Below are positions 1 through 64,000 of a DNA stretch of 64,000 bases, in pieces. Within the stretch, counting starts at the first letter, position 1. Every line of letters starts with the position of its first letter. The stretch comes from Gemmatimonadaceae bacterium (GTDB lineage Bacteria > Gemmatimonadota > Gemmatimonadetes > Gemmatimonadales > Gemmatimonadaceae): the NCBI GenBank assembly GCA_019186945.1, contig JABAQJ010000003.1, forward strand, positions 40,531 to 104,530. Direction: 5' to 3'. The position numbers and the translations under genes are program-made. The notes under the pieces are model-generated. The model saw only the letters and a program-made list of their open reading frames with translations, did not search any database and was not told the DNA's origin.

Positions 1-183
1 TCGTCGCGGATGTACCGGCTGGCGACGGAGGAGCTTTACGGCGAACCGCATCGGACCCTGGACGATGCGCTTGCCGACATCGACCGCATCACGCACGACG
101 AAGTGGCAGCCTTGTGTGGCACATTCCTCGCGCCCGACCGGCAGACGATCCTGAGCCTGGGGCCGGGCCGCACCCTGTTGTAG
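1..183 (+). CDS. M16 zinc peptidase family protein, C-terminal end (partial)
   Basis: The first 60 codons are open from base 1 to a TAG at 181-183. The translation (SSRMYRLATEELYGEP followed by a TLDDALADIDRITHDEV helix and a terminal beta strand QTILSLGP) matches the last segment of the C-terminal M16/insulinase-like domain, where processing-peptidase-like proteins end with this helix-strand pattern. The catalytic HxxEH half lies outside the window, so activity cannot be judged. Only 27 nt separate it from ald. Family call rests on a short segment; an inactive M16 subunit is equally possible. Confidence 0.6.
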   Translation, partial: SSRMYRLATEELYGEPHRTLDDALADIDRITHDEVAALCGTFLAPDRQTILSLGPGRTLL

Positions 184-210
184 CTCAACGCTTTCACGGA
201 TCAAAATACC

Positions 211-1323
211 ATGCTGATCGGCGTACCGAAGGAGATCAAGACCAACGAGAATCGGATTGCCCTCGTTCCAGCCGGTGCCGAGGCGCTGCGCGCCGCCGGC
301 CACCAGGTGTTCATCGAGAAGGGTGCCGGCGAGGGGAGCGGATTCGAAGATGCACAATACGTTGCCGTCGGGTGTCAGATTCTCCCGGACGCCGATGCTG
401 TCTGGGCGAAGGCGGACATGATCATGAAGGTGAAGGAGCCGATCGAGCCTGAGTGGAAGCGGATGCGCCGGGGGCAGGTCATCTTCACTTACTTCCACTT
501 TGCAGCAGACGAGAAGCTTACCCGCGCGCACATGGACGCCGGTTCGATCTGTATTGCGTATGAGACGGTGCAACTGCCGTCCGGCGAACTGCCGCTCCTG
601 ACGCCCATGTCCGAAGTCGCGGGCCGGATGGCGGTGCAGGAAGGTGCCAAGTACCTCGAAAAGCTGTACGGAGGGCGCGGCGTCCTGCTGGGCGGCGTGC
701 CGGGTGTGGCGCCTGCCAAGGTCGTGATCCTGGGTGGCGGCGTCGTCGGCACGAACTCGGCCAAGATCGCGGCCGGTATGGGGGCGAAGGTCGTGATCCT
801 CGACATCTCGCTCGAGCGCCTGCGATACCTCTCGGACGTGATGCCCGCGAACGTGCAGTTGGTCCACTCGAATCGCCACAATGTGCTAGAGCAGATCGCG
901 ACCGCGGATCTCGTGGTCGGGGGTGTGCTGGTTCCCGGCGCGGTGGCGCCCAAGCTGGTGCGGCGCGACGACCTGAAGCAGATGCGTCCGGGTTCGGTGA
1001 TCGTCGACGTGGCGATCGACCAGGGAGGATGCGTGGAGACGATCCACGCGACCACGCACGAGAACCCGACTTACGTGGTAGACGGCGTAATTCACTACGG
1101 CGTGGCCAACATGCCGGGCGGCGTGCCACGCACGTCGACGCTGGCGCTCACCAATGCCACGCTCCCTTACGCCGTGCAGCTGGCGAACAAGGGGTGGCGG
1201 CAGGCGCTGCGCGACAGCCGCCCGTTGCTGCTGGGTCTGAACGCGGCCGAGGGCAAGATCACATATCCGGGAGTCGCGGCCGCGTTCGGGTTGGAGTACC
1301 ATGAACCGGCCTCGGTACTCTGA
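211..1323 (+). CDS. ald: Alanine dehydrogenase
   Basis: This 370-residue protein has the normal length for NAD-dependent L-alanine dehydrogenase, which interconverts alanine with pyruvate and ammonia in the cytoplasm. It opens with the family start [18 protein letters not shown]. The central Rossmann motif ([17 protein letters not shown], about residues 172-188) binds NAD. The segment [13 protein letters not shown] (about residues 93-105) holds the conserved active-site histidine region, and [16 protein letters not shown] is the family C-terminal signature. The ATG at 211 is preceded by an A-rich stretch without a clear Shine-Dalgarno. The gene overlaps the longest reading of dut but not the preferred dut start. 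Ald sits alone functionally here; its neighbours are housekeeping genes. Confidence 0.95.
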
Positions 1324-1339
1324 TCGACGGAGCGACGGG

Positions 1340-1792
1340 ATGTCCGCGGACGCGGGTCGTGTGCGGGTGCGCCGGCTCCCGCACAATCCGGACATTCCAC
1401 TCCCGTCACGTCAAACGGCGGGCGCGGCTGGGTACGACGTCGCGTCCGCCGAGGCCGATGTGACGCTCGCCCCTGGCGAGCGGCGGACGATCGCGACCGG
1501 TCTCGCGTTTGAACTGCCGGAAGGCCTGGAAATGCAGGTGCGTCCGCGTTCGGGTCTGGCGCTTCGGTACGGCCTGACGCTGCCTAACGCGCCCGGTACC
1601 ATCGATGCCGATTACCGTGGGGAACTCAGGATCATCGTCCAGAATGGCGGGACGGAGCCGGTGACCCTGAAACGCGGGGAACGAATCGCGCAGCTGGTCT
1701 TCGCGCGCTTCCAGACGCCGGTGCTGGAGGAAGCCGAGGGGCTGACGGCGACCGACCGCGGAGAGGGCGGGTTCGGATCCACCGGTCGGTGA
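1340..1792 (+). CDS. dut: dUTP diphosphatase (dUTPase)
   Basis: Cytoplasmic trimeric dUTPase hydrolyses dUTP to dUMP and pyrophosphate, keeping uracil out of DNA and feeding dTMP synthesis. All five family motifs are visible in order: AGYDV, RPRSGLAL, GTIDADYRGEL (catalytic Asp), RIAQLVF and the C-terminal GGFGSTG. I chose the ATG at 1340, giving 150 residues, the usual size, with GGAGCGACGGG just upstream. An in-frame ATG at 1301 would overlap the end of ald by 23 nt and add 13 residues not typical of the family. Followed by a 169-nt gap before the mre block. Confidence 0.95.
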   Translation: MSADAGRVRVRRLPHNPDIPLPSRQTAGAAGYDVASAEADVTLAPGERRTIATGLAFELPEGLEMQVRPRSGLALRYGLTLPNAPGTIDADYRGELRIIVQNGGTEPVTLKRGERIAQLVFARFQTPVLEEAEGLTATDRGEGGFGSTGR

Positions 1793-1961
1793 CGGCAGCC
1801 AACCCCAGGACAAGGTTCCAGAGGACGTGAACAGGAGCCGGCTAGGTGTCGGTATGGCAATGCCTTGCACGCGTTCCGGCACGCCTATAGGTTACCCTGC
1901 TGTTCTCCTTCCCTTGCTGGTCGTTGACCGACGCGCGCACGCGCGTCTTCGCTCCCCATAA
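1793..1961. promoter_or_regulatory. Probable promoter region of the mre/rod operon
   Basis: This 169-nt gap precedes mreB, the first gene of a five-gene overlapping block, so a promoter is expected here. The best candidate is TTGCAC at 1865-1870 with TATAGG at 1886-1891, but the spacing of 15 is short. No riboswitch-like or terminator-like structure stands out. Confidence 0.3.
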
Positions 1962-2999
1962 ATGCGCTGGCCGTTTTTCAAGGCAGGCTCCCTGTTTCCC
2001 GCCAACGCGATCGCGGTCGACCTCGGGACCGCGAACACGCTGATCTACGTAAAGGGCGCGGGCATCGTCCTCAACGAACCCTCGGTGGTGGCGATCGACC
2101 GGGAAACGAAACGCGTCAAGGGGGTTGGGCTCGAGGCCAAGCGCATGCTGGGCCGAACCCCTGACGGCGTCATCGCCGTTCGGCCCATGAAGGACGGCGT
2201 GATCGCCGACTTCGATGTTACCGAGAAGATGCTCCGCTATTTTCTCGAATTGATCATCAAGAACCGGATGTTCAAGATCAAGCCGCGCGTGATCGTGTGC
2301 GTGCCATCCGGTATCACCGAAGTGGAGAAGCGCGCCGTTCGAGACTCGGCGTTAGGCGCCGGCGCCAAGGAGGTCTTCATGGTCGCCGAGCCGATGGCCG
2401 CGGCGATCGGCGTCGGATTACCCATCGAAACGCCAACGGGGAACATGGTGATCGATATCGGCGGCGGTACGACGGAGATTGCTGTCATCGCTCTCTCCGG
2501 GATCGTCAGCGACACCTCTATCCGTACCGGCGGCGATGAGCTCGATACAGCAATCGTGCAGTTCATGCGAAAGAGCTACAACCTCCTGATCGGCGAGCCG
2601 ACCGCGGAACTGATCAAGGTCCAGGTTGGCTCCGCCGCACCGGTCGGCGACGAACGTGAGATGGAGGTAAAGGGGCGCGACCTGGTATCCGGTATCCCGA
2701 AAACGGTTCGCGTACACTCGGGCGAGATTCGCGAGGCTACTCAGGAGCCCATCCAGCAGATCGTCGACGCCGTACGCCGGGCACTCGAGATCACACCACC
2801 CGAACTCGCTAGCGACATCGTCGATCGTGGTATCGTGATGACGGGGGGCGGCGCGCTCATCCGGGGCCTCGACGTCGTTCTCCATCAGGAGACCGGACTC
2901 CCCATCCACGTCGACGAGGATCCGCTGACTTGCGTCGTCCGCGGAACGGGTCGGATCCTGGACGACGAAGAAAAGTACTGGTCGGTCCTGAGTACCTGA
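1962..2999 (+). CDS. mreB: Rod shape-determining protein MreB
   Basis: Bacterial actin homologue that forms membrane-associated filaments guiding lateral cell-wall synthesis. The 345-residue length is standard. Visible actin-fold motifs are phosphate-1 ([15 protein letters not shown], about residues 18-32), phosphate-2 ([14 protein letters not shown], about 163-176) and the adenosine motif ([13 protein letters not shown], about 289-301). The N-terminal [13 protein letters not shown] segment is hydrophobic, consistent with the amphipathic membrane anchor of diderm MreB. Start is ATG at 1962. mreC follows after 10 nt, then mreD, mrdA and rodA, the canonical elongasome order, which predicts a rod-shaped cell. 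Confidence 0.97.
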
Positions 3000-3009
3000 A
3001 GGAGGGTTC

Positions 3010-4077
3010 GTGGCCCGCGCCACCCGCACCGATTCGCGCGTCGACACCGCAGTACTGGCAGTCTGCATCGGTCTCGCCTTGTTTGCGCTCGTCCTGCCGG
3101 ATCGTTCGCGCGACGGCGTCGCCGCCGCGCTACGGCGAACGATCGTCGCACCGCTCCTTGTGCTCCAACGGCAGGCAGAGCGGGCGCGGGGCGCTCTCGT
3201 GGAACGTGATCGCGTCAATGCCAGAGTGGATTCGCTCTCGCTCAACAATGCGCTCGTTCCCCAGCTCCGCGACGAGAATGAACGCCTTCGGCAGCTGCTT
3301 GGGCTCGGCGCACAGCTCCAATGGGGTTTCGTACCGGCGGAGGTTCTGCACAACGCGGGCGGGATCGCGGAGGACGACGTGGTGATGCTGACGGCAGGAG
3401 CCACCGCCGGCGTCCGGTCCCGGGCTCCAGTGGTCGCGCCCGATGGGTTGATCGGCGTCGTGACCAGAACTGATCCGGGAACGAGCCAGGCAATCCTCTG
3501 GACGCACCCGGATTTCCGCGTCAGTGCCATGGCGGCAGATGGTAGCGCGTTCGGCATCGTGCAGCCGCACCAGGGTCCGGATCCGGATCGGTTCATGCTC
3601 GAAATGCGGGGTGTCGCGTTCCGCGATGTCCTCAAGGTAGGGACGGTGATCACCAGCTCAGGCCTGGGTGGGGTCTTTCCGCGGGGTATCCCCATCGGCG
3701 TCGTGGTCGGTGAGCTCAAGACGCTCGAGGGATGGGCGCGAACCTACATCCTTCGCCCCGCGGTCCGTCCACAGGACGTAGTACATGTGATGGTCCTGAC
3801 ACCCGATCGCGCGGCGAGCGACATCGCGGGCGTCTGGAGTTCGGTAGCAACGGCAGACTCGGCCGTGCGCCGAATCGCCGCCGCCGGCGACTCGATAGCA
3901 AGGCAGGAGGCGGACCAGCGAGCCGCGCGCCAGCGTATGCTCGACTCGGCGGCGGCGATGCTCAGCGGCGTGAACGTGGCCCCAAGCGTGACCGCCAGCG
4001 ACTCCCTTCGACCCCGGCTCAATATTCCCGGCCTGAAGCGCGACTCGGTACGCCGCGACTCGATCCGCCGGCCATGA
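3010..4077 (+). CDS. mreC: Rod shape-determining protein MreC
   Basis: Periplasmic elongasome scaffold that links MreB and MreD to PBP2. Start is GTG at 3010 with a very good Shine-Dalgarno (AAGGAGG) just upstream. A single N-terminal membrane helix (about residues 16-33) is followed by a coiled-coil segment (RQAERARGALVERDRVNARV to ENERLRQLLG, about 54-100) and the beta-rich MreC core (about 105-265). The C-terminal tail of about 80 residues is rich in Ala, Arg, Ser and Asp and ends in repeated RRDS, longer than in many MreC proteins and probably disordered. Its TGA overlaps the mreD ATG. Confidence 0.93.
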   Translation: MARATRTDSRVDTAVLAVCIGLALFALVLPDRSRDGVAAALRRTIVAPLLVLQRQAERARGALVERDRVNARVDSLSLNNALVPQLRDENERLRQLLGLGAQLQWGFVPAEVLHNAGGIAEDDVVMLTAGATAGVRSRAPVVAPDGLIGVVTRTDPGTSQAILWTHPDFRVSAMAADGSAFGIVQPHQGPDPDRFMLEMRGVAFRDVLKVGTVITSSGLGGVFPRGIPIGVVVGELKTLEGWARTYILRPAVRPQDVVHVMVLTPDRAASDIAGVWSSVATADSAVRRIAAAGDSIARQEADQRAARQRMLDSAAAMLSGVNVAPSVTASDSLRPRLNIPGLKRDSVRRDSIRRP

Positions 4078-4562
4078 ACCTCGGACGCTTTCTACGCGGC
4101 GCGTTAGCGTTCACGATGCTTATCGTGCTGCAGTATTCCGTACGTCCGCTGCTCGGCTGGCGGATCAACGCTGACTTTCTTGTAATTGGTGTGCTGCTGA
4201 TGGCGGTGCGGATGCGCCCAGGTCAGGCGGCCATCCTGGGATTTCTAACGGGCCTAATCTCCGATTCTCCGGTTCCCGATGCCTTTGGAGCCGGCGCCTT
4301 GGCCATGACTCTCATCGCCTTCGCGGCATCGTGGCTCAAGGCGGTGTTTTTCGCGGACAACGTCGTTCTGCATGCCTTCTTCTTTCTCGTCGGCAAGTGG
4401 GCGTTTGACATCGTCTATGCACTGGCCGAGCATCGACTGACCGTGAGCGAGATGGTCGTGCAGCTCCTGCTCTGGTCGCCCCTGGCCGGCGCTGCCACGG
4501 CGCTGGCCGGCGTGCTGCTGCTGCTCCTGTTCCGATCGGCGCTGGAGCCACGAACGGCATGA
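4074..4562 (+). CDS. mreD: Rod shape-determining protein MreD
   Basis: Inner-membrane elongasome component. The protein of 162 residues has the standard MreD size and about five hydrophobic helices, with charged residues few and at loop edges. I chose the ATG at 4074, which forms an ATGA overlap with the mreC stop; longer upstream reading frames run through mreC in another frame and are not coding. The protein is recognised from position between mreC and mrdA, length and topology more than from strict motifs, since MreD is weakly conserved. Its own stop forms ATGA with mrdA. Confidence 0.88.
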   Translation: MNLGRFLRGALAFTMLIVLQYSVRPLLGWRINADFLVIGVLLMAVRMRPGQAAILGFLTGLISDSPVPDAFGAGALAMTLIAFAASWLKAVFFADNVVLHAFFFLVGKWAFDIVYALAEHRLTVSEMVVQLLLWSPLAGAATALAGVLLLLLFRSALEPRTA

Positions 4563-6325
4563 GTTTTCACCCGAACGAGATTCAACGCCGCGGGCGATTT
4601 GCGCGTGCCATCGTCGGGATCACGGTCGCGCTGCTCGTCGGCGCGTTCTTCCGCACGCAGGTGTTACAGAACGCAACGTACGCGCTCAAGTCGGAAGAGA
4701 ATCGCCTCCGTGAAGTGCCGCTGCCGGCCCCTCGGGGAATGATCTACGATCGGCACGGCTTGATCATCGCGGAGAATATCCCCGGTTACTCCGTATCGAT
4801 CCTGAGTCCATCACCCGATTCGTTGCGTGCGTCGCTCGAACGCTTGGGAGCGATCGTGACCCTGAGCGACGATGCCATCGAGTCGGCGGTGCGCCGGATG
4901 CGTCGCGACCCGAATCGCCCAACCGTCGTGCTTTCCGACGCGTCGTTCGATCAGGTCTCCGTGCTGGAGGAGCACCGGAGCGAGTTTCCGAGTTTGATCA
5001 TCCAGGCATCGCCCAAGCGCTACTACCCGGATGGACCCGTCGTCTCGGCGTTCGTTGGCTACACCGGAGAGATTTCGGAGTCCGAGCTCAACTCGGCGTC
5101 ATACGATGGCTACAAGTCGGGACAGCAGATCGGCCGCGCCGGTCTGGAGAAGCAGTACGAGAAGGAACTGCGTGGCCGTGAGGGCTCGCGGTTCGTGGAA
5201 GTCGACGCGCGCGGACGTGTCGTACGAGAATCGGGCGCGCGTCCCGATCTGCTCCCGGTGCCGGCACGAGCGCTCAAGACACATCTGGATCTCGACCTGC
5301 AGCGGTACATAGCGTCGTACTTCGGCGACTCGCTCCAGGGAGGGGTGCTGGCGATGGAGCCGACGGGCGAGGTGCTGGCCGTGTACTCCGCACCGACGTT
5401 CGATCCGAACCGGTTCATCGGCGGGATTCCCAAGGACTACTGGGCGGAACTCAATGCCGATCCGAGACGACCGCTGTACAACAAGGCGATCCAGGGTCGC
5501 TATCCGCCAGGATCGACATTCAAGCTGGCGATGGCGGCGATGGCGCTGGAGAGCGGCATCGTCACGCTGAACGATCGGATGCCGGCGCCGTGCACGGGTG
5601 GATACACGTTCGGGACCAGGCGCTTCAAGTGCTGGGATCACAAGGGGCACGGGTCACTTACGCTCGCGCAGGCGATCGAGAAGTCCTGCGACGTGTATTT
5701 CTATCAACTTGGCCTGCGGATCGGCCTCACCAAGCTGATCGCCGGCGGTGTGGATCTGGACTTCCGCGATCGCAGCGGGATCGATCTGCCCAACGAATCG
5801 GCGCCACTGTGGCCATACGCCGTCGACTACTACAACCGGCTGTTCGGCCCCAGGGGATGGACCAACGCCGTAGTTCTGAACTTGTCGATCGGGCAGGGCG
5901 AGAACTCACAGACCGTCGCGAGCATGGCGCGCTTCTTTACGGCACTGGCAACGGACGGGGAGGCGGCCACACCGATCATTGGCGATTCCCCGATCAAGCG
6001 CTCGCGTCTGTTCACGCTCGATGACGAGGACATGCAGGGGCTGCGATCCGCATTGGCCGGCGTTGTGTCCGGACGGGGAACCGCTGCTTCAGCAGTGGTT
6101 CAGGGAGTGACGATCGGTGGCAAGACCGGAACCGCGCAGAACACGCACGGCGCCGATCACGCCTGGTTCGTCGGGTTTGCCCCCGTGGAGTCGCCGCAGA
6201 TCGTTATCTCGGTAATGCTCGAGTTCGGGGAACACGGGTCTCGTGCCGCCAGGGCGGCCTCGAAGATCATCGCGCACTATCTCAAGCGGCCCGCGATCAC
6301 GCCGCTGAATACGGAAGGGGAGTGA
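4559..6325 (+). CDS. mrdA: Penicillin-binding protein 2 (elongasome transpeptidase)
   Basis: Class B PBP that cross-links peptidoglycan during elongation with RodA. It has 588 residues: one N-terminal membrane helix (about residues 17-35), the PBP dimerisation domain (about 60-230, including a GRAGLEKQYEKELRG linker) and the transpeptidase domain. Active-site motifs are visible: PPGSTFKLAM (serine of SxxK near residue 320), SCD in EKSCDVYFYQLG for the SxN motif, and KTGTAQN near residue 523. Start ATG at 4559 overlaps mreD by four bases. rodA follows with a GTGA overlap, so the glycosyltransferase and transpeptidase are translationally coupled. Confidence 0.95.
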   Translation: MSFHPNEIQRRGRFARAIVGITVALLVGAFFRTQVLQNATYALKSEENRLREVPLPAPRGMIYDRHGLIIAENIPGYSVSILSPSPDSLRASLERLGAIVTLSDDAIESAVRRMRRDPNRPTVVLSDASFDQVSVLEEHRSEFPSLIIQASPKRYYPDGPVVSAFVGYTGEISESELNSASYDGYKSGQQIGRAGLEKQYEKELRGREGSRFVEVDARGRVVRESGARPDLLPVPARALKTHLDLDLQRYIASYFGDSLQGGVLAMEPTGEVLAVYSAPTFDPNRFIGGIPKDYWAELNADPRRPLYNKAIQGRYPPGSTFKLAMAAMALESGIVTLNDRMPAPCTGGYTFGTRRFKCWDHKGHGSLTLAQAIEKSCDVYFYQLGLRIGLTKLIAGGVDLDFRDRSGIDLPNESAPLWPYAVDYYNRLFGPRGWTNAVVLNLSIGQGENSQTVASMARFFTALATDGEAATPIIGDSPIKRSRLFTLDDEDMQGLRSALAGVVSGRGTAASAVVQGVTIGGKTGTAQNTHGADHAWFVGFAPVESPQIVISVMLEFGEHGSRAARAASKIIAHYLKRPAITPLNTEGE

Positions 6326-7566
6326 TCCGGCGCGCGTTCGCGGACTATCCGCTGGTGATGCTCGCGCTGCTGCTCTCGGCGTACGGCATCGCGATCGTCT
6401 ACTCGGCGGGGCAGACCAATGTGCCGATCCCTTACATCGAAGGGGCATGGAAACGGCAACTGGCGTGGTTCCTTATTGCCATCGTTGCGGCGTGGTTCAT
6501 CAGCAAGGCCTCGGTGAGGTTTCTGGAGTGGGTTGCCGTGCCCGCCTACGTCCTTGGAGTCCTGTTGCTCGCGATCACCTTGATCATCGGAAGTGGCGCC
6601 GGCACCGCCGCCAGCATGAAGGGCTGGATCACGATCGCGGGGGTGAGGATTGGGCAACCGGCGGAACTCGCCAAGGTCTGCGTCGTGCTGATGCTGGCGA
6701 AGGTGCTGTCGGGATCGCGCGACGCGCCTCGGTCGCTGGTCGACCTGTGGAAGCCGGCGCTCGTGGTGCTGATCCCGTGGATCCTGGTGATGGCCCAGCC
6801 GGACCTCGGAACCGGCATGGTGTTCATCGGCATCTTCTTCGGAATGCTTTTCTGGACAGGAGTGTCGGCGCGCCTGCTACTGCTGGTCGCCAGTCCGGCC
6901 ATCAGTCTGGTGCTGGCGTTCAGCACCGGCCTGTGGGGCGCTTGGTTCCTGCTGCTGCTGGCGGTTGTCATCCTGTACAAACCATACGTTGTCGAAGGCG
7001 TCGTGCTGGTCGTTGCCAACGTGTTGATGGGTGTCGCCGCTCCGCTTCTCTGGGAGCGTCTTGAACCGCACCAGCAGGCGCGACTGCTCGTGTTCCTGGA
7101 TCCATCGCAGGATCCGCGAGCGACTGGGTACCACGTGATCCAGTCGAAGATCGCCATCGGTTCCGGCGGCTGGCTGGGCAAGGGGTACACACTCGGTACG
7201 CAGAAGCGACTTGCGTTCCTCCCCGCCCAACACACGGACTTCATCTTCTCGGTCGTGGGAGAGGAACTCGGGTTCCTGGGCGTCACGGTGGCGCTGGCGC
7301 TCTTTCTTGCCCTGTTCTGGCGCGCCATTCGCGTCGCAACCCGTGCGAGCGATTCCTTCAGTTCGCTGGTCGCATTCGGCTTGATCGCCGGTTGGTTTGT
7401 TCACGTCGCAGAGAACGTCGGCATGACCTTGAGCTTGCTCCCGGTCACCGGCATACCGTTGCCGTTCTTTTCCTATGGCGGGTCGTTCATGCTGGCGTGC
7501 TGGATCTCGATCGGGATCCTGGTGAGAATATCGAGCGAAGGCAGAGGCATCGCAGACGCATTCTGA
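6322..7566 (+). CDS. rodA: Peptidoglycan glycosyltransferase RodA
   Basis: SEDS-family membrane protein that polymerises lipid II together with PBP2. The 414-residue sequence shows about ten hydrophobic segments and SEDS signatures: QPAELAKV (about residue 112), the catalytic-loop aspartate region AQPDLGTGMVFI, and the C-terminal NVGMTLSLLPVTGIPLPFFSYGG region. GTG at 6322 gives a GTGA overlap with mrdA. It closes the mre block; no clear terminator hairpin with a T run follows, but transcription from the opposite strand converges at 7751. Confidence 0.96.
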   Translation: MIRRAFADYPLVMLALLLSAYGIAIVYSAGQTNVPIPYIEGAWKRQLAWFLIAIVAAWFISKASVRFLEWVAVPAYVLGVLLLAITLIIGSGAGTAASMKGWITIAGVRIGQPAELAKVCVVLMLAKVLSGSRDAPRSLVDLWKPALVVLIPWILVMAQPDLGTGMVFIGIFFGMLFWTGVSARLLLLVASPAISLVLAFSTGLWGAWFLLLLAVVILYKPYVVEGVVLVVANVLMGVAAPLLWERLEPHQQARLLVFLDPSQDPRATGYHVIQSKIAIGSGGWLGKGYTLGTQKRLAFLPAQHTDFIFSVVGEELGFLGVTVALALFLALFWRAIRVATRASDSFSSLVAFGLIAGWFVHVAENVGMTLSLLPVTGIPLPFFSYGGSFMLACWISIGILVRISSEGRGIADAF

Positions 7567-7750
7567 CCAGGCTTGGAGTCGGTGAAGTCACGGCACCGTG
7601 TGGGGATTCCGCAGCGAAATCGACTTTCAGGCTCCGTTTCGTGGCGGCACCGCACGCCCATCGTTCTGTCCAGGACTGACAGCGTCGGGACTACAGCACG
7701 GCGCGCGCTCCCGCATCAGCTCTCGGGGCAACAGTCCTCGCACAACACAC

Positions 7751-8275
7751 TCACGTCCCGGTGGTCGTCTCCATGCAGCGCATCTTCCAGCGGTTGTCGC
7801 TATCCCGCAACCACACGGCGCGAAAGTCCCCACTTACCTCCACGGTGTCACCTTTCGGACTGCGATAACGCTGTTCGAACGTCCCGTGCTGCGTGACGGA
7901 ATCGGCATCTACCACGGTGCTCTCCGGCATCATGCGCTCTTCGAGCACATAGTAATCATCGAGCGACTTGAGGTATTCCCTGATTTCCTCACGTCCGGTT
8001 ATCGATGGTTGACCTGCGTTGGCCAGTACGCCGTTCGGCAGAAAGAGACTTGCGATGCTGTCATGCGCCATCTGAGTCACGAGGAGTTCGTAGCGCGCCA
8101 GTCTGCGGTTCACGGCGGCCGCCTGTCTGGCCGAAGGAGCCTGCTCCTTGCGATTGCAGCCGGCTATGGCAATCCCGACGATGACGGGAGCCAGCCGCAG
8201 GAGAAGGCGGGTGCGGATCGCAACGCTCGAGCGATAGTGCGTTTGGTGCATGTGGTGGATGATGGAGAGACGCAA
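7751..8275 (-). CDS. Putative lipoprotein with an NTF2-like (DUF4440/SnoaL) fold
   Basis: The encoded protein of up to 174 residues has a basic N-terminus, a hydrophobic stretch (LAPVIVGIAIAG) and a lipobox ending at Cys39 (IAGC), predicting export and lipidation. The mature part resembles small NTF2-fold proteins: a helix starting MAHDSIASLFLPNGVL, a GREEIREYLKSL helix, then strands GTFEQRYRS and VSGDFRAVWLRDSDNRWKMRCME. Catalytic residues are not evident, so function is unknown. The start could also be the ATG at 8251. It is a lone minus-strand gene between two plus-strand blocks. Confidence 0.75.
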   Translation of the reverse strand: MRLSIIHHMHQTHYRSSVAIRTRLLLRLAPVIVGIAIAGCNRKEQAPSARQAAAVNRRLARYELLVTQMAHDSIASLFLPNGVLANAGQPSITGREEIREYLKSLDDYYVLEERMMPESTVVDADSVTQHGTFEQRYRSPKGDTVEVSGDFRAVWLRDSDNRWKMRCMETTTGT

Positions 8276-8676
8276 TAGATGTCGCGGCGTCGCGTTCTTC
8301 CGCAGTGCATGACGTCACAAATACTGCGCCAGCAGCAGGAAACACGAATACCGCTCGTGGCTCGAGGTTGAACGTCGAACGCTGGCAGGGATCGAGCGGC
8401 GATTTGGTACGACACAGAGATGCGATGGGCACCGGGAAGGTGAGCCTGGCAACGACGCACATCGCGCAACGCTCGCGTAGGCCCGATGGATGCTGGGTAT
8501 TCGAGCCCTTCGGCGGCGTTGCGGCAGACGACGCCGGAAGGACGGCCCGGAGCTGAAGCGCTGCGACGAGCGAAGGCCCGATGGGCTGTACTGGCCCCAC
8601 ATCGCGGGCGAAAGCACATGGCGATTACTGTCAACGCCTTGTCCGGCACGAGTTTGGCCCGCACATTTCGCTGCCT
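8276..8676. other. 401-nt gap between the lipoprotein gene and accD
   Basis: No convincing gene is seen here. Short open frames on both strands have arginine-rich compositions and no domain features. It must hold the divergent promoters for the lipoprotein and accD, but I could not identify a clean -35/-10 pair, and accD lacks a visible Shine-Dalgarno. A small palindrome TGACGTCA lies near 8311. A non-coding RNA cannot be excluded. Confidence 0.5.
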
Positions 8677-9540
8677 ATGGCTTGGTTCCGGAAGGAGAAA
8701 AAGCCGCGTGCGCCGCGTCCACAGCGCTTGGAGATCCCCGCCGACGCATGGGAGAAATGCGAAGCATGCGGCCATACGGACATCCGTGAAAAGTTCATCC
8801 GAAACCTGAACGTTTGTCCGGAGTGCGATTACCATCGTCGCATCCGTGCCATCGACTATGTAAACGTCCTCCTTGACGATGGATCGTGGGAGGAGGTGCT
8901 TGGGGACATCCGATCGGTCGACCCGCTGTCGTTCCCGGATTATCAGGCCCGACTCAAGAAGGCTCGGACCGTGGCCGGGGAGTACGATGCCATTCTGACG
9001 GCTGCAGGTACGCTCGCGGAGGCACCGGTCAATGTTGGCGCCATGGATTTCGCGTTCATGGGAGGGTCGATGGGCTCGGTGGTGGGCGAGAAGATCGCAC
9101 GTCTGGGGCAGCGCTCGCTCGAGCGGAAGCATCCGTTGATCATAGTGTCTGCTTCCGGTGGTGCGCGGATGCAGGAGGGCGTCCTGTCGCTAATGCAGAT
9201 GGGTAAGGTGGCGGCGGTGTTGTCGCAGTTGGCTGAGCGCCGGATCCCGTACATCTCGATTCTGACCAACCCAACGACTGGTGGGGTTAGCGCGAGCTAC
9301 GCGATGCTCGGCGATGCGATCATCGCCGAGCCTGGAGCGGTGATCGGTTTCGCAGGCCCCCGTGTGATCAAGCAGACCTTGGGTCAGGATCTGCCGGAGG
9401 GCTTCCAGACGGCCGAGTTTCTGCTCGATCATGGGATGCTCGACTTGGTTGTGCATCGGCGTGACCTGAAGCAGACCGTGGGCCGGCTGCTTCGGCACAT
9501 GAGCGGGAAACCAGCGGCGACCGGGTGGGCGGCGTCCTGA
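8677..9540 (+). CDS. accD: Acetyl-CoA carboxylase carboxyltransferase subunit beta
   Basis: AccD with AccA transfers the carboxyl group from biotin to acetyl-CoA, the first step of fatty-acid synthesis. The 287-residue protein begins MAWFRKEKK and carries the N-terminal four-cysteine zinc ribbon (CEAC then CPEC, about residues 28-50). The crotonase-like core shows GGSMGSVVGEKI, SASGGARMQEG and NPTTGGVSASYAMLGD, all family hallmarks. I chose ATG at 8677 because the upstream in-frame extension has no AccD similarity. accA is not in the window. folC overlaps its end by 16 nt, the accD-folC pairing known from many bacteria. Confidence 0.96.
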   Translation: MAWFRKEKKPRAPRPQRLEIPADAWEKCEACGHTDIREKFIRNLNVCPECDYHRRIRAIDYVNVLLDDGSWEEVLGDIRSVDPLSFPDYQARLKKARTVAGEYDAILTAAGTLAEAPVNVGAMDFAFMGGSMGSVVGEKIARLGQRSLERKHPLIIVSASGGARMQEGVLSLMQMGKVAAVLSQLAERRIPYISILTNPTTGGVSASYAMLGDAIIAEPGAVIGFAGPRVIKQTLGQDLPEGFQTAEFLLDHGMLDLVVHRRDLKQTVGRLLRHMSGKPAATGWAAS

Positions 9541-10814
9541 AGACGTACCAGTCGGCGCTGGACTACCTGTTCGCGCGCACCACGGGAAAGAACAAGCTTG
9601 GCCTGGGGCGGGTGGAGGCGCTGCTGGAGACGTTAGGTAATCCCCATAGGCGATTGACGTGCTTTCACGTGGCTGGCACGAACGGCAAGGGGAGCGTTTG
9701 CGCCACCATCGAGGCCCTGCTGCGGTTCAGGGGCCGACGCGTTGGGAAGTACACATCGCCGCACCTCGTCGACTTCCGCGAGCGCTTTCTCGTCAACGGA
9801 GAACCTATCGACGAGCGGTTCGTGATCGACTTTGTCACGGATCATGTACGGAAAGTCGAAGACATCGGCGCGACGTTCTTCGAGGCGACCACAGCGATGG
9901 CGTTCGAGTGGTTCGTCAGGCAGCGTGTGGACGTCGCGGTGATCGAGACTGGCCTCGGTGGCAGGCTGGATGCGACCAACGTCGTGCATCCGCTGGTGGC
10001 CGGAGTTGCGTCGATCGGCATCGATCATGTCGAATACCTCGGCGACACTCGGGAGGAGATCGCGCGTGAGAAGGCGGGCATCTTCAAGCCTGGCGCTGCT
10101 GCCGTAATCGGCGAGCCGGACGCCGACGTCGCATTGCTGCTCGCCGATCTTGCCCGGCACTCGGGCGCGACGAAGATTCTGGATGTGTGGCGAGACGATC
10201 CGCCAAGTGAGATTCGGGTGGACGCCACCGGGACCAGCTTTACGCTGGAACGCGCCGGAACACGCACCGCTTTCCGCACACCGCTGGCTGGGGAGCACCA
10301 GGCGTCGAACGCGGCGATGGCCCTGGCGATGATGCAGCTGGCAGGTGGAGAGACGTCGCTCACGACGGAGGAGACGCGCCTGGCACTACAGAGCGTGTCG
10401 CTCCCGGGCCGATTCCACAGGGTGGGTAGCTTCATCTTCGACGTGGCGCACAACGGCGATGGCGCCATCGTACTCGATCGGACGCTTCGGGCTCTGGCGG
10501 TGCCGCGTCCGCTGGTCTGCGTGCTGTGCGTGCTGGACGACAAGGACTGGCGCGGGATGATGCGGGCGCTCGCGCCGAGTGTGGATGCGTTCATCCTGGT
10601 GGATGCGCCGAGTGCGCCACCGAGTCGGGCGTGGGACGTTGCGGCTGTGGCATCGTATGCCCGCGAGAACGCATTTCGGGCGCGAGTCGTAAGCGATTTC
10701 GACCAGGCGTTGCGTGAAGCGCAGGACGCTGGTGGCACCGTCCTGGTGACGGGTTCGTTTCACACCGTTGGGGATGCCATGAGTCGCTTGCAGGTCGATC
10801 CGCTCGCCCGATAG
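9525..10814 (+). CDS. folC: Bifunctional folylpolyglutamate/dihydrofolate synthase
   Basis: Adds glutamate to dihydropteroate and/or folates in the cytoplasm. The 429-residue protein has the FolC start (TYQSALDYLFART), the ATP-binding P-loop GTNGKGSVCATIE (about residues 47-59), the SPHLVDFRERFLVNG segment, and ETGLGGRLDATNVV (about 142-155), then the Mur-ligase C-terminal domain with FDVAHNGDGA. GTG at 9525 is the start; it lies inside the accD end. Whether it has the dihydrofolate synthase activity as well as polyglutamylation cannot be read from the sequence. Confidence 0.93.
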   Translation: MGGVLKTYQSALDYLFARTTGKNKLGLGRVEALLETLGNPHRRLTCFHVAGTNGKGSVCATIEALLRFRGRRVGKYTSPHLVDFRERFLVNGEPIDERFVIDFVTDHVRKVEDIGATFFEATTAMAFEWFVRQRVDVAVIETGLGGRLDATNVVHPLVAGVASIGIDHVEYLGDTREEIAREKAGIFKPGAAAVIGEPDADVALLLADLARHSGATKILDVWRDDPPSEIRVDATGTSFTLERAGTRTAFRTPLAGEHQASNAAMALAMMQLAGGETSLTTEETRLALQSVSLPGRFHRVGSFIFDVAHNGDGAIVLDRTLRALAVPRPLVCVLCVLDDKDWRGMMRALAPSVDAFILVDAPSAPPSRAWDVAAVASYARENAFRARVVSDFDQALREAQDAGGTVLVTGSFHTVGDAMSRLQVDPLAR

Positions 10815-10823
10815 GTTTCCCGG

Positions 10824-12215
10824 ATGTCGACAGCGGCGCTCCCAGGCTTTCGCGAGTTCTATCCGGAGGACATGGCGCTGCGGTCATGGCTCTTCGATCG
10901 CTGGCGCGATGTCGCCCGCCGGTTCGCCTTTGTCGAATACGACGGACCGCCGCTGGAGCCTCTGGATCTGTACACGAAGAAGAGCGGCGACGAGATCGTC
11001 GATCAGCTATATGCCTTCGAGGACAAGGGGGGGCGTGCGGTTGCGTTGCGACCGGAAATGACGCCAACGGTGGCGCGCATGGTGGCAGCGCGTGCCCAGG
11101 CGCTGCGGAAGCCAGTACGCTGGTTTTCGATCCCGCAGCTATTTCGGTACGAACGGCAGCAGCGGGGTCGGTTGCGCGAGCACTTTCAGCTGAACGTGGA
11201 TCTCTTCGGAGAGAGCGATGTCGCCGCGGACGCCGAACTGCTGGCGGTAGCGTGCGAGATCATGCGCGCCTGTGGCTTGTCCGCAGACGACGTACGGGCG
11301 AGGGTGAGCGACCGCCGGATTCTCTCGGCTCTGCTGGAGGGCTTGGGCGTGCCGTCGCCGCTCCTTGGCGTGGCGTACGCGGCGATCGACAAGATCGATC
11401 GCGAGCCGTGGGATGGGTTGGTGGCGCGCATGTCGGCTGCAGGGATTCCAGCGGATGTGGCGCGGGAGTGCCTGTCGTTCACGAAGGATTCGTCGCTGGA
11501 CCGGGTTCGCCAGCGTCTGAGCACCGCTGGCCGGGCCGTCGAGTTCATGGAGAGGATGGAGCGCTACGAGGAACTGCTGGTGGCGCATGGCGTCCAGGAC
11601 TACTTCACGTTCGACCTGACGATCGTGCGTGGCCTGACGTACTATACGGGCATTGTCTTCGAGCTGTTCGACGTCCGGGGGGACTTTCGCGCCATCTGTG
11701 GCGGAGGGCGTTACGACAATCTGCTCAGGGATCTGGGCGGCGTGGATCTCCCGGCGTTAGGCTTCGGCATGGGAGACGTGGTGTTGAGCGAACTGCTGAA
11801 GGCGCGGGGCAGGGCACCGGACGTCGGGAGCGGCGTCGACATCTGGGTCGTGGCGGACGAAGGAACGGGCTGGCGCGAGGTGATCGAGGCGACCGCTGCC
11901 CTGCGGCGAATGGGCCTGAGCGCGGATTATGTCCTGAGCGCTGAGAAACTCGCGTCGCAGAAGTCGAACAAGCAGCTGGATGTGGCGAGGAAGGCACGGG
12001 CTCGGTACGCTCTCCTGCTGTCTCGCGAGGAGTCGGCGACGCTTCGGTCGCTCACCGATGCCGGGGCGAACGAGCGAACGCGGGTCGCTGCGTGGTTGCA
12101 CGCGTCCAGCGCGCAGGAGTTTCTCGAAGCGACCGGGGATGAAGCTGACGGACTCAGGGCGCTGCTCCGCAGTCGAGTGACCGGAGGAGGCACGACCGAT
12201 CGACCGCGAGGATGA
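10824..12215 (+). CDS. hisS: Histidyl-tRNA synthetase
   Basis: Class II aminoacyl-tRNA synthetase charging tRNA-His. The 463-residue protein shows motif 2 (FRYERQQRGRLREHFQ, about residues 109-124), the HisRS signature GLTYYTGIVFE (about 271-281) and GGRYDNLL, followed by a C-terminal anticodon-binding domain. The N-terminal PGFREFYPEDM resembles the GTRDFLP motif 1 entry of HisRS. The C-terminal tail is slightly long and arginine/glycine rich. ATG at 10824 lies 9 nt after folC. Confidence 0.95.
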   Translation: MSTAALPGFREFYPEDMALRSWLFDRWRDVARRFAFVEYDGPPLEPLDLYTKKSGDEIVDQLYAFEDKGGRAVALRPEMTPTVARMVAARAQALRKPVRWFSIPQLFRYERQQRGRLREHFQLNVDLFGESDVAADAELLAVACEIMRACGLSADDVRARVSDRRILSALLEGLGVPSPLLGVAYAAIDKIDREPWDGLVARMSAAGIPADVARECLSFTKDSSLDRVRQRLSTAGRAVEFMERMERYEELLVAHGVQDYFTFDLTIVRGLTYYTGIVFELFDVRGDFRAICGGGRYDNLLRDLGGVDLPALGFGMGDVVLSELLKARGRAPDVGSGVDIWVVADEGTGWREVIEATAALRRMGLSADYVLSAEKLASQKSNKQLDVARKARARYALLLSREESATLRSLTDAGANERTRVAAWLHASSAQEFLEATGDEADGLRALLRSRVTGGGTTDRPRG

Positions 12216-12257
12216 CTCTCTCTCCGACCAACTCCGTTTCTCACTCACGTAACCCAC

Positions 12258-13727
12258 ATGTCCACTGACAAGAAGCTGACCACACGCGCCGGAGACTTCA
12301 GTGCGTGGTACAACGAGGTCGTTCTGCGTGCCGAACTCGCCGACTATTCGCCGGTGCGCGGATGCATGGTGATCCGGCCCAATGGCTACGGCATCTGGGA
12401 GCGGATGCAACGCGCGCTCGACGACATGTTCAAGGCCACCGGACATCGCAACGCCTACTTCCCGCTTTTCATCCCCGAAAGCTTCCTTCACAAGGAGGCC
12501 GAGCACGTCGAAGGATTCGCGCCCGAGGCGGCCGTGGTCACGCACGGTGGAGGCAGAAAGCTGGAGGAACCGCTGGTGGTGCGCCCGACTTCGGAAACGA
12601 TCATCTACTCGATGTATGCCAAGTGGGTGCAGAGCTACCGCGACCTGCCGATCCTGATCAACCAGTGGGCCAACGTGGTGCGCTGGGAGATGCGAACGCG
12701 GCTCTTCTTGCGCACGCTGGAGTTCCTTTGGCAGGAGGGACACACGGCGCACGCCACCCATGACGAGGCAGAGGCGGAGACGCGCCTGATACTTGGCGTC
12801 TACCGCGAGTTCATGGAGCAGTGGATGGCTATGCCTGTCCTCACTGGCTTGAAGACGCAATCCGAGAAGTTCGCCGGAGCGCTGCGTACCTACGCGTGCG
12901 AGGCGATGATGCAGGACAACAAGGCGCTACAGGCTGGCACGTCGCACAATCTCGGCCAGAACTTCGCCAGGGCGTTCGAGTTGAAGTTTCAGTCCGAGTC
13001 GGGAGACCAGGAGTATGCCTGGAACACCAGCTGGGGAGTTTCGACGCGCATGATCGGCGGTCTCGTCATGACGCACGGCGACGACAATGGCCTCGTGACG
13101 CCGCCCAGGCTTGCGCCCGTCGAAGTAGTCGTCGTCCCCATCTGGAAGAGCGATGAGGAACGCACGCGGGTGCTGGATGCGGCGCATCAACTGCGGAAGG
13201 ATCTGACGGCATGGACCGGCCGCGGAGACGACCGGCTGCGTGTGCATGTCGACGGCCGGGAGGGGGTGAAGCCTGGGGCGAAGTACTACGAGTGGGAGCT
13301 GCAGGGCATCCCGTTGCGCCTGGAACTCGGGCCAAGGGACCTGGACAACGGCGCCTGCATGTCGGCGCGGCGCGATACGCGCGCAAAGACCTCGTTGCCG
13401 CTGACGGGATTGGCTGGAGCGGTCGCCGGCCTGCTGTCTTCCATGCAGGCCGACCTTCTCCAGGCCGCGCGCAACCGGCGCGAGGCGAACAGCGTTCGCG
13501 ATCCCATCACGTACGCAAGGTTCCGCGAAATCATGGATGGCGAGGGCGCATTCGTCTACGCCGGATGGAACGGCGACCCCGCCATCGAGGCACGTGTGAA
13601 GGAAGAGACAAAAGCCACGGTGCGGCTGATCCCCGATCCGGAGTTTCGCTCACCCGAGGCTCCACGCACCTGCATGGTGACGGGCGAGCCGGCAGTGCAC
13701 GAGGTGGTATGGGCCAAGGCCTACTAG
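12258..13727 (+). CDS. proS: Prolyl-tRNA synthetase, archaeal/eukaryotic-like type
   Basis: The 489-residue protein is the short ProRS form without the bacterial editing (INS) domain. It opens like type-3 enzymes ([19 protein letters not shown]), has class II motif 2 ([20 protein letters not shown], near residue 145), the binding-site segment [16 protein letters not shown], and ends with a conserved tyrosine (WAKAY). That C-terminal tyrosine and the zinc-binding-like final domain are hallmarks of the archaeal/eukaryotic lineage of ProRS. Start ATG at 12258 has no Shine-Dalgarno, only pyrimidine-rich sequence. lysA overlaps its end by 19 nt. Confidence 0.94.
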
Positions 13728-14992
13728 CGCCATCGTTCCAGCGTATCGACGGTGCCCTATGGTGCGAGGGGGTGCCGCTGCAGCAGCTGGCGGAGTCCGC
13801 CGGTACGCCGGCGTACGTGTATTCGAGTTCGTCTATCCGGGGCCAATTCGCGCGTCTGTCGGGGGCGCTGGCCGCGATCCCCCATCGCGTGCACTACGCC
13901 GTTAAGGCGAATGGAAACCTCGCCATCCTGGCGCTCCTTCGCTCGTTAGGTTGCGACGTAGACGTGGTGTCTGGTGGCGAGCTGCATCGGGCGTTCGCCG
14001 CCGGATTTCAGGCAGACCGCACGATCTTTGGCGGAGTGGGCAAGACGTCGGCAGAGCTCGCGTACGCTCTCCGCAACGGCGTACACGTCCTCAGTGTCGA
14101 GAGCGCCGACGAGTTGGACATAATCGACCGACTGGCCGGCGATCTAGGCGTGCGCGCTCGAGTGGGGTTACGCGTCAATCCCGAGGTGACCGTCGAGTCG
14201 ACGCACGACTACATCAAGACCGGGCAGAAGGGAGACAAGTTCGGCATCCCGGTGGACCAGGCGCTGACCGTCGCCACACGGGCTGCCACGCTCCCCAACG
14301 TCGCGCTGGTGGCGATCGGCATGCACATCGGATCGCAGTTGACGGATCTGGCGGCCTATGGCGATGGCCTCGTTCGTCTGGAGGAACTGATTGTCGCGGT
14401 GCGCTCGCTCGGCGTGTCGTCCCTGGAGTATCTCGACGTCGGCGGCGGCCTGTTTGTCCCCTATGCGGACGAGGATCCGGCAGACCTCGAACGGTACGTC
14501 GCACTGATTCGACCCGTGGTGGAGCGGACCCGGCTTACCCTGGTGGTTGAGCCTGGGCGGTTCCTGGTGGCCGAAGCAGGTGTGCTGGTGACTCGTGTGC
14601 TGTATCGGAAGCGCAGCGGCGGACGCACGCTCCTGGTAACCGATGCCGGCATGAACGACCTGATCAGACCATCGCACTATCAGGCGTATCATCGCATCGA
14701 AGCTGTCGATGGAATTGCCACACGAGCGACGTTCGATGTAGTGGGACCGATCTGCGAGAGCGGCGACTTCCTTGCGATCGGGAGGGAACTGGAAGACGTC
14801 TCGTCCGGCGCGCTGCTATGCGTATTCACCGCGGGAGCGTACGGCTACTGCATGTCTTCCAACTACAACGCTCGTCCCCGACCGGCGGAGTTGATGGTCG
14901 ATGGCGACCGGTGGGCCGTCGTGTCGATGAGGGAGACCTGCGAGGATCTGGTGCGGCTCGAAACCGCGACTCCGACCTGGAGGAATGGCTGA
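13709..14992 (+). CDS. lysA: Diaminopimelate decarboxylase
   Basis: PLP-dependent last step of lysine synthesis, converting meso-diaminopimelate to L-lysine. The 427-residue protein has HYAVKANGN with the PLP lysine at about residue 66, [27 protein letters not shown] for PLP-phosphate binding, CESGDFLA with the active-site cysteine, and [20 protein letters not shown] near the C-terminus. I chose ATG at 13709, preceded by GAGGTGG, so that it overlaps proS by 19 nt; the frame remains open far upstream but that part lies within proS. A GTG at 13752 is a less likely start. Confidence 0.94.
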
Positions 14993-15492
14993 TGCGCGTT
15001 GGTCTGATGTCCGACTCGCACGATCGGCTGCCTGCGATCGACGCGTTGTTGCGCGAGATGATGTCGAAGGGTGTGAGCCTGGTGCTTCACTGCGGAGATT
15101 ACGTGTCGCCGTTCTCGCTCCTGCCGTTTCTGGAGCACAACTTGGCGCTGGCCGGCGTGTTCGGTCGGAACGATGGGGATCACGAGGGTCTGCGCGCGGT
15201 GGCTGCCCGTGGTGTCGGCATCGAGCTGCTGGAATCGCCGCACAGCATGGAAGTCGGCGGCCAGCGCCTGCTGCTCGTTCACGATCTCGGCGACATGAGC
15301 CAGCACTCGGTGGAACAGCATTCGGTCGTCATCCACGGGTTCACGCACCGGGAAGAGATGAAGACACGTGGCGATACGCTCATCGTCAATCCCGGCGAGG
15401 CGTGCGGCTGGTTGCACGGAGCCCCATCCGCGGCCATCCTCGATCTCGAGTCGCGCGAGGTCGAGTTCATCAGATTGTCGGAGCACGTGTGA
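14992..15492 (+). CDS. YfcE/MJ0936-type metallophosphoesterase
   Basis: Small calcineurin-like phosphodiesterase of 166 residues. Metal ligands are visible in order: SDSHD (residues 7-11), LHCGDYV, GNRD-like [14 protein letters not shown] and a GFTHREE segment where family members have GHTH. The last two motifs deviate: GFTH replaces GHTH, and VHD replaces the usual GH. The fold assignment is firm, the substrate unknown. ATG at 14992 shares one base with the lysA stop (TGATG), and guaA begins inside its stop codon, so the three genes are translationally coupled. Confidence 0.88.
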
Positions 15493-17048
15493 CAGCATCG
15501 GCAAACGATCATCGGATCCTGATCCTCGACTGCGGCTCGCAGTTCACGCAACTGATCGCGCGGCGCGTTCGTGAAGCGCGCGTGTACTGCGAGATCCATC
15601 CGCCGACGCGAACGATCGAATGGATTCGCGCCTGGAAGCCCAGTGGGATCATCCTGTCCGGCGGCCCGTCATCGGTCTCGGACGAGGGTGCGCCGACATT
15701 CGACAGGGAAATGCTCGAGCTGAGTCCGATACTCGCGGTCTGTTACGGCATGCAGTGGATCGCCCAGGCGTTTGGCGGTACAGTGGCCGCGGGTGGGCGG
15801 CGCGAGTACGGTCGGGCCGAGGTGACGATCCGCGAGGCGGCGGGACTCTTCGCGGGCTTTTCGCCATCCGAGCGCACCCAGGTGTGGATGTCACACGGAG
15901 ACCACGTGGAGACGGTGCCACCGGGGTTCGTCCTTACGGCGACCAGCGCGGACAATCCGGTGGTAGCGATGCGGCACGAGCACCTGCCGATCCATGCCAT
16001 CCAGTTTCACGCCGAAGTTGCGCACACGAGCCGAGGGGCCGACATCATCGCGAACTTCCTCTTCGTCGTCTGTCGATGCGAACCCACGTGGACGGCGGGT
16101 TCGTTCATTCACGACGAAGTGGAAAGGATTCGTGCGCAGGTCGGCACGTCGCGCGTTATTTGCGGCCTGTCGGGAGGAGTGGATTCGGCGGTTGCAGCTG
16201 CGCTCGTCCACAGGGCCGTCGGCGATCAACTGACCTGCATCCTCGTGGATACCGGATTGTTGCGGGAACACGAACGCGAGCAGGTAGAACAGACGTTTCG
16301 CGCAAGCCTGGGAATCGACCTGGTGACTGTCGTTGCGGACGAACGGTTCCTCGAGGCGCTGGCGGGAGTCACGGAGCCGGAGAAGAAGCGAACGATCATC
16401 GGGCACACGTTCATCGACGTCTTCGAGGATGCCGCGCTTGCGGTCGGGCCGGACGTGAAGTTCCTCGTCCAGGGCACGCTCTACCCGGACGTGATCGAGA
16501 GCTTCTCACCGCGTGGCGGACCCTCTGTGACGATCAAGACGCACCACAACGTCGGAGGCCTCAAGCCGGACATGAAGTTCGCGCTAATAGAGCCGCTGCG
16601 CGAATTGTTCAAGGACGAGGTGCGGAACGTGGGCCGGGAGTTGGGGCTGCCGGAGGCGCTCGTGGGGCGACATCCATTCCCCGGGCCGGGACTGGCCATT
16701 CGCGTGCTGAGCGACGTCACGAGGGAAAAACTCGAAGTCCTGCGGCGAGCCGACGCGATCTATCTCGAAGAGATTCGCGCAACCGGGCTGTATGACGACA
16801 TCTGGCAAGCGTTCGCCGTTCTGCTACCGGTGCGGTCGGTTGGCGTCATGGGCGACTACCGCACGTATGAGAACGTGGTGGCGCTACGCGCCGTAACCAG
16901 CACCGACGGTATGACAGCAGACTGGTTCCCGTTCCCACACGATGTGCTTGGACGCATTTCGAACCGCATCATCAACTCGGTGAGGGGAGTGAACCGCGTC
17001 GTGTACGACGTGAGTTCCAAGCCGCCGGCCACGATCGAGTGGGAGTAG
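15489..17048 (+). CDS. guaA: GMP synthase (glutamine-hydrolysing)
   Basis: Converts XMP to GMP using glutamine and ATP. The 519-residue protein has an N-terminal class I glutamine amidotransferase domain ([16 protein letters not shown]; nucleophile Cys in AVCYGMQWI; His and Glu in FHAEVAHT, where most GuaA have FHPEV) and a C-terminal ATP pyrophosphatase (PP-loop [12 protein letters not shown]) plus dimerisation domain ([13 protein letters not shown]). Start is GTG at 15489 in a GTGA overlap with the phosphoesterase; the longer open frame upstream lies within other genes. It completes the guanylate branch complementing the pur genes at 23-32 kb. Confidence 0.96.
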
Positions 17049-17091
17049 CAAGGATCGACTTCTGAGTTCTCCACCACAACCTCCTGCAAAA

Positions 17092-17445
17092 ATGAACGCC
17101 CTGCGCTGGATGCTCGGCTTGATCGCCGCCCTGTTTGCGGGCGGCTATGTTGCCCTCGTCCTGATGGCGAATGCGTTTCGCCGATCCGTAGGCGCATCGG
17201 CGAACGGGCCGCTGTTCATCGTGCTGCCGGTGCTCGGCATCGCGCTACTGCTCGCGGCGATTCTGTTTCCCTCAAACAAACCGCTGTTGCACGGAGCCGC
17301 CCTGGCCGCGGTCGGTCTGGCAGGGTTTTGTCTATGGCAGATTTTTCGGGATGGCGCTGCGCCGCTCTGGTTCGCGGTCGTGTACCTGGCCGCGTGGTTC
17401 GTCTTTTACGGGCTCGCCGCTTGGCGCGTCGCCCAGCAGCCATGA
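17092..17445 (+). CDS. Small four-helix membrane protein of unknown function
   Basis: A 117-residue protein with four hydrophobic segments (about residues 6-27, 42-60, 68-85 and 91-108) separated by short loops, and almost no charged residues inside the helices. I do not recognise a family. ATG at 17092 follows guaA by 43 nt without an obvious Shine-Dalgarno. Codon use looks like the neighbours, so it is likely a real gene. Confidence 0.65.
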   Translation: MNALRWMLGLIAALFAGGYVALVLMANAFRRSVGASANGPLFIVLPVLGIALLLAAILFPSNKPLLHGAALAAVGLAGFCLWQIFRDGAAPLWFAVVYLAAWFVFYGLAAWRVAQQP

Positions 17446-17521
17446 ACCGTGCGAAGGACTTCCACGTGCACCCGGATACGGCGCTATTCCAGCGCCGCAC
17501 CGAGAACCTCGTCAACACGCC

Positions 17522-17803
17522 ATGAAAATCGTGCCCACCGCTCTTGCCGTCCTCGCCATGCTCGGGACTGCCTTGGTCACGCTGATGGCCGTCGTCTTCT
17601 GCCTTGCGAGCGGTGCGAACGCTGCACCCGAGCAGATCCGGGTACTCAAACTCTGGATGATCGGCCTTACGTCGCTCGGTCTCGCCGGCATCGGCGCTGG
17701 CATCTATCTGCTGCGTGTTGGGCAGCCAGGCCGGGCGGCAGGCGCCAGCTTCTTGCCAACGGTGATAATGGTCCTGATTCTCGCGGTGGCATTGCTCAGG
17801 TGA
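17522..17803 (+). CDS. Small three-helix membrane protein of unknown function
   Basis: A 93-residue protein starting MKIVPTALAVLAMLG with three hydrophobic helices (about residues 5-31, 45-62 and 74-92). The hydrophobic pattern and the positive residues at helix ends support coding. No family is recognised. It lies 76 nt after the previous small membrane protein; both may be part of the guaA transcript. It converges on the minus-strand ptsN-like gene. Confidence 0.6.
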   Translation: MKIVPTALAVLAMLGTALVTLMAVVFCLASGANAAPEQIRVLKLWMIGLTSLGLAGIGAGIYLLRVGQPGRAAGASFLPTVIMVLILAVALLR

Positions 17804-17888
17804 AGAAGTGTTGGCGGAGCATCGCCGACACCATCGCGCGAGAGGGGGGCATCGCCTTCACGACGAATCAGGCGTTCACATGATCGTG

Positions 17889-18341
17889 CTAGACGTCCTT
17901 CTCCTCCAGTAATGCCATGAACTCGGCTGGCGTGTCGAGTGCCAGCAGGCGTTCAGGGACGTCGGGCTCCTTCGAGAACTGCGCGATCTTGCCGAGTACG
18001 GGCAGATACTGGTTGGACACCTCGAGCGGCGGAGCCACGATCAGAAAGAAGAACTTCACCGGCTTCTCGTCGATCGCCTTGAAATCCAGTCCGTTTGGCT
18101 TCCTGCCAAACGCCACACGCAGCTTGTTGACGACCAGGGACCGGCAATGCGGAATCGCGATGTTGCGGCCGATGCCGGTCGACCCGAGGTTCTCACGACG
18201 CTTGAGCATCTTGAAGAGCATCGCGTCGGACTTCTCGTCGAGCTTGAGGAGGCCAATGAGCTCCTTGAGGACGTCGTCCTTAGACGTCCCTTCCAGGTCG
18301 AGCTTGATCGCATCCTCTGAAAAAAACTCGCGCAATTCCAT
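17889..18341 (-). CDS. ptsN: PTS EIIA(Ntr)-like regulatory protein
   Basis: The 150-residue PTS IIA type 2 domain begins MELREFFSEDAIKLDLEG. The phosphorylatable histidine lies in IGRNIAIPHCRS, the classic NxxIPH context, followed by VAFGRKPNGLDF. A standalone EIIA with no sugar permease nearby is typical of the nitrogen-type PTS, where it has regulatory roles, so transport is unlikely; EI-Ntr and NPr are not in the window. The reading frame extends 36 codons upstream, but the Met at 18341 fits the family start and a promoter lies about 90 nt upstream. Divergent from dusB. Confidence 0.85.
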   Translation of the reverse strand: MELREFFSEDAIKLDLEGTSKDDVLKELIGLLKLDEKSDAMLFKMLKRRENLGSTGIGRNIAIPHCRSLVVNKLRVAFGRKPNGLDFKAIDEKPVKFFFLIVAPPLEVSNQYLPVLGKIAQFSKEPDVPERLLALDTPAEFMALLEEKDV

Positions 18342-18430
18342 CCACGAACTCGGTGATAAGGGTACCACTGGCGCAATCGCGAGTCGTCGTGCCGATGGCG
18401 CGCGACGCCTCTGGGTTGCGTGGGTCGGGC

Positions 18431-18459
18431 AACTTATAGCGCGCGCCAAGTCGTGTCAA
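18431..18459 (-). promoter_or_regulatory. Promoter for the ptsN-like gene
   Basis: Read on the minus strand, a perfect TTGACA (18454-18459) is followed by TATAAG (18433-18438) at spacing 15, or by TAAGTT (18431-18436) at spacing 17. Transcription would begin near 18424, giving a leader of roughly 80 nt. Confidence 0.5.
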
Positions 18460-18505
18460 ATCTTAACGTTGCGGGCTTTTTCCGGTTCGGTTACCTTGCT
18501 TGGTG

Positions 18506-19516
18506 ATGCCCTTGCCCTATGTCGTCAGCCACGACGTTCCGTTGATTCTGGCGCCGATGGCGGGCGTCTCCGAATCGCCTTTCCGACGCATTTGTCGTCG
18601 GTTCGGCGCCGACGTGGTCGTCACCGAATTTCTCTCCGCCGAAGGAATCCGACGGGAGAATCCGTCTACGTGGGAGAAGCTGCGATTCGGTCCCGGGGAG
18701 CGACCGATTGGCGTTCAGATTTACGGTGCGGAACCGGAGGCGATGCGGGAGGCCGCGGAACTGGTAACGGACGTTTTCGCGCCAGAGTTCATCGATATCA
18801 ACTTCGGCTGCCCGGTGAAGAAGGTTGTACGCCGGAATGGCGGCTCCGGATGTCTGCAGGATCTGAGGATTGTCGAGCGTGTGATTCGCGCCGTCATTTC
18901 GGGTACGCGCCTTCCGGTCACGTGCAAGATCCGCAGTGGCTGGAACGATGCGATGCGAGACCCTGTCACGATCGCTCGTCGCTGCCAGGATGCAGGAGTG
19001 CACGCGTTGGCGTTGCACCCGAGGACGCGGACCCAGATGTACACCGGCATTGCAAACTGGGACGAGATTGCTGCCGTGAAGGAGGCGCTCGCGATTCCGG
19101 TGATCGGGAATGGCGACATCAGAACGGCGGACGACGCGGCGCGGATGCGCGCCTATACTGGTTGTGACGCGGTGATGATCGCCCGCGGATCGTTCGGGCA
19201 GCCCTGGATCTTCCGCGAGGCTCGAGCGTTGATCGACGGGACGGCATTGCCGCCGCCGCCAACCGTGGAGGAACGTTTCCGGATCGCGCTCGACCACGCG
19301 CGTATGGCCGAGCAGTTTGAGCCAGACAGGCGCGGTGCCGCGATCGAGTTTCGCAAGCACCTCGGGTGGTACGTCAAGGGACTTCCTGGGTCGGCGGACC
19401 TGCGCCGTCAGCTCCACGCGGTGAATTCGTTAGGTGACGTGGAAGGGATTTTCGACGATTACCTCCGTCGCCTGCCGACTGTCGCCGAGCCCGCGCTCGA
19501 GGCAACGGAGGCGTGA
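18506..19516 (+). CDS. dusB: tRNA-dihydrouridine synthase (DusB-type)
   Basis: FMN-dependent enzyme reducing specific tRNA uridines to dihydrouridine. The 336-residue TIM-barrel protein shows the N-terminal LAPMAGVSESPFR, GVQIYGAEPE, the catalytic cysteine in DINFGCPVKKVV, KIRSGW, LHPRTRTQMYTG and IGNGDI with DAVMIARGSFGQPWIF for FMN phosphate binding. I chose ATG at 18506; TTG at 18500 and GTG at 18503 are in frame just upstream. larB begins inside its stop codon. Confidence 0.93.
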   Translation: MPLPYVVSHDVPLILAPMAGVSESPFRRICRRFGADVVVTEFLSAEGIRRENPSTWEKLRFGPGERPIGVQIYGAEPEAMREAAELVTDVFAPEFIDINFGCPVKKVVRRNGGSGCLQDLRIVERVIRAVISGTRLPVTCKIRSGWNDAMRDPVTIARRCQDAGVHALALHPRTRTQMYTGIANWDEIAAVKEALAIPVIGNGDIRTADDAARMRAYTGCDAVMIARGSFGQPWIFREARALIDGTALPPPPTVEERFRIALDHARMAEQFEPDRRGAAIEFRKHLGWYVKGLPGSADLRRQLHAVNSLGDVEGIFDDYLRRLPTVAEPALEATEA

Positions 19517-20265
19517 ACAGCGACCAGGCGCTGGAGCTGCTCCGCGCGGTTGCCCAGGGCGCGATCGATCCGCGGGAGGCCCTGCACGTCCTCGCGCTCG
19601 ATCCGGCACAGTCCCTTCCGTTCGCCACCGTGGACCGTCACCGTGCGCTGCGACAGGGGTTTCCCGAAGTGATCTATGGAGCGGGAAAGACGTTGGATCA
19701 GGTGGTTGCCATCGCCGAACGGATCGCCGCAGATGGCAATGGCTTCCTTGCCACTCGCTTGGAATCGGTGGCGCAAGCTGCGCTGCAGGCACGGTTTCCC
19801 GCCGCTCGCATCAACGAGACTGCGCGAACCGTCTTCCTGGCAGGTGACGCGCCGCTCAGCGAGGTTGCCGGGCCGGTGGCCGTCGTCACGGCCGGTACCA
19901 GCGACCTTCCTGTCGCGGACGAAGCGATGGAGACATTGCACGCGTTGGGGTGTGCGTCGCTGCGGCTGGCAGACGTCGGAGTCGCCGGCCTTCACCGCCT
20001 GCTCTCACGTGGCGAAGAGCTGCGGCGGGCGCGCGTGGTGATCGTCGTTGCCGGCATGGACGGCGCGCTGCCCTCGGTGGTCGGCGGCCTGGTGGCCGCT
20101 CCCGTCATCGCGGTACCGACGAGCGTGGGGTATGGAGCTGCGTTTTCCGGGCTGGCACCGCTGCTCACGATGCTGAACAGCTGCGCTGCCGGTGTCACTG
20201 TCGTGAATATCGACAACGGTTTCGGCGCAGCGATGGCCGCCGCCCGTATCCTCCGTGAACGATGA
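19513..20265 (+). CDS. larB: LarB: pyridinium-3,5-biscarboxylic acid mononucleotide synthase
   Basis: LarB carboxylates and hydrolyses nicotinic acid adenine dinucleotide, the first step of nickel-pincer nucleotide cofactor synthesis for lactate racemase and relatives. The 250-residue protein has the LarB N-terminal helix pair, PEVIYGAGKT, a PurE-like nucleotide-binding segment (VTAGTSDLPVADEA), VVAGMDGALPSVVGGL, and the C-terminal MLNSCAAGVTVVNIDNGFGA with the expected active-site cysteine. GTG at 19513 makes a GTGA overlap with dusB. LarC, LarE and LarA are not nearby, which is unusual but not unknown. Confidence 0.9.
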   Translation: MNSDQALELLRAVAQGAIDPREALHVLALDPAQSLPFATVDRHRALRQGFPEVIYGAGKTLDQVVAIAERIAADGNGFLATRLESVAQAALQARFPAARINETARTVFLAGDAPLSEVAGPVAVVTAGTSDLPVADEAMETLHALGCASLRLADVGVAGLHRLLSRGEELRRARVVIVVAGMDGALPSVVGGLVAAPVIAVPTSVGYGAAFSGLAPLLTMLNSCAAGVTVVNIDNGFGAAMAAARILRER

Positions 20266-20348
20266 GTCCTGTGCCCGAGGCCTTGTTTGGCCCCAGACTG
20301 AGGGCCGTCTACCCGTTCTTCCCAGGCTAGTGCCGAACTCCGTCTGTG

Positions 20349-20377
20349 TTGTATCCGAAGCGAGAAACGGGTAGTAT
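20349..20377 (+). promoter_or_regulatory. Promoter of the tmRNA gene
   Basis: TTGTAT (20349-20354) and TAGTAT (20372-20377) are separated by exactly 17 nt, predicting a start near 20384, six bases before the mature tmRNA 5' end at 20390. The position suits RNase P trimming of a short leader. Confidence 0.7.
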
Positions 20378-20389
20378 TGAGGTGTCTTT

Positions 20390-20744
20390 GGGGGCGACTT
20401 GGCTTCGACGGGATCGGTGACGCCGTGGCTGCGTGTCCAGGTCCTGGGTCCTGGTAAAACTCTCGGGAAAACCACAACTGCCAACTCTGACTTGGCCCTG
20501 GCTGCGTAACTCTTAGGAGTACGCGCCTTGCTCACTGGGAAGCCTGCCCGAGGCGGCCCTTTGAGTATCGCAGTATCGGGATAGTGCGCCGTATCGCCTT
20601 CGTGCGGCGCGCGAAACTCTTGAAGGCTCGTTCGGAGATGGGCTTCTCGCTGGCCAGTGTCCGGAGACCTCAATCAGCGGGATACACACGTAGAAGCTGT
20701 GGTTGATCTTATCTCGGACCGGGGTTCGAATCCCCGCGCCTCCA
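20390..20744 (+). ncRNA. ssrA: tmRNA (transfer-messenger RNA)
   Basis: The RNA rescues stalled ribosomes with SmpB and tags the aborted protein. Its ends pair as a 7-bp acceptor stem (GGGGGCG at 20390-20396 with CGCCTCC at 20737-20743, one G-U), and a tRNA-like T arm (CGGGG TTCGAAT CCCCG) precedes the 3' end. CCA beyond the discriminator A is not encoded. The 5' part continues CTTGGCTTCGACGGG, a conserved tmRNA sequence. The resume codon is probably GCC at 20480; the tag reads ANSDLALAA with TAA at 20507-20509, matching the usual A...LAA pattern. It is one-piece, with its own promoter and terminator. Confidence 0.95.
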
Positions 20745-20746
20745 TG

Positions 20747-20785
20747 AAGAAACGTCCGTCGCAAGCGACGGACGTTTCTTTCGTT
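20747..20785 (+). terminator. Rho-independent terminator after ssrA
   Basis: A perfect 15-bp stem (20747-20761 with 20766-20780) with a CAAG tetraloop is followed by a T-rich run (TTTCTTTCGTTTC). A-rich sequence on the other side means it may also stop the convergent ppdK transcript. Confidence 0.9.
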
Positions 20786-20859
20786 TCGGTGGTCTGTCGC
20801 GCCAAAATGCGACTGTTCGACAGCGAACGTTCAGGTGCGAGCCCTTTGTCTTGCGCCGT

Positions 20860-23529
20860 TCAGTTGCCTCCTGCGAGAGCAGCCTGGGCGGCCGCCAGCC
20901 TGGCAATCGGGACGCGAAACGGCGAGCACGAGACATAATCCAGGCCCACATCGTTACAGAAGGCAACGGAACGCGGATCGCCACCGTGCTCCCCGCAGAT
21001 TCCAGTCTTGAGCGAAGCGCGTATGGCGCGTCCGTCTTCCACCGCCATCGAAATCAGTCGCCCGACGCCAATCGTATCCAACACCTGGAACGGATCATCC
21101 GGGAAGATGCCCCGGTCGACATACGCGGGAAGGAATCGCCCGGCGTCGTCCCGGCTAAGCCCCATCGTCGTCTGCGTGAGGTCGTTCGTGCCGAAGGAGA
21201 AGAACTGCGCCGTAGCGGCGATCTCGCGGGCTGTCAGCGCCGCGCGGGGCAGTTCGATCATCGTGCCGATCTGGTATTCGATCTCGTAGCCCATCGTCGC
21301 CACAACCTGACGGTAGCACTCCTCGAGGATCGCGCGCTGGTGGTCGAACTCCCGGGCTGCCGCAACCAGCGGGATCATGATCTCCACCTGCACGTCGATG
21401 TTCCGTCGCTTCGCGCGCACGGCGGCCTCGAAAATCGCGCGTCCCTGCATCTCGGTTATTTCGGGGTACGTGATTCCCAGCCGGCACCCCCGATGACCGA
21501 GCATCGGGTTGGTTTCGCGCAACCCTTCGACGATACGATTGAGCTCGGTCCGTGTTAGTTGCAGCTGCCGGGCCAGCATCTTCCCCTCTTCGCCGCCATG
21601 CGGGAGGAATTCGTGCAGTGGAGGGTCAAGGAGGCGGATGTTCACCGGGAATCCGTTCATGGCCTCGAAGATCGCCTCGAAGTCCGCGCGCTGCATCGGC
21701 TGCAGCTTCGCGAGCGCGCGGCGCCGCCCGCGTTCGTCGCGGGCCACGATCATTTCGCGCATCGCGTGGATGCGATCGCCCTCGAAGAACATGTGCTCGG
21801 TCCGGCACAACCCGATACCTTCGGCGCCAAATCCTCTGGCGACTCGGGCATCTCTGGGAGTGTCGGCGTTCGCACGAACGCGCAGCCGCCGGACGTCGTC
21901 TGCCCATCCCAACAGGCTCGCGAACGACTGATACAGGGGCGCCTGCGAGGCGGCGAGTTGACCCGACGTGACGCGAACCACGTCGGAAGGGATCGTAGGC
22001 AGATCGCCCGAGAATACGCGGCCGCTCCCACCGTCCAGCGTGATCCAGCTGCCTTCGCCGATTACCAGGTCGCCGACGCTGAACAAGCGCTTCTGTGCGT
22101 CGACCACAACGTCCTTGCAACCGACGACGGCGCACTTGCCCATGCCACGCGCGACGACGGCGGCATGGCTCGTCATGCCGCCGCGTGTCGTCAGGACGGC
22201 ACGAGCTGCAACCATGCCATGGAAGTCTTCCGGCGTCGTTTCCTCGCGTACGAGGATGACGGCCTCGCCTCGCGCGGCTCGTTGCTCGGCAACATCGGGG
22301 TCGAAGACGGCGATACCGCTGGCAGCGCCCGGCGACGCCGGCAGGCCGGTCGCGATCGGAGTCGCGCGCGCACCGGGATCGATGATCGGGTGCAACAGCT
22401 GATCGAGCTGTGCCGGATTCACGCGCCGTACCGCTTCCGCCCGGTCGATCAACCCCTCCGCGACCATATCGCAGGCGATGCGGATCGCGCTCGCTGCGGT
22501 GCGCTTGCCGGTCCGCGTCTGTAGCAGGTACAGTGTCCCGCGCTCGACGGTGAACTCCAGATCCTGCATGTCCCGGAAGTGACGCTCGAGCGTGTCCTGA
22601 ACCTTCAACAGTTCCCGATACGCAGCGGGCAGCCGGTCGACCATTTCCTCGATGTGGAGCGGCGTGCGGATACCGGCAACGACGTCCTCTCCCTGGGCAT
22701 TGACCAGGAACTCGCCATAGAACCGCCGCTCGCCCGTCGATGGATCGCGCGTAAATGCCACACCGGTACCCGAGTCGTCTCCCATGTTGCCGAACACCAT
22801 CGCCACGATGTTCACCGCCGTACCTAACGACTCGTCGATGTGGTTGACGCGCCGATAGTCCACCGCCTTCTTGAGCATCCACGACTTCCAGACGGCCTCG
22901 ATCGCGCCCCAAAGCTGGTCGCGAGGGTCGAGAGGGAAGTCGGATCCGGTGCGGTTGCGCACGAGTGTCTTGTACTCCTCGATGAGCGCGCGCAGGGAGG
23001 TGGCGTCGAGGTCGGCATCGGTGTCCGCGCCTGTCGTCAGGCGCTTCGCCGTCAGGAGATGCTCGAACTCGGACGCCGGTACGCCGAGCACGACGTCACC
23101 GTACATCTGCAGGAAGCGGCGGTAGGAGTCATATGCGAAGCGCGGGTTGCCGCTCTGGCTGGCCAGCCCGGCCACAGTCGCATCGTTGAGCCCGAGATTC
23201 AGGATCGTTTCCATCATGCCCGGCATGGAGACCGGGCCTCCGCTCCGTACCGAGACGAGAAGCGGGCTGGCAGGATCGCCGAACCGCCGGCCGGTCACGG
23301 CCTCGAGACGTGCGATGCTGGCGGTGACCTCCTCTCGCAGTTCCTCCGTGTACGTCCCGGTCTTCAGGTACTCGATGCATGTCGCGCAGGCGAGCGTGAA
23401 CCCGGGCGGAACGGGAATACCGAGATTCGTCATCTCGGCGAGGTTCGCGCCCTTTCCGCCGAGCACGTTCTTCATCTGACGGGTACCGTCAGCTACACCG
23501 TTACCGAAAAAATAGACCGATTGGGCCAT
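20860..23529 (-). CDS. ppdK: Pyruvate, phosphate dikinase
   Basis: Interconverts pyruvate, ATP and phosphate with PEP, AMP and pyrophosphate. The 889-residue protein has the N-terminal ATP-grasp domain (FGNGVADG, LGGKGANLAEMTNLG, PPGFTLA), the swivelling phosphohistidine domain (GGMTSHAAVVARGMGKCAV, His in TSHA near residue 455) and the PEP/pyruvate barrel (LFFGTNDLTQ-like FSFGTNDLTQTTMG, and GICGEHGGDP with the catalytic Cys). I chose MAQSVYFF at 23529; nine upstream residues are dispensable. It is the last gene of the minus-strand polycistron, 51 nt after purF, and ends against the tmRNA terminator. Confidence 0.96.
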   Translation of the reverse strand: MAQSVYFFGNGVADGTRQMKNVLGGKGANLAEMTNLGIPVPPGFTLACATCIEYLKTGTYTEELREEVTASIARLEAVTGRRFGDPASPLLVSVRSGGPVSMPGMMETILNLGLNDATVAGLASQSGNPRFAYDSYRRFLQMYGDVVLGVPASEFEHLLTAKRLTTGADTDADLDATSLRALIEEYKTLVRNRTGSDFPLDPRDQLWGAIEAVWKSWMLKKAVDYRRVNHIDESLGTAVNIVAMVFGNMGDDSGTGVAFTRDPSTGERRFYGEFLVNAQGEDVVAGIRTPLHIEEMVDRLPAAYRELLKVQDTLERHFRDMQDLEFTVERGTLYLLQTRTGKRTAASAIRIACDMVAEGLIDRAEAVRRVNPAQLDQLLHPIIDPGARATPIATGLPASPGAASGIAVFDPDVAEQRAARGEAVILVREETTPEDFHGMVAARAVLTTRGGMTSHAAVVARGMGKCAVVGCKDVVVDAQKRLFSVGDLVIGEGSWITLDGGSGRVFSGDLPTIPSDVVRVTSGQLAASQAPLYQSFASLLGWADDVRRLRVRANADTPRDARVARGFGAEGIGLCRTEHMFFEGDRIHAMREMIVARDERGRRRALAKLQPMQRADFEAIFEAMNGFPVNIRLLDPPLHEFLPHGGEEGKMLARQLQLTRTELNRIVEGLRETNPMLGHRGCRLGITYPEITEMQGRAIFEAAVRAKRRNIDVQVEIMIPLVAAAREFDHQRAILEECYRQVVATMGYEIEYQIGTMIELPRAALTAREIAATAQFFSFGTNDLTQTTMGLSRDDAGRFLPAYVDRGIFPDDPFQVLDTIGVGRLISMAVEDGRAIRASLKTGICGEHGGDPRSVAFCNDVGLDYVSCSPFRVPIARLAAAQAALAGGN

Positions 23530-23580
23530 GAGGGGTCGGACGTGTGAGGGGGGCACGCTGCGGGGCGGCAGCGTTGGAGG

Positions 23581-24966
23581 TCAGCCCACGGTGACTCCGA
23601 AGCGCAGCTTGTTCGTGTCCGTCGGCGGCGGCGTCGGATAGTCGCCGGAGAAGCAGGCGTGGCAGAAACCATCGGGCCCGCCAGGGACGGCTTCGAGCAT
23701 GCCCTGCAGCGACAGGTAGCCAAGGGAGTCGACACCGATCTGCGCGGCGATTTCGTCGATCGACATGTGCGACGCGATCAATTCGTCCACACTCGGCGTG
23801 TCGATTCCGTAAAAGCAGGGCCACTTGATGGGCGGCGACGAAACGCGCATGTGGACCTCGCGTGCGCCGGCCGCCCTGACGAGGGCAACCAGTCCCTTCG
23901 TCGTGGTGCCACGAACGATCGAGTCGTCGACCATCACCACGCTCTTTCCGGAGAGGACTTCACGTACCGGATTGTACTTCACCTTGACTTTCGCCACCCG
24001 GTCGCCCTGGTTCGGCTGGATGAAGGTGCGGCCCACATAGTGGTTCCGGATGAGCGCAAGTTCGAGCGGAAGACGCGAGCGCTCCGCGAATCCCAATGCC
24101 GCCGAATTCGACGAGTCCGGAACCGAAAACACGAGCTCCGCGCCTAGTGCCGGCTGCTCCACCGCCAACCGCCTACCTAACGCGCGTCGTGCACGATCGA
24201 CCGATCCGCCGAACACGGAGCTGTCGGGACGCGCGAAGTACACGTACTCGAACACGCAGCGCTTGAGCTCCGTGCGTGGCAGCGCCATCAGCGACCGCAG
24301 CCCACGCGAATCGATCGATACGATCTCACCCGGCTGCACTTCGCGAACCAGCGTGGCCCCACAGATGTCCAGCGCGCACGTCTCGCTCGCGGCGATCCAC
24401 GTTTCACCCAGCGTTCCGATCACGAGGGGCCGCCACCCGCGAGGATCGCGCGCGAGCAGGAGCGTGTCATTGATCACGACCAGGAGCGAATAGGCACCGT
24501 CCATGCCCAGCAGGGCTTGCGCCAGCTTCTCCTCGGGTGCACGCGCCGATGCCTTGGCGAGGCGATGGACGATGACTTCCGAGTCCATAGTGGAGGCGAA
24601 GATCGAACCCTGGTCCTCCAGTTCCTTTCGCAGTTCGGTGGCGTTCGTCAGGTTGCCGTTGTGTGCCAGCGCGATGTGACCGCCTTTGAACCTGGCGAGC
24701 GATGGCTGGGCATTGTCGATATTCGAGGAACCGGCGGTACTGTACCTCGTATGTCCGATCGCCAGCCGCCCAGGCAGTTCATCGAAGGCTTGCGCCGAGA
24801 GCCCTTCGGAAACGAGCCCCATCTTTCGGGTCGCGCGAGCCGTACCCGCGTCGTCCACTGCGACGACGCCGGCCGACTCCTGGCCGCGGTGCTGCAATGA
24901 GTACAACCCCAAGTGGACCATTGCGGCTGCCTGCGGATGTCCGTACACGCCAAAGATGCCACACAT
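23581..24966 (-). CDS. purF: Amidophosphoribosyltransferase, iron-sulfur type
   Basis: First committed purine step: PRPP plus glutamine to phosphoribosylamine. The 461-residue protein starts MCGIFG, so Cys2 becomes the N-terminal nucleophile after Met removal and there is no propeptide. The PRPP loop is VVMVDDSIVRGTTTKG (about residues 343-358). Four cysteines, 237, 384, 435 and 438, sit where the Bacillus subtilis-type enzyme binds its 4Fe-4S cluster (RCVFEYVYFARPDS, PCFYGID, FCHACFSGDYP), predicting an oxygen-sensitive enzyme. It is three bases after purL. Confidence 0.95.
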   Translation of the reverse strand: MCGIFGVYGHPQAAAMVHLGLYSLQHRGQESAGVVAVDDAGTARATRKMGLVSEGLSAQAFDELPGRLAIGHTRYSTAGSSNIDNAQPSLARFKGGHIALAHNGNLTNATELRKELEDQGSIFASTMDSEVIVHRLAKASARAPEEKLAQALLGMDGAYSLLVVINDTLLLARDPRGWRPLVIGTLGETWIAASETCALDICGATLVREVQPGEIVSIDSRGLRSLMALPRTELKRCVFEYVYFARPDSSVFGGSVDRARRALGRRLAVEQPALGAELVFSVPDSSNSAALGFAERSRLPLELALIRNHYVGRTFIQPNQGDRVAKVKVKYNPVREVLSGKSVVMVDDSIVRGTTTKGLVALVRAAGAREVHMRVSSPPIKWPCFYGIDTPSVDELIASHMSIDEIAAQIGVDSLGYLSLQGMLEAVPGGPDGFCHACFSGDYPTPPPTDTNKLRFGVTVG

Positions 24967-24969
24967 GAT

Positions 24970-27273
24970 TCAATTTCCTGCCGGAAGAAGGTCATCGTCC
25001 AGAACGGCCGATGCGACGCGCGACATGATCGCCGGAATAGCTCCGTGGTAGGCATCGGCGAGCGCAGAGACCGGCGAGTGCAACCTCCGGGTTGCCAGCC
25101 GGATTGTGAGACCGGCGTCCGCCGGACGCACCACGCCGATCGTTGCCGCAGGGACGCCATGGCGCCCGGCCGCTTCGAGTACGCGCTCCGGTACGTCTGT
25201 CGAGACGACGATGCGTCCCTGCGTTTCGCCGAACAGCAACGCCCGGTCCGACACGTCATTCCACGCGGTCAGATCGATTTCGGCGCCGCAGGCCGCGTCC
25301 CGCGAGATCATGCACGATTCCGCGATCGCCACGGCCAGGCCACCCTCGCTGCAGTCGTGCGCCGACGCGACGTGTCCCGCGCGAATGGCATCGAGCAGTG
25401 CGTCTATCAGGCGTCGTTCGGCAGCGAGATCGCAGCGCGGTGGCGCTCCCGCGACGATACCATGCACGCGTGCGAGGTATTCGGAGGCCCCGAGTTCCTC
25501 ACGCGGCACACCGAGCAGGAGGATCGACTGGCCCGGCGTCGTGAAGACGGCGCGCGTGACGTGGGCCAGGTCGTCGATCAGTCCCACCATCCCGATCGTC
25601 GGCGTAGGGTACACTGCGCCCATCGGGTTCTCGTTGTAGAACGAGACGTTACCACCTGTTACCGGAGTGCCTAACGCGGTACAGGCGTCGCCCATCCCGC
25701 CCACAGCCTCCCGGAAGGAGAAGTAGACCTCCGGGCGCTTGGGGTTCCCGAAGTTGAGGCAGTTCGTGATCGCCATTGGGCGCGCTCCGGTGCAGGCGAC
25801 GTTGCGCGCCGCCTCGGCGACCGCGATCTGCCCACCGACGCGTGGTTCCAGATACACGTATCGTCCGTTGCAGTCCGTCTTGACAGCCAGCGCTCGTCGT
25901 GTGCCACGCAAGTGAATGACGGCGGCGTCGGCCGGCCCTGGCCCAACTATCGTACTCGAACGCACCGACTGGTCGTATTGTCGGTAGACCCAGTGCTTGC
26001 TGGCAATCGTTGGAGCTGACAGTAGTTCGCGGAGCGTCCACGCGAGGTCCGCCTCCTCAGGGCGCTCGGCGATCGCCTGCACGTCCACGGCCCGCTTGCG
26101 CTGAACCTCGGTGCTCTCCCGCGCTTCCGGTGTGTAGATCGGGCAGTCGGTTACCAGTCGCGAACCCGGGAACTCCGCAACGACGTGGCTGCCCTCGGTC
26201 ACCCGATAAACCGGTTCGGCGATCACTTCGCCGATGACTTCCGCCTCCAAGTCCCACTTGGCGAGGATACCGCGGACCGCCGCTTCGTGCCCGCGCAAGG
26301 CGACCACCAGCATGCGTTCCTGGGACTCGCTCAGCAGGATCTCGTAAGGCGTCATCCCCTCCTCGCGCACCGGCATGCGGGACACATCGATCGAAACGCC
26401 GACGTCGCCGCGCGCAGCCATCTCCGCGGACGAACTCGTCAGGCCAGCCGCGCCCATGTCCTGGATAGCTACGATGTGTCCGCTGCGGATCAGCTCCAAC
26501 GACGCTTCCAGCAGGAGCTTTTCTGTGAACGGATCGCCCACCTGCACCCGCGGTCGCTTGGCGTCTGACTCATGCGAAAGATCCTCGGATGCGAACGACG
26601 CGCCATGAATGCCGTCCCGCCCTGTACGGGCGCCCACGGCCATGATCGTATTTCCGACACCCTGCGCCTTCGCGGTGATCAACTCGTCTTCCCGCATGAC
26701 TCCGACGCACATCGCGTTGACGAGCGGATTGCCCTCGTAGGCCGGGTCGAACATAATGTCGCCCGCTACCGTCGGAATACCGACGCAGTTGCCATAGTCA
26801 CCGATTCCGCGTACGACGCCGGCGAACAGGTACCGTACCCGTGCGGAATCGAGCGACCCGAAACGCAACGAGTTCAGCATGGCGATCGGGCGCGCACCCA
26901 TAGTAAAGACGTCCCGCAGGATGCCGCCGACCCCAGTCGCTGCCCCCTGATATGGTTCCACGGCCGAGGGGTGATTGTGCGATTCTATCTTGAATGCCAC
27001 GGCGAGTCCTCCGCCCACTGCGATCACTCCCGCATTCTCGCCGGGGCCCTGCAACACCCATGGAGCGCGCGTCGGCAGCGTGCGCAGGATCGGGCGGGAG
27101 TGCTTGTAGGAGCAATGCTCGCTCCAGAGCGCACTGACGATGCCCAGTTCGGTGAATGTGGGCGTGCGACCCAGCATCCTTACCAGACGATCGTACTCCT
27201 CTGGTGTGAGGCCGTGCTCGGCGATCAGCGCTGGCGTGACGATGGGATCGCCCGCGCGTGGCGTGGCGCCCAT
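24970..27273 (-). CDS. purL: Phosphoribosylformylglycinamidine synthase subunit PurL
   Basis: Synthetase subunit of the three-part FGAM synthase with PurQ and PurS, both encoded just upstream in the operon. The 767-residue length is that of small PurL. It shows the family markers [45 protein letters not shown], and in the second half [16 protein letters not shown] and [10 protein letters not shown]. Start is ATG at 27273, which shares one base with the zinc-ribbon gene's TAA; GTG at 27279 is in frame but less likely. The stop is three bases from purF. Confidence 0.96.
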
Positions 27274-27578
27274 TACCACTTCAGACCGAAGAGCGAACGC
27301 ACGAAGGCGCGCAGGTTGCTCTGGTCGACGTGCTCGAGCATCTCGATCTCGCCGCGATCGAACCAGATACCGCCGCAGTCAGGGCACTTGTCGATCTTGA
27401 TGTGGTGGAAGTCGGTTTCCACGAGCGAGCCGCCGCACTTCGGACACCGCATGTAGTGCGAGCGCCGCTCCAGCTTTTCGCGCTCGGCGTCCAGCTTCGC
27501 GCGCTGATCCTTGATCAGGTCGGCGTCTTGCTTGACGAAGTACTCATCTTCGTTTCGGGAGGGCGTCGTGTGGGACAT
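27273..27578 (-). CDS. Zinc-ribbon (zf-TFIIB-like) protein
   Basis: A 101-residue protein: a charged N-terminal helix (about residues 18-40) and then CPKC at 45-48 and CPDC at 65-68 in a TFIIB-like zinc ribbon, with [14 protein letters not shown] after the second pair, the typical zf-TFIIB ending. It overlaps purL by one base and follows purQ by 56 nt, so it is co-transcribed with purine genes, but the family has no proven purine role. A run of eight T residues (minus strand) lies upstream at 27609-27616. Confidence 0.85.
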
Positions 27579-27634
27579 CTGCCAACCGGGGTAAGAGTGG
27601 GGGAGTAGAAAAAAAACGATCGTGCGGTGCGCTT

Positions 27635-28327
27635 TCAGGCGGCCACGCGTGCCAGGATCGACTCGAACACCCCAAGTCCATCGCGTCCGCCGAGCAATTC
27701 GGTTACGACGCGTTCGGGGTGCGGCATCATGCCCATCACGTTACCGCGCTCGTTGACGATCCCGGCGATGTTGTCGAGCGAGCCGTTCGGATTCGCTTCC
27801 GGCGAGGCATTGCCCGCGCCATCGACGTAGCGGAAGACGACCTGGTGCGCGTCCTCCAGCCGCGCCAGACCCGAATCGTCGATCGTATATCGGCCGTCGC
27901 CGTGAGCGACGGGAATGCGGAGGAGCTGTCCTTCGCGGTACTGATTGGTGAACATGGTGTCCCTGGATTCCACACGAAGGACTACTGTCGTGCAGACGAA
28001 TTGGAGCTGTCGGTTGCGCAGTAACGCCCCGGGGAGGAGGCCGGATTCGCAGAGGATCTGAAACCCGTTGCAGATTCCCAGTACCGGGCCTCCTCGGCGT
28101 GCGTGTTCGACCACCTCGCGCATGATCGGGCTGAACCTGGCGATCGCTCCCGATCTCAGGTAGTCGCCGTACGAGAACCCGCCCGGCAGGATGATGACGT
28201 CGGCGCCTCGGAGGTCGTGGTCCTTGTGCCACAGGCGTTCGGCTGTTGCACCTAGCGCCTCGGTCACGGCCAGATAGGCGTCGTCGTCGCAGTTCGAACC
28301 CGGGAACGTGACGATGCCGAACTTCAT
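27635..28327 (-). CDS. purQ: Phosphoribosylformylglycinamidine synthase subunit PurQ
   Basis: Glutaminase subunit of FGAM synthase that supplies ammonia to PurL. The 230-residue class I amidotransferase shows [34 protein letters not shown], the nucleophile in [17 protein letters not shown] (Cys near residue 86) and the His/Glu pair in GMMPHPERV near residue 207. ATG at 28327 overlaps purS by four bases. A longer upstream reading lies in other genes. Confidence 0.96.
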
Positions 28328-28581
28328 AGGGGAGCGACTCCTGCGATCTCGTAGTCTTCGGTGACGGGATTGGCGAGCAGCTTGTCGCACATGGCCCGCA
28401 CGTCCGCTTCGGCATCCGCGGGTGACGCGGCATCGGCGTCGACGACTATGTGACGGCCGATACGAACGTCCTTGACGGTGGCAAAGCCGAGCGCGTGCAG
28501 GGCATCGGCCACGGCCTTGCCCTGGGGATCGAGGATGCCGCGGCGCGGCACGATGTGAACGGCAATCCGGAAGCGGGTCAT
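28324..28581 (-). CDS. purS: Phosphoribosylformylglycinamidine synthase subunit PurS
   Basis: Small bridging subunit of the PurS-PurQ-PurL complex. The 85-residue protein has the beta-alpha pattern and conserved text: [37 protein letters not shown] and [15 protein letters not shown]. It overlaps purQ (ATGA) and pssA (ATGA) at its two ends. Such a tiny gene is often missed, but its motifs and place are clear. Confidence 0.95.
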
Positions 28582-29480
28582 CCGCGAGAATCCTCGGGTG
28601 GGGTTGATGCTGGCGGGGAGGGCGGAAGTGAACGGCCGCGCCCCCGGCGGCGACGCTTGCGTCGTCGTCCTTCGGACTCGAGCGCCTCTCCGCGATCGCT
28701 GTAGTCGTGGAGCGCGTCATCTGCGGCGTCTTCCTCCTCGGCCGCTCCGGGCCGGCCGTGAACCAAACCGAGGAGCACGGTGCGGACGACGCCATAAAGC
28801 ACATACGCCATCAGTGCAGGGAAGAAGAACTCCTTTCGCACGAAGAGCACGCCCAGGATCGTGCCAAGGACCACCAGGGACCCGAGGATCTCCTTGATCG
28901 AGCGATAGCCGATCGTCGGAACCGCGGCGTACGAAACGTTGGAGATCATCAGGAAGCTCAACCCCAGCATGATGTACCGCAGCATGACGTGCCACGGCAG
29001 ATCCCCGATCATCGTCTGGTTGTAGAGCGGCGTCTGGCTGAACCAGTAATACGTAGCGAGCGTGAGGCCGGCGGCGGGGCTTGGGAGGCCGTGAAAGTGC
29101 GTCTTTGCGCGGCCGGCCTGTTCGACGTTGAACCTCGCAAGCCGAATCACGGCGCAGGCCGTGAACCAGAAGCACAACAGCCAGTCCCACCCATCGCGGT
29201 TCAGGACCGCGAAGAACATGATGAGCGACGGCGCCAGGCCGAACGAGATCGCGTCGACGAGCGAATCGAGTTCCGAGCCGAAGCGGCTGCCTGTTCGCGT
29301 GGCCCGCGCGATTCGTCCGTCGAGCGCATCCGCGACACCACCGAACACCACGAACATGCCGGCGCCCTCGAACTGGCCCCGGGAGGCGGCGACGATCGCA
29401 AACACGCCGAAAAACAGGTTCGCCAGCGTCAGTCCGTTCGGCAGGAGGACGACGGTGCGGCGGAGTTCGGCGGGCGCCAT
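28578..29480 (-). CDS. pssA: CDP-diacylglycerol-serine O-phosphatidyltransferase
   Basis: Membrane enzyme making phosphatidylserine, substrate of the adjacent psd. The 300-residue protein carries the CDP-alcohol phosphotransferase motif D-G-x2-A-R-x8-G-x3-D-x3-D in [19 protein letters not shown] plus SLVD (about residues 54-76) and about seven hydrophobic segments up to residue 245. The last 50 residues form a soluble tail: an acidic stretch ([10 protein letters not shown]), then a block of Arg/Lys ([12 protein letters not shown]) and a proline-rich end, not typical of the family. It starts three bases after psd. Confidence 0.93.
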
Positions 29481-29483
29481 GCG

Positions 29484-30137
29484 CTATCGTCCTTTCAGCC
29501 TCGCCAGAATCGTCGTGCCGGCGACTGGCTTCTCGCCGACACGGACCAGCACCTCACTGGTGACGGGCACGAACACATCCACCCGGGAGCCGAAACGGAT
29601 CATGCCCAATCGTTCTCCCTGGTCGACTTGCTCTCCTTCCCGGCTGTAGGTCACGATCCGCCGTGCGATCAGACCAGCGATCTGCCTGACGAGAATACGG
29701 CGCCCCTGCGTTTCGATACCGACCGACGACTGTTCGTTCTCCAGGCTCGACTTCTCCGTAGCGGCGTTCAGGAACTTGCCCGGATTGTAGTGAACGAAGC
29801 GAACGTGGCCGGAGACCGGATACCGGTTCACGTGCACGTTGAAGACGTTCATGAAAATCGAGATGCGGATCGCCCGCGAGTGAAGGAAGGCGGGTTCCTC
29901 GACTTCGGAAATCATGACGATCCGTCCGTCGGCCGGCGCAATGACCATATCGTCGCCGCGGGGGCCCGTGCGCTCCGGGTCGCGGAAGAAGTAGACGACC
30001 CAGAGAGCGACCAGCGTGAGGGCGTATGCCAGCAGCCAGAGCGCCCACGAGCGCCGTGAGAGCGCCAAGGCGTAGGCCGTCACCGTCAGAAAGGCAGCAA
30101 TAGCAATGAAGAGGATCCCTTCGCGCGCCACGCTCAT
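29484..30137 (-). CDS. psd: Phosphatidylserine decarboxylase, short (archaeal-like) form
   Basis: Pyruvoyl enzyme converting phosphatidylserine to phosphatidylethanolamine. The 217-residue length and two N-terminal hydrophobic helices (about residues 8-45) fit the short PSD-A subgroup. Active-site features are [24 protein letters not shown] (His) and the self-cleavage Gly-Ser in [11 protein letters not shown] near residue 183, where Ser becomes the pyruvoyl group. I chose ATG at 30137, which overlaps the purC stop; the frame is open 40 codons further but that part lies in purC. Psd and pssA together imply PE membranes. Confidence 0.93.
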
Positions 30138-31057
30138 GTGAGTTCGTTCAAGTCCAGAGTGTTCCCCGTCAGTCGCGCGTACGCGTCGAGGTAGCGAGCG
30201 CTGGTTGCGCTGACGACCTCCGGGGGCAGGGGAGGAGGTGGAGACTCGCCATTCCATCGGCCGGCGAGCCGTTCGGCGTCCAGGTAGTCACGAAGCGGTT
30301 GTTTGTCGAATGACTGCTGCGGTCCGCCAGGTGCATAGCGGTCGGCTGGCCAGAACCGAGACGAGTCCGGCGTCAGCACTTCGTCGATCAGGACAATCCT
30401 GCCGCCTGACGCGCCGAACTCGAACTTGGTGTCGGCTATGAGAATCCCTCGCGGCTCCGCGATCGTCTGCCCGAATCGATAGATCTCGCGCGCCAGCCTT
30501 TCCAGAGTCCGTGTGACGTCGTCACCGAGCGTCGCGGCCATCTGCCGAATCGTGATGTTTTCGTCGTGGCCGGATTCCGCCTTGGTGGCCGGACTGAATA
30601 CCGGGACCGCGAGCCGCTCGCTCTCGCGCAGCCCAGGTGGGAGCGCCTCCCCGGCGAGCGTGCCGGATGCACGGTACTCCTTCCACGCCGAGCCGGCGAT
30701 GAATCCCCGCATCACGCACTCCACCGGGAAAACCGATGTGCGGCGGCAGAGCATTGCCCGTCCTACCAGCTGCGCCTCCATTCCTGCGAGCGCGGGGATG
30801 GCCTCGACGATCTCCGGCGCAGTCGATGCCAGCATGTGATGCTCGACCCTGCCTTCGAGCTGGCTGAGCCACCACGCAGTCAACTGCGTCAGTACCGCAC
30901 CCTTGAATGGCACGGTCTCTCGCATCACCACGTCGAAAGCGGAGACGCGGTCCGTAGCGACGATGAGCAACCGTTCGGCGTCGACCTCGTAGACGTCGCG
31001 CACCTTGCCGCGCCGGTGCAACGGAAGTGGAAGGTGTGTGCTAGCGAGGGTAGTCAC
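30134..31057 (-). CDS. purC: Phosphoribosylaminoimidazole-succinocarboxamide synthase
   Basis: Joins CAIR with aspartate to give SAICAR. The 307-residue protein has the SAICAR synthetase markers [50 protein letters not shown] and [15 protein letters not shown]. Its length and pattern match the longer form typical of this family in eukaryotes and several bacterial phyla. GTG at 31057 overlaps the purB stop (GTGA). psd follows with ATGA, so purine and phospholipid genes are directly coupled. Confidence 0.95.
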
Positions 31058-32484
31058 ACGCGCACCTCATCGCGGCCGACTGGCGCTGGCGCCGATGCCA
31101 GCAGGGGCTTGACGACATCATCCAGAAACTCGTCCACCTGCTGCGGGGCGCGACCGACGAAGTGCGACGAATCGGCCAGCGAACGCAACTCCGACAGGCC
31201 GATCGGAAAATCCGGATCGCCGGCAAGGCGCTCGAAGAGATCGTTCCTGGCGCCGTCATTCTTCATGACGTGCGATGCAGCGACGCTGTGGCGCCGGATC
31301 ACTTCGTGGACGACTTGCCGATCGCCGCCAGCTCGCACCGCCTGGACGAGCATCATCTCGGTCGCCATGAACGGCAATTCGTCGGCGATACGCTGCCGGA
31401 TGCGTGCGCGATGCACTTCGAGGCCGCTTGCGACGTTCTGCATCAGGATCACTATCGCGTCGGTGGTGAGGAAGGCATCCGGGATAACCAGGCGCCGGTT
31501 GGCGCTGTCGTCCAGAGTACGCTCGAAGTACTGCACCGCATGATTCTGGTTCGCGTTCTGGACGATCGAGAGGATGAAGCGCGCGAGCGAATTGATGCGT
31601 TCCGAGCGCATGGGGTTGCGCTTGTATGCCATGGCAGACGAGCCGACCTGTCCGGTTTCGAACGGCTCGCTCATTTCGCCGAACGATTGCAACATCCGGA
31701 CGTCGCTGGCGAACTTGGACGTGGTGGCGGCTACGCCGCCCAGCACATCCAGCACGTGGGCATCGAGTTTGCGCGTGTATGTCTGCCCGGTTGCCGGCAG
31801 CGAGCGCTCGAAGCCCAACGCTCGCGTGACATTGGCATCGAGTTCACGCACCTTGGCGTGATTGCCTTGGAACAACTCCAGGAACGAGGCCTGTGTTCCG
31901 GTCGTGCCCTTGACGCCGCGGAGCGGCATCGTGGCGATGCGATGTTCGATGTCCGCCAGATCGAGGATGACGTCCTGCATCCAGAGTGTGGCGCGCTTGC
32001 CCACGGTCGTGAGCTGTGCCGGCTGGAGATGCGTATAGCCTAAAGCGGCTTCGTCCCGCCACGTGCGGGCGAAATCCGCCAGAGCACGTAACACGTCGTA
32101 CAATTTCGCACGGACGATTCCCAGGGCCTCGCGCATCAGGATGAGGTCCGCGTTGTCCGCAACGAAAGCGCTGGTCGCGCCGAGGTGAATGATACCGCGT
32201 GCGGCCGGTGCGGCATCCCCGAAGGCATGCACATGCGCCATGACATCGTGACGAAACCGGCGCTCGTAGGTGGCGACCGCATCGTAATCGATGTCGTCGA
32301 GTTGCTCGCGCATCTGCGCCAGCGCTTCGTCCGTGATCGGCACCCCGAGCTTCTGTTGCTCTTCCGCCAGGGTCAACCAAAGACGACGCCAGAGTCCGTA
32401 ACGCCGGTTCGGCGACCAGAGGGCAAGCATGGCCGGCGAAGCGTAACGCTCCGACAGCGGCGAAGTGTATCCGTCACGGTTCAT
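31054..32484 (-). CDS. purB: Adenylosuccinate lyase
   Basis: Acts twice in purine synthesis, releasing fumarate from SAICAR and adenylosuccinate. The 476-residue protein carries the fumarase/aspartase signature [17 protein letters not shown] (catalytic flexible loop, near residue 285), [14 protein letters not shown] and [14 protein letters not shown]. The overall spacing and the [16 protein letters not shown] start resemble the eukaryotic-type enzyme rather than the shorter Bacillus type. ATG at 32484 is preceded in frame by GTG at 32487. It lies seven bases after htrA. Confidence 0.95.
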
Positions 32485-32491
32485 CACGCGA

Positions 32492-33904
32492 TCACGTAGG
32501 GCCGATGCGAAAGTCGGTGGTGTACAGCAGGCCCCTGCGTTCGAACAGCAGCCGGATCACCGATCGCCCACCGTACTGCTCGAGAGCCCGGTTGACGTCG
32601 CTGGCCTGCTGAATCTGGAACTGGTTGATCTGCACGATGGCATCGCCCTCCTGCAGGCCGATCTCGTCGCGAATGCGATCGCTGACGCTCACGACCAGCG
32701 CGCCACGAGTCGTGCGCAACTGCTTTTCCGCGGCAATCGCGGGCGTGATCGTGACGACCTGGATCTCGCGCATCACTGTGACCTTCGGCGCGTTCACCTC
32801 GGGCAGATCGGCCACCGTGACGTCGAGCGTGATCTCGCGACCGCCGCGCAGAACCGTCAGCGGCACCGTGTCGCCGACACGCATGTTGAGTCGCTGCGCC
32901 TCCCACTCGAAAACGTTGCGCACTGCATGACGGCCGGCGCGTACGATCTGGTCGCCCGGGCGCATTCCGGCACGATCCGCCGGCGATCCGGGAACCACGG
33001 TTCGCACGAATGCGCCAGTGGAGATGACGTCGCGCGGGTTGTCGCTCGCCGCCACTCGCAGCTTCTCGCCGATCCAGGGCCGCCGGATCTTGCCATGCTC
33101 CAGCAGGTCGTCGGCGACGCGCTTTGCCCGGTTGATGGGAATCGCGAAGCCCAGACCGATCGACCCGCCGCTCGGCGTATAGATCGACGAATTCACGCCA
33201 ACCACCTCGCCTAACGCGTTCACCAGCGGCCCTCCGGAGTTGCCGGGATTGATCGCGGCGTCCGTTTGAATCATGTCGAGATACACACCGCCGCCTTCGG
33301 TCTGGCCCATCAGGTTTCGTCCGGTGGCGCTGATGACGCCAGCGGTGACGCTCGGTTCCGAGTTGCCGAGGACAAAGCCATACGGATTGCCGATCGCAAG
33401 CGCCCATTCTCCGATCAGCAAATCGTCCGAGTTTCCGAGCGCGGCGACGGGCAAGTCGCGTGCGTCGATCTTCAGGACCGCCAAATCGTTCTGTTCATCG
33501 ACTCCGAGCACCTTGGCAGGGAATGTCTTGCCATCGCGGAGCATTACCGAGACGCTCTGCGCCCCGCTGACCACGTGCGCGTTGGTGATGATCACACCGT
33601 CCGGTCGGGTAATGAAGCCGGAGCCCAAGCCCGGTGCCACGCGCTGGCTCGAGCGGCCGCCGAAGAACTGTTCGAAGATGCTCGAAGGCGCCTTTTCGAT
33701 AGTTTCCGTTTGCACCGTAACCACTGCGGCCGCGACCTTGCTGGCCGCTTCCGTGATCGCGGTACGCCTGGAGGCGTCGATCGATTGCGATGCAGCTTGG
33801 CGCACCTCGGACGATGCCGCCTGAGCGTTCGAATTCGCCGGTGCCGACGTTCCGCACGCCGCCATCCACAGGACGACCACCGAGCTCGCGAGTCGCCCGA
33901 TCAC
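32492..33904 (-). CDS. HtrA/DegP-like serine protease, probable lipoprotein
   Basis: Envelope protease with trypsin-like domain and two PDZ domains. The 470-residue protein has a signal with lipobox-like WMAAC (Cys17), so the mature protein may be lipid-anchored rather than free in the periplasm. The catalytic triad is visible: His in TNAHVV, Asp in NDLAVLKI and Ser in GNSGGPLV. PDZ1 contains GAFVRTVVPGSPADRAGMRPGD and PDZ2 contains IGLQEGDAIVQIN. Start is GTG at 33904 with CAGGAG 8 nt upstream and a GTGA overlap with the preceding gene; a longer frame upstream is inside that gene. Confidence 0.93.
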   Translation of the reverse strand: MIGRLASSVVVLWMAACGTSAPANSNAQAASSEVRQAASQSIDASRRTAITEAASKVAAAVVTVQTETIEKAPSSIFEQFFGGRSSQRVAPGLGSGFITRPDGVIITNAHVVSGAQSVSVMLRDGKTFPAKVLGVDEQNDLAVLKIDARDLPVAALGNSDDLLIGEWALAIGNPYGFVLGNSEPSVTAGVISATGRNLMGQTEGGGVYLDMIQTDAAINPGNSGGPLVNALGEVVGVNSSIYTPSGGSIGLGFAIPINRAKRVADDLLEHGKIRRPWIGEKLRVAASDNPRDVISTGAFVRTVVPGSPADRAGMRPGDQIVRAGRHAVRNVFEWEAQRLNMRVGDTVPLTVLRGGREITLDVTVADLPEVNAPKVTVMREIQVVTITPAIAAEKQLRTTRGALVVSVSDRIRDEIGLQEGDAIVQINQFQIQQASDVNRALEQYGGRSVIRLLFERRGLLYTTDFRIGPT

Positions 33905-34563
33905 CTCGCGCTCCTGGTGCGATTCCGCGGTGCGCCGATCAGCAGCGCATCGAGCGTACGGTCGTCCAGCGGGTGCAACAACAGGTCGCGCAGCACCGAG
34001 TTCTCGAGAACGACGGCATCGACACCGGCCGCGGCGCACATCCCAACCTGTCCCGCGGAACTAGGTGTGACGGCATAGATCTCGCACTCGATGCGGTGCA
34101 AGTCGAAGATGCCGCGCATTTCCCGCAGGGTCGCACTGGCGCTGAGTCCCTGGGCTTCCAGCGCGTTGACATGGACCAGCACGGCGGCGGCTCCCGCCTT
34201 GGCCGCCAGGATGGCCTGTGCCGTCGTGAAGATCATGCTGGCGGCGATTCGAGCACCGTCTCCGACCGCACGATGGAGCTGTTCCACCGTGTCGATCGCC
34301 AGAGGGAACTCGAACACCAATTGGTCCGAAAGCCGCGCGCATTCGCGCGCTTCGCGGTAGAGCTCCTCGGCGTCGCGTGAGCCCGAGGAAACGACAACCG
34401 GGCAGGGGAACAGCCGTGCGACCTCCGTGGCATGTCCGCGCGCGTCCGCACCCGGGTAGTCCACCTCCAGATGTGAGGCAGACACGAGCACACCGTCGAC
34501 AAGGCCGCACGCCATGGCCCACCTGATGTCGTCCAGGGACGAACTGGCGAGCAGGATCTTCAT
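33901..34563 (-). CDS. Transaldolase-like barrel protein lacking catalytic residues
   Basis: The 220-residue protein aligns along its length with the fructose-6-phosphate aldolase/TalC branch of the transaldolase family: residues 106-139 (IAASMIFTTAQAILAAKAGA and then HVNALEAQG) match the FSA strand-helix segment closely. Compared with E. coli FsaA as I recall it, Asp6 is Ala6, the Schiff-base Lys85 is Glu85 (FEFPL instead of VKVPV), and phosphate-binding Arg134 is Ala134. It should therefore not act as a normal transaldolase. It overlaps truA and htrA by four bases each, so it is a fixed member of this operon. Its true role is unknown. Confidence 0.8.
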   Translation of the reverse strand: MKILLASSSLDDIRWAMACGLVDGVLVSASHLEVDYPGADARGHATEVARLFPCPVVVSSGSRDAEELYREARECARLSDQLVFEFPLAIDTVEQLHRAVGDGARIAASMIFTTAQAILAAKAGAAAVLVHVNALEAQGLSASATLREMRGIFDLHRIECEIYAVTPSSAGQVGMCAAAGVDAVVLENSVLRDLLLHPLDDRTLDALLIGAPRNRTRSAR

Positions 34564-35336
34564 TGCGGAGCGAGGTAGAGGTCAGCGGGATAGGTCACGG
34601 CTTCCAGGAACAGCGCATGGGCGGGCGCAGGGGGCGCGACATCGACATTCGATGGGGCATCGAGCAACTCGTCCATGCTGGAGAGCGGACGCTTCCCGGC
34701 TGCGATTTCCAGCATGGTACCGACAAGGAATCGAACCATGTGGTGGAGAAAGCGGTTGGCCTCGACATGATATGTGAAGCCGTTCGATCGCGACTCCCAT
34801 TCCGAACGGACCACATTGCACCGGTGGTGGTCCGTGGGCGGCGCCGTGCCTCGGACCGCGAAAGCCAGGAATGAGTGCTCACCCAGGATTGTCCGAGCGG
34901 CGCGCTGCAGCAAGTCGACGTCGAGCGGCTGACAGCGGGCCCATTCGGTCTTGCGCCGAAAGGGCGAGAAGCTGTCTTCATCGGTCCCGACGTGATACGC
35001 ATAACGACGCGAAGTGGCGCTGAACCGGGCATGGAACTCGGGGCGCATTTCGTGCGCCGCCGCGACCCACACCTCCTGGGGGAGCTTCGCATTGATCGCA
35101 CGCCGCAAGATCGCCGGCTTCCACGTCGATGCGACCTTCACACCGACCGCCTGTCCGCGCGCGTGAACGCCCGCGTCAGTTCGGCCAGCCCCCTGTGCCA
35201 CCACTCGCTGTCCGCAAAGATCGGCGAGCACGCGCTCGACTTCGCCCTGCACGGTTCGCTGCCGAGGCTGAATCTGCCACCCGGAAAATGCGGAACCGTC
35301 GTAGTGCAGCACGAGCTGCACGTTGCGCGCCGTCAT
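34560..35336 (-). CDS. truA: tRNA pseudouridine(38-40) synthase
   Basis: Isomerises uridines 38-40 in the anticodon arm. The 258-residue protein starts MTARNVQLVLHYDGSAFSGWQ, has the catalytic aspartate in GAGRTDAGVHARGQAV near residue 54, and family segments ARFSATSRRYAYHV, HSFLAFAV and NRFLHHMVRFLVGTMLEI. ATG at 35336 is the family start. There is no Shine-Dalgarno, and a promoter predicted at 35344-35372 would start the transcript at or one base before the ATG. It heads the 13-gene minus-strand run ending with ppdK. Confidence 0.95.
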   Translation of the reverse strand: MTARNVQLVLHYDGSAFSGWQIQPRQRTVQGEVERVLADLCGQRVVAQGAGRTDAGVHARGQAVGVKVASTWKPAILRRAINAKLPQEVWVAAAHEMRPEFHARFSATSRRYAYHVGTDEDSFSPFRRKTEWARCQPLDVDLLQRAARTILGEHSFLAFAVRGTAPPTDHHRCNVVRSEWESRSNGFTYHVEANRFLHHMVRFLVGTMLEIAAGKRPLSSMDELLDAPSNVDVAPPAPAHALFLEAVTYPADLYLAPQ

Positions 35337-35343
35337 TGGCCGA

Positions 35344-35372
35344 AAAATAGCGAGCAACGGAGGCTCATACAA
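35344..35372 (-). promoter_or_regulatory. Promoter for the truA-to-ppdK operon, probably leaderless
   Basis: On the minus strand TTGTAT (35367-35372) and TATTTT (35344-35349) are 17 bases apart. The -10 ends 7 nt before the truA ATG, so the transcript should begin at the AUG or one base earlier. The -35 is identical to that of the tmRNA promoter. Confidence 0.6.
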
Positions 35373-35470
35373 GCAAATCGCATCGTCGCGAAAGCGATTG
35401 ACACGACTCGACGTACGCTTCCACATTGCACGTCCGCTCGGGCGAGACTGCGCCGCGGCGATACTTATCC

Positions 35471-36781
35471 ATGTCCCCACGCGCACTCCCCTCGCTCGCC
35501 CACGCCCTTGGCGTCGCGCCTGACCTCGACGCAGCCCTGATAGCCCTCGGCGAGGCGCTCGCAGATGGCGATCGCTCAGCGGTGCTCGCCCTCGTGCGCT
35601 ACGACGGACGCAAGGGCCTCCTCAGGGAGCGCCTGTGCCCTCAGCAAGGTGCCGTCCTCCGGACTCGCGTGGACACGACACTGGATCACGTGCCGCCGGC
35701 ACTGCGTTCCCTCATCGCCGGCGCCGGCCAGTTCGTGGACATGGGCGAACGATCGCCAGAGTACGCGCGACTCCTCGACTTGTCGCCGTTTGCAGACGGA
35801 GGCATCCTGTCGCTCCGCGGCCTAACGACGGATGGCGCCCTGACCGCCGTTCTGGCGCTCTACGAGCAGCGAAAGATGTTCGGGACGCGCACCAGCGAAC
35901 GGTTCGCCCCCTGCGCCGCCCTGTTCGACCTGGCGTATCAGCGGTTTGCTGATCGCGAGTCCCGCGACGAGGCTGTCCAGACGCTGGAGGAGGTGACGCA
36001 GCGCGTACACGGCGAATACCTCCGCAAGCTTGCGTCTCTGGAGGCGGAACTCGGCCGCGCCCGAGACGCTGCGCAGCCGGCGGCCGGCATGGACCCGGCG
36101 AAGCTGCTTCACCTCGAGCATCTGGCCGCAGCGCACGAAGAGGAAACGCGTCGCGCGCAGCGGCGCGCCCAGTCGCTCGAGCAACAACTGACAGCGGCGG
36201 TCTCTCAGCTGGAACAGGCGCACATCGAGCTTCACCGGCGCAGCGAAGGACTCCGCCAGAAGACACGAACGCTGTATCTCATCGAGCGCGCACTCCGCCT
36301 CGACGCCACGACCGGCGACGCGCGCCAGCTGGTGAACGCGCTGCTAGCTCTCGTCGGCGACGACATGCAGGCCCAACGGTGCTCGCTCATGCTTCGGGTA
36401 CCGGGCGAGGACATCCTCTATCTGGCAGCGATCAAGGGCCTTGCTCCACAGACCGTCGAGGGCGCCCGGATTCCTTTTGGAAAAGGCGTGGCCGGAATCG
36501 TAGCGCGGTCGCGGGAACCGCTACTCGTGCAGGACGTAACCGAGGCCCGTGCCCACCCCCTCCTGTACGACCAGTTCCTGACCACTGGGTCGTTCATCAG
36601 CTTCCCGCTCGTTTACCGAGACGAGTTGCTCGGAGTCGTCAACCTCACCAATCGCGCCAAACGCGGCGTGTTTGTCGAAGAGGACATGGAGCGAGTCCGG
36701 CTCCTGACCCTCGTGATTTCACTGATCGCCCACAGTGGATCGCTGGCTTCGCGCCTCCTCGGAACACTGCATGAGCGGTAA
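35471..36781 (+). CDS. GAF-domain protein with central coiled coil
   Basis: The 436-residue protein has an N-terminal region (about 1-160) with GAF-like features, a long coiled coil (about 165-275, e.g. RAQRRAQSLEQQLTAAVSQL) and a C-terminal GAF domain (about 285-430) with the typical IPFGKGVAGIVARSREPLLVQDV and SFISFPLVYRDELLGVVNLTN. No output domain is present, so it probably senses a ligand and acts through a partner. The start ATG at 35471 lies downstream of a TTGACA at 35398-35403 lacking a good -10. It overlaps trpD by 11 nt, linking a sensor to tryptophan synthesis. Confidence 0.85.
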   Translation: MSPRALPSLAHALGVAPDLDAALIALGEALADGDRSAVLALVRYDGRKGLLRERLCPQQGAVLRTRVDTTLDHVPPALRSLIAGAGQFVDMGERSPEYARLLDLSPFADGGILSLRGLTTDGALTAVLALYEQRKMFGTRTSERFAPCAALFDLAYQRFADRESRDEAVQTLEEVTQRVHGEYLRKLASLEAELGRARDAAQPAAGMDPAKLLHLEHLAAAHEEETRRAQRRAQSLEQQLTAAVSQLEQAHIELHRRSEGLRQKTRTLYLIERALRLDATTGDARQLVNALLALVGDDMQAQRCSLMLRVPGEDILYLAAIKGLAPQTVEGARIPFGKGVAGIVARSREPLLVQDVTEARAHPLLYDQFLTTGSFISFPLVYRDELLGVVNLTNRAKRGVFVEEDMERVRLLTLVISLIAHSGSLASRLLGTLHER

Positions 36782-37799
36782 CGCGGTTGCCGCGGCCATC
36801 CGCGAACTGGCATTCGGCACCTCGCTGACGCAGGATGCAGCCGCGGAGGCCTTCGATGTGATCATGCGGGGCGATGCAACGCCGGTGCAGGTCGCTGCAC
36901 TGCTGACGGCCCTGCGCGTCAAAGGCGAGACGTCGGAAGAAGTCGCCGGCGCAGCGCGGGCTCTGCGTGGCGCAATGCTCCAGGTGCCGGCGCTGTCGCC
37001 CGAGGATCTCGTCGACACCTGCGGGACTGGTGGTGGTTCGGTCACGACATTCAACGTCTCGACGGCCGCGGCCATCCTGGCTGCGGCTCTTGGCGTTCGC
37101 GTGGCAAAGCATGGCAATCGGTCCTTCACGTCGCAGAGCGGAAGTGCCGACGTCCTGGAAGCACTGGGCATCCCGCTGGATGCGCCGGTCGAACGGCTGG
37201 CTTCGATCCTGGACAGTTGTGGTATCGTGTTCATGTTCGCGCCGGCGATGCACCCGGCAATGCGTCATGTCGGTCCGGTTCGACGAGAACTCGGCATTCC
37301 AACGGTCATGAACATCGTTGGTCCGCTCGCGAACCCGGCCAGCGCCGGGAGGCAGGTGGTCGGCGTCGCTGACCCCTCTAGACTGTCCCTCGTGGCTGGC
37401 GCTCTCGCAGCCCTCGGGAGCAAGCACGCGCTTGTGGTGCACGGACAACCGGGAATGGACGAAGTGTCGCCCCTCGGAACCACGTCCGTTGCCGAGATTC
37501 ACCGGGGAACCGTGAGGCACTGGACGATCGACCCGGAGGATTTCTCGCTCGGCGGTGGCGCTGTCGACGAGTTGCGCGGTGGGACGCCAACAGAGAACGC
37601 CGCGCTCATTCGTGACCTGCTTGCCGGCGCCGGCAGCCCCGCGGCGCGAAGCGCCGTGATCCTGAATACCGCGGCGGCACTTTTCGTTGCGGAGCGGTAC
37701 CCGTCGTTCGCGGCATGCGTGTCCGAGGCGCGGACAGCGTTAGGCAGCGGAGTTGGTCGTGAGATGCTAATCCGGATGATTTCCGCCTATCGCGGCTGA
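36771..37799 (+). CDS. trpD: Anthranilate phosphoribosyltransferase
   Basis: Transfers phosphoribose from PRPP to anthranilate. The 342-residue protein has the expected motifs: DTCGTGGGSVTTFNVSTAAA (PRPP/anthranilate site, about residues 77-96), KHGNRSFTSQSGSADVLEALG, and the HGQPGMDE loop near residue 225. ATG at 36771 gives an 11-nt overlap with the GAF gene; a longer frame to 36735 lies in that gene. trpE and trpG are absent from the window, and lexA on the opposite strand separates trpD from trpC. The stop lies six bases from the lexA stop. Confidence 0.96.
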   Translation: MSGNAVAAAIRELAFGTSLTQDAAAEAFDVIMRGDATPVQVAALLTALRVKGETSEEVAGAARALRGAMLQVPALSPEDLVDTCGTGGGSVTTFNVSTAAAILAAALGVRVAKHGNRSFTSQSGSADVLEALGIPLDAPVERLASILDSCGIVFMFAPAMHPAMRHVGPVRRELGIPTVMNIVGPLANPASAGRQVVGVADPSRLSLVAGALAALGSKHALVVHGQPGMDEVSPLGTTSVAEIHRGTVRHWTIDPEDFSLGGGAVDELRGGTPTENAALIRDLLAGAGSPAARSAVILNTAAALFVAERYPSFAACVSEARTALGSGVGREMLIRMISAYRG

Positions 37800-37804
37800 T
37801 CCGA

Positions 37805-38413
37805 TCAGTAGCGGCGCATCACGCCGACCACGATTCCCTGAATGGCGATGTCGTTTTCGTGAACGTAGATCGGCGACATCGTGTCGTTGGCGGGTTGTAG
37901 TCGGATGCGTCCGTCCCGTTCGCGATAAAGGCGTTTGAGCGTGGCGTTCGAATGGTTTACCAGCGCGATGACCATCTCACCGTCGTCAGCGTCTTTCCGC
38001 TCGTTCACGATCACGAAGTCGCCGTCGCGGATCTGCTCGTCGATCATCGAGTTGCCACGAACGCGAAGGACGTAGTGGTCGCCCGAGCGTCGTATGAACT
38101 CGTCCGGTACCGAGACAGACTCCGGTGTCGTCACCGCCTCGATCGGTACTCCCGCGGCAACCGACCCCAAGAGTGGCAGGTCCACAGCGCGGGCGAAGAC
38201 CTCCGAGGGGAGTATCTCGATCGCCCGACTCTCGTTGTACGTGCGTTTGATGTAGCCTTTCCGCTCGAGGTTGCTCAGGTGCTCATGCACCGTCGCCAAC
38301 GAGTTATAGTTGAACTGCGCCGCGATTTCCTCGAAGCTCGGAGCGTATCCGTGGTCTTCAGAGTAGCTCTGGAGATACGTCAGGATCTCTCGCTGGCGTT
38401 TCGTGAGCGGCAT
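37805..38413 (-). CDS. lexA: LexA repressor
   Basis: SOS-response repressor with self-cleavage. The 202-residue protein has an N-terminal winged-helix domain (PLTKRQREILTYLQSYSEDHGYAPSFEEIA, LATVHEHLSNLERKGYI), a cleavage site Ala-Gly in SVAAGVPIEA near residue 84, the catalytic Ser in RGNSMIDEQIRDGD and the Lys in NATLKRLY. I chose ATG at 38413 with an AGGAG 7 nt upstream; ten upstream residues are not family-like. It is divergent from trpC with 83 nt between starts. A clear operator palindrome was not found. Confidence 0.95.
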   Translation of the reverse strand: MPLTKRQREILTYLQSYSEDHGYAPSFEEIAAQFNYNSLATVHEHLSNLERKGYIKRTYNESRAIEILPSEVFARAVDLPLLGSVAAGVPIEAVTTPESVSVPDEFIRRSGDHYVLRVRGNSMIDEQIRDGDFVIVNERKDADDGEMVIALVNHSNATLKRLYRERDGRIRLQPANDTMSPIYVHENDIAIQGIVVGVMRRY

Positions 38414-38496
38414 GGGGACGCTCCTGAGGGTTGCCACCGCCACGAGGAGGTGGACCGAACAATTGCCGAAGCAACGTTAGCCGAAGAAGCCCCGAA

Positions 38497-39345
38497 GTGC
38501 AAGCATCCTGTAACTGGACTCCGCCGACAGGCGTTCTAGGCCGGCTCTGCGATAGCGCTCGCAAGCGCGCCCGGAGACTCGACCTTGCGGGTCTCGCTGA
38601 CGCTACCCGCCAAATGGGGTCAGACTCGAATTGGGCCCGCCAAATGGGGTCAGACCCCAATTGGTTCGCTCGCGCTCTTCGTTCAGAACCGGTCGCGATC
38701 ATAGCCGAACTCAAACGCCGGTCGCCGTCGAAGGGCGTTCTGAATGATGCCATGCCGACCGCCGATCGAGTGCGCGCATACGAGGAGGGTGGCGCCGCGG
38801 CGCTCTCGATTCTGACGGAGCCGGAGGAGTTCGGGGGCTCGATTGCAGACGTACGAACGGCATCGTGCGCGAGCGTACTCCCGATTCTGAAGAAGGATTT
38901 TCACGTCGAGCCGGTGCAGGTGCAGGAGGCGATGGCCGTAGGGTCATCGGCTCTGCTACTGATTGCACGCGCACTCGGGCCGATCGGACTGCGCAGGATG
39001 CTTGGTGCTGTTCGCGATGTGGGAATCGGAGCGCTCGTGGAAGTGCGAAGCGAGGCGGAGTTGACTTGGGCGCTCGACTGCGAAGCCAACGTGATCGGTG
39101 TAAACTGCCGAGACTTGGAGACGCTCGCACTCGACCGCGAGGTCCACGAGCGGCTTCTGCCATTGGTACCGGCGGGATGTATCGCTGTGGCGGAGAGCGG
39201 TGTCCGTACGCGTCAGGACGTGGAGCGTCTGGCCAGCCTTGGGGCGGATGCCGTACTGGTCGGATCGGTCCTCTCGCTCTCTATACGGGCGTCGGACGCC
39301 GTTGCTGCACTGACCGGAGTCCCCAGGATCGGTCGTGCGACCTGA
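38497..39345 (+). CDS. trpC: Indole-3-glycerol phosphate synthase with in-frame repeat
   Basis: Forms indole-glycerol phosphate from CdRP. The barrel is intact: IIAELKRRSPSKG (phosphate/catalytic Lys), ALSILTEPEEFGGS, PILKKDFHVEP, VEVRSEAELTWAL, GVNCRDLETL and AESGVRTRQDV. The N-terminal helix segment (GVLGRLCDSARKRARRLDL) is separated from the barrel by a duplicated ten-residue unit, ARQMGSDSNW and ARQMGSDPNW, encoded by the tandem repeat at 38606-38664, instead of the usual conserved linker. The start is uncertain: GTG at 38497 after AGAAG gives 282 residues, ATG at 38431 gives 304. It overlaps trpF by 11 nt. Confidence 0.92.
   Translation: MQASCNWTPPTGVLGRLCDSARKRARRLDLAGLADATRQMGSDSNWARQMGSDPNWFARALRSEPVAIIAELKRRSPSKGVLNDAMPTADRVRAYEEGGAAALSILTEPEEFGGSIADVRTASCASVLPILKKDFHVEPVQVQEAMAVGSSALLLIARALGPIGLRRMLGAVRDVGIGALVEVRSEAELTWALDCEANVIGVNCRDLETLALDREVHERLLPLVPAGCIAVAESGVRTRQDVERLASLGADAVLVGSVLSLSIRASDAVAALTGVPRIGRAT
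38606..38664 (+). repeat. 30-nt tandem repeat inside trpC with an internal palindrome
   Basis: Two copies with exact 30-nt period: 38606-38634 and 38636-38664, differing at two of 29 compared positions. The second copy contains the perfect palindrome GGGGTCAGACCCC (38616+30 onward), flanked by AAAT and AATT; the first has GGGGTCAGACTCG. The period of ten codons keeps trpC in frame. GGGGTCAGACCCC-type repeats recur between genes in many bacteria, as I recall often near IS200-like or REP-associated transposases, but none is in this window. Confidence 0.9.
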
Positions 39346-39994
39346 GATCAAGATTTGCGGGCTGACGCTTCCCGAGGACGCAGCGCTGGCTGCCGATGCG
39401 GGCGCATCTTACCTCGGCGTTGTTTTCGCAGAGAGCCGCCGCCGGGTCGACGCCGGGCGTGCCAGGCACGTGCTCGACGCGGCTACGCGGGAGAGCGTGC
39501 GCAGGGTGGGCGTGTTCGGAGAAGCGAATGCCGATGAAATCCTGCGCGCGGCGGATCGTGCTCGGCTGGATGTGTTGCAACTGCACGCGATCGCCAATGC
39601 CCCTGGTGTCGACTACTTGCGTTCCCGATTTGACGGAGCGATCTGGGGCGTCGTACGTGTTCGGGTGGAGCGGATCGTTCGATCCGAGTATTCGGCGTGG
39701 GAACATGCTGACGCGGTGCTGGTCGACGCCTACGATCCCGTCCGGCTCGGCGGCACTGGCCTGCGCTTCGACTGGGAACGAGCCGCGGATTCGCTGTCCG
39801 CGCTCCGTGACAGTCGGCCGTTGGTACTGGCTGGTGGCCTGACGGCGGGATCGGTGGCCGCGGCGATTGCCGCGCTGCACCCGGATGTGGTCGACGTAAG
39901 CTCGGGAGTGGAATCCGCACCCGGAGTGAAGGATCATGTGCGCGTAGCGGACTTTGTGCGCGCCGTTCAGGAGGCAGAGCGTGAACTGGACTGA
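39335..39994 (+). CDS. trpF: Phosphoribosylanthranilate isomerase
   Basis: Amadori isomerase preceding TrpC in the pathway. The 219-residue barrel begins [15 protein letters not shown] with the conserved active-site cysteine in KICG, then [12 protein letters not shown] (family FxxxSPR-like), [22 protein letters not shown] with catalytic-type Asp, [19 protein letters not shown] and the C-terminal [18 protein letters not shown] at 39335 overlaps trpC by 11 nt. trpB begins 14 nt before its end. Confidence 0.95.
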
Positions 39995-41174
39995 GGCAGA
40001 GTTGGATGAGCGGTTCGGACCGTTTGGCGGTCGCTATGTGCCAGAGACCCTGATCCCGGCATTGGATGCCCTGACCGTCGCGTACGCAGAGGCTGTAGCA
40101 GACGCCGCCTTTTGCGAGGAACTGGAATCACTCGCTCGCCATTACGTGGGCCGCCCGTCCGCGCTCACGTTCGCGCCGCGATTCTCCGAACGGATCGGCG
40201 CTTCGGTGTGGCTCAAACGTGAGGATTTGAATCACACCGGTGCCCACAAGATCAACAACGCTCTCGGCCAAGCACTGCTGGCCGTGCGGATGGGGAAACG
40301 GCGGATCATTGCCGAGACTGGCGCTGGGCAGCACGGTGTGGCGACCGCGACTGTCTGCGCTCGCTTCGGACTGGAGTGCGTGGTTTACATGGGCGAGGAG
40401 GATATGCGTCGCCAAGCACTCAACGTCTATCGGATGCGTTTGATGGGCGCCACCGTCGTTCCGGTCACCACGGGGACCAGGACCCTGAAGGACGCGACGA
40501 CCGAAGCGATTCGGGATTGGGTCACGAATGTCGAGGGATCGCACTACATCATCGGTTCCGTGGTCGGCCCGGCCCCATATCCTCGGATGGTGCGTGATTT
40601 TCAGAGCGTCGTGGGCGCGGAGGCGCGCGCCCAGTTGCTGGCGGCCACGAATCGGCTGCCGACGACGGTGGTGGCCTGTGTCGGCGGTGGGTCGAACGCT
40701 ATGGGGATATTCGCCGGTTTTGTTGACGATTCCGGGGTCGAACTCGTCGGAGTAGAGGCGGCTGGTGAGGGCCTCGAAACGGGCAACCATTCCGCGTCGC
40801 TTTCCATGGGAACGCCTGGAGTGTTGCACGGAGCATTGAGCTATCTCTTGCAGGACGCCAACGGACAGGTTCACCCGGCGCACTCGATTTCGGCTGGACT
40901 CGACTATCCGGGGGTGGGACCCGAGCATGCCTACCTGAAGGACATTGGCCGTGCGCGCTACGAAGCCGTTACGGATCGCGAGGCTCTGGACGGTTTCGCA
41001 CTCCTTGCCCGAATGGAGGGGATTGTGCCCGCGCTGGAAACGGCGCACGCCGTGGCGTGGATCGACCGCGAGCGTTCGCGGTGGTCTTCGCACGATCTGG
41101 TGCTGCTCTGCGTGAGCGGCCGCGGCGACAAGGATGTAGCCCAAGTGAGCGACTTGGGCGCGGTGTCGACGTAG
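39981..41174 (+). CDS. trpB: Tryptophan synthase beta chain
   Basis: Joins indole with serine using PLP. The 397-residue TrpB1-type protein has [12 protein letters not shown] at the start, the PLP lysine in [17 protein letters not shown] (about residue 85), [14 protein letters not shown], the PLP-phosphate loop [11 protein letters not shown], and [22 protein letters not shown] at 39981 is chosen for an AGGAGG placed 7 nt upstream and the family-like [12 protein letters not shown] start. Its partner trpA is 3.1 kb downstream, beyond two signalling genes, an unusual gap since trpB and trpA are usually adjacent. Confidence 0.96.
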
Positions 41175-41176
41175 GC

Positions 41177-42877
41177 ATGTTGTCCGCCCCCCCGGCGAAG
41201 GACGCCCTGGTGCGAGCGGAGCCTCCTCTCGATGCAACGCTCGTGGAGGAGATGCTTCGCCTCTTCGCTCGCGCGATGCGTGCGCGCCTGCTGTACCTGC
41301 CGAACAATCCGACGTATCTCAAGTCGATCGAGAACCTGCGCGGCGCGTTCGGCTCCATCTGGCAGCAGGTCGAGGAAGTTACGCTCGAGGTCACCGACAC
41401 ACAGTTGCGCTGGGAGGGTGTCGCAGTTGCCAGTGAGCCGGACAAGACCAGCGATGCGCTCCCTTGGGTGCTCTACAAGGACGGGATACGGGAAGTCAGT
41501 CTGCGACGCGGAGTGGAAGAGCAGGAGATCGTGACGCTCCTGCAGATCATCGCGCGCGTTCGGAAGGCATCACCCGACGAGGACGATCTGCTCACGCTGT
41601 TGTGGGAGCAGGAGTTCGCCTTCGTGAGGTACCGGTATGTGGACGTGTCCGTCGAGGCAGCCATTCCGCTGATCGCGAGTGACGAAGCTCAGAGGGATCG
41701 GCTGGTCGAGTCGCACATGGTGCACGAACCGGCGCAGGAAACGATTCTGCCGCCTGGGGTGGTGAATCTCGATGACTTCTCGGCGACGCTCTACTTTCTC
41801 GACGAGCGGGAAACGGAGTATCTGCGGGCCGAGATCGACTCCGAGTATGGTGCCGATCTGCGCACCAGTGTGGTCGCGTCGCTGCTGGATATCTACGAGG
41901 TCCAGACGGATGCGCGGATCCGTGAGGAAGTGACGCGCTTGTTGGCACTGATGCTGGTGCAGACGCTTTCCGGTGGCCACCTGACGACCGGCGCGTTCCT
42001 GCTTCGCGAGGTGAATCTGGCGGCGAGTCGCGCGCGGGAGATCACGCCGGTCCAGCGCGAGGCGCTTCTGGCGATTCCCGATCGGATGAGCGAGGCGGAG
42101 ACGCTGGCGCAGCTGCTACAGTCGCTCGACGATCGTGTCGACCTGCCGGTTCAGGCGGACCTGAACGCGCTGTTCGAGCAGCTGCGGGTCGGGGCGATGT
42201 CGACGGTGTTCTCCTGGCTCGGACGCATTCAGTCGCCGCGAGTGCGCCAGCTGCTGGAGTCGGCCGCGAGCCGATTGGCAGCCGCCAACACGGCCGAGCT
42301 GTTGCGGCTGGTGACGTCGTCGGAGCGTGCCGTCATGATGGAGGCGATCAGGCGTGCCGGCGCGATGAAGGCAAGTGCGGCGGTGCCGGCGCTGGCACGG
42401 CAGAGCGTTCATGCGGAAGCGGCTGTGCGACTGGCCGCCGTGCAGGCCCTGGCCGAAATCGGGACGCCGGGAGCGCTCCAGCATCTCGAGCGTGGGCTCG
42501 AGGATGGCGATCGCGACGTTCGGGTGGCATCGGCCCGAGCTTTCGTGACGCGCTTGCACAAGCCGGCGCTGTTGAAACTGGAAGCCGCGATCAAAGCCAA
42601 GCGGTTGCACGATGCGGACCTGACGGAGAAGATGGCGATCTTCGAGGCCTACGGCGCGATGTGCGGCGACGCCGGCGTTCCGCTGCTGGATGGATACCTG
42701 AACGATCGCGGGCTCTTCGGGCGCCGTGCCGATCCCGAGATGCGGGCATGCGCGGCCATGGCGTTAGGCAAGGTGGGCTCGCAGCAGGCGCTCGTAGCGC
42801 TCCAGAAGTCGTCGACGGACAAGGAAGTCCTCGTGAGAAACGCTGTGAACAGGATCCTGCGCGGGGGGCCCGGATGA
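41177..42877 (+). CDS. HEAT-repeat protein with N-terminal domain shared with next gene
   Basis: The 566-residue protein starts ATG 41177, two bases after trpB. Residues about 20-160 form a mixed alpha-beta domain (RLLYLPNNPTYLKSIENL, then strands and DGIREVSLRRGVEEQEIVTLL) that resembles residues 20-130 of the adjacent HD-GYP protein. The middle (about 225-400) is helical. The C-terminal part (about 400-560) carries HEAT-like repeats, e.g. AAVPALARQSVHAEAAVRLAAVQALAEIG and ALQHLERGLEDGDRDVRVASARAFV, typical of a protein-binding scaffold. No signal peptide or membrane helix. It overlaps the HD-GYP gene by four bases, suggesting a shared role. Confidence 0.8.
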   Translation: MLSAPPAKDALVRAEPPLDATLVEEMLRLFARAMRARLLYLPNNPTYLKSIENLRGAFGSIWQQVEEVTLEVTDTQLRWEGVAVASEPDKTSDALPWVLYKDGIREVSLRRGVEEQEIVTLLQIIARVRKASPDEDDLLTLLWEQEFAFVRYRYVDVSVEAAIPLIASDEAQRDRLVESHMVHEPAQETILPPGVVNLDDFSATLYFLDERETEYLRAEIDSEYGADLRTSVVASLLDIYEVQTDARIREEVTRLLALMLVQTLSGGHLTTGAFLLREVNLAASRAREITPVQREALLAIPDRMSEAETLAQLLQSLDDRVDLPVQADLNALFEQLRVGAMSTVFSWLGRIQSPRVRQLLESAASRLAAANTAELLRLVTSSERAVMMEAIRRAGAMKASAAVPALARQSVHAEAAVRLAAVQALAEIGTPGALQHLERGLEDGDRDVRVASARAFVTRLHKPALLKLEAAIKAKRLHDADLTEKMAIFEAYGAMCGDAGVPLLDGYLNDRGLFGRRADPEMRACAAMALGKVGSQQALVALQKSSTDKEVLVRNAVNRILRGGPG

Positions 42878-44322
42878 CCGCGCTGGCCCCGCTCCAGGAC
42901 GTCTCCAGTGACTCGTATGTCCGCAAGGCCGGCCGACAGTTGATCGTCACGATCTATGGCGCGATCCGGGTGATCCGGCTCTATCCGCCGGAGAATGACG
43001 CGGTCCGCAATGCCCTGGAGGAGCTGGCGTCCGCGTCTCGTGCGATTCTCGAGCGTGAGCACGAACTCGAGCTCCGTGCGTCGAACGAGTTCATCTTCGT
43101 TAACGCTACCCGACTGCGGCTCGATCTGGACAATTTCGCCGCTTTCAGTCAGTTCCTGTCACTGCTTCGTGCCTGCGGCATCGGCACGGTCACCGTGCTC
43201 GCCGGCACCGAACCGCGCGATTGGCTGGTCTTTCTCTCGCTTCTCCTCTCGACCAGCCGGGAAGCGGACGTCACGCACTTCGACATGCGCGAGAAGCTGT
43301 CGGCTGCCAGCGTCTCGTCGATAGATCTCGGTCCGCCGAGCGTAATCGAGGACGACGCAGGTTTCATGGAGCGGGCGCGAGAGGCCGCCAAGCGAACCTA
43401 CTCCCAGTCCGTGGCGGTCACGAAGGACGTCATTCAGTCGATCCGCCTCGGTCAGGCGCCGAACATCAAGAAGATCAAACGCGTCGTGCAGACGATCGTC
43501 GACCAGATCCTGAACGAGGAAACGTCGCTGCTTGGCCTGACGACGATTCGCGATTACGACGAATACACGTTCACGCACAGCGTCAACGTGTGCATCTTCT
43601 CGGTCGCGCTCGGACGCCGGCTTGGCCTGAGCAAGATGCAGCTGTACGACCTGGGGATGTGCGCGCTTTTCCATGACATCGGGAAGTCGCGCGTTCCGCT
43701 GTCCGTTCTGAACAAGAGCGGTCGCCTTACGGACGACGATTGGCGGTGGCTGGCCGCGCATCCGTGGTTAGGCGTGCTCGCGCTGTTTCAGATGCGCGGA
43801 CAGCAGGAACTGCCGTATCGGGCGATGGTCGTGGCGTACGAGCACCACATGAAGACAGACCTCTCCGGGTATCCCAAGGCGATCCGGGATCGGCAACAGA
43901 GCATTTTCTCCAAGATCGTAGCCGTTGCTGACGGATTCGATGCCGCGACTTCCCGGCGTCATTACCAGACCAATCCGCTTTCCCCGGCTGCGGTCCTCGC
44001 GGGCATGCGGGACAACGCACGCCGTGGCTTCGACCCCGTGGTCGTGAAAGGCTTCATCACCCTGCTGGGAATCTTCCCTGTTGGAACGCTGGTGGTTCTC
44101 GATACCTTTGAACTCGCACTCGTACACGCCGCCAACCCGAAGCCGGATGCGATCTCGCGTCCGGTAGTCCGAATCGTCTCCGACGATCGCGGAAACGTGC
44201 TGTATCCCGGGCATCTCGTCGATTTGACGGAGCAGGGAGAGGATGGCGTCTACAAGCGAACGATCATCAAGACCGAGAACCCCGATCGCTATGCAATCAA
44301 CGTCGGCGACTACTTCGTCTGA
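42874..44322 (+). CDS. HD-GYP domain phosphodiesterase-like protein
   Basis: The 482-residue cytoplasmic protein has an N-terminal domain (about 15-140; IRLYPPENDAVRNALEEL, then GIGTVTVLAGTEPRDWLVFL) similar in layout to the HEAT protein, a helical linker, and an HD-GYP domain (about 225-410). Key residues are visible: His235 (FTHSVNVC), His267-Asp268 (FHDIGKSRVP), His324-His325 (EHHMKTDLSGYP) with Gly-Tyr-Pro at 332-334, and Asp353 (AVADGFDA). This supports cyclic-di-GMP hydrolysis. The C-terminal 80 residues add a small beta domain. trpA starts 32 nt before its end. Confidence 0.9.
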   Translation: MTALAPLQDVSSDSYVRKAGRQLIVTIYGAIRVIRLYPPENDAVRNALEELASASRAILEREHELELRASNEFIFVNATRLRLDLDNFAAFSQFLSLLRACGIGTVTVLAGTEPRDWLVFLSLLLSTSREADVTHFDMREKLSAASVSSIDLGPPSVIEDDAGFMERAREAAKRTYSQSVAVTKDVIQSIRLGQAPNIKKIKRVVQTIVDQILNEETSLLGLTTIRDYDEYTFTHSVNVCIFSVALGRRLGLSKMQLYDLGMCALFHDIGKSRVPLSVLNKSGRLTDDDWRWLAAHPWLGVLALFQMRGQQELPYRAMVVAYEHHMKTDLSGYPKAIRDRQQSIFSKIVAVADGFDAATSRRHYQTNPLSPAAVLAGMRDNARRGFDPVVVKGFITLLGIFPVGTLVVLDTFELALVHAANPKPDAISRPVVRIVSDDRGNVLYPGHLVDLTEQGEDGVYKRTIIKTENPDRYAINVGDYFV

Positions 44323-45091
44323 CGCCCTCAGCAGGCACCTGGAAGCCCTGGGCGCTCGTCGTCGACGGGCGCTCGTCGTGTACATCACGGCGGGTCATCC
44401 GTCCCCGGATGCAACCATCGCCCTGATGCGCGCCCTCGAGCAAGCGGGTGCCGACGTCATCGAAGTCGGGGTGCCGTTTTCCGACCCCATGGCAGATGGA
44501 CCGGTCATTCAGGCGAGTTCGCAGCGAGGGCTCGATCATGGCGTGAGTTTCGACCGCGCGCTGGATTTGATCGCGACGGCCGCGGTTTCGGTGCCGATCG
44601 TTCTGTTCAGCTACCTGAATCCTGTGCTGGCCGCGGGGGAGGACGCGCTTCGGCGAGCGGCTGCCGCAGGTGTCCATGGCATCCTCATCACGGATCTGCC
44701 TGTGGGCTCGGATAGGGTGCGTGAGCGCTGGTTGGGCACTGGACCGCTCGCTTTCGTTCGGCTCGTTGCACCCACGACGCCGACTGAGCGGATGCGAGAG
44801 ATCGCCGCACATGGAAGTGGTTTCGTCTATCTCATTTCACGGCTCGGCGTGACCGGCGCGCGCGAGGACGTCGCGAGCGAGTTGCCCGACGTGATCGCTC
44901 GCCTTCGTACTGCCACGGCGCTGCCCGTCTGCGTGGGTTTCGGTATTTCGACGCCGGAGCAGGCGCAGATCGTGGGGCGCATGGCCGACGGCATCGTCGT
45001 GGGAAGTGCGATCGTTCGGGCTGCTGGCACCAGCATCGACGCGGCCGCCGAGTTGACCCGGACCTTGCGAGATGCCTTGGACAGCGCCTGA
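44291..45091 (+). CDS. trpA: Tryptophan synthase alpha chain
   Basis: Cleaves indole-glycerol phosphate to indole for TrpB. The 266-residue barrel carries the signature VVYITAGHPSPDATI, the catalytic Glu in VIEVGVPFSDPMADGPVIQ (about residue 49), catalytic Asp in LITDLPVGSDR, YLISRLGVTGAR and VCVGFGISTPEQ with GIVVGSAIV. ATG at 44291 gives a 32-nt overlap with the HD-GYP gene, a long overlap that indicates tight transcriptional linkage. The first 15 residues are polar and not conserved. Confidence 0.95.
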   Translation: MQSTSATTSSDALSRHLEALGARRRRALVVYITAGHPSPDATIALMRALEQAGADVIEVGVPFSDPMADGPVIQASSQRGLDHGVSFDRALDLIATAAVSVPIVLFSYLNPVLAAGEDALRRAAAAGVHGILITDLPVGSDRVRERWLGTGPLAFVRLVAPTTPTERMREIAAHGSGFVYLISRLGVTGAREDVASELPDVIARLRTATALPVCVGFGISTPEQAQIVGRMADGIVVGSAIVRAAGTSIDAAAELTRTLRDALDSA

Positions 45092-45115
45092 CCGACTTGC
45101 CCGAGAACCACGCGA

Positions 45116-45670
45116 GTGACCGAAAAGACCGTCACACTTCCAAAATGGGCCATCGTCTCCGAAAAGCGGCTAGCGCACATCGAACGCGTCACGTCGCTCC
45201 TTGACCGCTGGAGCAACGAGCTCGGCCTGCCGAGGAGCGACCGACAGGCATGGCACGACGCGGGCGCCTGGCACGACGTCTACCGCGATGCTTCGGACGA
45301 TGTCCTTCGCGCCGAACTTGGCGCGGATCCCAGGCCCGTGAGCATTCTGCACGGCCCAGCCGCTGCCCACCGTTTAGAACGGGAGGGAGAGACGCGCAGA
45401 GACGTCCTGGACGCAATCCGGTGGCATACATTGGGAAACCCCGACTGGGGTCGAACCGGACGCGCTCTCTTCATGGCTGATTTCCTCGAGCCGGGCCGAC
45501 AGTTCATGATGGAGGAACGCGCCCGCCTTGCAGAGCGCGTTCCGCGCGACTTCGATCGCGTTTTTCAGCAGGTGGTTCGCGCGCGCCTGGAGTGGACGCT
45601 TCGCGAGGGGAAGCCCATCTTTCCAGAAACGGTGGCGTTATGGAATCACCTACGGCGAAGCGACGCTTAG
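45116..45670 (+). CDS. YqeK-like HD-domain hydrolase
   Basis: The 184-residue protein resembles the YqeK family, symmetric dinucleoside tetraphosphatases: a His in RLAHIERVTSLLDRW, the HD pair in AGAWHDVYRD, HGPAAAHRL, AIRWHTLGNPDWG and MADFLEPGR align with the family's ordered motifs. In YqeK the HD motif is usually LHD; here it is WHD. GTG at 45116 follows trpA by 24 nt. The end overlaps the next gene by 31 nt. Substrate remains an inference. Confidence 0.75.
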   Translation: MTEKTVTLPKWAIVSEKRLAHIERVTSLLDRWSNELGLPRSDRQAWHDAGAWHDVYRDASDDVLRAELGADPRPVSILHGPAAAHRLEREGETRRDVLDAIRWHTLGNPDWGRTGRALFMADFLEPGRQFMMEERARLAERVPRDFDRVFQQVVRARLEWTLREGKPIFPETVALWNHLRRSDA

Positions 45671-46089
45671 TCCTCGTGCTCGTGGTCGCGGCCATTCTTG
45701 CGGCGATTCTGGCGGCCTTCTGGTATTTCCGGGTGTGCTGCCAGCCGCTGCCGCGAGTTCCGGTTTCCACGCCAGCGATCAGCGTCCCCGAGGGCGTGCG
45801 GATCAAGGTAGAAGTGCTCAACTCGACGACCGTTCGCGGCTTGGCGCGTCACGCGACCATGGTACTTCGCGATGCCGGCTTCGACGTGGTGCGATACGCC
45901 ACGGACGACACCCGAGGCGACTCGACCAGGGTCTTCGCCCGGTCCGGGCGCATCGACTGGGCCCAATCGGTTGCGAAAGCGCTGGGGGGTGGCGTTGTGG
46001 AAGCGCGCCCCGACTCCTCACGCTACCTGGATGTCACCGTGCTCATCGGCGCTGACTGGCGGCCGCCGGCGAAGCCGTTCTACCCGTAG
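45640..46089 (+). CDS. LytR_C domain membrane protein
   Basis: The 149-residue protein has a cytoplasmic basic start (MESPTAKRR), one membrane helix (about residues 10-31) and an extracytoplasmic domain with VRIKVEVLNSTTVRGLARHATMVLRDAGFDVV, the opening signature of the LytR/CpsA/Psr C-terminal domain. The domain here stands alone without the LCP ligase. The adjacency to the YqeK-like gene is common in bacteria where yqeK and LytR family genes sit together. It overlaps the convergent rlmN by 72 nt. Confidence 0.8.
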   Translation: MESPTAKRRLVLVLVVAAILAAILAAFWYFRVCCQPLPRVPVSTPAISVPEGVRIKVEVLNSTTVRGLARHATMVLRDAGFDVVRYATDDTRGDSTRVFARSGRIDWAQSVAKALGGGVVEARPDSSRYLDVTVLIGADWRPPAKPFYP

Positions 46090-47094
46090 CTGCCCGCATG
46101 CCGCCGCGATATCGGTTCCCCGACTTCGCCGGATAGCGACTTCGACACCGGCCCGTCGAAGAGCTTGCGCGAACTGGCCGATCTCGCGTGCGGGTGTGGG
46201 CTTGAACTCCCCTGCACCGCCCGGATGGAGCGGGATCAGGTTGACGAACGCCCTGCAGGCCGTGGCCAACGCCGCCAGCTGGCTCGCATGTTCTGGCCGG
46301 TCGTTGATACCAGCCAACATCACGTACTCGAACGTCGTCCGCCGATCGAACACTTTGGCCGCGGCCACGACGTCCGCCAAGGGATATCTGATGTTGACTG
46401 GCATGAGACTGCGTCTGAGCACGTCCGTCGGCGCGTGAATCGAAATGGCCAACCGGAACTGCTCAGGGCGCCGCCCAAGCGCTTCGATACCCGGCAGGAT
46501 GCCAACCGTCGAAATGGTGATGTGTCGGGCGCCGATGCCAAGACCCCGAGGAGAATTGAGGATCGTCAGCACCGGATCGACGGCCTTCCAGTTCATCAGT
46601 GGCTCGCCCATCCCCATGAAGACGATGTTCGTCGGTTTGAGCGGTGGAACGAGCAGCAGGAGTTCGCGGACCTGTCCGGCTATTTCGAACGGTTCGAGGT
46701 TCCGCGCGAATCCCATGGCGCCCGTGGCGCAGAAAGCACACTGCAACGCGCAACCCGCCTGCGAAGAAATGCACAGCGTCAAGCGATCGCCTTCCGGAAT
46801 GGCCACGGTCTCGATCGTCTGGCCGTCGTGCAGCCGAAAAAGAAACTTCTGTGTCCCGTCCGTCGAAACCTGGTGCGCCTCCAGCTGCAACCGACCAAGC
46901 GCGAAGCGTTGCGCAAGGACGTCTCTCAGCGTCATCGGGAGTTCGGTCATCGCCGCGAACGATGGTGCCGGGTGCTCCCACAGCCTGCGGTGCACCTGAC
47001 GCGAGCGATACGACGGGAGCTGCTGCTCGGCGACGAACTCCGTCAGCAGCGCTGCCGACGCATCCGGAGTGAGGTTGAGCAGGTCCTGCTTCAC
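46018..47094 (-). CDS. rlmN: 23S rRNA/tRNA adenine-C2 methyltransferase RlmN
   Basis: Radical SAM enzyme methylating A2503 of 23S rRNA and A37 of some tRNAs. The 358-residue protein has the CALQCAFC cluster motif (C-x3-C-x2-C, about residue 122), GMGEPLMNW, ISTVGILPGI, RLAISIHAP, and the methyl-carrying cysteine in RRSRGTDIAAACGQL near the end. GTG at 47094 overlaps the upstream gene stop (GTGA). The C-terminal tail of about 20 residues after ACGQL is longer than usual, and reaches 72 nt into the convergent LytR_C gene. Confidence 0.94.
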   Translation of the reverse strand: MKQDLLNLTPDASAALLTEFVAEQQLPSYRSRQVHRRLWEHPAPSFAAMTELPMTLRDVLAQRFALGRLQLEAHQVSTDGTQKFLFRLHDGQTIETVAIPEGDRLTLCISSQAGCALQCAFCATGAMGFARNLEPFEIAGQVRELLLLVPPLKPTNIVFMGMGEPLMNWKAVDPVLTILNSPRGLGIGARHITISTVGILPGIEALGRRPEQFRLAISIHAPTDVLRRSLMPVNIRYPLADVVAAAKVFDRRTTFEYVMLAGINDRPEHASQLAALATACRAFVNLIPLHPGGAGEFKPTPAREIGQFAQALRRAGVEVAIRRSRGTDIAAACGQLRVERLRRRPPVSADEHGDIQVA

Positions 47095-47990
47095 CGTTGG
47101 GGGATCAGTGTGGTCAGCGTGAACTGGTACGAGGCGGCAAGTCCGACCGGACTGTCTTCCCGGGCAATCGCGGCGAAGTACCGGCCCACGTACGTGCCGA
47201 CTGCCAGACGCCATCTGGTCGTCGAGTGAGAAAACGCCTCCGTCCACGCGATGCCGGTGCGCATCTCCCATGCAAGATAACGTCCCGATGCGAACACGTA
47301 TTGCTCGCGCGAGAGTCCCGGCCTGAGCGAGAACGAATAGCCGGGTCGAGCAGAACGTGTGTCGTCATCGCCGATTGCGCGAAAATCGCCTGACGCCGAG
47401 AACGTTTGCCCGTCGCCGCTTTCGGCCGCCGGTCGCCACAGGAAGCTCGATACGGCAATGCGAGCATCTGCCGTCGTGAGGTGCTCGGCAACGACTCCGG
47501 CGTCCAGACCGAACGCACTTCGCGTGGTCAGGTCCAGTTCGCCGCGAAGAAAGCGGAGTGCGACGCCCGCGTAGAGGTCGCGCGTCTGGCGCCGTGCCGC
47601 CAGCGCGGAGACCACCAAAGCGTTGTACGGGACATCGGTACCGACCGACTGCGGATCGGAGTCGGTATGGGGGATGTCGCCAACGGATGCGCGTGCCACC
47701 GTTACGCCATAGGTCGTACCGCGCCACTGCAAGGCGCCGCCAAGAATCTGCGCTGACACGCCCTGCGTTGAACCGGTCAAGAGCGAGGAGGCCGTCAGCC
47801 GGCCAGCGGCGCCATCCGGTAGCAGGATCCCCGCTGGATTCCGAAGCCCATCGCCGGAGCGCAGCGCCAGTGCGAAGCCCTCGGCGACGGACCCAACCGG
47901 AAAATCGAACAGGTCGCGACCCGGAATCTGCTGTGCGAACGCCGTCAGCGGCCAAGTGATCGCAGCGAACATCGTAAAGGTGCGATTCAT
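47091..47990 (-). CDS. Exported beta-rich protein, putative outer-membrane barrel
   Basis: The 299-residue protein has a signal peptide (MNRTFTMFAAITWPLTAFA, cleavage after AFA-QQ). The mature part alternates hydrophobic and polar residues with many aromatic strand ends (QYVFASGRYLAWEMRTGIAW, RWRLAVGTYVGRYFAAI) and ends in a strand YQFTLTTLIPQR, consistent with a PorV/UPF0164-like barrel. GFALALRSGDGLRNPAGI near the N-terminus recalls such proteins. Function unknown. ATG at 47990 is not preceded by a Shine-Dalgarno and coincides with a predicted transcript start. rlmN follows with GTGA. Confidence 0.7.
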   Translation of the reverse strand: MNRTFTMFAAITWPLTAFAQQIPGRDLFDFPVGSVAEGFALALRSGDGLRNPAGILLPDGAAGRLTASSLLTGSTQGVSAQILGGALQWRGTTYGVTVARASVGDIPHTDSDPQSVGTDVPYNALVVSALAARRQTRDLYAGVALRFLRGELDLTTRSAFGLDAGVVAEHLTTADARIAVSSFLWRPAAESGDGQTFSASGDFRAIGDDDTRSARPGYSFSLRPGLSREQYVFASGRYLAWEMRTGIAWTEAFSHSTTRWRLAVGTYVGRYFAAIAREDSPVGLAASYQFTLTTLIPQR

Positions 47991-47996
47991 TGGGAG

Positions 47997-48025
47997 AGCT
48001 TAGGGCGCAGGGTAATGCCGGTCAA
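47997..48025 (-). promoter_or_regulatory. Promoter for the exported protein and rlmN, probably leaderless
   Basis: On the minus strand TTGACC (48020-48025) and TAAGCT (47997-48002) are 17 bases apart. The -10 ends six bases before the ATG at 47990, so the first transcribed base would be the A of the start codon. Confidence 0.5.
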
Positions 48026-48105
48026 TCCGGCGGCTTCTCGGAAATCGCCTGACCGCATAGTTTTATGGGCCCATGCTGATGCCTGACGCCCCGAGCGCAT
48101 AGGAA

Positions 48106-48489
48106 TTGGTCACGGAGCTGCTTCGCCATCGCTGGCGCTGGCCGGTCCTGTGGGCGCTTGTGATTCTGGCGCTGACATCGGTGCCCGCTTCCGACCTTCC
48201 GAACGCGTCATTGTTTCCCGGCGCGGACAAGGTTGTTCATTTCGGGCTCTACGCCGTGCTCGGCTTCCTGGCCGGGAACGCGGGACGCGGCCGCTCGAGG
48301 AGCCTTGCGGTTCTTGTCCTTCGCGTGACAGTGGGTATTGGAGTGTTTGCGGCGCTGGACGAAGTGCATCAGCGGCTCATACCGGGTCGTTCCATGGATG
48401 TGCGCGACTGGCTCGCGGACGTCGCGGGGGCGATCGTCGGCGTTTGTCTCATCGGTTTCGCGCGGAAGCGCAGGGAGCACGTTACGTGA
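48106..48489 (+). CDS. VanZ-like membrane protein
   Basis: The 127-residue protein shows VanZ-family topology and text: a first helix with VLWALVILALTSVPASDLP, FPGADKVVHFGLYAVLGFLAG, a third helix, and the DEVHQRLIPGRSMDVRDWLADVAGA signature, then a final helix. Start is a TTG at 48106 with AGGAA before it; an in-frame TAG two codons upstream rules out a longer gene. VanZ proteins relate to glycopeptide resistance in name only; the general role is unknown. aspS overlaps its stop. Confidence 0.85.
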   Translation: MVTELLRHRWRWPVLWALVILALTSVPASDLPNASLFPGADKVVHFGLYAVLGFLAGNAGRGRSRSLAVLVLRVTVGIGVFAALDEVHQRLIPGRSMDVRDWLADVAGAIVGVCLIGFARKRREHVT

Positions 48490-50267
48490 ACGAGCCTGTA
48501 TCGCTGGCTACAACGATGCGCACGCACCTGTGCGGGGAGCTACGGGAATCGCATGTTGGCACGAGGGTGCGTCTTGGCGGTTGGGTGCATCGCCGTCGCA
48601 ACCTTGGCGGACTCGTTTTCGTGGATTTGCGTGACCGCTTCGGCCTCGTTCAGGTATCGTTCAACCCGGCGAGCGCGACAGGGGAAGCGATGCAGGTTGC
48701 CGAGCAACTGACGTCTGAGGCGGTCGTGCTGATCGAAGGGTGCGTCGTCGCGCGTCCACCGGAGGGCCGCAACGCCGAGCTGGCTACGGGCGCGATAGAA
48801 GTGCTCGCTGAGACGGTGAAGGTGGTGGGTCCTGCCACGACGCCAGCGATCCCGGTCGCGCGAGGAAAGGGAGAGAAGCTGGCTGCCGAGGAACTCCGTT
48901 TGAAGCACCGGATACTCGACCTCAGGCGATCCGAACTGCAGGCGAATCTCGTAATGCGGCACCGTCTGCTTCAACGTGCGCGCAAGGCGCTGAGCGACGA
49001 GGGGTTCCTGGAGGTGGAGACGCCGATCCTGACCAAGCCAACGCCGGAGGGAGCACGCGACTACCTCGTGCCAAGCCGTGTGCATCCGGGCGAGTTTTAC
49101 GCCCTTCCACAGTCGCCCCAGATCTACAAGCAGTTGTTGATGGTGGCGGGGTTCGACCGGTACTTCCAGATCGCGCGGTGCTTCCGCGACGAGGATCTGC
49201 GCGCCGATCGCCAGCCGGAGTTCACCCAGATCGACATCGAGGCGAGCTTCGTCGCACCTGACGATGTCCAGCGGTTCGTCGAGCGCGTGCTGGTGGAGCT
49301 GTGGGGCGAGGCCGGTCACGATATTTCGGCGCCATTCCCGCGCCTGGCCTGGCGGGACGCGATGGAGCGGTTCGGCGTCGACAAGCCGGATCTCCGCTTT
49401 GGAGTTGAGATTGCCGACGTTTCGCAAGCCGTCGGTGAGGATGCGGCGCCGTTCATTCGTGAGGCGCTGGGCGCGGGCGGTCGATTGCGCGCGCTAAGCG
49501 TTCCCGGAGCCGCGGAGGCCTCGCGCAAGGAGATCGACGGGTACGCGGCGATCGTGAAGGAAGCGAAGGCGGGAGGTCTCATTTGGGCTCGACGAACCGG
49601 CAGCGGCTGGGAAGGGCAAGGCGTCAGGGCACTGGGGAACGAACTTCTTGGCCGATTGGTTGCGAAGCCCGGCGAATTGGTGTTGGCGGTGGTCGGTCCC
49701 GATCATGTTACGTCGCCGGCGCTGCACGGCGTACGTTCCCTGGCGGTGCGGCGGCCCGGCATCGTCAGGCTCACGGACCATGCGTTCTGCTGGATCGTCG
49801 ACTTTCCCCTGTTCGAGACCGATCCGGTAACGGGGATCCGGGCATTTGCCCATCATCCGTTCACTTCACCTCATCCGGACGATCGAGACCGCCTGACGAC
49901 GGATCCCGACCGATGCCGGGCACTGCACTACGATGCCGTCTACAACGGCAACGAATTGGGCAGTGGATCGATCCGGATCACGGATCCTGCGATGCAGGCG
50001 GTCGTCTTCGAGTTGTTGGGTATCGAAGCGCAGGACCAGCAGCGTCGGTTCGGCTTTCTGCTCGACGCGCTGGCATCGGGGGCGCCGCCGCACGGAGGCT
50101 TCGCCCTGGGTTTCGACCGCATCGTGATGCTACTGGCCCAGGCCCCTTCGCTTCGCGACGTGATTGCGTTCCCGAAGACCACGGCCGCTCGCGCGCTGTT
50201 CGAGGGCGCGCCGACGCCCGTCTCTGCGGCGGATCTTGAAGCACTGCACCTGAGGAGTCTGGCGTGA
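48486..50267 (+). CDS. aspS: Aspartyl-tRNA synthetase
   Basis: Class II synthetase of the bacterial type, 593 residues. N-terminal OB-fold (RTHLCGELRESHVGTRVRLGGWVHRRR), core motif 2 (QIARCFRDEDLRADRQPEFTQID), the bacterial GAD insertion domain (about residues 300-425), HHPFTSPHPDD and motif 3 (LGFDRIVMLL). GTG at 48486 is favoured by GGGAG at good spacing and by GTGA coupling to the vanZ-like gene; ATG at 48516 would match shorter relatives. Whether it also charges tRNA-Asn cannot be told here. phoH begins in its stop. Confidence 0.95.
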   Translation: MNEPVSLATTMRTHLCGELRESHVGTRVRLGGWVHRRRNLGGLVFVDLRDRFGLVQVSFNPASATGEAMQVAEQLTSEAVVLIEGCVVARPPEGRNAELATGAIEVLAETVKVVGPATTPAIPVARGKGEKLAAEELRLKHRILDLRRSELQANLVMRHRLLQRARKALSDEGFLEVETPILTKPTPEGARDYLVPSRVHPGEFYALPQSPQIYKQLLMVAGFDRYFQIARCFRDEDLRADRQPEFTQIDIEASFVAPDDVQRFVERVLVELWGEAGHDISAPFPRLAWRDAMERFGVDKPDLRFGVEIADVSQAVGEDAAPFIREALGAGGRLRALSVPGAAEASRKEIDGYAAIVKEAKAGGLIWARRTGSGWEGQGVRALGNELLGRLVAKPGELVLAVVGPDHVTSPALHGVRSLAVRRPGIVRLTDHAFCWIVDFPLFETDPVTGIRAFAHHPFTSPHPDDRDRLTTDPDRCRALHYDAVYNGNELGSGSIRITDPAMQAVVFELLGIEAQDQQRRFGFLLDALASGAPPHGGFALGFDRIVMLLAQAPSLRDVIAFPKTTAARALFEGAPTPVSAADLEALHLRSLA

Positions 50268-51217
50268 CTGTGTCCGAAGAACTGACCCGACGACTCAGCG
50301 CCGAGGGCGTCGACCCACTCGTCCTCGCGGGCGTACATGACGCCAACCTCATCGAGTTGGGGCGGCAGACGTCGACTCGCGTGTCCATGCGGGGCGATAC
50401 GCTCTCGATCGCGGGAAGCGCCGATCAGGTCGAACGCGCATCGGTTGTTGCCCAGCGGATGATCGACGCGGCTCGGCAGCGTCAGGTGCTCGACATCGAC
50501 GACGTCCTGCGGATGACGCTCGACCATTCCCGGGAGCCTGCGGGTGGAGACGACGCGAGGATCGTCCTGCCCGGCATCCGCAGGGTCATCCAACCGAAGA
50601 CGCCTGGACAGGCAGAGTACCTGCGGTTGATTGCGGAGAACGACATCGTGGTCGGCATCGGCCCCGCGGGTACGGGGAAGACCTACCTGGCAGTGGCCGC
50701 CGCCGTGGATGCCCTGAGTCGGAAACGCGTCCGCCGCATCATTCTTGCCCGACCTGCTGTTGAGGCTGGCGAGAGCCTGGGCTTCCTCCCTGGTGACATG
50801 CAGGCCAAGGTCGATCCGTATCTGCGCCCGCTCTATGACGCCCTCGAGGACATGATGCCACCCGAGCGGATGCAGCGCGCACTCGAGACGCGGGTCATCG
50901 AGATCGCACCGCTCGCCTACATGAGAGGACGAACACTCAGCGATGCCTTCGTGATTCTCGATGAAGCGCAGAACGCGTCGGGCGCGCAGATGAAGATGTT
51001 CCTCACCCGACTCGGCGTTAACTCGCGCACCGTCATCACCGGCGACAAGACGCAGATCGACCTGCCGCGTCGCGAAGAGTCCGGCCTCATCCAGATCGAG
51101 CGCATCCTCATTGGCATTGACGGAATCGGTTTCCACTATCTATCCGATTCCGACGTCGTCCGTCATCGGCTGGTGCGTGAGATCATCAAGGCATATGCCG
51201 ACGACGCTGGTGCCTGA
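50264..51217 (+). CDS. phoH: PhoH family ATPase
   Basis: The 317-residue protein has a KH-like N-terminal part (about 1-75) and a PhoH ATPase domain with Walker A GPAGTGKTYLAV (about residue 133), Walker B AFVILDEAQNAS and VITGDKTQIDLP. The phoH-ybeY order is well conserved and hints at RNA metabolism and ribosome quality, although the exact PhoH function is not settled. GTG at 50264 overlaps aspS (GTGA). ybeY follows after 8 nt. Confidence 0.94.
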   Translation: MTVSEELTRRLSAEGVDPLVLAGVHDANLIELGRQTSTRVSMRGDTLSIAGSADQVERASVVAQRMIDAARQRQVLDIDDVLRMTLDHSREPAGGDDARIVLPGIRRVIQPKTPGQAEYLRLIAENDIVVGIGPAGTGKTYLAVAAAVDALSRKRVRRIILARPAVEAGESLGFLPGDMQAKVDPYLRPLYDALEDMMPPERMQRALETRVIEIAPLAYMRGRTLSDAFVILDEAQNASGAQMKMFLTRLGVNSRTVITGDKTQIDLPRREESGLIQIERILIGIDGIGFHYLSDSDVVRHRLVREIIKAYADDAGA

Positions 51218-51225
51218 TTCTCAGC

Positions 51226-51714
51226 ATGTCTGAGCAGCTTCCGGCGGACCGGAAATCTCCCAATGGATCTGGGGTCATCGTTGACACGTCGGCGACTGAC
51301 GTGCGCGCACCGCTGCCCCGGGCAGCGGTGCGGTCGCTGGTGCGATTCGTGCTGCGTCGCTCGCGAGTTCGATCGGCCGTCGTGTCAGTGGCGTTCGTCT
51401 CGAACCGGAGGATCGCTGCCCTCAATCGCCGTGTCTTCGGCCGTTCGGGCGTCACCGACGTGATCGCGCTGACATTCCGGAAGGCCGCCGAGGCCGCGCC
51501 GGCCGTTGGAGACGTCTATGTGGCCGCAGACGTCGTGCGGGCCAATGCCCGACGTGCGCGCATCGGCGTACGCGAGGAAGCGGCGCGGGTCGTGGTCCAT
51601 GGAGTGCTCCACGTCCTCGGTCACGACCATCCGGATACGGACCGCGAAAAGAGCGCCATGTGGCGGGCACAGGAACGCCACCTCCTCGCTGCGAAGCGGG
51701 AGGGCGTGTGGTAG
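51226..51714 (+). CDS. ybeY: Endoribonuclease YbeY
   Basis: Metal-dependent RNase involved in 16S rRNA 3' maturation and ribosome quality control. The 162-residue protein has the zinc motif H-x3-H-x5-H (HGVLHVLGHDHP) followed by DREKSAMWRAQERHL, and the internal TDVIALTFR segment in place of the common TDVLSFP. The first 25 residues are extra and low in conservation. Start ATG at 51226. It overlaps the CBS-domain gene by 7 nt. Confidence 0.94.
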   Translation: MSEQLPADRKSPNGSGVIVDTSATDVRAPLPRAAVRSLVRFVLRRSRVRSAVVSVAFVSNRRIAALNRRVFGRSGVTDVIALTFRKAAEAAPAVGDVYVAADVVRANARRARIGVREEAARVVVHGVLHVLGHDHPDTDREKSAMWRAQERHLLAAKREGVW

Positions 51715-52958
51715 ATGTCGTATCGTTGCTGCTGGCGATAACCACGGCCGCGATAGGCGGACTGTGCGCAGTGTCCGACGGAGCGTTGCTGGCACTCGAT
51801 CCCGGCGACGCGCTCCCACCGCATCTGCACGCACTGTTCGATCGGCGCGAAAAGACGCATCGCGCCCTGGCGTTCGCGCGCGTTCTCGCGCAGCTGATGA
51901 GCGGGGCTTTCGCCGCGTGGGCTCTGTGGCCGCTGGCGACAAGTTCCACAGGTCGCTTCTGGATCGGCGCCCTCGCCGCGCTGGTACTCGTGGGCGTGTC
52001 GGAAAGCCTGGCGCGCAGCGCCGGCGACACGTTGGGAGCGCGCGCCGCAGCGCGATTCTATCGTTTCATCCTCGTCACCGAGCGACTGCTCTACCCGATC
52101 GTTCAGCTGGGCAGCGTCATCGACCGGGGTCTACATACGATCCTGCCGCCTCCAGCACGTCGCGACGTGGATCGCGAAGCCACCGCCGAGCAGTTCCGTG
52201 AGGTGGTCGCGGCGGAAGCGGAAGCCAGTCGTGAGCAGAAGGTGCTCCTGAAAGGCGTCTTTGCGCTCGGCAACACGGAAGTTCAGGCGATCATGGTCCC
52301 ACGTGTGGACATCGTCGCCATCGATCGGGATATGCCATGGTCAGAAGTCGTGGATCGCGTGCGGAGCGCGGAGCACGCGCGTCTTCCCGTGTTCGCCGGA
52401 TCGATCGACAACATCGTCGGCATACTCTACGCGAAGGACATTCTGCCATGGATCGTCGCGGACGAACCGCCGAGCGGGTTGTGGTGGTCGTTGATGCGAG
52501 CGCCCGCCTTCATTCCCGGCGCGAAGAAGACGGACGTGCAGTTGCGCGATTTCCAGGAGCATCGTACGCACATGGCGATCGTGGCTGACGAATTCGGCGG
52601 AACGGCCGGCCTGATCACGATCGAAGACGTGCTGGAGGAGGTCGTCGGCGATATCCGGGACGAGACCGACGTCGACGAGACAGCTGTGGAGCGTTCGCTG
52701 GATGGGCGGCGGTTCTGGGTGTCCTCGCGCGTCACGCTCAGCGAACTATCGGATCTGCTCGACCGGGACTTCGAGAGCGAAGACGTGTCGACCGTCGGCG
52801 GTCTCGTCTACGAAAAGCTCGGGCGCGTACCCAGGTCAGGCGAAGAACTCGAGCTGAACGGGTTTCGTGTCGTCGTGGAGCGTGTCGTGCGCCGGCGGAT
52901 CCGACGCGTCTACTTCGAGAGGCTCCACGACGCCGGTGACGGAGTGGATAGCGCATGA
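51708..52958 (+). CDS. CBS-domain membrane protein with CorC_HlyC domain (CNNM/HlyC type)
   Basis: The 416-residue protein has N-terminal hydrophobic helices (about residues 2-22, 55-75, 78-98) forming a reduced DUF21-like part, a pair of CBS domains (MVPRVDIVAIDRD and RLPVFAGSIDNIVGILYAKD; AIVADEFGGTAGLITIEDVLEEVVGDI) and a CorC_HlyC domain at the end (STVGGLVYEKLGRVPRSGEEL). The family includes magnesium and divalent-cation exporters; haemolysin is a historical name. GTG at 51708 follows a GGGAGGG. The next gene is a shorter relative. Confidence 0.88.
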   Translation: MVDVVSLLLAITTAAIGGLCAVSDGALLALDPGDALPPHLHALFDRREKTHRALAFARVLAQLMSGAFAAWALWPLATSSTGRFWIGALAALVLVGVSESLARSAGDTLGARAAARFYRFILVTERLLYPIVQLGSVIDRGLHTILPPPARRDVDREATAEQFREVVAAEAEASREQKVLLKGVFALGNTEVQAIMVPRVDIVAIDRDMPWSEVVDRVRSAEHARLPVFAGSIDNIVGILYAKDILPWIVADEPPSGLWWSLMRAPAFIPGAKKTDVQLRDFQEHRTHMAIVADEFGGTAGLITIEDVLEEVVGDIRDETDVDETAVERSLDGRRFWVSSRVTLSELSDLLDRDFESEDVSTVGGLVYEKLGRVPRSGEELELNGFRVVVERVVRRRIRRVYFERLHDAGDGVDSA

Positions 52959-53935
52959 GCGGCATTCTGTTGTTGGGGATCGGAATCGTCGCATGGCTGA
53001 CCGCGGCGGCGACGGCTGTCCGCTCCGCCAGCCGCATCTGGCTTCGTCACTGGGTGGAGCGTCGGTTGAGCGGGGCTGTGGCTGCGGCGCTGTACCTTGA
53101 TCGGCCGCATCGGATGCTGCTGGCGGCGACTACGGGCGTCTCCCTGACCGTATTCTCCGCCGGGGCCTACATCGGGACGTCCGCGACGAGCACCGGAAGC
53201 GTTCTGCGGCAGGTGCTCCTGTATTCGTTGCTGCTGCTGATCGTTGGCCAGCTCGTGCCGCGCGCCATCGGGCGACGCTGGCCGAGGGTGCTGATACCCA
53301 TCCTGCTTCCCCCGGTTCGCGCGATCGACATCGTGCTCACGCCGCTTCTGGCGATCGTCAGGCGAATTACCGGCGAGCGACGCGCCATCGAGGCGCGAGA
53401 GGCGAACGAGGACGACGATGCCGCCATCGAGGCGCTGCTTCGGGAGGGCGAGGTCGAGGGCGTGGGCGAACGCGCCGAAATCGCGATCATCAGCAGCGTG
53501 GTCGATTTCGGCGCCCGAAAACTCCGTGACGCGATGACGCCGCGGGCGGACATCTTCGCCGTCGATGCCGGGTTGCCGCCTGACGAGATAGTGCGCCAGG
53601 TGGCCCAGTCGGGTTTCAGTCGAGTGCCTGTGTATCGCGGGAACCTCGACCGCATCGAAGGCATGATCCACGCCTTTGACTTGCTCAAGCGCGGAGGCGA
53701 GCTTCCGCCGCAGTTGCGATCGGTGGCCGTGTCGCCTGAATCGGCGCGTTGCAGCGACATGCTCTTCCACATGCTGCGGGAACGAAAGCATCTGGCGATC
53801 GTCACTGACGATCGTGGCGCCACCGTCGGGTTGGTCACACTGGAAGACCTGCTGGAGGAACTGGTGGGCGAGATTCGCGATGAGCACGATGAACCTGGCG
53901 GACCGGACGTGCCGCGACCCGGTGCGACGCACTGA
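52955..53935 (+). CDS. CBS-domain membrane protein without CorC_HlyC domain
   Basis: The 326-residue protein has a DUF21-like N-terminus with about four hydrophobic helices (about 3-22, 57-78, 85-105, 110-130) and two CBS domains (MTPRADIFAVDAG, SGFSRVPVYRGNLDRIEGMIHAFD; LAIVTDDRGATVGLVTLEDLLEELVGEI), then ends with a short proline-rich tail instead of the CorC_HlyC module of its neighbour. It overlaps that gene by four bases (ATGA). The two probably act together, perhaps as a heteromer. 24 nt separate it from meaB. Confidence 0.86.
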   Translation: MSGILLLGIGIVAWLTAAATAVRSASRIWLRHWVERRLSGAVAAALYLDRPHRMLLAATTGVSLTVFSAGAYIGTSATSTGSVLRQVLLYSLLLLIVGQLVPRAIGRRWPRVLIPILLPPVRAIDIVLTPLLAIVRRITGERRAIEAREANEDDDAAIEALLREGEVEGVGERAEIAIISSVVDFGARKLRDAMTPRADIFAVDAGLPPDEIVRQVAQSGFSRVPVYRGNLDRIEGMIHAFDLLKRGGELPPQLRSVAVSPESARCSDMLFHMLRERKHLAIVTDDRGATVGLVTLEDLLEELVGEIRDEHDEPGGPDVPRPGATH

Positions 53936-53959
53936 CACGATTCTCCTGATCCGGCTACG

Positions 53960-55048
53960 ATGAATCCCAAGCCATCCGCGCCGCCAGCGATGCTCCAGCA
54001 ACTCCTGGAGGAATTCGACACGCGCCGACCTGCCGCGCTGGCACGTGCCATCAGCATCGTCGAGAACCAGCGCGACGGTTTCGACGCGTTGCTGAGTGCG
54101 CTGCATTCGCGCCTCGGTCGCGCCCAGCGCATCGGCCTGACAGGACCACCGGGCGCGGGCAAGAGTACGATGACGATGCATCTGGCGGCGGCCTACCGGG
54201 CCCGGGGGTTGACGGTGGGCATCGTCGCCGTCGACCCGACGTCGCCATTCACCGGCGGCGCCCTCCTCGGTGACCGCATCCGCATGGAGCAGGTGGCGCT
54301 GGACCCGGGCGTCTACATCAGGTCGCTGGCGACTCGTGGATCGTTGGGTGGCCTCTCGTCAGCGACGCGTGCGGTTGGCGACGTCCTCGATGCGTTCGGA
54401 TTCGATCGCATCATCATGGAAACCGTCGGCGTCGGCCAGAGCGAACTCGATATCGCCCGGGCGGCGGATTCCACGACCGTCATTCTTGTCCCGGAATCCG
54501 GTGATGCCATTCAGACCCTGAAGGCAGGGCTGATGGAGATCGCCGACATATTCGCCGTGAACAAGGCGGATCGCCCCGGTGCCCAGAGGCTGGGCAACGA
54601 CATCGAGCTGATGCTCGGCCTGCGTGGCGGAGCAACGATGCGCAATGTCCCTGCACACCACGGTGTCGATCTCACGCTGATCAACCCGGGAAGGACAGCG
54701 CGCGAGGCGGCCAGGGTGGAGCAGCCGGATTCCTGGACGCCGCCAGTAATGCGAACCGTGGCCGTGAACGGTGAAGGGATTGAGGAACTCGTCGCGGCCA
54801 TCGAGCGCCACTTCCGCTATCTTGTCTCCAGCGGCGAGCTCCGGGAACGGCGGCGACGCCGGTTGCACGAGCAGATCGTCGAGATCGCCGAACACCGAGT
54901 CAAACGACGCTGGTGGGGCGACACCGGGATGCAGGAATACCTTCGAGAACAGATTCCCCACGTTGAAAGAGGCGTCATCTCGCCATTCGCCGTAGCAGAC
55001 GCGCTGCTGCTGCGAGGCGCTCGGCTCCTCACGGAGGTGCAGGTATGA
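53960..55048 (+). CDS. meaB: MeaB/ArgK-type G3E GTPase for B12 mutases
   Basis: GTPase chaperone that loads and protects adenosylcobalamin in acyl-CoA mutases. The 362-residue protein shows P-loop [15 protein letters not shown] (about residue 62), [32 protein letters not shown] (switch/Walker B), and NKADRPGA for guanine recognition. ATG at 53960. It overlaps the mutase large-subunit gene by four bases, making functional partnership with that mutase almost certain. Confidence 0.95.
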
Positions 55049-56739
55049 ACTCGGTTCAGGACTCGCAGCTGACGGTGGCGGAGAAGGACGCGGAACTGGC
55101 ACGGCTGCGCGCCGAAGTCGCGGTGTGGCGTAACCGGTATGCCAAAGGCGAGAAGCGGCCGATGGCATTCAGCAACTCGGAGGGAGATGTCGCCCCCGTC
55201 TATACGCCGCTCGATGTCGCCGACAGTTCGGTCGACGTCCTCCCAATGCCTGGCGCCTATCCCTTCACACGCGGCATCCATCCGACCGGTTATCGAGGTC
55301 GCTTGTGGACGATGCGACAGTTCGCCGGTTTCGGCAGCGCCTTCGATACCAACCAGCGTTTCAAGTTCCTCCTCCAGCACGGGCAGACGGGACTGTCCAC
55401 GGCCTTCGATTTTCCTACGCTGATGGGCTACGACTCCGACCACCCACGGTCGGAAGGTGAAGTCGGGAAGACGGGCGTCGCGATCTCGAGTCTCGAAGAC
55501 ATGGAGGCGCTGTTCGACGGTATCCCACTGGACCAGGTGTCGACGTCGATGACGATCAACGGTCCGGCTGTGATCCTGTTCTGCTTCTATGTTGCGGCTG
55601 CGGAACGGCAGGGTGTGCCCGTGCGCGCCATTCGTGGAACCGTACAGAACGACATCCTGAAGGAATACATGGCGCAGCACGCGTGGTGTTTCCCGATCGA
55701 ACCCGCGCTTCGCCTGATCGTCGACCTGTTCGAGTGGGGCGCCGAACACGCACCGCTGTGGAATACGATCTCGATATCAGGCTACCATATCCGGGAGGCC
55801 GGGGCCACGGCGGTGCAGGAGCTGGCGTTCACGTTGGCGAACGGCTTCACGTACGTGGAGCGCGGTATGGCACGGGGACTCCCGGTGGACACGTTCGCTC
55901 CCCGCCTCTCGTTCTTCTTTGATATCCACAACGACTTCTTCGAGGAGATCGCCAAGCTCCGCGCGGCGCGCCGCATCTGGGCGCGGCGCATGTGCGAACG
56001 GTACGGTGCGACCGACCCGCGCTCGTGGATGCTCAGGTTCCACTCCCAGACGGCCGGGGTGACGCTTACCGCCCAGCAGCCGACCAACAACGTCGTGCGG
56101 GTTGCCTACCAGGCGCTGGCTGCCGCGCTCGGCGGCACGCAGTCGCTGCATACCAACTCGATGGACGAGACTCTGGCACTGCCGACGGAGGCAGCGGTGC
56201 AGGTCGCCCTGCGGACGCAACAGGTGTTGGCGTACGAGACGGGAGTTCCCAACGTGCTCGACCCGTTAGGTGGATCCTGGTACGTCGAGGCGCTCACCGA
56301 ACGGCTCGAACGCGAGGCCAACGGGATTTTCGACACGATCGACGGAATGGGAGGCGTCGTCAAGGGAATCGAGGAAGGCTGGTTCCAGCGGCGGATTGCC
56401 GAGTCGGCGGCACGACAACAGTGGGAAATCGAGCAGCGGCGGAAGATCGTGGTCGGTGTCAATGACTTCGTAACCGAGGAGCCGGAGTTGTCGATCCCGG
56501 TGCTCAAGGTCGGCGACGACGTGGATCGACAGCAGCGAGCCCGCCTGGCTGCCTTGCGAGCACGGCGCGATTCGGCCCTGCTGGAGGCGCGTCTCCAGGC
56601 GCTGCGCAATGCGGCACGCACCAGCTCCAATCTCATCCCCTACATCCTCGACTGCGCGCGCGCCTACGGCACACTGTACGAGATTCGCCACGCGCTCGAG
56701 GAGGTCTTCGGTGCCTATCGAGAGCCGGTCTTCTTCTGA
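55045..56739 (+). CDS. Acyl-CoA mutase large subunit, isobutyryl-CoA mutase-like
   Basis: Adenosylcobalamin-dependent mutase barrel of 564 residues; the B12-binding domain is a separate protein at 57649. Similarity to methylmalonyl-CoA mutase is clear ([35 protein letters not shown] with His248, [32 protein letters not shown]-like [14 protein letters not shown]). However, the residue pair that binds the methylmalonyl carboxylate is changed: Phe93 (RQFAGFG) in place of Tyr89, and Gln211 (KEYMAQHAW) in place of Arg207. This Phe/Gln pair is the one described for isobutyryl-CoA mutase. It overlaps meaB by four bases. Confidence 0.88.
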
Positions 56740-56742
56740 CCG

Positions 56743-57549
56743 ATGACCGGAACGGCACGTAGCGCAGCACCGCGCAGGACCGCGCGCCGGGCCGTTACAC
56801 GGAGCGGCACTGACTGGTGGAAAACGTACTTCGATGCGCAATACCTGCTCGAATACGAGCCGATCTTTCGGCTGGAACAGGATCGTCGCGAAGTCCGGCG
56901 ATTGATCGAACTCCTCGGCCTGCCGGTCGGCGCGCGTGTTCTTGACTGCCCGTGTGGGCAGGGCCGCCACGCGCACCTGCTCGCGGAGGCGGGCTTTCGG
57001 GTCGACGGATTCGATTATTCGACGGACCTGTTGCACCGCGCGAAATCTCGAGGTGTCGGTCCGTTCCTTCGTTACACGCGAGGTGACATGCGAAGCCTCC
57101 CGTCGCGCTGGACCGGCCGCTTCGACGCTGTCGTCAACCTTTTCACCTCGTTCGGTTTCTTCGTCGATCCTGACGACGACGCTCGCGTCATCCGCGAGTT
57201 CGCGCGTGTGCTTCGGCCAGGCGGAATCCTGATCTGGCATGGTGGAAGTCGCGATGGCGTAATGGCGAGGTTCCTTGCGCGCGACTGGTGGACGACAACG
57301 AACGGCACGGTGGTAGCACACGAACGCGAGTTCGATCCACTCGGCGGCATTCTCACGATCCGGTCGACATTTCGTGGCCCGGCACGCTCAGGAGCCCGCG
57401 AACATCGCATTCGCCTGTACACAGCGACGCGGCTGGCCGAGTTGTGTGCATCTGCCGGATTGCTCGTTACCCAGGCGTTCGATGCGTGGAATGCGGCTCC
57501 TCTGCGGCGCACATCCACCGAGATGTTGCTGGTCGCACAAAAAGAGTAG
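56743..57549 (+). CDS. Class I SAM-dependent methyltransferase
   Basis: The 268-residue protein shows a Rossmann SAM site: VLDCPCGQGRHAHLLAEAG (about residues 65-83), an acidic strand end (GFDYSTDLLHRA), RGDMRSLPSRW and NLFTSFGFF. The first 25 residues are basic and probably disordered. Substrate is unknown; ubiquinone/biotin-type relatives share this core. It lies three bases after the mutase large subunit and 99 nt before the small subunit, so it splits the two mutase genes. Confidence 0.83.
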   Translation: MTGTARSAAPRRTARRAVTRSGTDWWKTYFDAQYLLEYEPIFRLEQDRREVRRLIELLGLPVGARVLDCPCGQGRHAHLLAEAGFRVDGFDYSTDLLHRAKSRGVGPFLRYTRGDMRSLPSRWTGRFDAVVNLFTSFGFFVDPDDDARVIREFARVLRPGGILIWHGGSRDGVMARFLARDWWTTTNGTVVAHEREFDPLGGILTIRSTFRGPARSGAREHRIRLYTATRLAELCASAGLLVTQAFDAWNAAPLRRTSTEMLLVAQKE

Positions 57550-57648
57550 CCGCAGGCACCGCCACCGACCGGCGTCTGCTGCCACGCGAAGTCGGCAGTC
57601 GCTAGCTTTCCGGCGGCATCCGTACACCCCTGACCACAGTTTTTCTGC

Positions 57649-58058
<410 letters not shown>

Positions 58059-58062
<4 letters not shown>

Positions 58063-59732
58063 CCTCCAGGTTGCGCCAGGCGAGTGACGAGCTTCGCGCG
58101 CTCGAGGAGCGATTGCGCGCCGGTGGTGGCGTCGAACGAATCGCTCGCCAGCACAAACAGGGCAAGTGGACCGCGAGGGAGCGAATCGCAGCGTTGTGCG
58201 ACTCCGCGACCCGGTTTCTGGAGGTGGGATTGCTGGTGGCATACGACCAGTACGACGGCCAGGCGCCGGGAGCTGGGGTTGTCACCGGTATCGGACTCGT
58301 GAATGGTCGTGAGATCGTGGTAGTGGCCAACGACGCCACCGTGAAGGCTGGGTCGTGGTGGCCGGAGACCATACGCAAGATCTTGCGCGCGCAGGAAATC
58401 GCGATGCGCTGCCGGATCCCGATCGTGTATCTGGTGGATTCGGCCGGCGTCAATCTTCCGTATCAGGGCGGGGTCTTCCCGGGACAATACGGCGCTTCAC
58501 GGATCTTCTATTACAACTCGATCATGCGGCGGTACCTTCGCTTGCCGCAGATTGCCGCCGTTATGGGTCCGTGCATCGCGGGTGGCGCGTACCTGCCAGC
58601 GTTGTCGGACGTGATTCTGATGGTCAAGGGTACGTCGTTCATGGGGCTTGGCGGACCGAACCTGGTCAAGGGCGCGACGGGGCAGAGTATAGATGCGGAG
58701 ACGTTAGGCGGCGCGACCACGCATACGGAAGTCAGTGGCGTGGCTCACTACTCGGCGGACACGGACGAGGCGTGCCTGGCGCACATCCGCCAGCTGCTCG
58801 ATCGCCTGCCGCGCAGAGGCGTTGCTTCTGCGACAGGAACAGGTCCGGGAGCCGAACCCGAGTCCGCCGGCGTCCACCAGACGCATCGATCTTTCGGTAC
58901 CGGGGACGGCGAGGCGCACGAGTCGGAACTGTACGATGTCCTGCCCGCAGACCACCGTATGTCCTACGACATGCGCGCCATCCTCCGGGTCTTCGTGGAT
59001 CGCGGTGTCGTCGACGAGTTCCAGCCCATGCTTGCCCGGGAGCTGATCTGCGCGGATGCCAGCATCGAGGGGATCCCTGTCGGCATCCTCGCCAATCAAC
59101 GCGGTCTCATCAAGGGACGCCCCGGGGAAAAGCCACGCTTCGGCGGCATTCTCTACGCGGAAAGCGCAGAAAAGGCGGCATTCTTCATCGAACGCTGCGA
59201 TCGCGAAGGCCTGCCGTTGCTTTTCGTGCAGGACGTCTCCGGTTTCATGGTCGGTCCCGAAGCGGAGCACGAGGGCATCATCCGCGCCGGCGCGCGCTTC
59301 GTTGAGGCGATGGCATGCGCACGCGTACCGAAGCTCGTCCTCACCGTCAATCACGCGTCGGGAGCGGGCTATTATGCCATGGCCGGCCAGGGATTCGATC
59401 CCGACTTCATATTCACGTGGCCTACCGGACGCATGGGCGTGATGGAGGGCGAGTCGGCCATCCAGGCTGTCCATGGCCCCGCCATTGCCGACGCCCGCCA
59501 GGCCAACCGTCAGCTCGATCCAGATGTCGAGCGGGCCATAGAGGATATGCGCCAGGACTACGAGCACCAGTTGGATGCCAGGTTCGCCGCGGCACGCGGC
59601 TACGTGGATGCCGTGATCTATCCGGAGGACACGCGAGACGTCATCGCCATGGCTCTCCGCGCATCGCGCAACAATCCCGGACCACACATCGGTCCGTTCA
59701 CGCTTCCCCCGCAACCGGAGCTCGTCCGATGA
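58059..59732 (+). CDS. Acyl-CoA carboxylase carboxyltransferase subunit (MCC/GCC beta-like)
   Basis: The 557-residue crotonase-fold protein resembles the beta subunits of methylcrotonyl-CoA and geranyl-CoA carboxylase: [16 protein letters not shown] near the start, [80 protein letters not shown] and, in the second half, [22 protein letters not shown] and [15 protein letters not shown]. No biotin carboxylase or biotin carrier is encoded nearby, so the alpha subunit must come from elsewhere. GTG at 58059; the DUF1446 gene overlaps its stop. Confidence 0.92.
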
Positions 59733-61096
59733 CCGCTCGTCCGGTTGTTCGCGTAGCCAGCGGCCAGGGATTCTGGGGAGACTGGCTCGAAGCTCCCCGC
59801 CGTCAGGTCGAAGGCGGTCCCGTCGACTACCTCATGCTCGACTACCTCGCCGAAGTCACCATGTCGATCCTGCAGAAGCAGAAGGAGCGGGATCCGGCGA
59901 TGGGCTATGCACGTGACTTCGTCGGGGCGATCGAGTCGGTTCTCGACTCCATCGTCGAGCGGGGCGTGCGTGTCGTCGCCAATGCCGGCGGCGTCAATCC
60001 CACTGCCTGTGCCGACGCGATCCTGGCGTTGGCGAACGCGCGCGGCGTGCGCGGGCGACTTCGACTCGGCGTCGTCACCGGTGACGACCTCCTGCCGCAC
60101 CTCGATGCCCTCCTTGCTGGAGGACATTCGCTCGCGAACATGGACACCGGCGCTCCGCTCGCCGATGTGCGCGATCGCGTGCTGTCGGCGAATGCCTACA
60201 TCGGTTCGACGCCGATCGTCGAAGCGCTGGGTCGTGAAGCGGACATCGTGATCACCGGTCGCTCCACGGATACGGCTCTTACCATGGCGCCACTCCGCCA
60301 CGAATTCGGTTGGAGCGCGTCCGATTGGGACCGCCTTGCCGCCGGAATCGTAGCGGGTCACATCATCGAGTGCGGTGCGCAGTGCTCCGGCGGCAACTGT
60401 CTGATCGACTGGCAGAATGTGCCGGACCTGGCGAACGTCGGCTATCCGATCGTGGAAGGCCATGCGGACGGAAGCTTCGAAATCGTGAAACATCCTGGCA
60501 CTGGCGGCTGGATTACGGTCCCTTCGGTGAAGGAACAGCTCGTATACGAGATGGGTGATCCGCACGCCTATATCACGCCGGACGTCATTGCCGACTTCAC
60601 GACCATCAGGTTGGAGCAGACGGGGGACGATCGTGTCAGAGTGTTCGGCGTACGCGGCCGACCGCCTACCGACAGCCTCAAGGTATCCATCGCATATCGT
60701 GCCGGATTCAAGGCCGTTGGTACGCTCGTCTACGCCTGGCCGGATGCCATCGCCAAAGCGCAGCTGGCGGATCGCGTACTGAGGGAGCGCCTGGATAACC
60801 TCGGCCTGCGTTTCGAAACGATCCTCACGGAGTTCCTTGGGGTAAGCGCCACGCATGGTCCACTGGCCGGCGACGGTCGCGATGCACCCGAGGTGCAGCT
60901 CCGCGTTGGCGTACGATCGGAGGACAGGCGCATGGTGGAGCGCTTCACCAGGGAGATCGCGCCATTGGTGCTCAACGGGCCGCCGTCGGTGACCGGCTTC
61001 GCTGGCGGGCGGCCAAAGGTCGAAGAGATCGTCGCGTACTGGCCCGCCCTCATCGACAAGCGCGTCGTGAAAACGTCCGTGGAGATCCTGTCATGA
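59729..61096 (+). CDS. AtuA-like protein, N-terminal (DUF1446) part
   Basis: The 455-residue protein matches the main domain of AtuA from the acyclic terpene utilisation pathway: [74 protein letters not shown] and [19 protein letters not shown]. AtuA is required for citronellol and geraniol catabolism in Pseudomonas but its reaction is unproven. Here the C-terminal domain is a separate gene. I chose ATG at 59729 (ATGA overlap with the carboxylase). The pairing with a carboxyltransferase mirrors the atu cluster. Confidence 0.87.
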
Positions 61097-61443
61097 GAGT
61101 CCGAATGCTCGATCTTGCCCACGCGCGCTCTGGCGACAAGGGCGATACCGCGAATGTCGGCGTGATCGCGTTGCGGCCGGAATGGTACGAGTTGCTGGTC
61201 CAACGTCTCACGGTTGACGTCGTTTCGAAGCACTTCGCCGGCATCATCGCCGGTCCTGTCGTCCGATTTGAGCTGCCGAATCTCGGTGCGCTCAACTTCC
61301 TTCTCCATGGTGCCCTGGACGGCGGCGGAACGCAGTCGCTCAAGACGGACGCCCAGGGGAAGGTGTTCTCGACGGCGATGCTGCGCCTGGTGCTGGAGGT
61401 GCCCGATGCCGACGCCGTCCGCCTCGGACTACCCCAGGTCTGA
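61093..61443 (+). CDS. AtuA-like protein, C-terminal ferredoxin-fold part
   Basis: The 116-residue protein matches the last domain of fused AtuA proteins: [20 protein letters not shown] (about residues 12-31), [20 protein letters not shown] and [13 protein letters not shown]. It overlaps the DUF1446 gene by four bases (ATGA), so both halves are probably made in equal amounts and work as a complex. Overlaps the next small gene by 38 nt. Confidence 0.87.
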
Positions 61444-61630
61444 CGAGACTCTGGTGTCCACCGCTCAACGCCTGAGACTCGGTGCGCTCCTCGCGGGGAT
61501 CGCGTTGCTCGCATATGGAATCCGCGCCGACGATGAGACGATACGTCTTGCCGCCATCGTCATCCTGGCTGGCGGGTTCCTCCTGAGGTTCATCGCCGTA
61601 CCACGGCGGGATGAGCCCAAAGAGCCCTGA
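61406..61630 (+). CDS. Small two-helix membrane protein
   Basis: A 74-residue protein with two hydrophobic segments (about residues 27-41 and 48-65, LGALLAGIALLAYGI and LAAIVILAGGFLLRFI) and charged ends. ATG at 61406 has a GGAGG 7 nt upstream inside the AtuA C-terminal gene. A GTG at 61451 would shorten it. No family recognised. It overlaps the U32 gene if that gene starts at 61611. Confidence 0.55.
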   Translation: MPTPSASDYPRSDETLVSTAQRLRLGALLAGIALLAYGIRADDETIRLAAIVILAGGFLLRFIAVPRRDEPKEP

Positions 61631-64000
61631 CGGGAACCAGGTGTCGGAGTATGTGCGAAGTCGTCCCGCACGGCACCATGTGTCCGTGAGGCCGATTCCC
61701 GAGCTGCTCGCACCGGCTGGCTCCCTTGATGCAGTTCGCGCAGCCGTTGCCAACGGCGCTAACGCCATCTACCTGGGCGTGGAGAAGTTCAACGCCCGGG
61801 ACGAAGGGGCGCAGCTCTCCATGGCCGAGCTCGAGATCGCTTGCGCCACTGCACACTCGCGCGGCGTACGCATCTATCTGACACTGAACACGCTGATCAA
61901 ACCCGCGGAGCTCGACGATGCGTTGCGTCATCTCGGCGCATGCATTGACGCGGGCATCGACGCTGCGATCGTGCAGGATATTGGCCTGGTTTCGCTCATA
62001 CGCAGAGTCTATCCCGGCTTCGAGTTGCACGGCTCCACGCAGATGACGGTCCACGATGCCGATGGCGCCCGGCTCATGAGCGACATCGGAGTGCATCGCG
62101 TGGTGCTGGCTCGAGAGAACACGCTCAACGACATCCGCGCGATCCGCGACGCCGTTCCGGACCTGGGCCTCGAGAGCTTCGTTCACGGTGCACTGTGCAT
62201 TTCATACTCCGGGCAATGCCTCATGTCGGGCATGATCTCCGAGCGCAGCGCCAATCGCGGGGCTTGTGCGCAGGCTTGCCGGAAGGACTACATCCTCCGC
62301 GATGCCGCTACGCGAGCGGAACTAGACCGCGGGTATCTCATTTCTGCGCGCGATCTGGCCGCTCACGATCATCTCGGTGAGTTGGCGCAGGAGGGTATCG
62401 GCTGCCTCAAGATCGAGGGGCGCAAGAAGAAGCCGGAGTACGTCGCCACAGTCACGCACGGGTACCGCACCTTTCTCGACCGCCTTGCCTCAGGGAGCGA
62501 CGGGCTCCCTTCGCCCGAAGAAGTACGACCCCTCGTGCAGATATTCAGTCGCGGTTTCACCGGCGGCATGTACGGTGGCCGGGTTGGGCGCGACTACGTC
62601 ACGCGCGAGCATCCGGACAACCGCGGTCATGCGATCGGCGTCGTGGTCGACCGGAATCGCGGAGAGATCGTCATTGCAGTCTCGCACCCGGTTGCTGCTG
62701 GCGACGGACTGGCGTTCGAGCCGCCAGACGAAGCAGCCGGTAACGCTGTCGGGTGTGCGATTGACGACGTCCGGACGCTGTCGTCATATCCGGGAGGCGT
62801 GAGGCAGGCTATCGTCGCCCGGCTCGAAGTTCGCCCGGGATGGCGCGTCGTCCGCAGTTCCCAGGCATCGCTGAATGCGTCGGCCCGCGAGTCGTTCGCG
62901 ACCATTCCGCTTTCGGCTCGACCCCGCATTGCCTTGCACGTGCGCTGTTTTGGTTCGGCGGGATCGCCACTCAAGGCACTGGTGTCGGCCTGTGGCACTG
63001 AAGTCTCCGTTACCTCCGAACTCCCACTCGCCCCGGCCCGGGAGCACGCTCTCGACGTCGCGAAGCTGCGCGAGCACTTCGACCGCTTGGGCGAGACGCA
63101 GTTCGCATTGGGCGATCTCGACGCACGCGGCCTGGCCGAACGGCTCTTCCTCCCGGTCAGCGAATTGAATCGGCTGCGACAGCATGCTGTCGCGCAGTTG
63201 CAGGCACACATCGAGTGGTCGGCGTCCGGCGCGCGCGCCGAGCGTGATCTTCGGATCAGCCAGGTGGTTTCCAGAGTCGAAACCGACATTCGTTGCGACG
63301 AGCCCCCGGGCGGCTTCGCACTGAGCGCCGAGGTATTTCTACATGACGACGCCCTGGCGGCTGCGGACGGCGGGGCGACTCATGTCGTCTTCGACCCCTT
63401 TCTCCGGCATCCGGCGCCCAGCCGAGCGAGCTTGAGCGAGCTGCGTGACATCCTTGCCCAGCGCGGTGTCGAGTTGCATCTGAAGCTGCCAACCATCGTT
63501 CGGCCGGACGATCGACCGGCGGTGGAGCGATGGCTTGACCTCGACATGCCCGTGGTGACGGGGCACGCGGGAATGGCGACTTCGCTGGCCCGACGCGGCC
63601 GTACGGTGACTGCGGACTACGCCGTCAATTGCTTCAATCAGCATACCGCGGCTGAGTTCTTCAACCGCGGAGTTCGCCGGCTCGTCGCATCGGTCGAGCT
63701 GACGGTGGACGAATTGCGAGCCCTTACGAGCCCATGGGCTGGCAGGGGATTCGACGTGGTGCTCTACGGCCGACCGGAAGGAATGACGCTCGAACACTGC
63801 GTACTCTCGGCTGCCTTCTCGCGGGAGCCACGCACCTGCCGCGACCTGTGCGTCCGCTCTCATCCCGATGTCGAGCTGACGGACCCAGCCGGGTATCCGT
63901 TCCCCGTCGCGACGGATGTCGCATGCCGCAACCGGCTCCTCCATTCGCGTCCGATCGATGGCTCCGAGTTCCTTTCGGCACTCTGGCGCATTGGCGTGCG
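61611..64000 (+). CDS. U32 family peptidase-like protein, cut by window end
   Basis: The frame stays open from ATG 61611 to the last base, about 796 residues, without the stop. The N-terminal U32 core is clear: PELLAPAGSLDAVRAAVANGANAIYLG, FELHGSTQMTVHDADGARL, ESFVHGALCISYSGQCLMSG, RSANRGACAQACRKDY and CLKIEGRKKKPEYVA. These cysteines match the iron-sulfur ligands of U32 proteins involved in rRNA or ubiquinone hydroxylation. A second half (about 300 onward) includes a further C-x3-C (CRDLC) and YGRPEGMTLEHCVL. RlhA-like rRNA hydroxylation is the best guess. GTG at 61680 and 61686 are alternative starts closer to the family start. Confidence 0.85.
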   Translation, partial: MSPKSPDGNQVSEYVRSRPARHHVSVRPIPELLAPAGSLDAVRAAVANGANAIYLGVEKFNARDEGAQLSMAELEIACATAHSRGVRIYLTLNTLIKPAELDDALRHLGACIDAGIDAAIVQDIGLVSLIRRVYPGFELHGSTQMTVHDADGARLMSDIGVHRVVLARENTLNDIRAIRDAVPDLGLESFVHGALCISYSGQCLMSGMISERSANRGACAQACRKDYILRDAATRAELDRGYLISARDLAAHDHLGELAQEGIGCLKIEGRKKKPEYVATVTHGYRTFLDRLASGSDGLPSPEEVRPLVQIFSRGFTGGMYGGRVGRDYVTREHPDNRGHAIGVVVDRNRGEIVIAVSHPVAAGDGLAFEPPDEAAGNAVGCAIDDVRTLSSYPGGVRQAIVARLEVRPGWRVVRSSQASLNASARESFATIPLSARPRIALHVRCFGSAGSPLKALVSACGTEVSVTSELPLAPAREHALDVAKLREHFDRLGETQFALGDLDARGLAERLFLPVSELNRLRQHAVAQLQAHIEWSASGARAERDLRISQVVSRVETDIRCDEPPGGFALSAEVFLHDDALAAADGGATHVVFDPFLRHPAPSRASLSELRDILAQRGVELHLKLPTIVRPDDRPAVERWLDLDMPVVTGHAGMATSLARRGRTVTADYAVNCFNQHTAAEFFNRGVRRLVASVELTVDELRALTSPWAGRGFDVVLYGRPEGMTLEHCVLSAAFSREPRTCRDLCVRSHPDVELTDPAGYPFPVATDVACRNRLLHSRPIDGSEFLSALWRIGV

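Follow-up and report, generated by a model that had tools for sequence, protein, structure and literature searches.

The locus raises the question of why two large genes of signalling type should stand between trpB and trpA, and whether they take any part in the synthesis of tryptophan. In the window (the whole stretch of DNA analysed, 64,000 nucleotides), the two open reading frames reported between the trp genes by the first-pass annotation were located as given in Table 1, the first encoding a HEAT-repeat protein and the second an HD-GYP protein. The HEAT protein combined a Pfam HEAT repeat match with a helical solenoid fold in its predicted structure (pLDDT 88.1 overall), and the best Foldseek matches of the solenoid were alphaRep and HEAT/PP2A-A type proteins. 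The genes are closely packed: the HEAT stop and the HD-GYP start overlap by ATGA, the median gap between trpB and the HEAT gene was 2 nt (71 loci), and for the estimated overlap between the HD-GYP gene and trpA the median and both quartiles were 32 nt (70 loci). By way of such overlapping ORFs, the two genes would be translated from a trpC-F-B-...-A transcript.

Table 1. Features between trpB and trpA and the two flanking genes, in positions of the window
Feature	Position	Strand	Basis
trpB	39954..41174	+	stop at 41174, 2 nt before the HEAT start codon
HEAT-repeat protein, first gene of the pair	41177..42877	+	566 aa ORF; Pfam HEAT_2 (PF13646) E 2.4e-15
Shared N-terminal domain of the HEAT protein	41234..41638	+	about residues 20-154; hhalign matches; AlphaFold pLDDT about 91-96 to residue 150
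Alpha-solenoid of HEAT repeats	41804..42859	+	about residues 210-561; Pfam HEAT_2/HEAT_PBS/HEAT; Foldseek
HD-GYP protein, second gene of the pair	42874..44322	+	482 aa ORF; Pfam HD_5 (PF13487) E 9e-17
Shared N-terminal domain of the HD-GYP protein	42913..43332	+	about residues 14-153; hhalign; helix/strand order as in the HEAT N-domain
HD-GYP catalytic domain	43456..44079	+	about residues 195-402; invariant residues; structure alignment
Overlap of HD-GYP 3' end and trpA start, 32 nt	44291..44322	+	sequence
trpA	44291..45091	+	ATG at 44291; PF00290 match at G000:C8:84878-85585

Several further features were seen in the flanks. A small HD-domain protein resembling YqeK is encoded 3' of trpA (window 45116-45670), and its gene is found close to the pair in most loci, also in several from which trp has been lost. 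The trpC start region (window 38610-38670) carries two tandem 30-nt copies of AATGGGGTCAGACYCSAATTGG, an in-frame insertion encoding RQMGSDxNW twice, where the number expected by chance in the window is 0. In the lexA upstream region TTCGG-N6-TTCGG occurs twice at a distance of 26 nt (window 38455-38496, minus strand), with the likely -10 element of the gene between the copies; at least one exact copy was present in all 81 lexA upstream regions and two, with one mismatch allowed, in 79 of the 81, and no copies occurred in shuffled lexA upstream regions. The motif is a candidate LexA operator of Gemmatimonadetes, on which a literature search found nothing.

The arrangement extends far beyond the present strain. 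Among 298 genomes of the phylum, most of the genomes compared being MAGs, the HEAT profile gave strong matches in 202 (85 of the 103 genomes of the family, 66 of the 69 other genomes of the order and 51 further ones of the class) and none outside the class Gemmatimonadetes. Gene order was read from the 80 GTDB loci listed, the best 80 of 233 matches in a scan of genome contigs: wherever there was enough flank, trpB was directly upstream of the HEAT gene in 66 of 71 loci, the HD-GYP gene followed in 67 of 67 and trpA came after it in 64 of 67. Genomes G094 and G194 are examples of the same layout in other orders of the class. The trpB-HEAT-HDGYP-trpA order is kept class-wide, so that a strain-specific insertion was rejected; the cassette has stood at this place from an early stage of the class onwards.

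The first-pass annotation had proposed that the two proteins share an N-terminal domain with a parallel order of elements, and on both points it was borne out by profile-profile comparison. With 30 orthologues on each side, the N-terminal regions aligned in hhalign with a probability of 95.8 and an E-value of 6.5e-9 over 124 collinear columns, and with E 2e-6 in a deeper sequence set, against a probability of 0.1-0.2 for controls of the N-domain with C-terminal regions; none of 40 column-shuffled controls for this match was better than E 0.02, and none of the shuffled controls for this match and that of a second pair (below) was better than E 0.0038. In the alignment YLPNNP was paired with LYPPEN, ENL with EEL and DGIREVSLRRGVEEQE with CGIGTVTVLAGTEPRD, and the predicted structures of both N-domains run helix-helix-strand-strand(-strand)-helix-strand-helix-helix-strand with matching spacing, the confidence of the HD-GYP model being only moderate (pLDDT 78.7, pTM 0.62). 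On the grounds of profiles and models, the two N-domains are homologous, about 130 residues long and without a Pfam family: no Pfam-A family fell on the domain in the 30 HEAT and 30 HD-GYP orthologues, and in a set of 20 members most had no match and the scattered single-member matches agreed on no family. PDB sequence searches gave nothing convincing for it, and a known N-terminal domain was rejected on these Pfam and PDB results. The N-domain was given no fold, since the whole-model Foldseek and VIA lists were dominated by the HD-GYP and HEAT parts. The N-terminus of another HEAT paralogue in this genome (L224) shows a superficial likeness, but the profile match was weak (E 0.005) and the protein is not claimed as a member.

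The two genes behave as a unit. Of 59 relatives, 54 have both members of the pair (pair 1) and the other five have neither. A second pair is located outside trp in the same genome, G000 (about C1:184.8-188.0 kb, 184779-188039, L232), where a gene for a 685-aa HEAT-type protein, with no Pfam match in this genome and HEAT_2 in an orthologue, is directly followed by an HD-GYP gene. The N-domains of the second pair match each other (E 1.8e-12) as well as their counterparts in pair 1 (E 6e-6 for HEAT and 2.5e-5 for HD-GYP); a relative of this pair was found in 40 of the 59 relatives, and its genes were neighbours on the same strand in 29 of 30 loci examined. A more divergent pair in G005 (L230) is probably a third paralogous one with the N-domain in both members. 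In the HD-GYP domain tree pairs 1-3 formed one group, with three other HD-GYP proteins of G000 outside it (support 100/99), although long branches leave the placement of pair 3 unsure. A merged N-domain profile applied to 15 genomes produced 22 clear matches in seven of them, all in 11 adjacent HEAT-type/HD-GYP pairs, with exactly four in G000, which are the members of its two pairs; no N-domain match was obtained in six sister-class genomes. With all 22 clear copies in such pairs, and one of the two pairs of G000 away from trp, the pair is taken as the unit. What had been called a paired sensor/effector module is therefore paired indeed, as judged by joint presence and absence, constant adjacency and paralogous pairs, and its division into sensor and effector is what we infer. 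Extra copies of the pair-1 type were seen outside trp in G252, which has three copies (L190, L191 and L192), one of them in trp, and in G017, which has two (L186 and L198).

The HD-GYP protein is predicted to be an active enzyme. Its HD_5 match scored 61.8 bits against a cut-off of 27.2, and all 30 orthologues matched this family. In 71 orthologues D229, H235, H267-D268, K271, H296, H324-H325, GYP 332-334, D353 and D356 were invariant. With the roles of metal ligands and catalytic residues taken from PmGH (PMC4159591), the equivalents of its ligands H189, H221, D222, H250, H276, H277 and D305 are all among the invariant residues, together with those of D183, K225, D308 and GYP. Seven of the eight PmGH metal ligands are conserved; the acidic ligand at E185, typical of the trinuclear PmGH-type subgroup, is absent and replaced by Tyr231 throughout the 71 orthologues, and this replacement suggests a binuclear-type metal site. 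An inactive HD-GYP domain was not supported, since the ligands are conserved. In VIA alignments the domain was closest to Bd1817 (Z 22.8, against 15.4 to PmGH), and the best PDB sequence match of the protein was the 3'3'-cGAMP phosphodiesterase V-cGAP3 (E 1.4e-27), for which reason the assignment to c-di-GMP stays tentative. GGDEF proteins were present in 30 of 30 genomes checked, with 14 in G000 and a single one in G069, a small genome that kept the pair and has no trpA match. Given the invariant catalytic residues and the GGDEF enzymes throughout, a c-di-GMP output of the predicted phosphodiesterase is plausible; 3'3'-cGAMP is a possible alternative substrate. A defence system was also considered and dropped, as there were only weak HEAT and Cas3-HD cross-matches.

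Taken together, we consider it probable that the pair is a self-contained two-gene signalling cassette, made of an HD-GYP cyclic-dinucleotide phosphodiesterase and a dedicated HEAT partner joined through their N-domains, which does not serve tryptophan synthesis. The HD-GYP protein would be metal-dependent and most likely act on c-di-GMP, the HEAT-repeat protein would be dedicated to it, probably controlling or localising the enzyme as a scaffold or adaptor, and the two N-domains would pair with each other and relay to the enzyme whatever signal the HEAT protein takes in.

The position of the genes could be read in the opposite sense, namely that the pair regulates or senses tryptophan synthesis, either through TrpA-TrpB assembly or by coupling tryptophan supply to c-di-GMP. 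The first-pass annotation had offered a tie to tryptophan supply beside simple carriage in the transcript, and the placement, which several orders of the class share and in which the 32-nt overlap with trpA is nearly constant, speaks for it; the class-wide persistence of the insertion could mean a useful co-regulation. Against such a role, the pair and the trp genes were lost independently, and on this reciprocal loss the tryptophan link was rejected. About a dozen genomes without the pair have ordinary trpB-trpA junctions, including 11 from genera that also contain pair-bearing species, where the pair was lost and trpB and trpA are adjacent in an ordinary trp operon; two further pair-less genomes (G154 and G258) have a divergent trp operon. 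Deletion relics persist in G272 (L156), with a 96-codon HD-GYP tail before trpA, and in G155 (L197), where the N-terminal half of the HEAT gene is fused to the HD-GYP tail before trpA; the tail was presumably kept because it contains the start of trpA. In the other direction, 11 genomes without a trpA match keep an intact pair (G307, G308, G017, G310, G042, G057, G069, G120, G175, G200 and G293), of which G017 is apparently the same genome as G309, and G310 has a sub-threshold trpA fragment and a 49-residue trpB relic at the pair locus; some further trpA-negative genomes, G196 and G267 among them, were left out of this count as probable contig-edge artefacts. Nine of these 11 loci read lexA-HEAT-HDGYP, and in G017 trpC stands between lexA and the pair. 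The pair was thus not lost or kept together with trpA and trpB, losses having occurred both ways, and the second pair is located outside trp, which makes a role in tryptophan synthesis very improbable. The pair is independent of tryptophan synthesis, and simple carriage in what is presumably a common trp transcript fits best. Hardly any likelihood is left for an assignment of the operon, including the pair, to the LexA/SOS response: lexA is the divergent neighbour in nearly every arrangement and still adjoins the pair after loss of the trp genes, and the shared region in front of lexA has two TTCGG-N6-TTCGG copies, but these overlap the likely lexA promoter and are explained by ordinary lexA autoregulation, and inherited gene order would by itself leave lexA next to the pair.

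With the cassette separated from tryptophan, it can still be asked whether its two products act separately, the N-domain being a common ligand-binding or homodimer domain and the adjacency a legacy of ancient duplication. N-domain homology is by itself no proof of contact, the domain is also present in single HEAT-type proteins that have no recognised HD-GYP partner close by (for example L225), and the few weaker matches of the merged profile fell on single HEAT-type proteins in G014, G015 and G021; however, every clear copy in the seven genomes belongs to an adjacent pair and gain or loss affects both genes at once, and we regard separate action as possible, though unlikely. It is also rather doubtful that the HD-GYP protein hydrolyses 3'3'-cGAMP or another dinucleotide, or serves as a receptor without turnover, instead of being a c-di-GMP phosphodiesterase: V-cGAP3 as the best sequence match, Bd1817 as the best structural match and the tyrosine in place of E185 would agree with this, while the other seven metal ligands, the D183 and K225 equivalents and GYP are invariant and GGDEF enzymes occur in every genome checked. 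The cassette of phosphodiesterase and partner remains the preferred reading. As a wider and more tentative proposal, to which we would give somewhat less than an even chance, it may represent an undescribed two-gene family of cyclic-dinucleotide control, docking via homologous domains, which duplicated in Gemmatimonadetes to give two or more types of cassette and whose oldest copy became fixed in the trp operon as a passenger early in the class.

Literature searches for HD-GYP joined with HEAT repeats and for Gemmatimonas with the trp operon returned nothing relevant, and no description of a HEAT/HD-GYP cassette was found. The pair offers a concrete point of entry to cyclic-dinucleotide signalling in a phylum that has been little studied, and its unnamed N-domain may join a phosphodiesterase to its scaffold. 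It also calls for caution in neighbourhood-based function prediction: the order of genes in a biosynthetic operon, even when conserved across a class, is no evidence of shared function, since here the association breaks independently in both directions.

Compared to known systems, the HEAT protein resembles bacterial HEAT/PBS-lyase repeat proteins in its C-terminal alpha-solenoid, which matches HEAT_2 and alphaRep/PP2A-A folds, a likeness that implies no enzyme family; in contrast to them, it bears the shared N-domain and always adjoins an HD-GYP gene in the loci tested. The HD-GYP protein has in common with PmGH (4mcw), PA4781 (4r8z), V-cGAP3 (5z7c) and Bd1817 (3tm8) the HD-GYP fold with a helical linker in front and the invariant H, HD, K, H, HH, D and GYP. 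Unlike in the known HD-GYP phosphodiesterases, its N-domain is unmatched by the GAF, PAS and DUF3391 Pfam families, the E185 of PmGH is a tyrosine and a HEAT protein is the obligate neighbour. HD-GYP proteins with DUF3391 (PF11871) show a weak similarity at the linker helix before the HD-GYP domain (E<0.01 in 12 of 30 members), but only the final part of DUF3391 is involved in this match, which takes in nothing of the shared N-domain and is below the cut-off (E 0.03 in the present protein, profile positions 102-135). Finally, trp operons with extra genes are represented by the trpCXBA operon of Streptomyces, which, as described in PMC5036795, includes the additional gene trpX/trpM; while that operon likewise has a gene added inside it, here two large signalling genes split trpB from trpA and are separable from trp.
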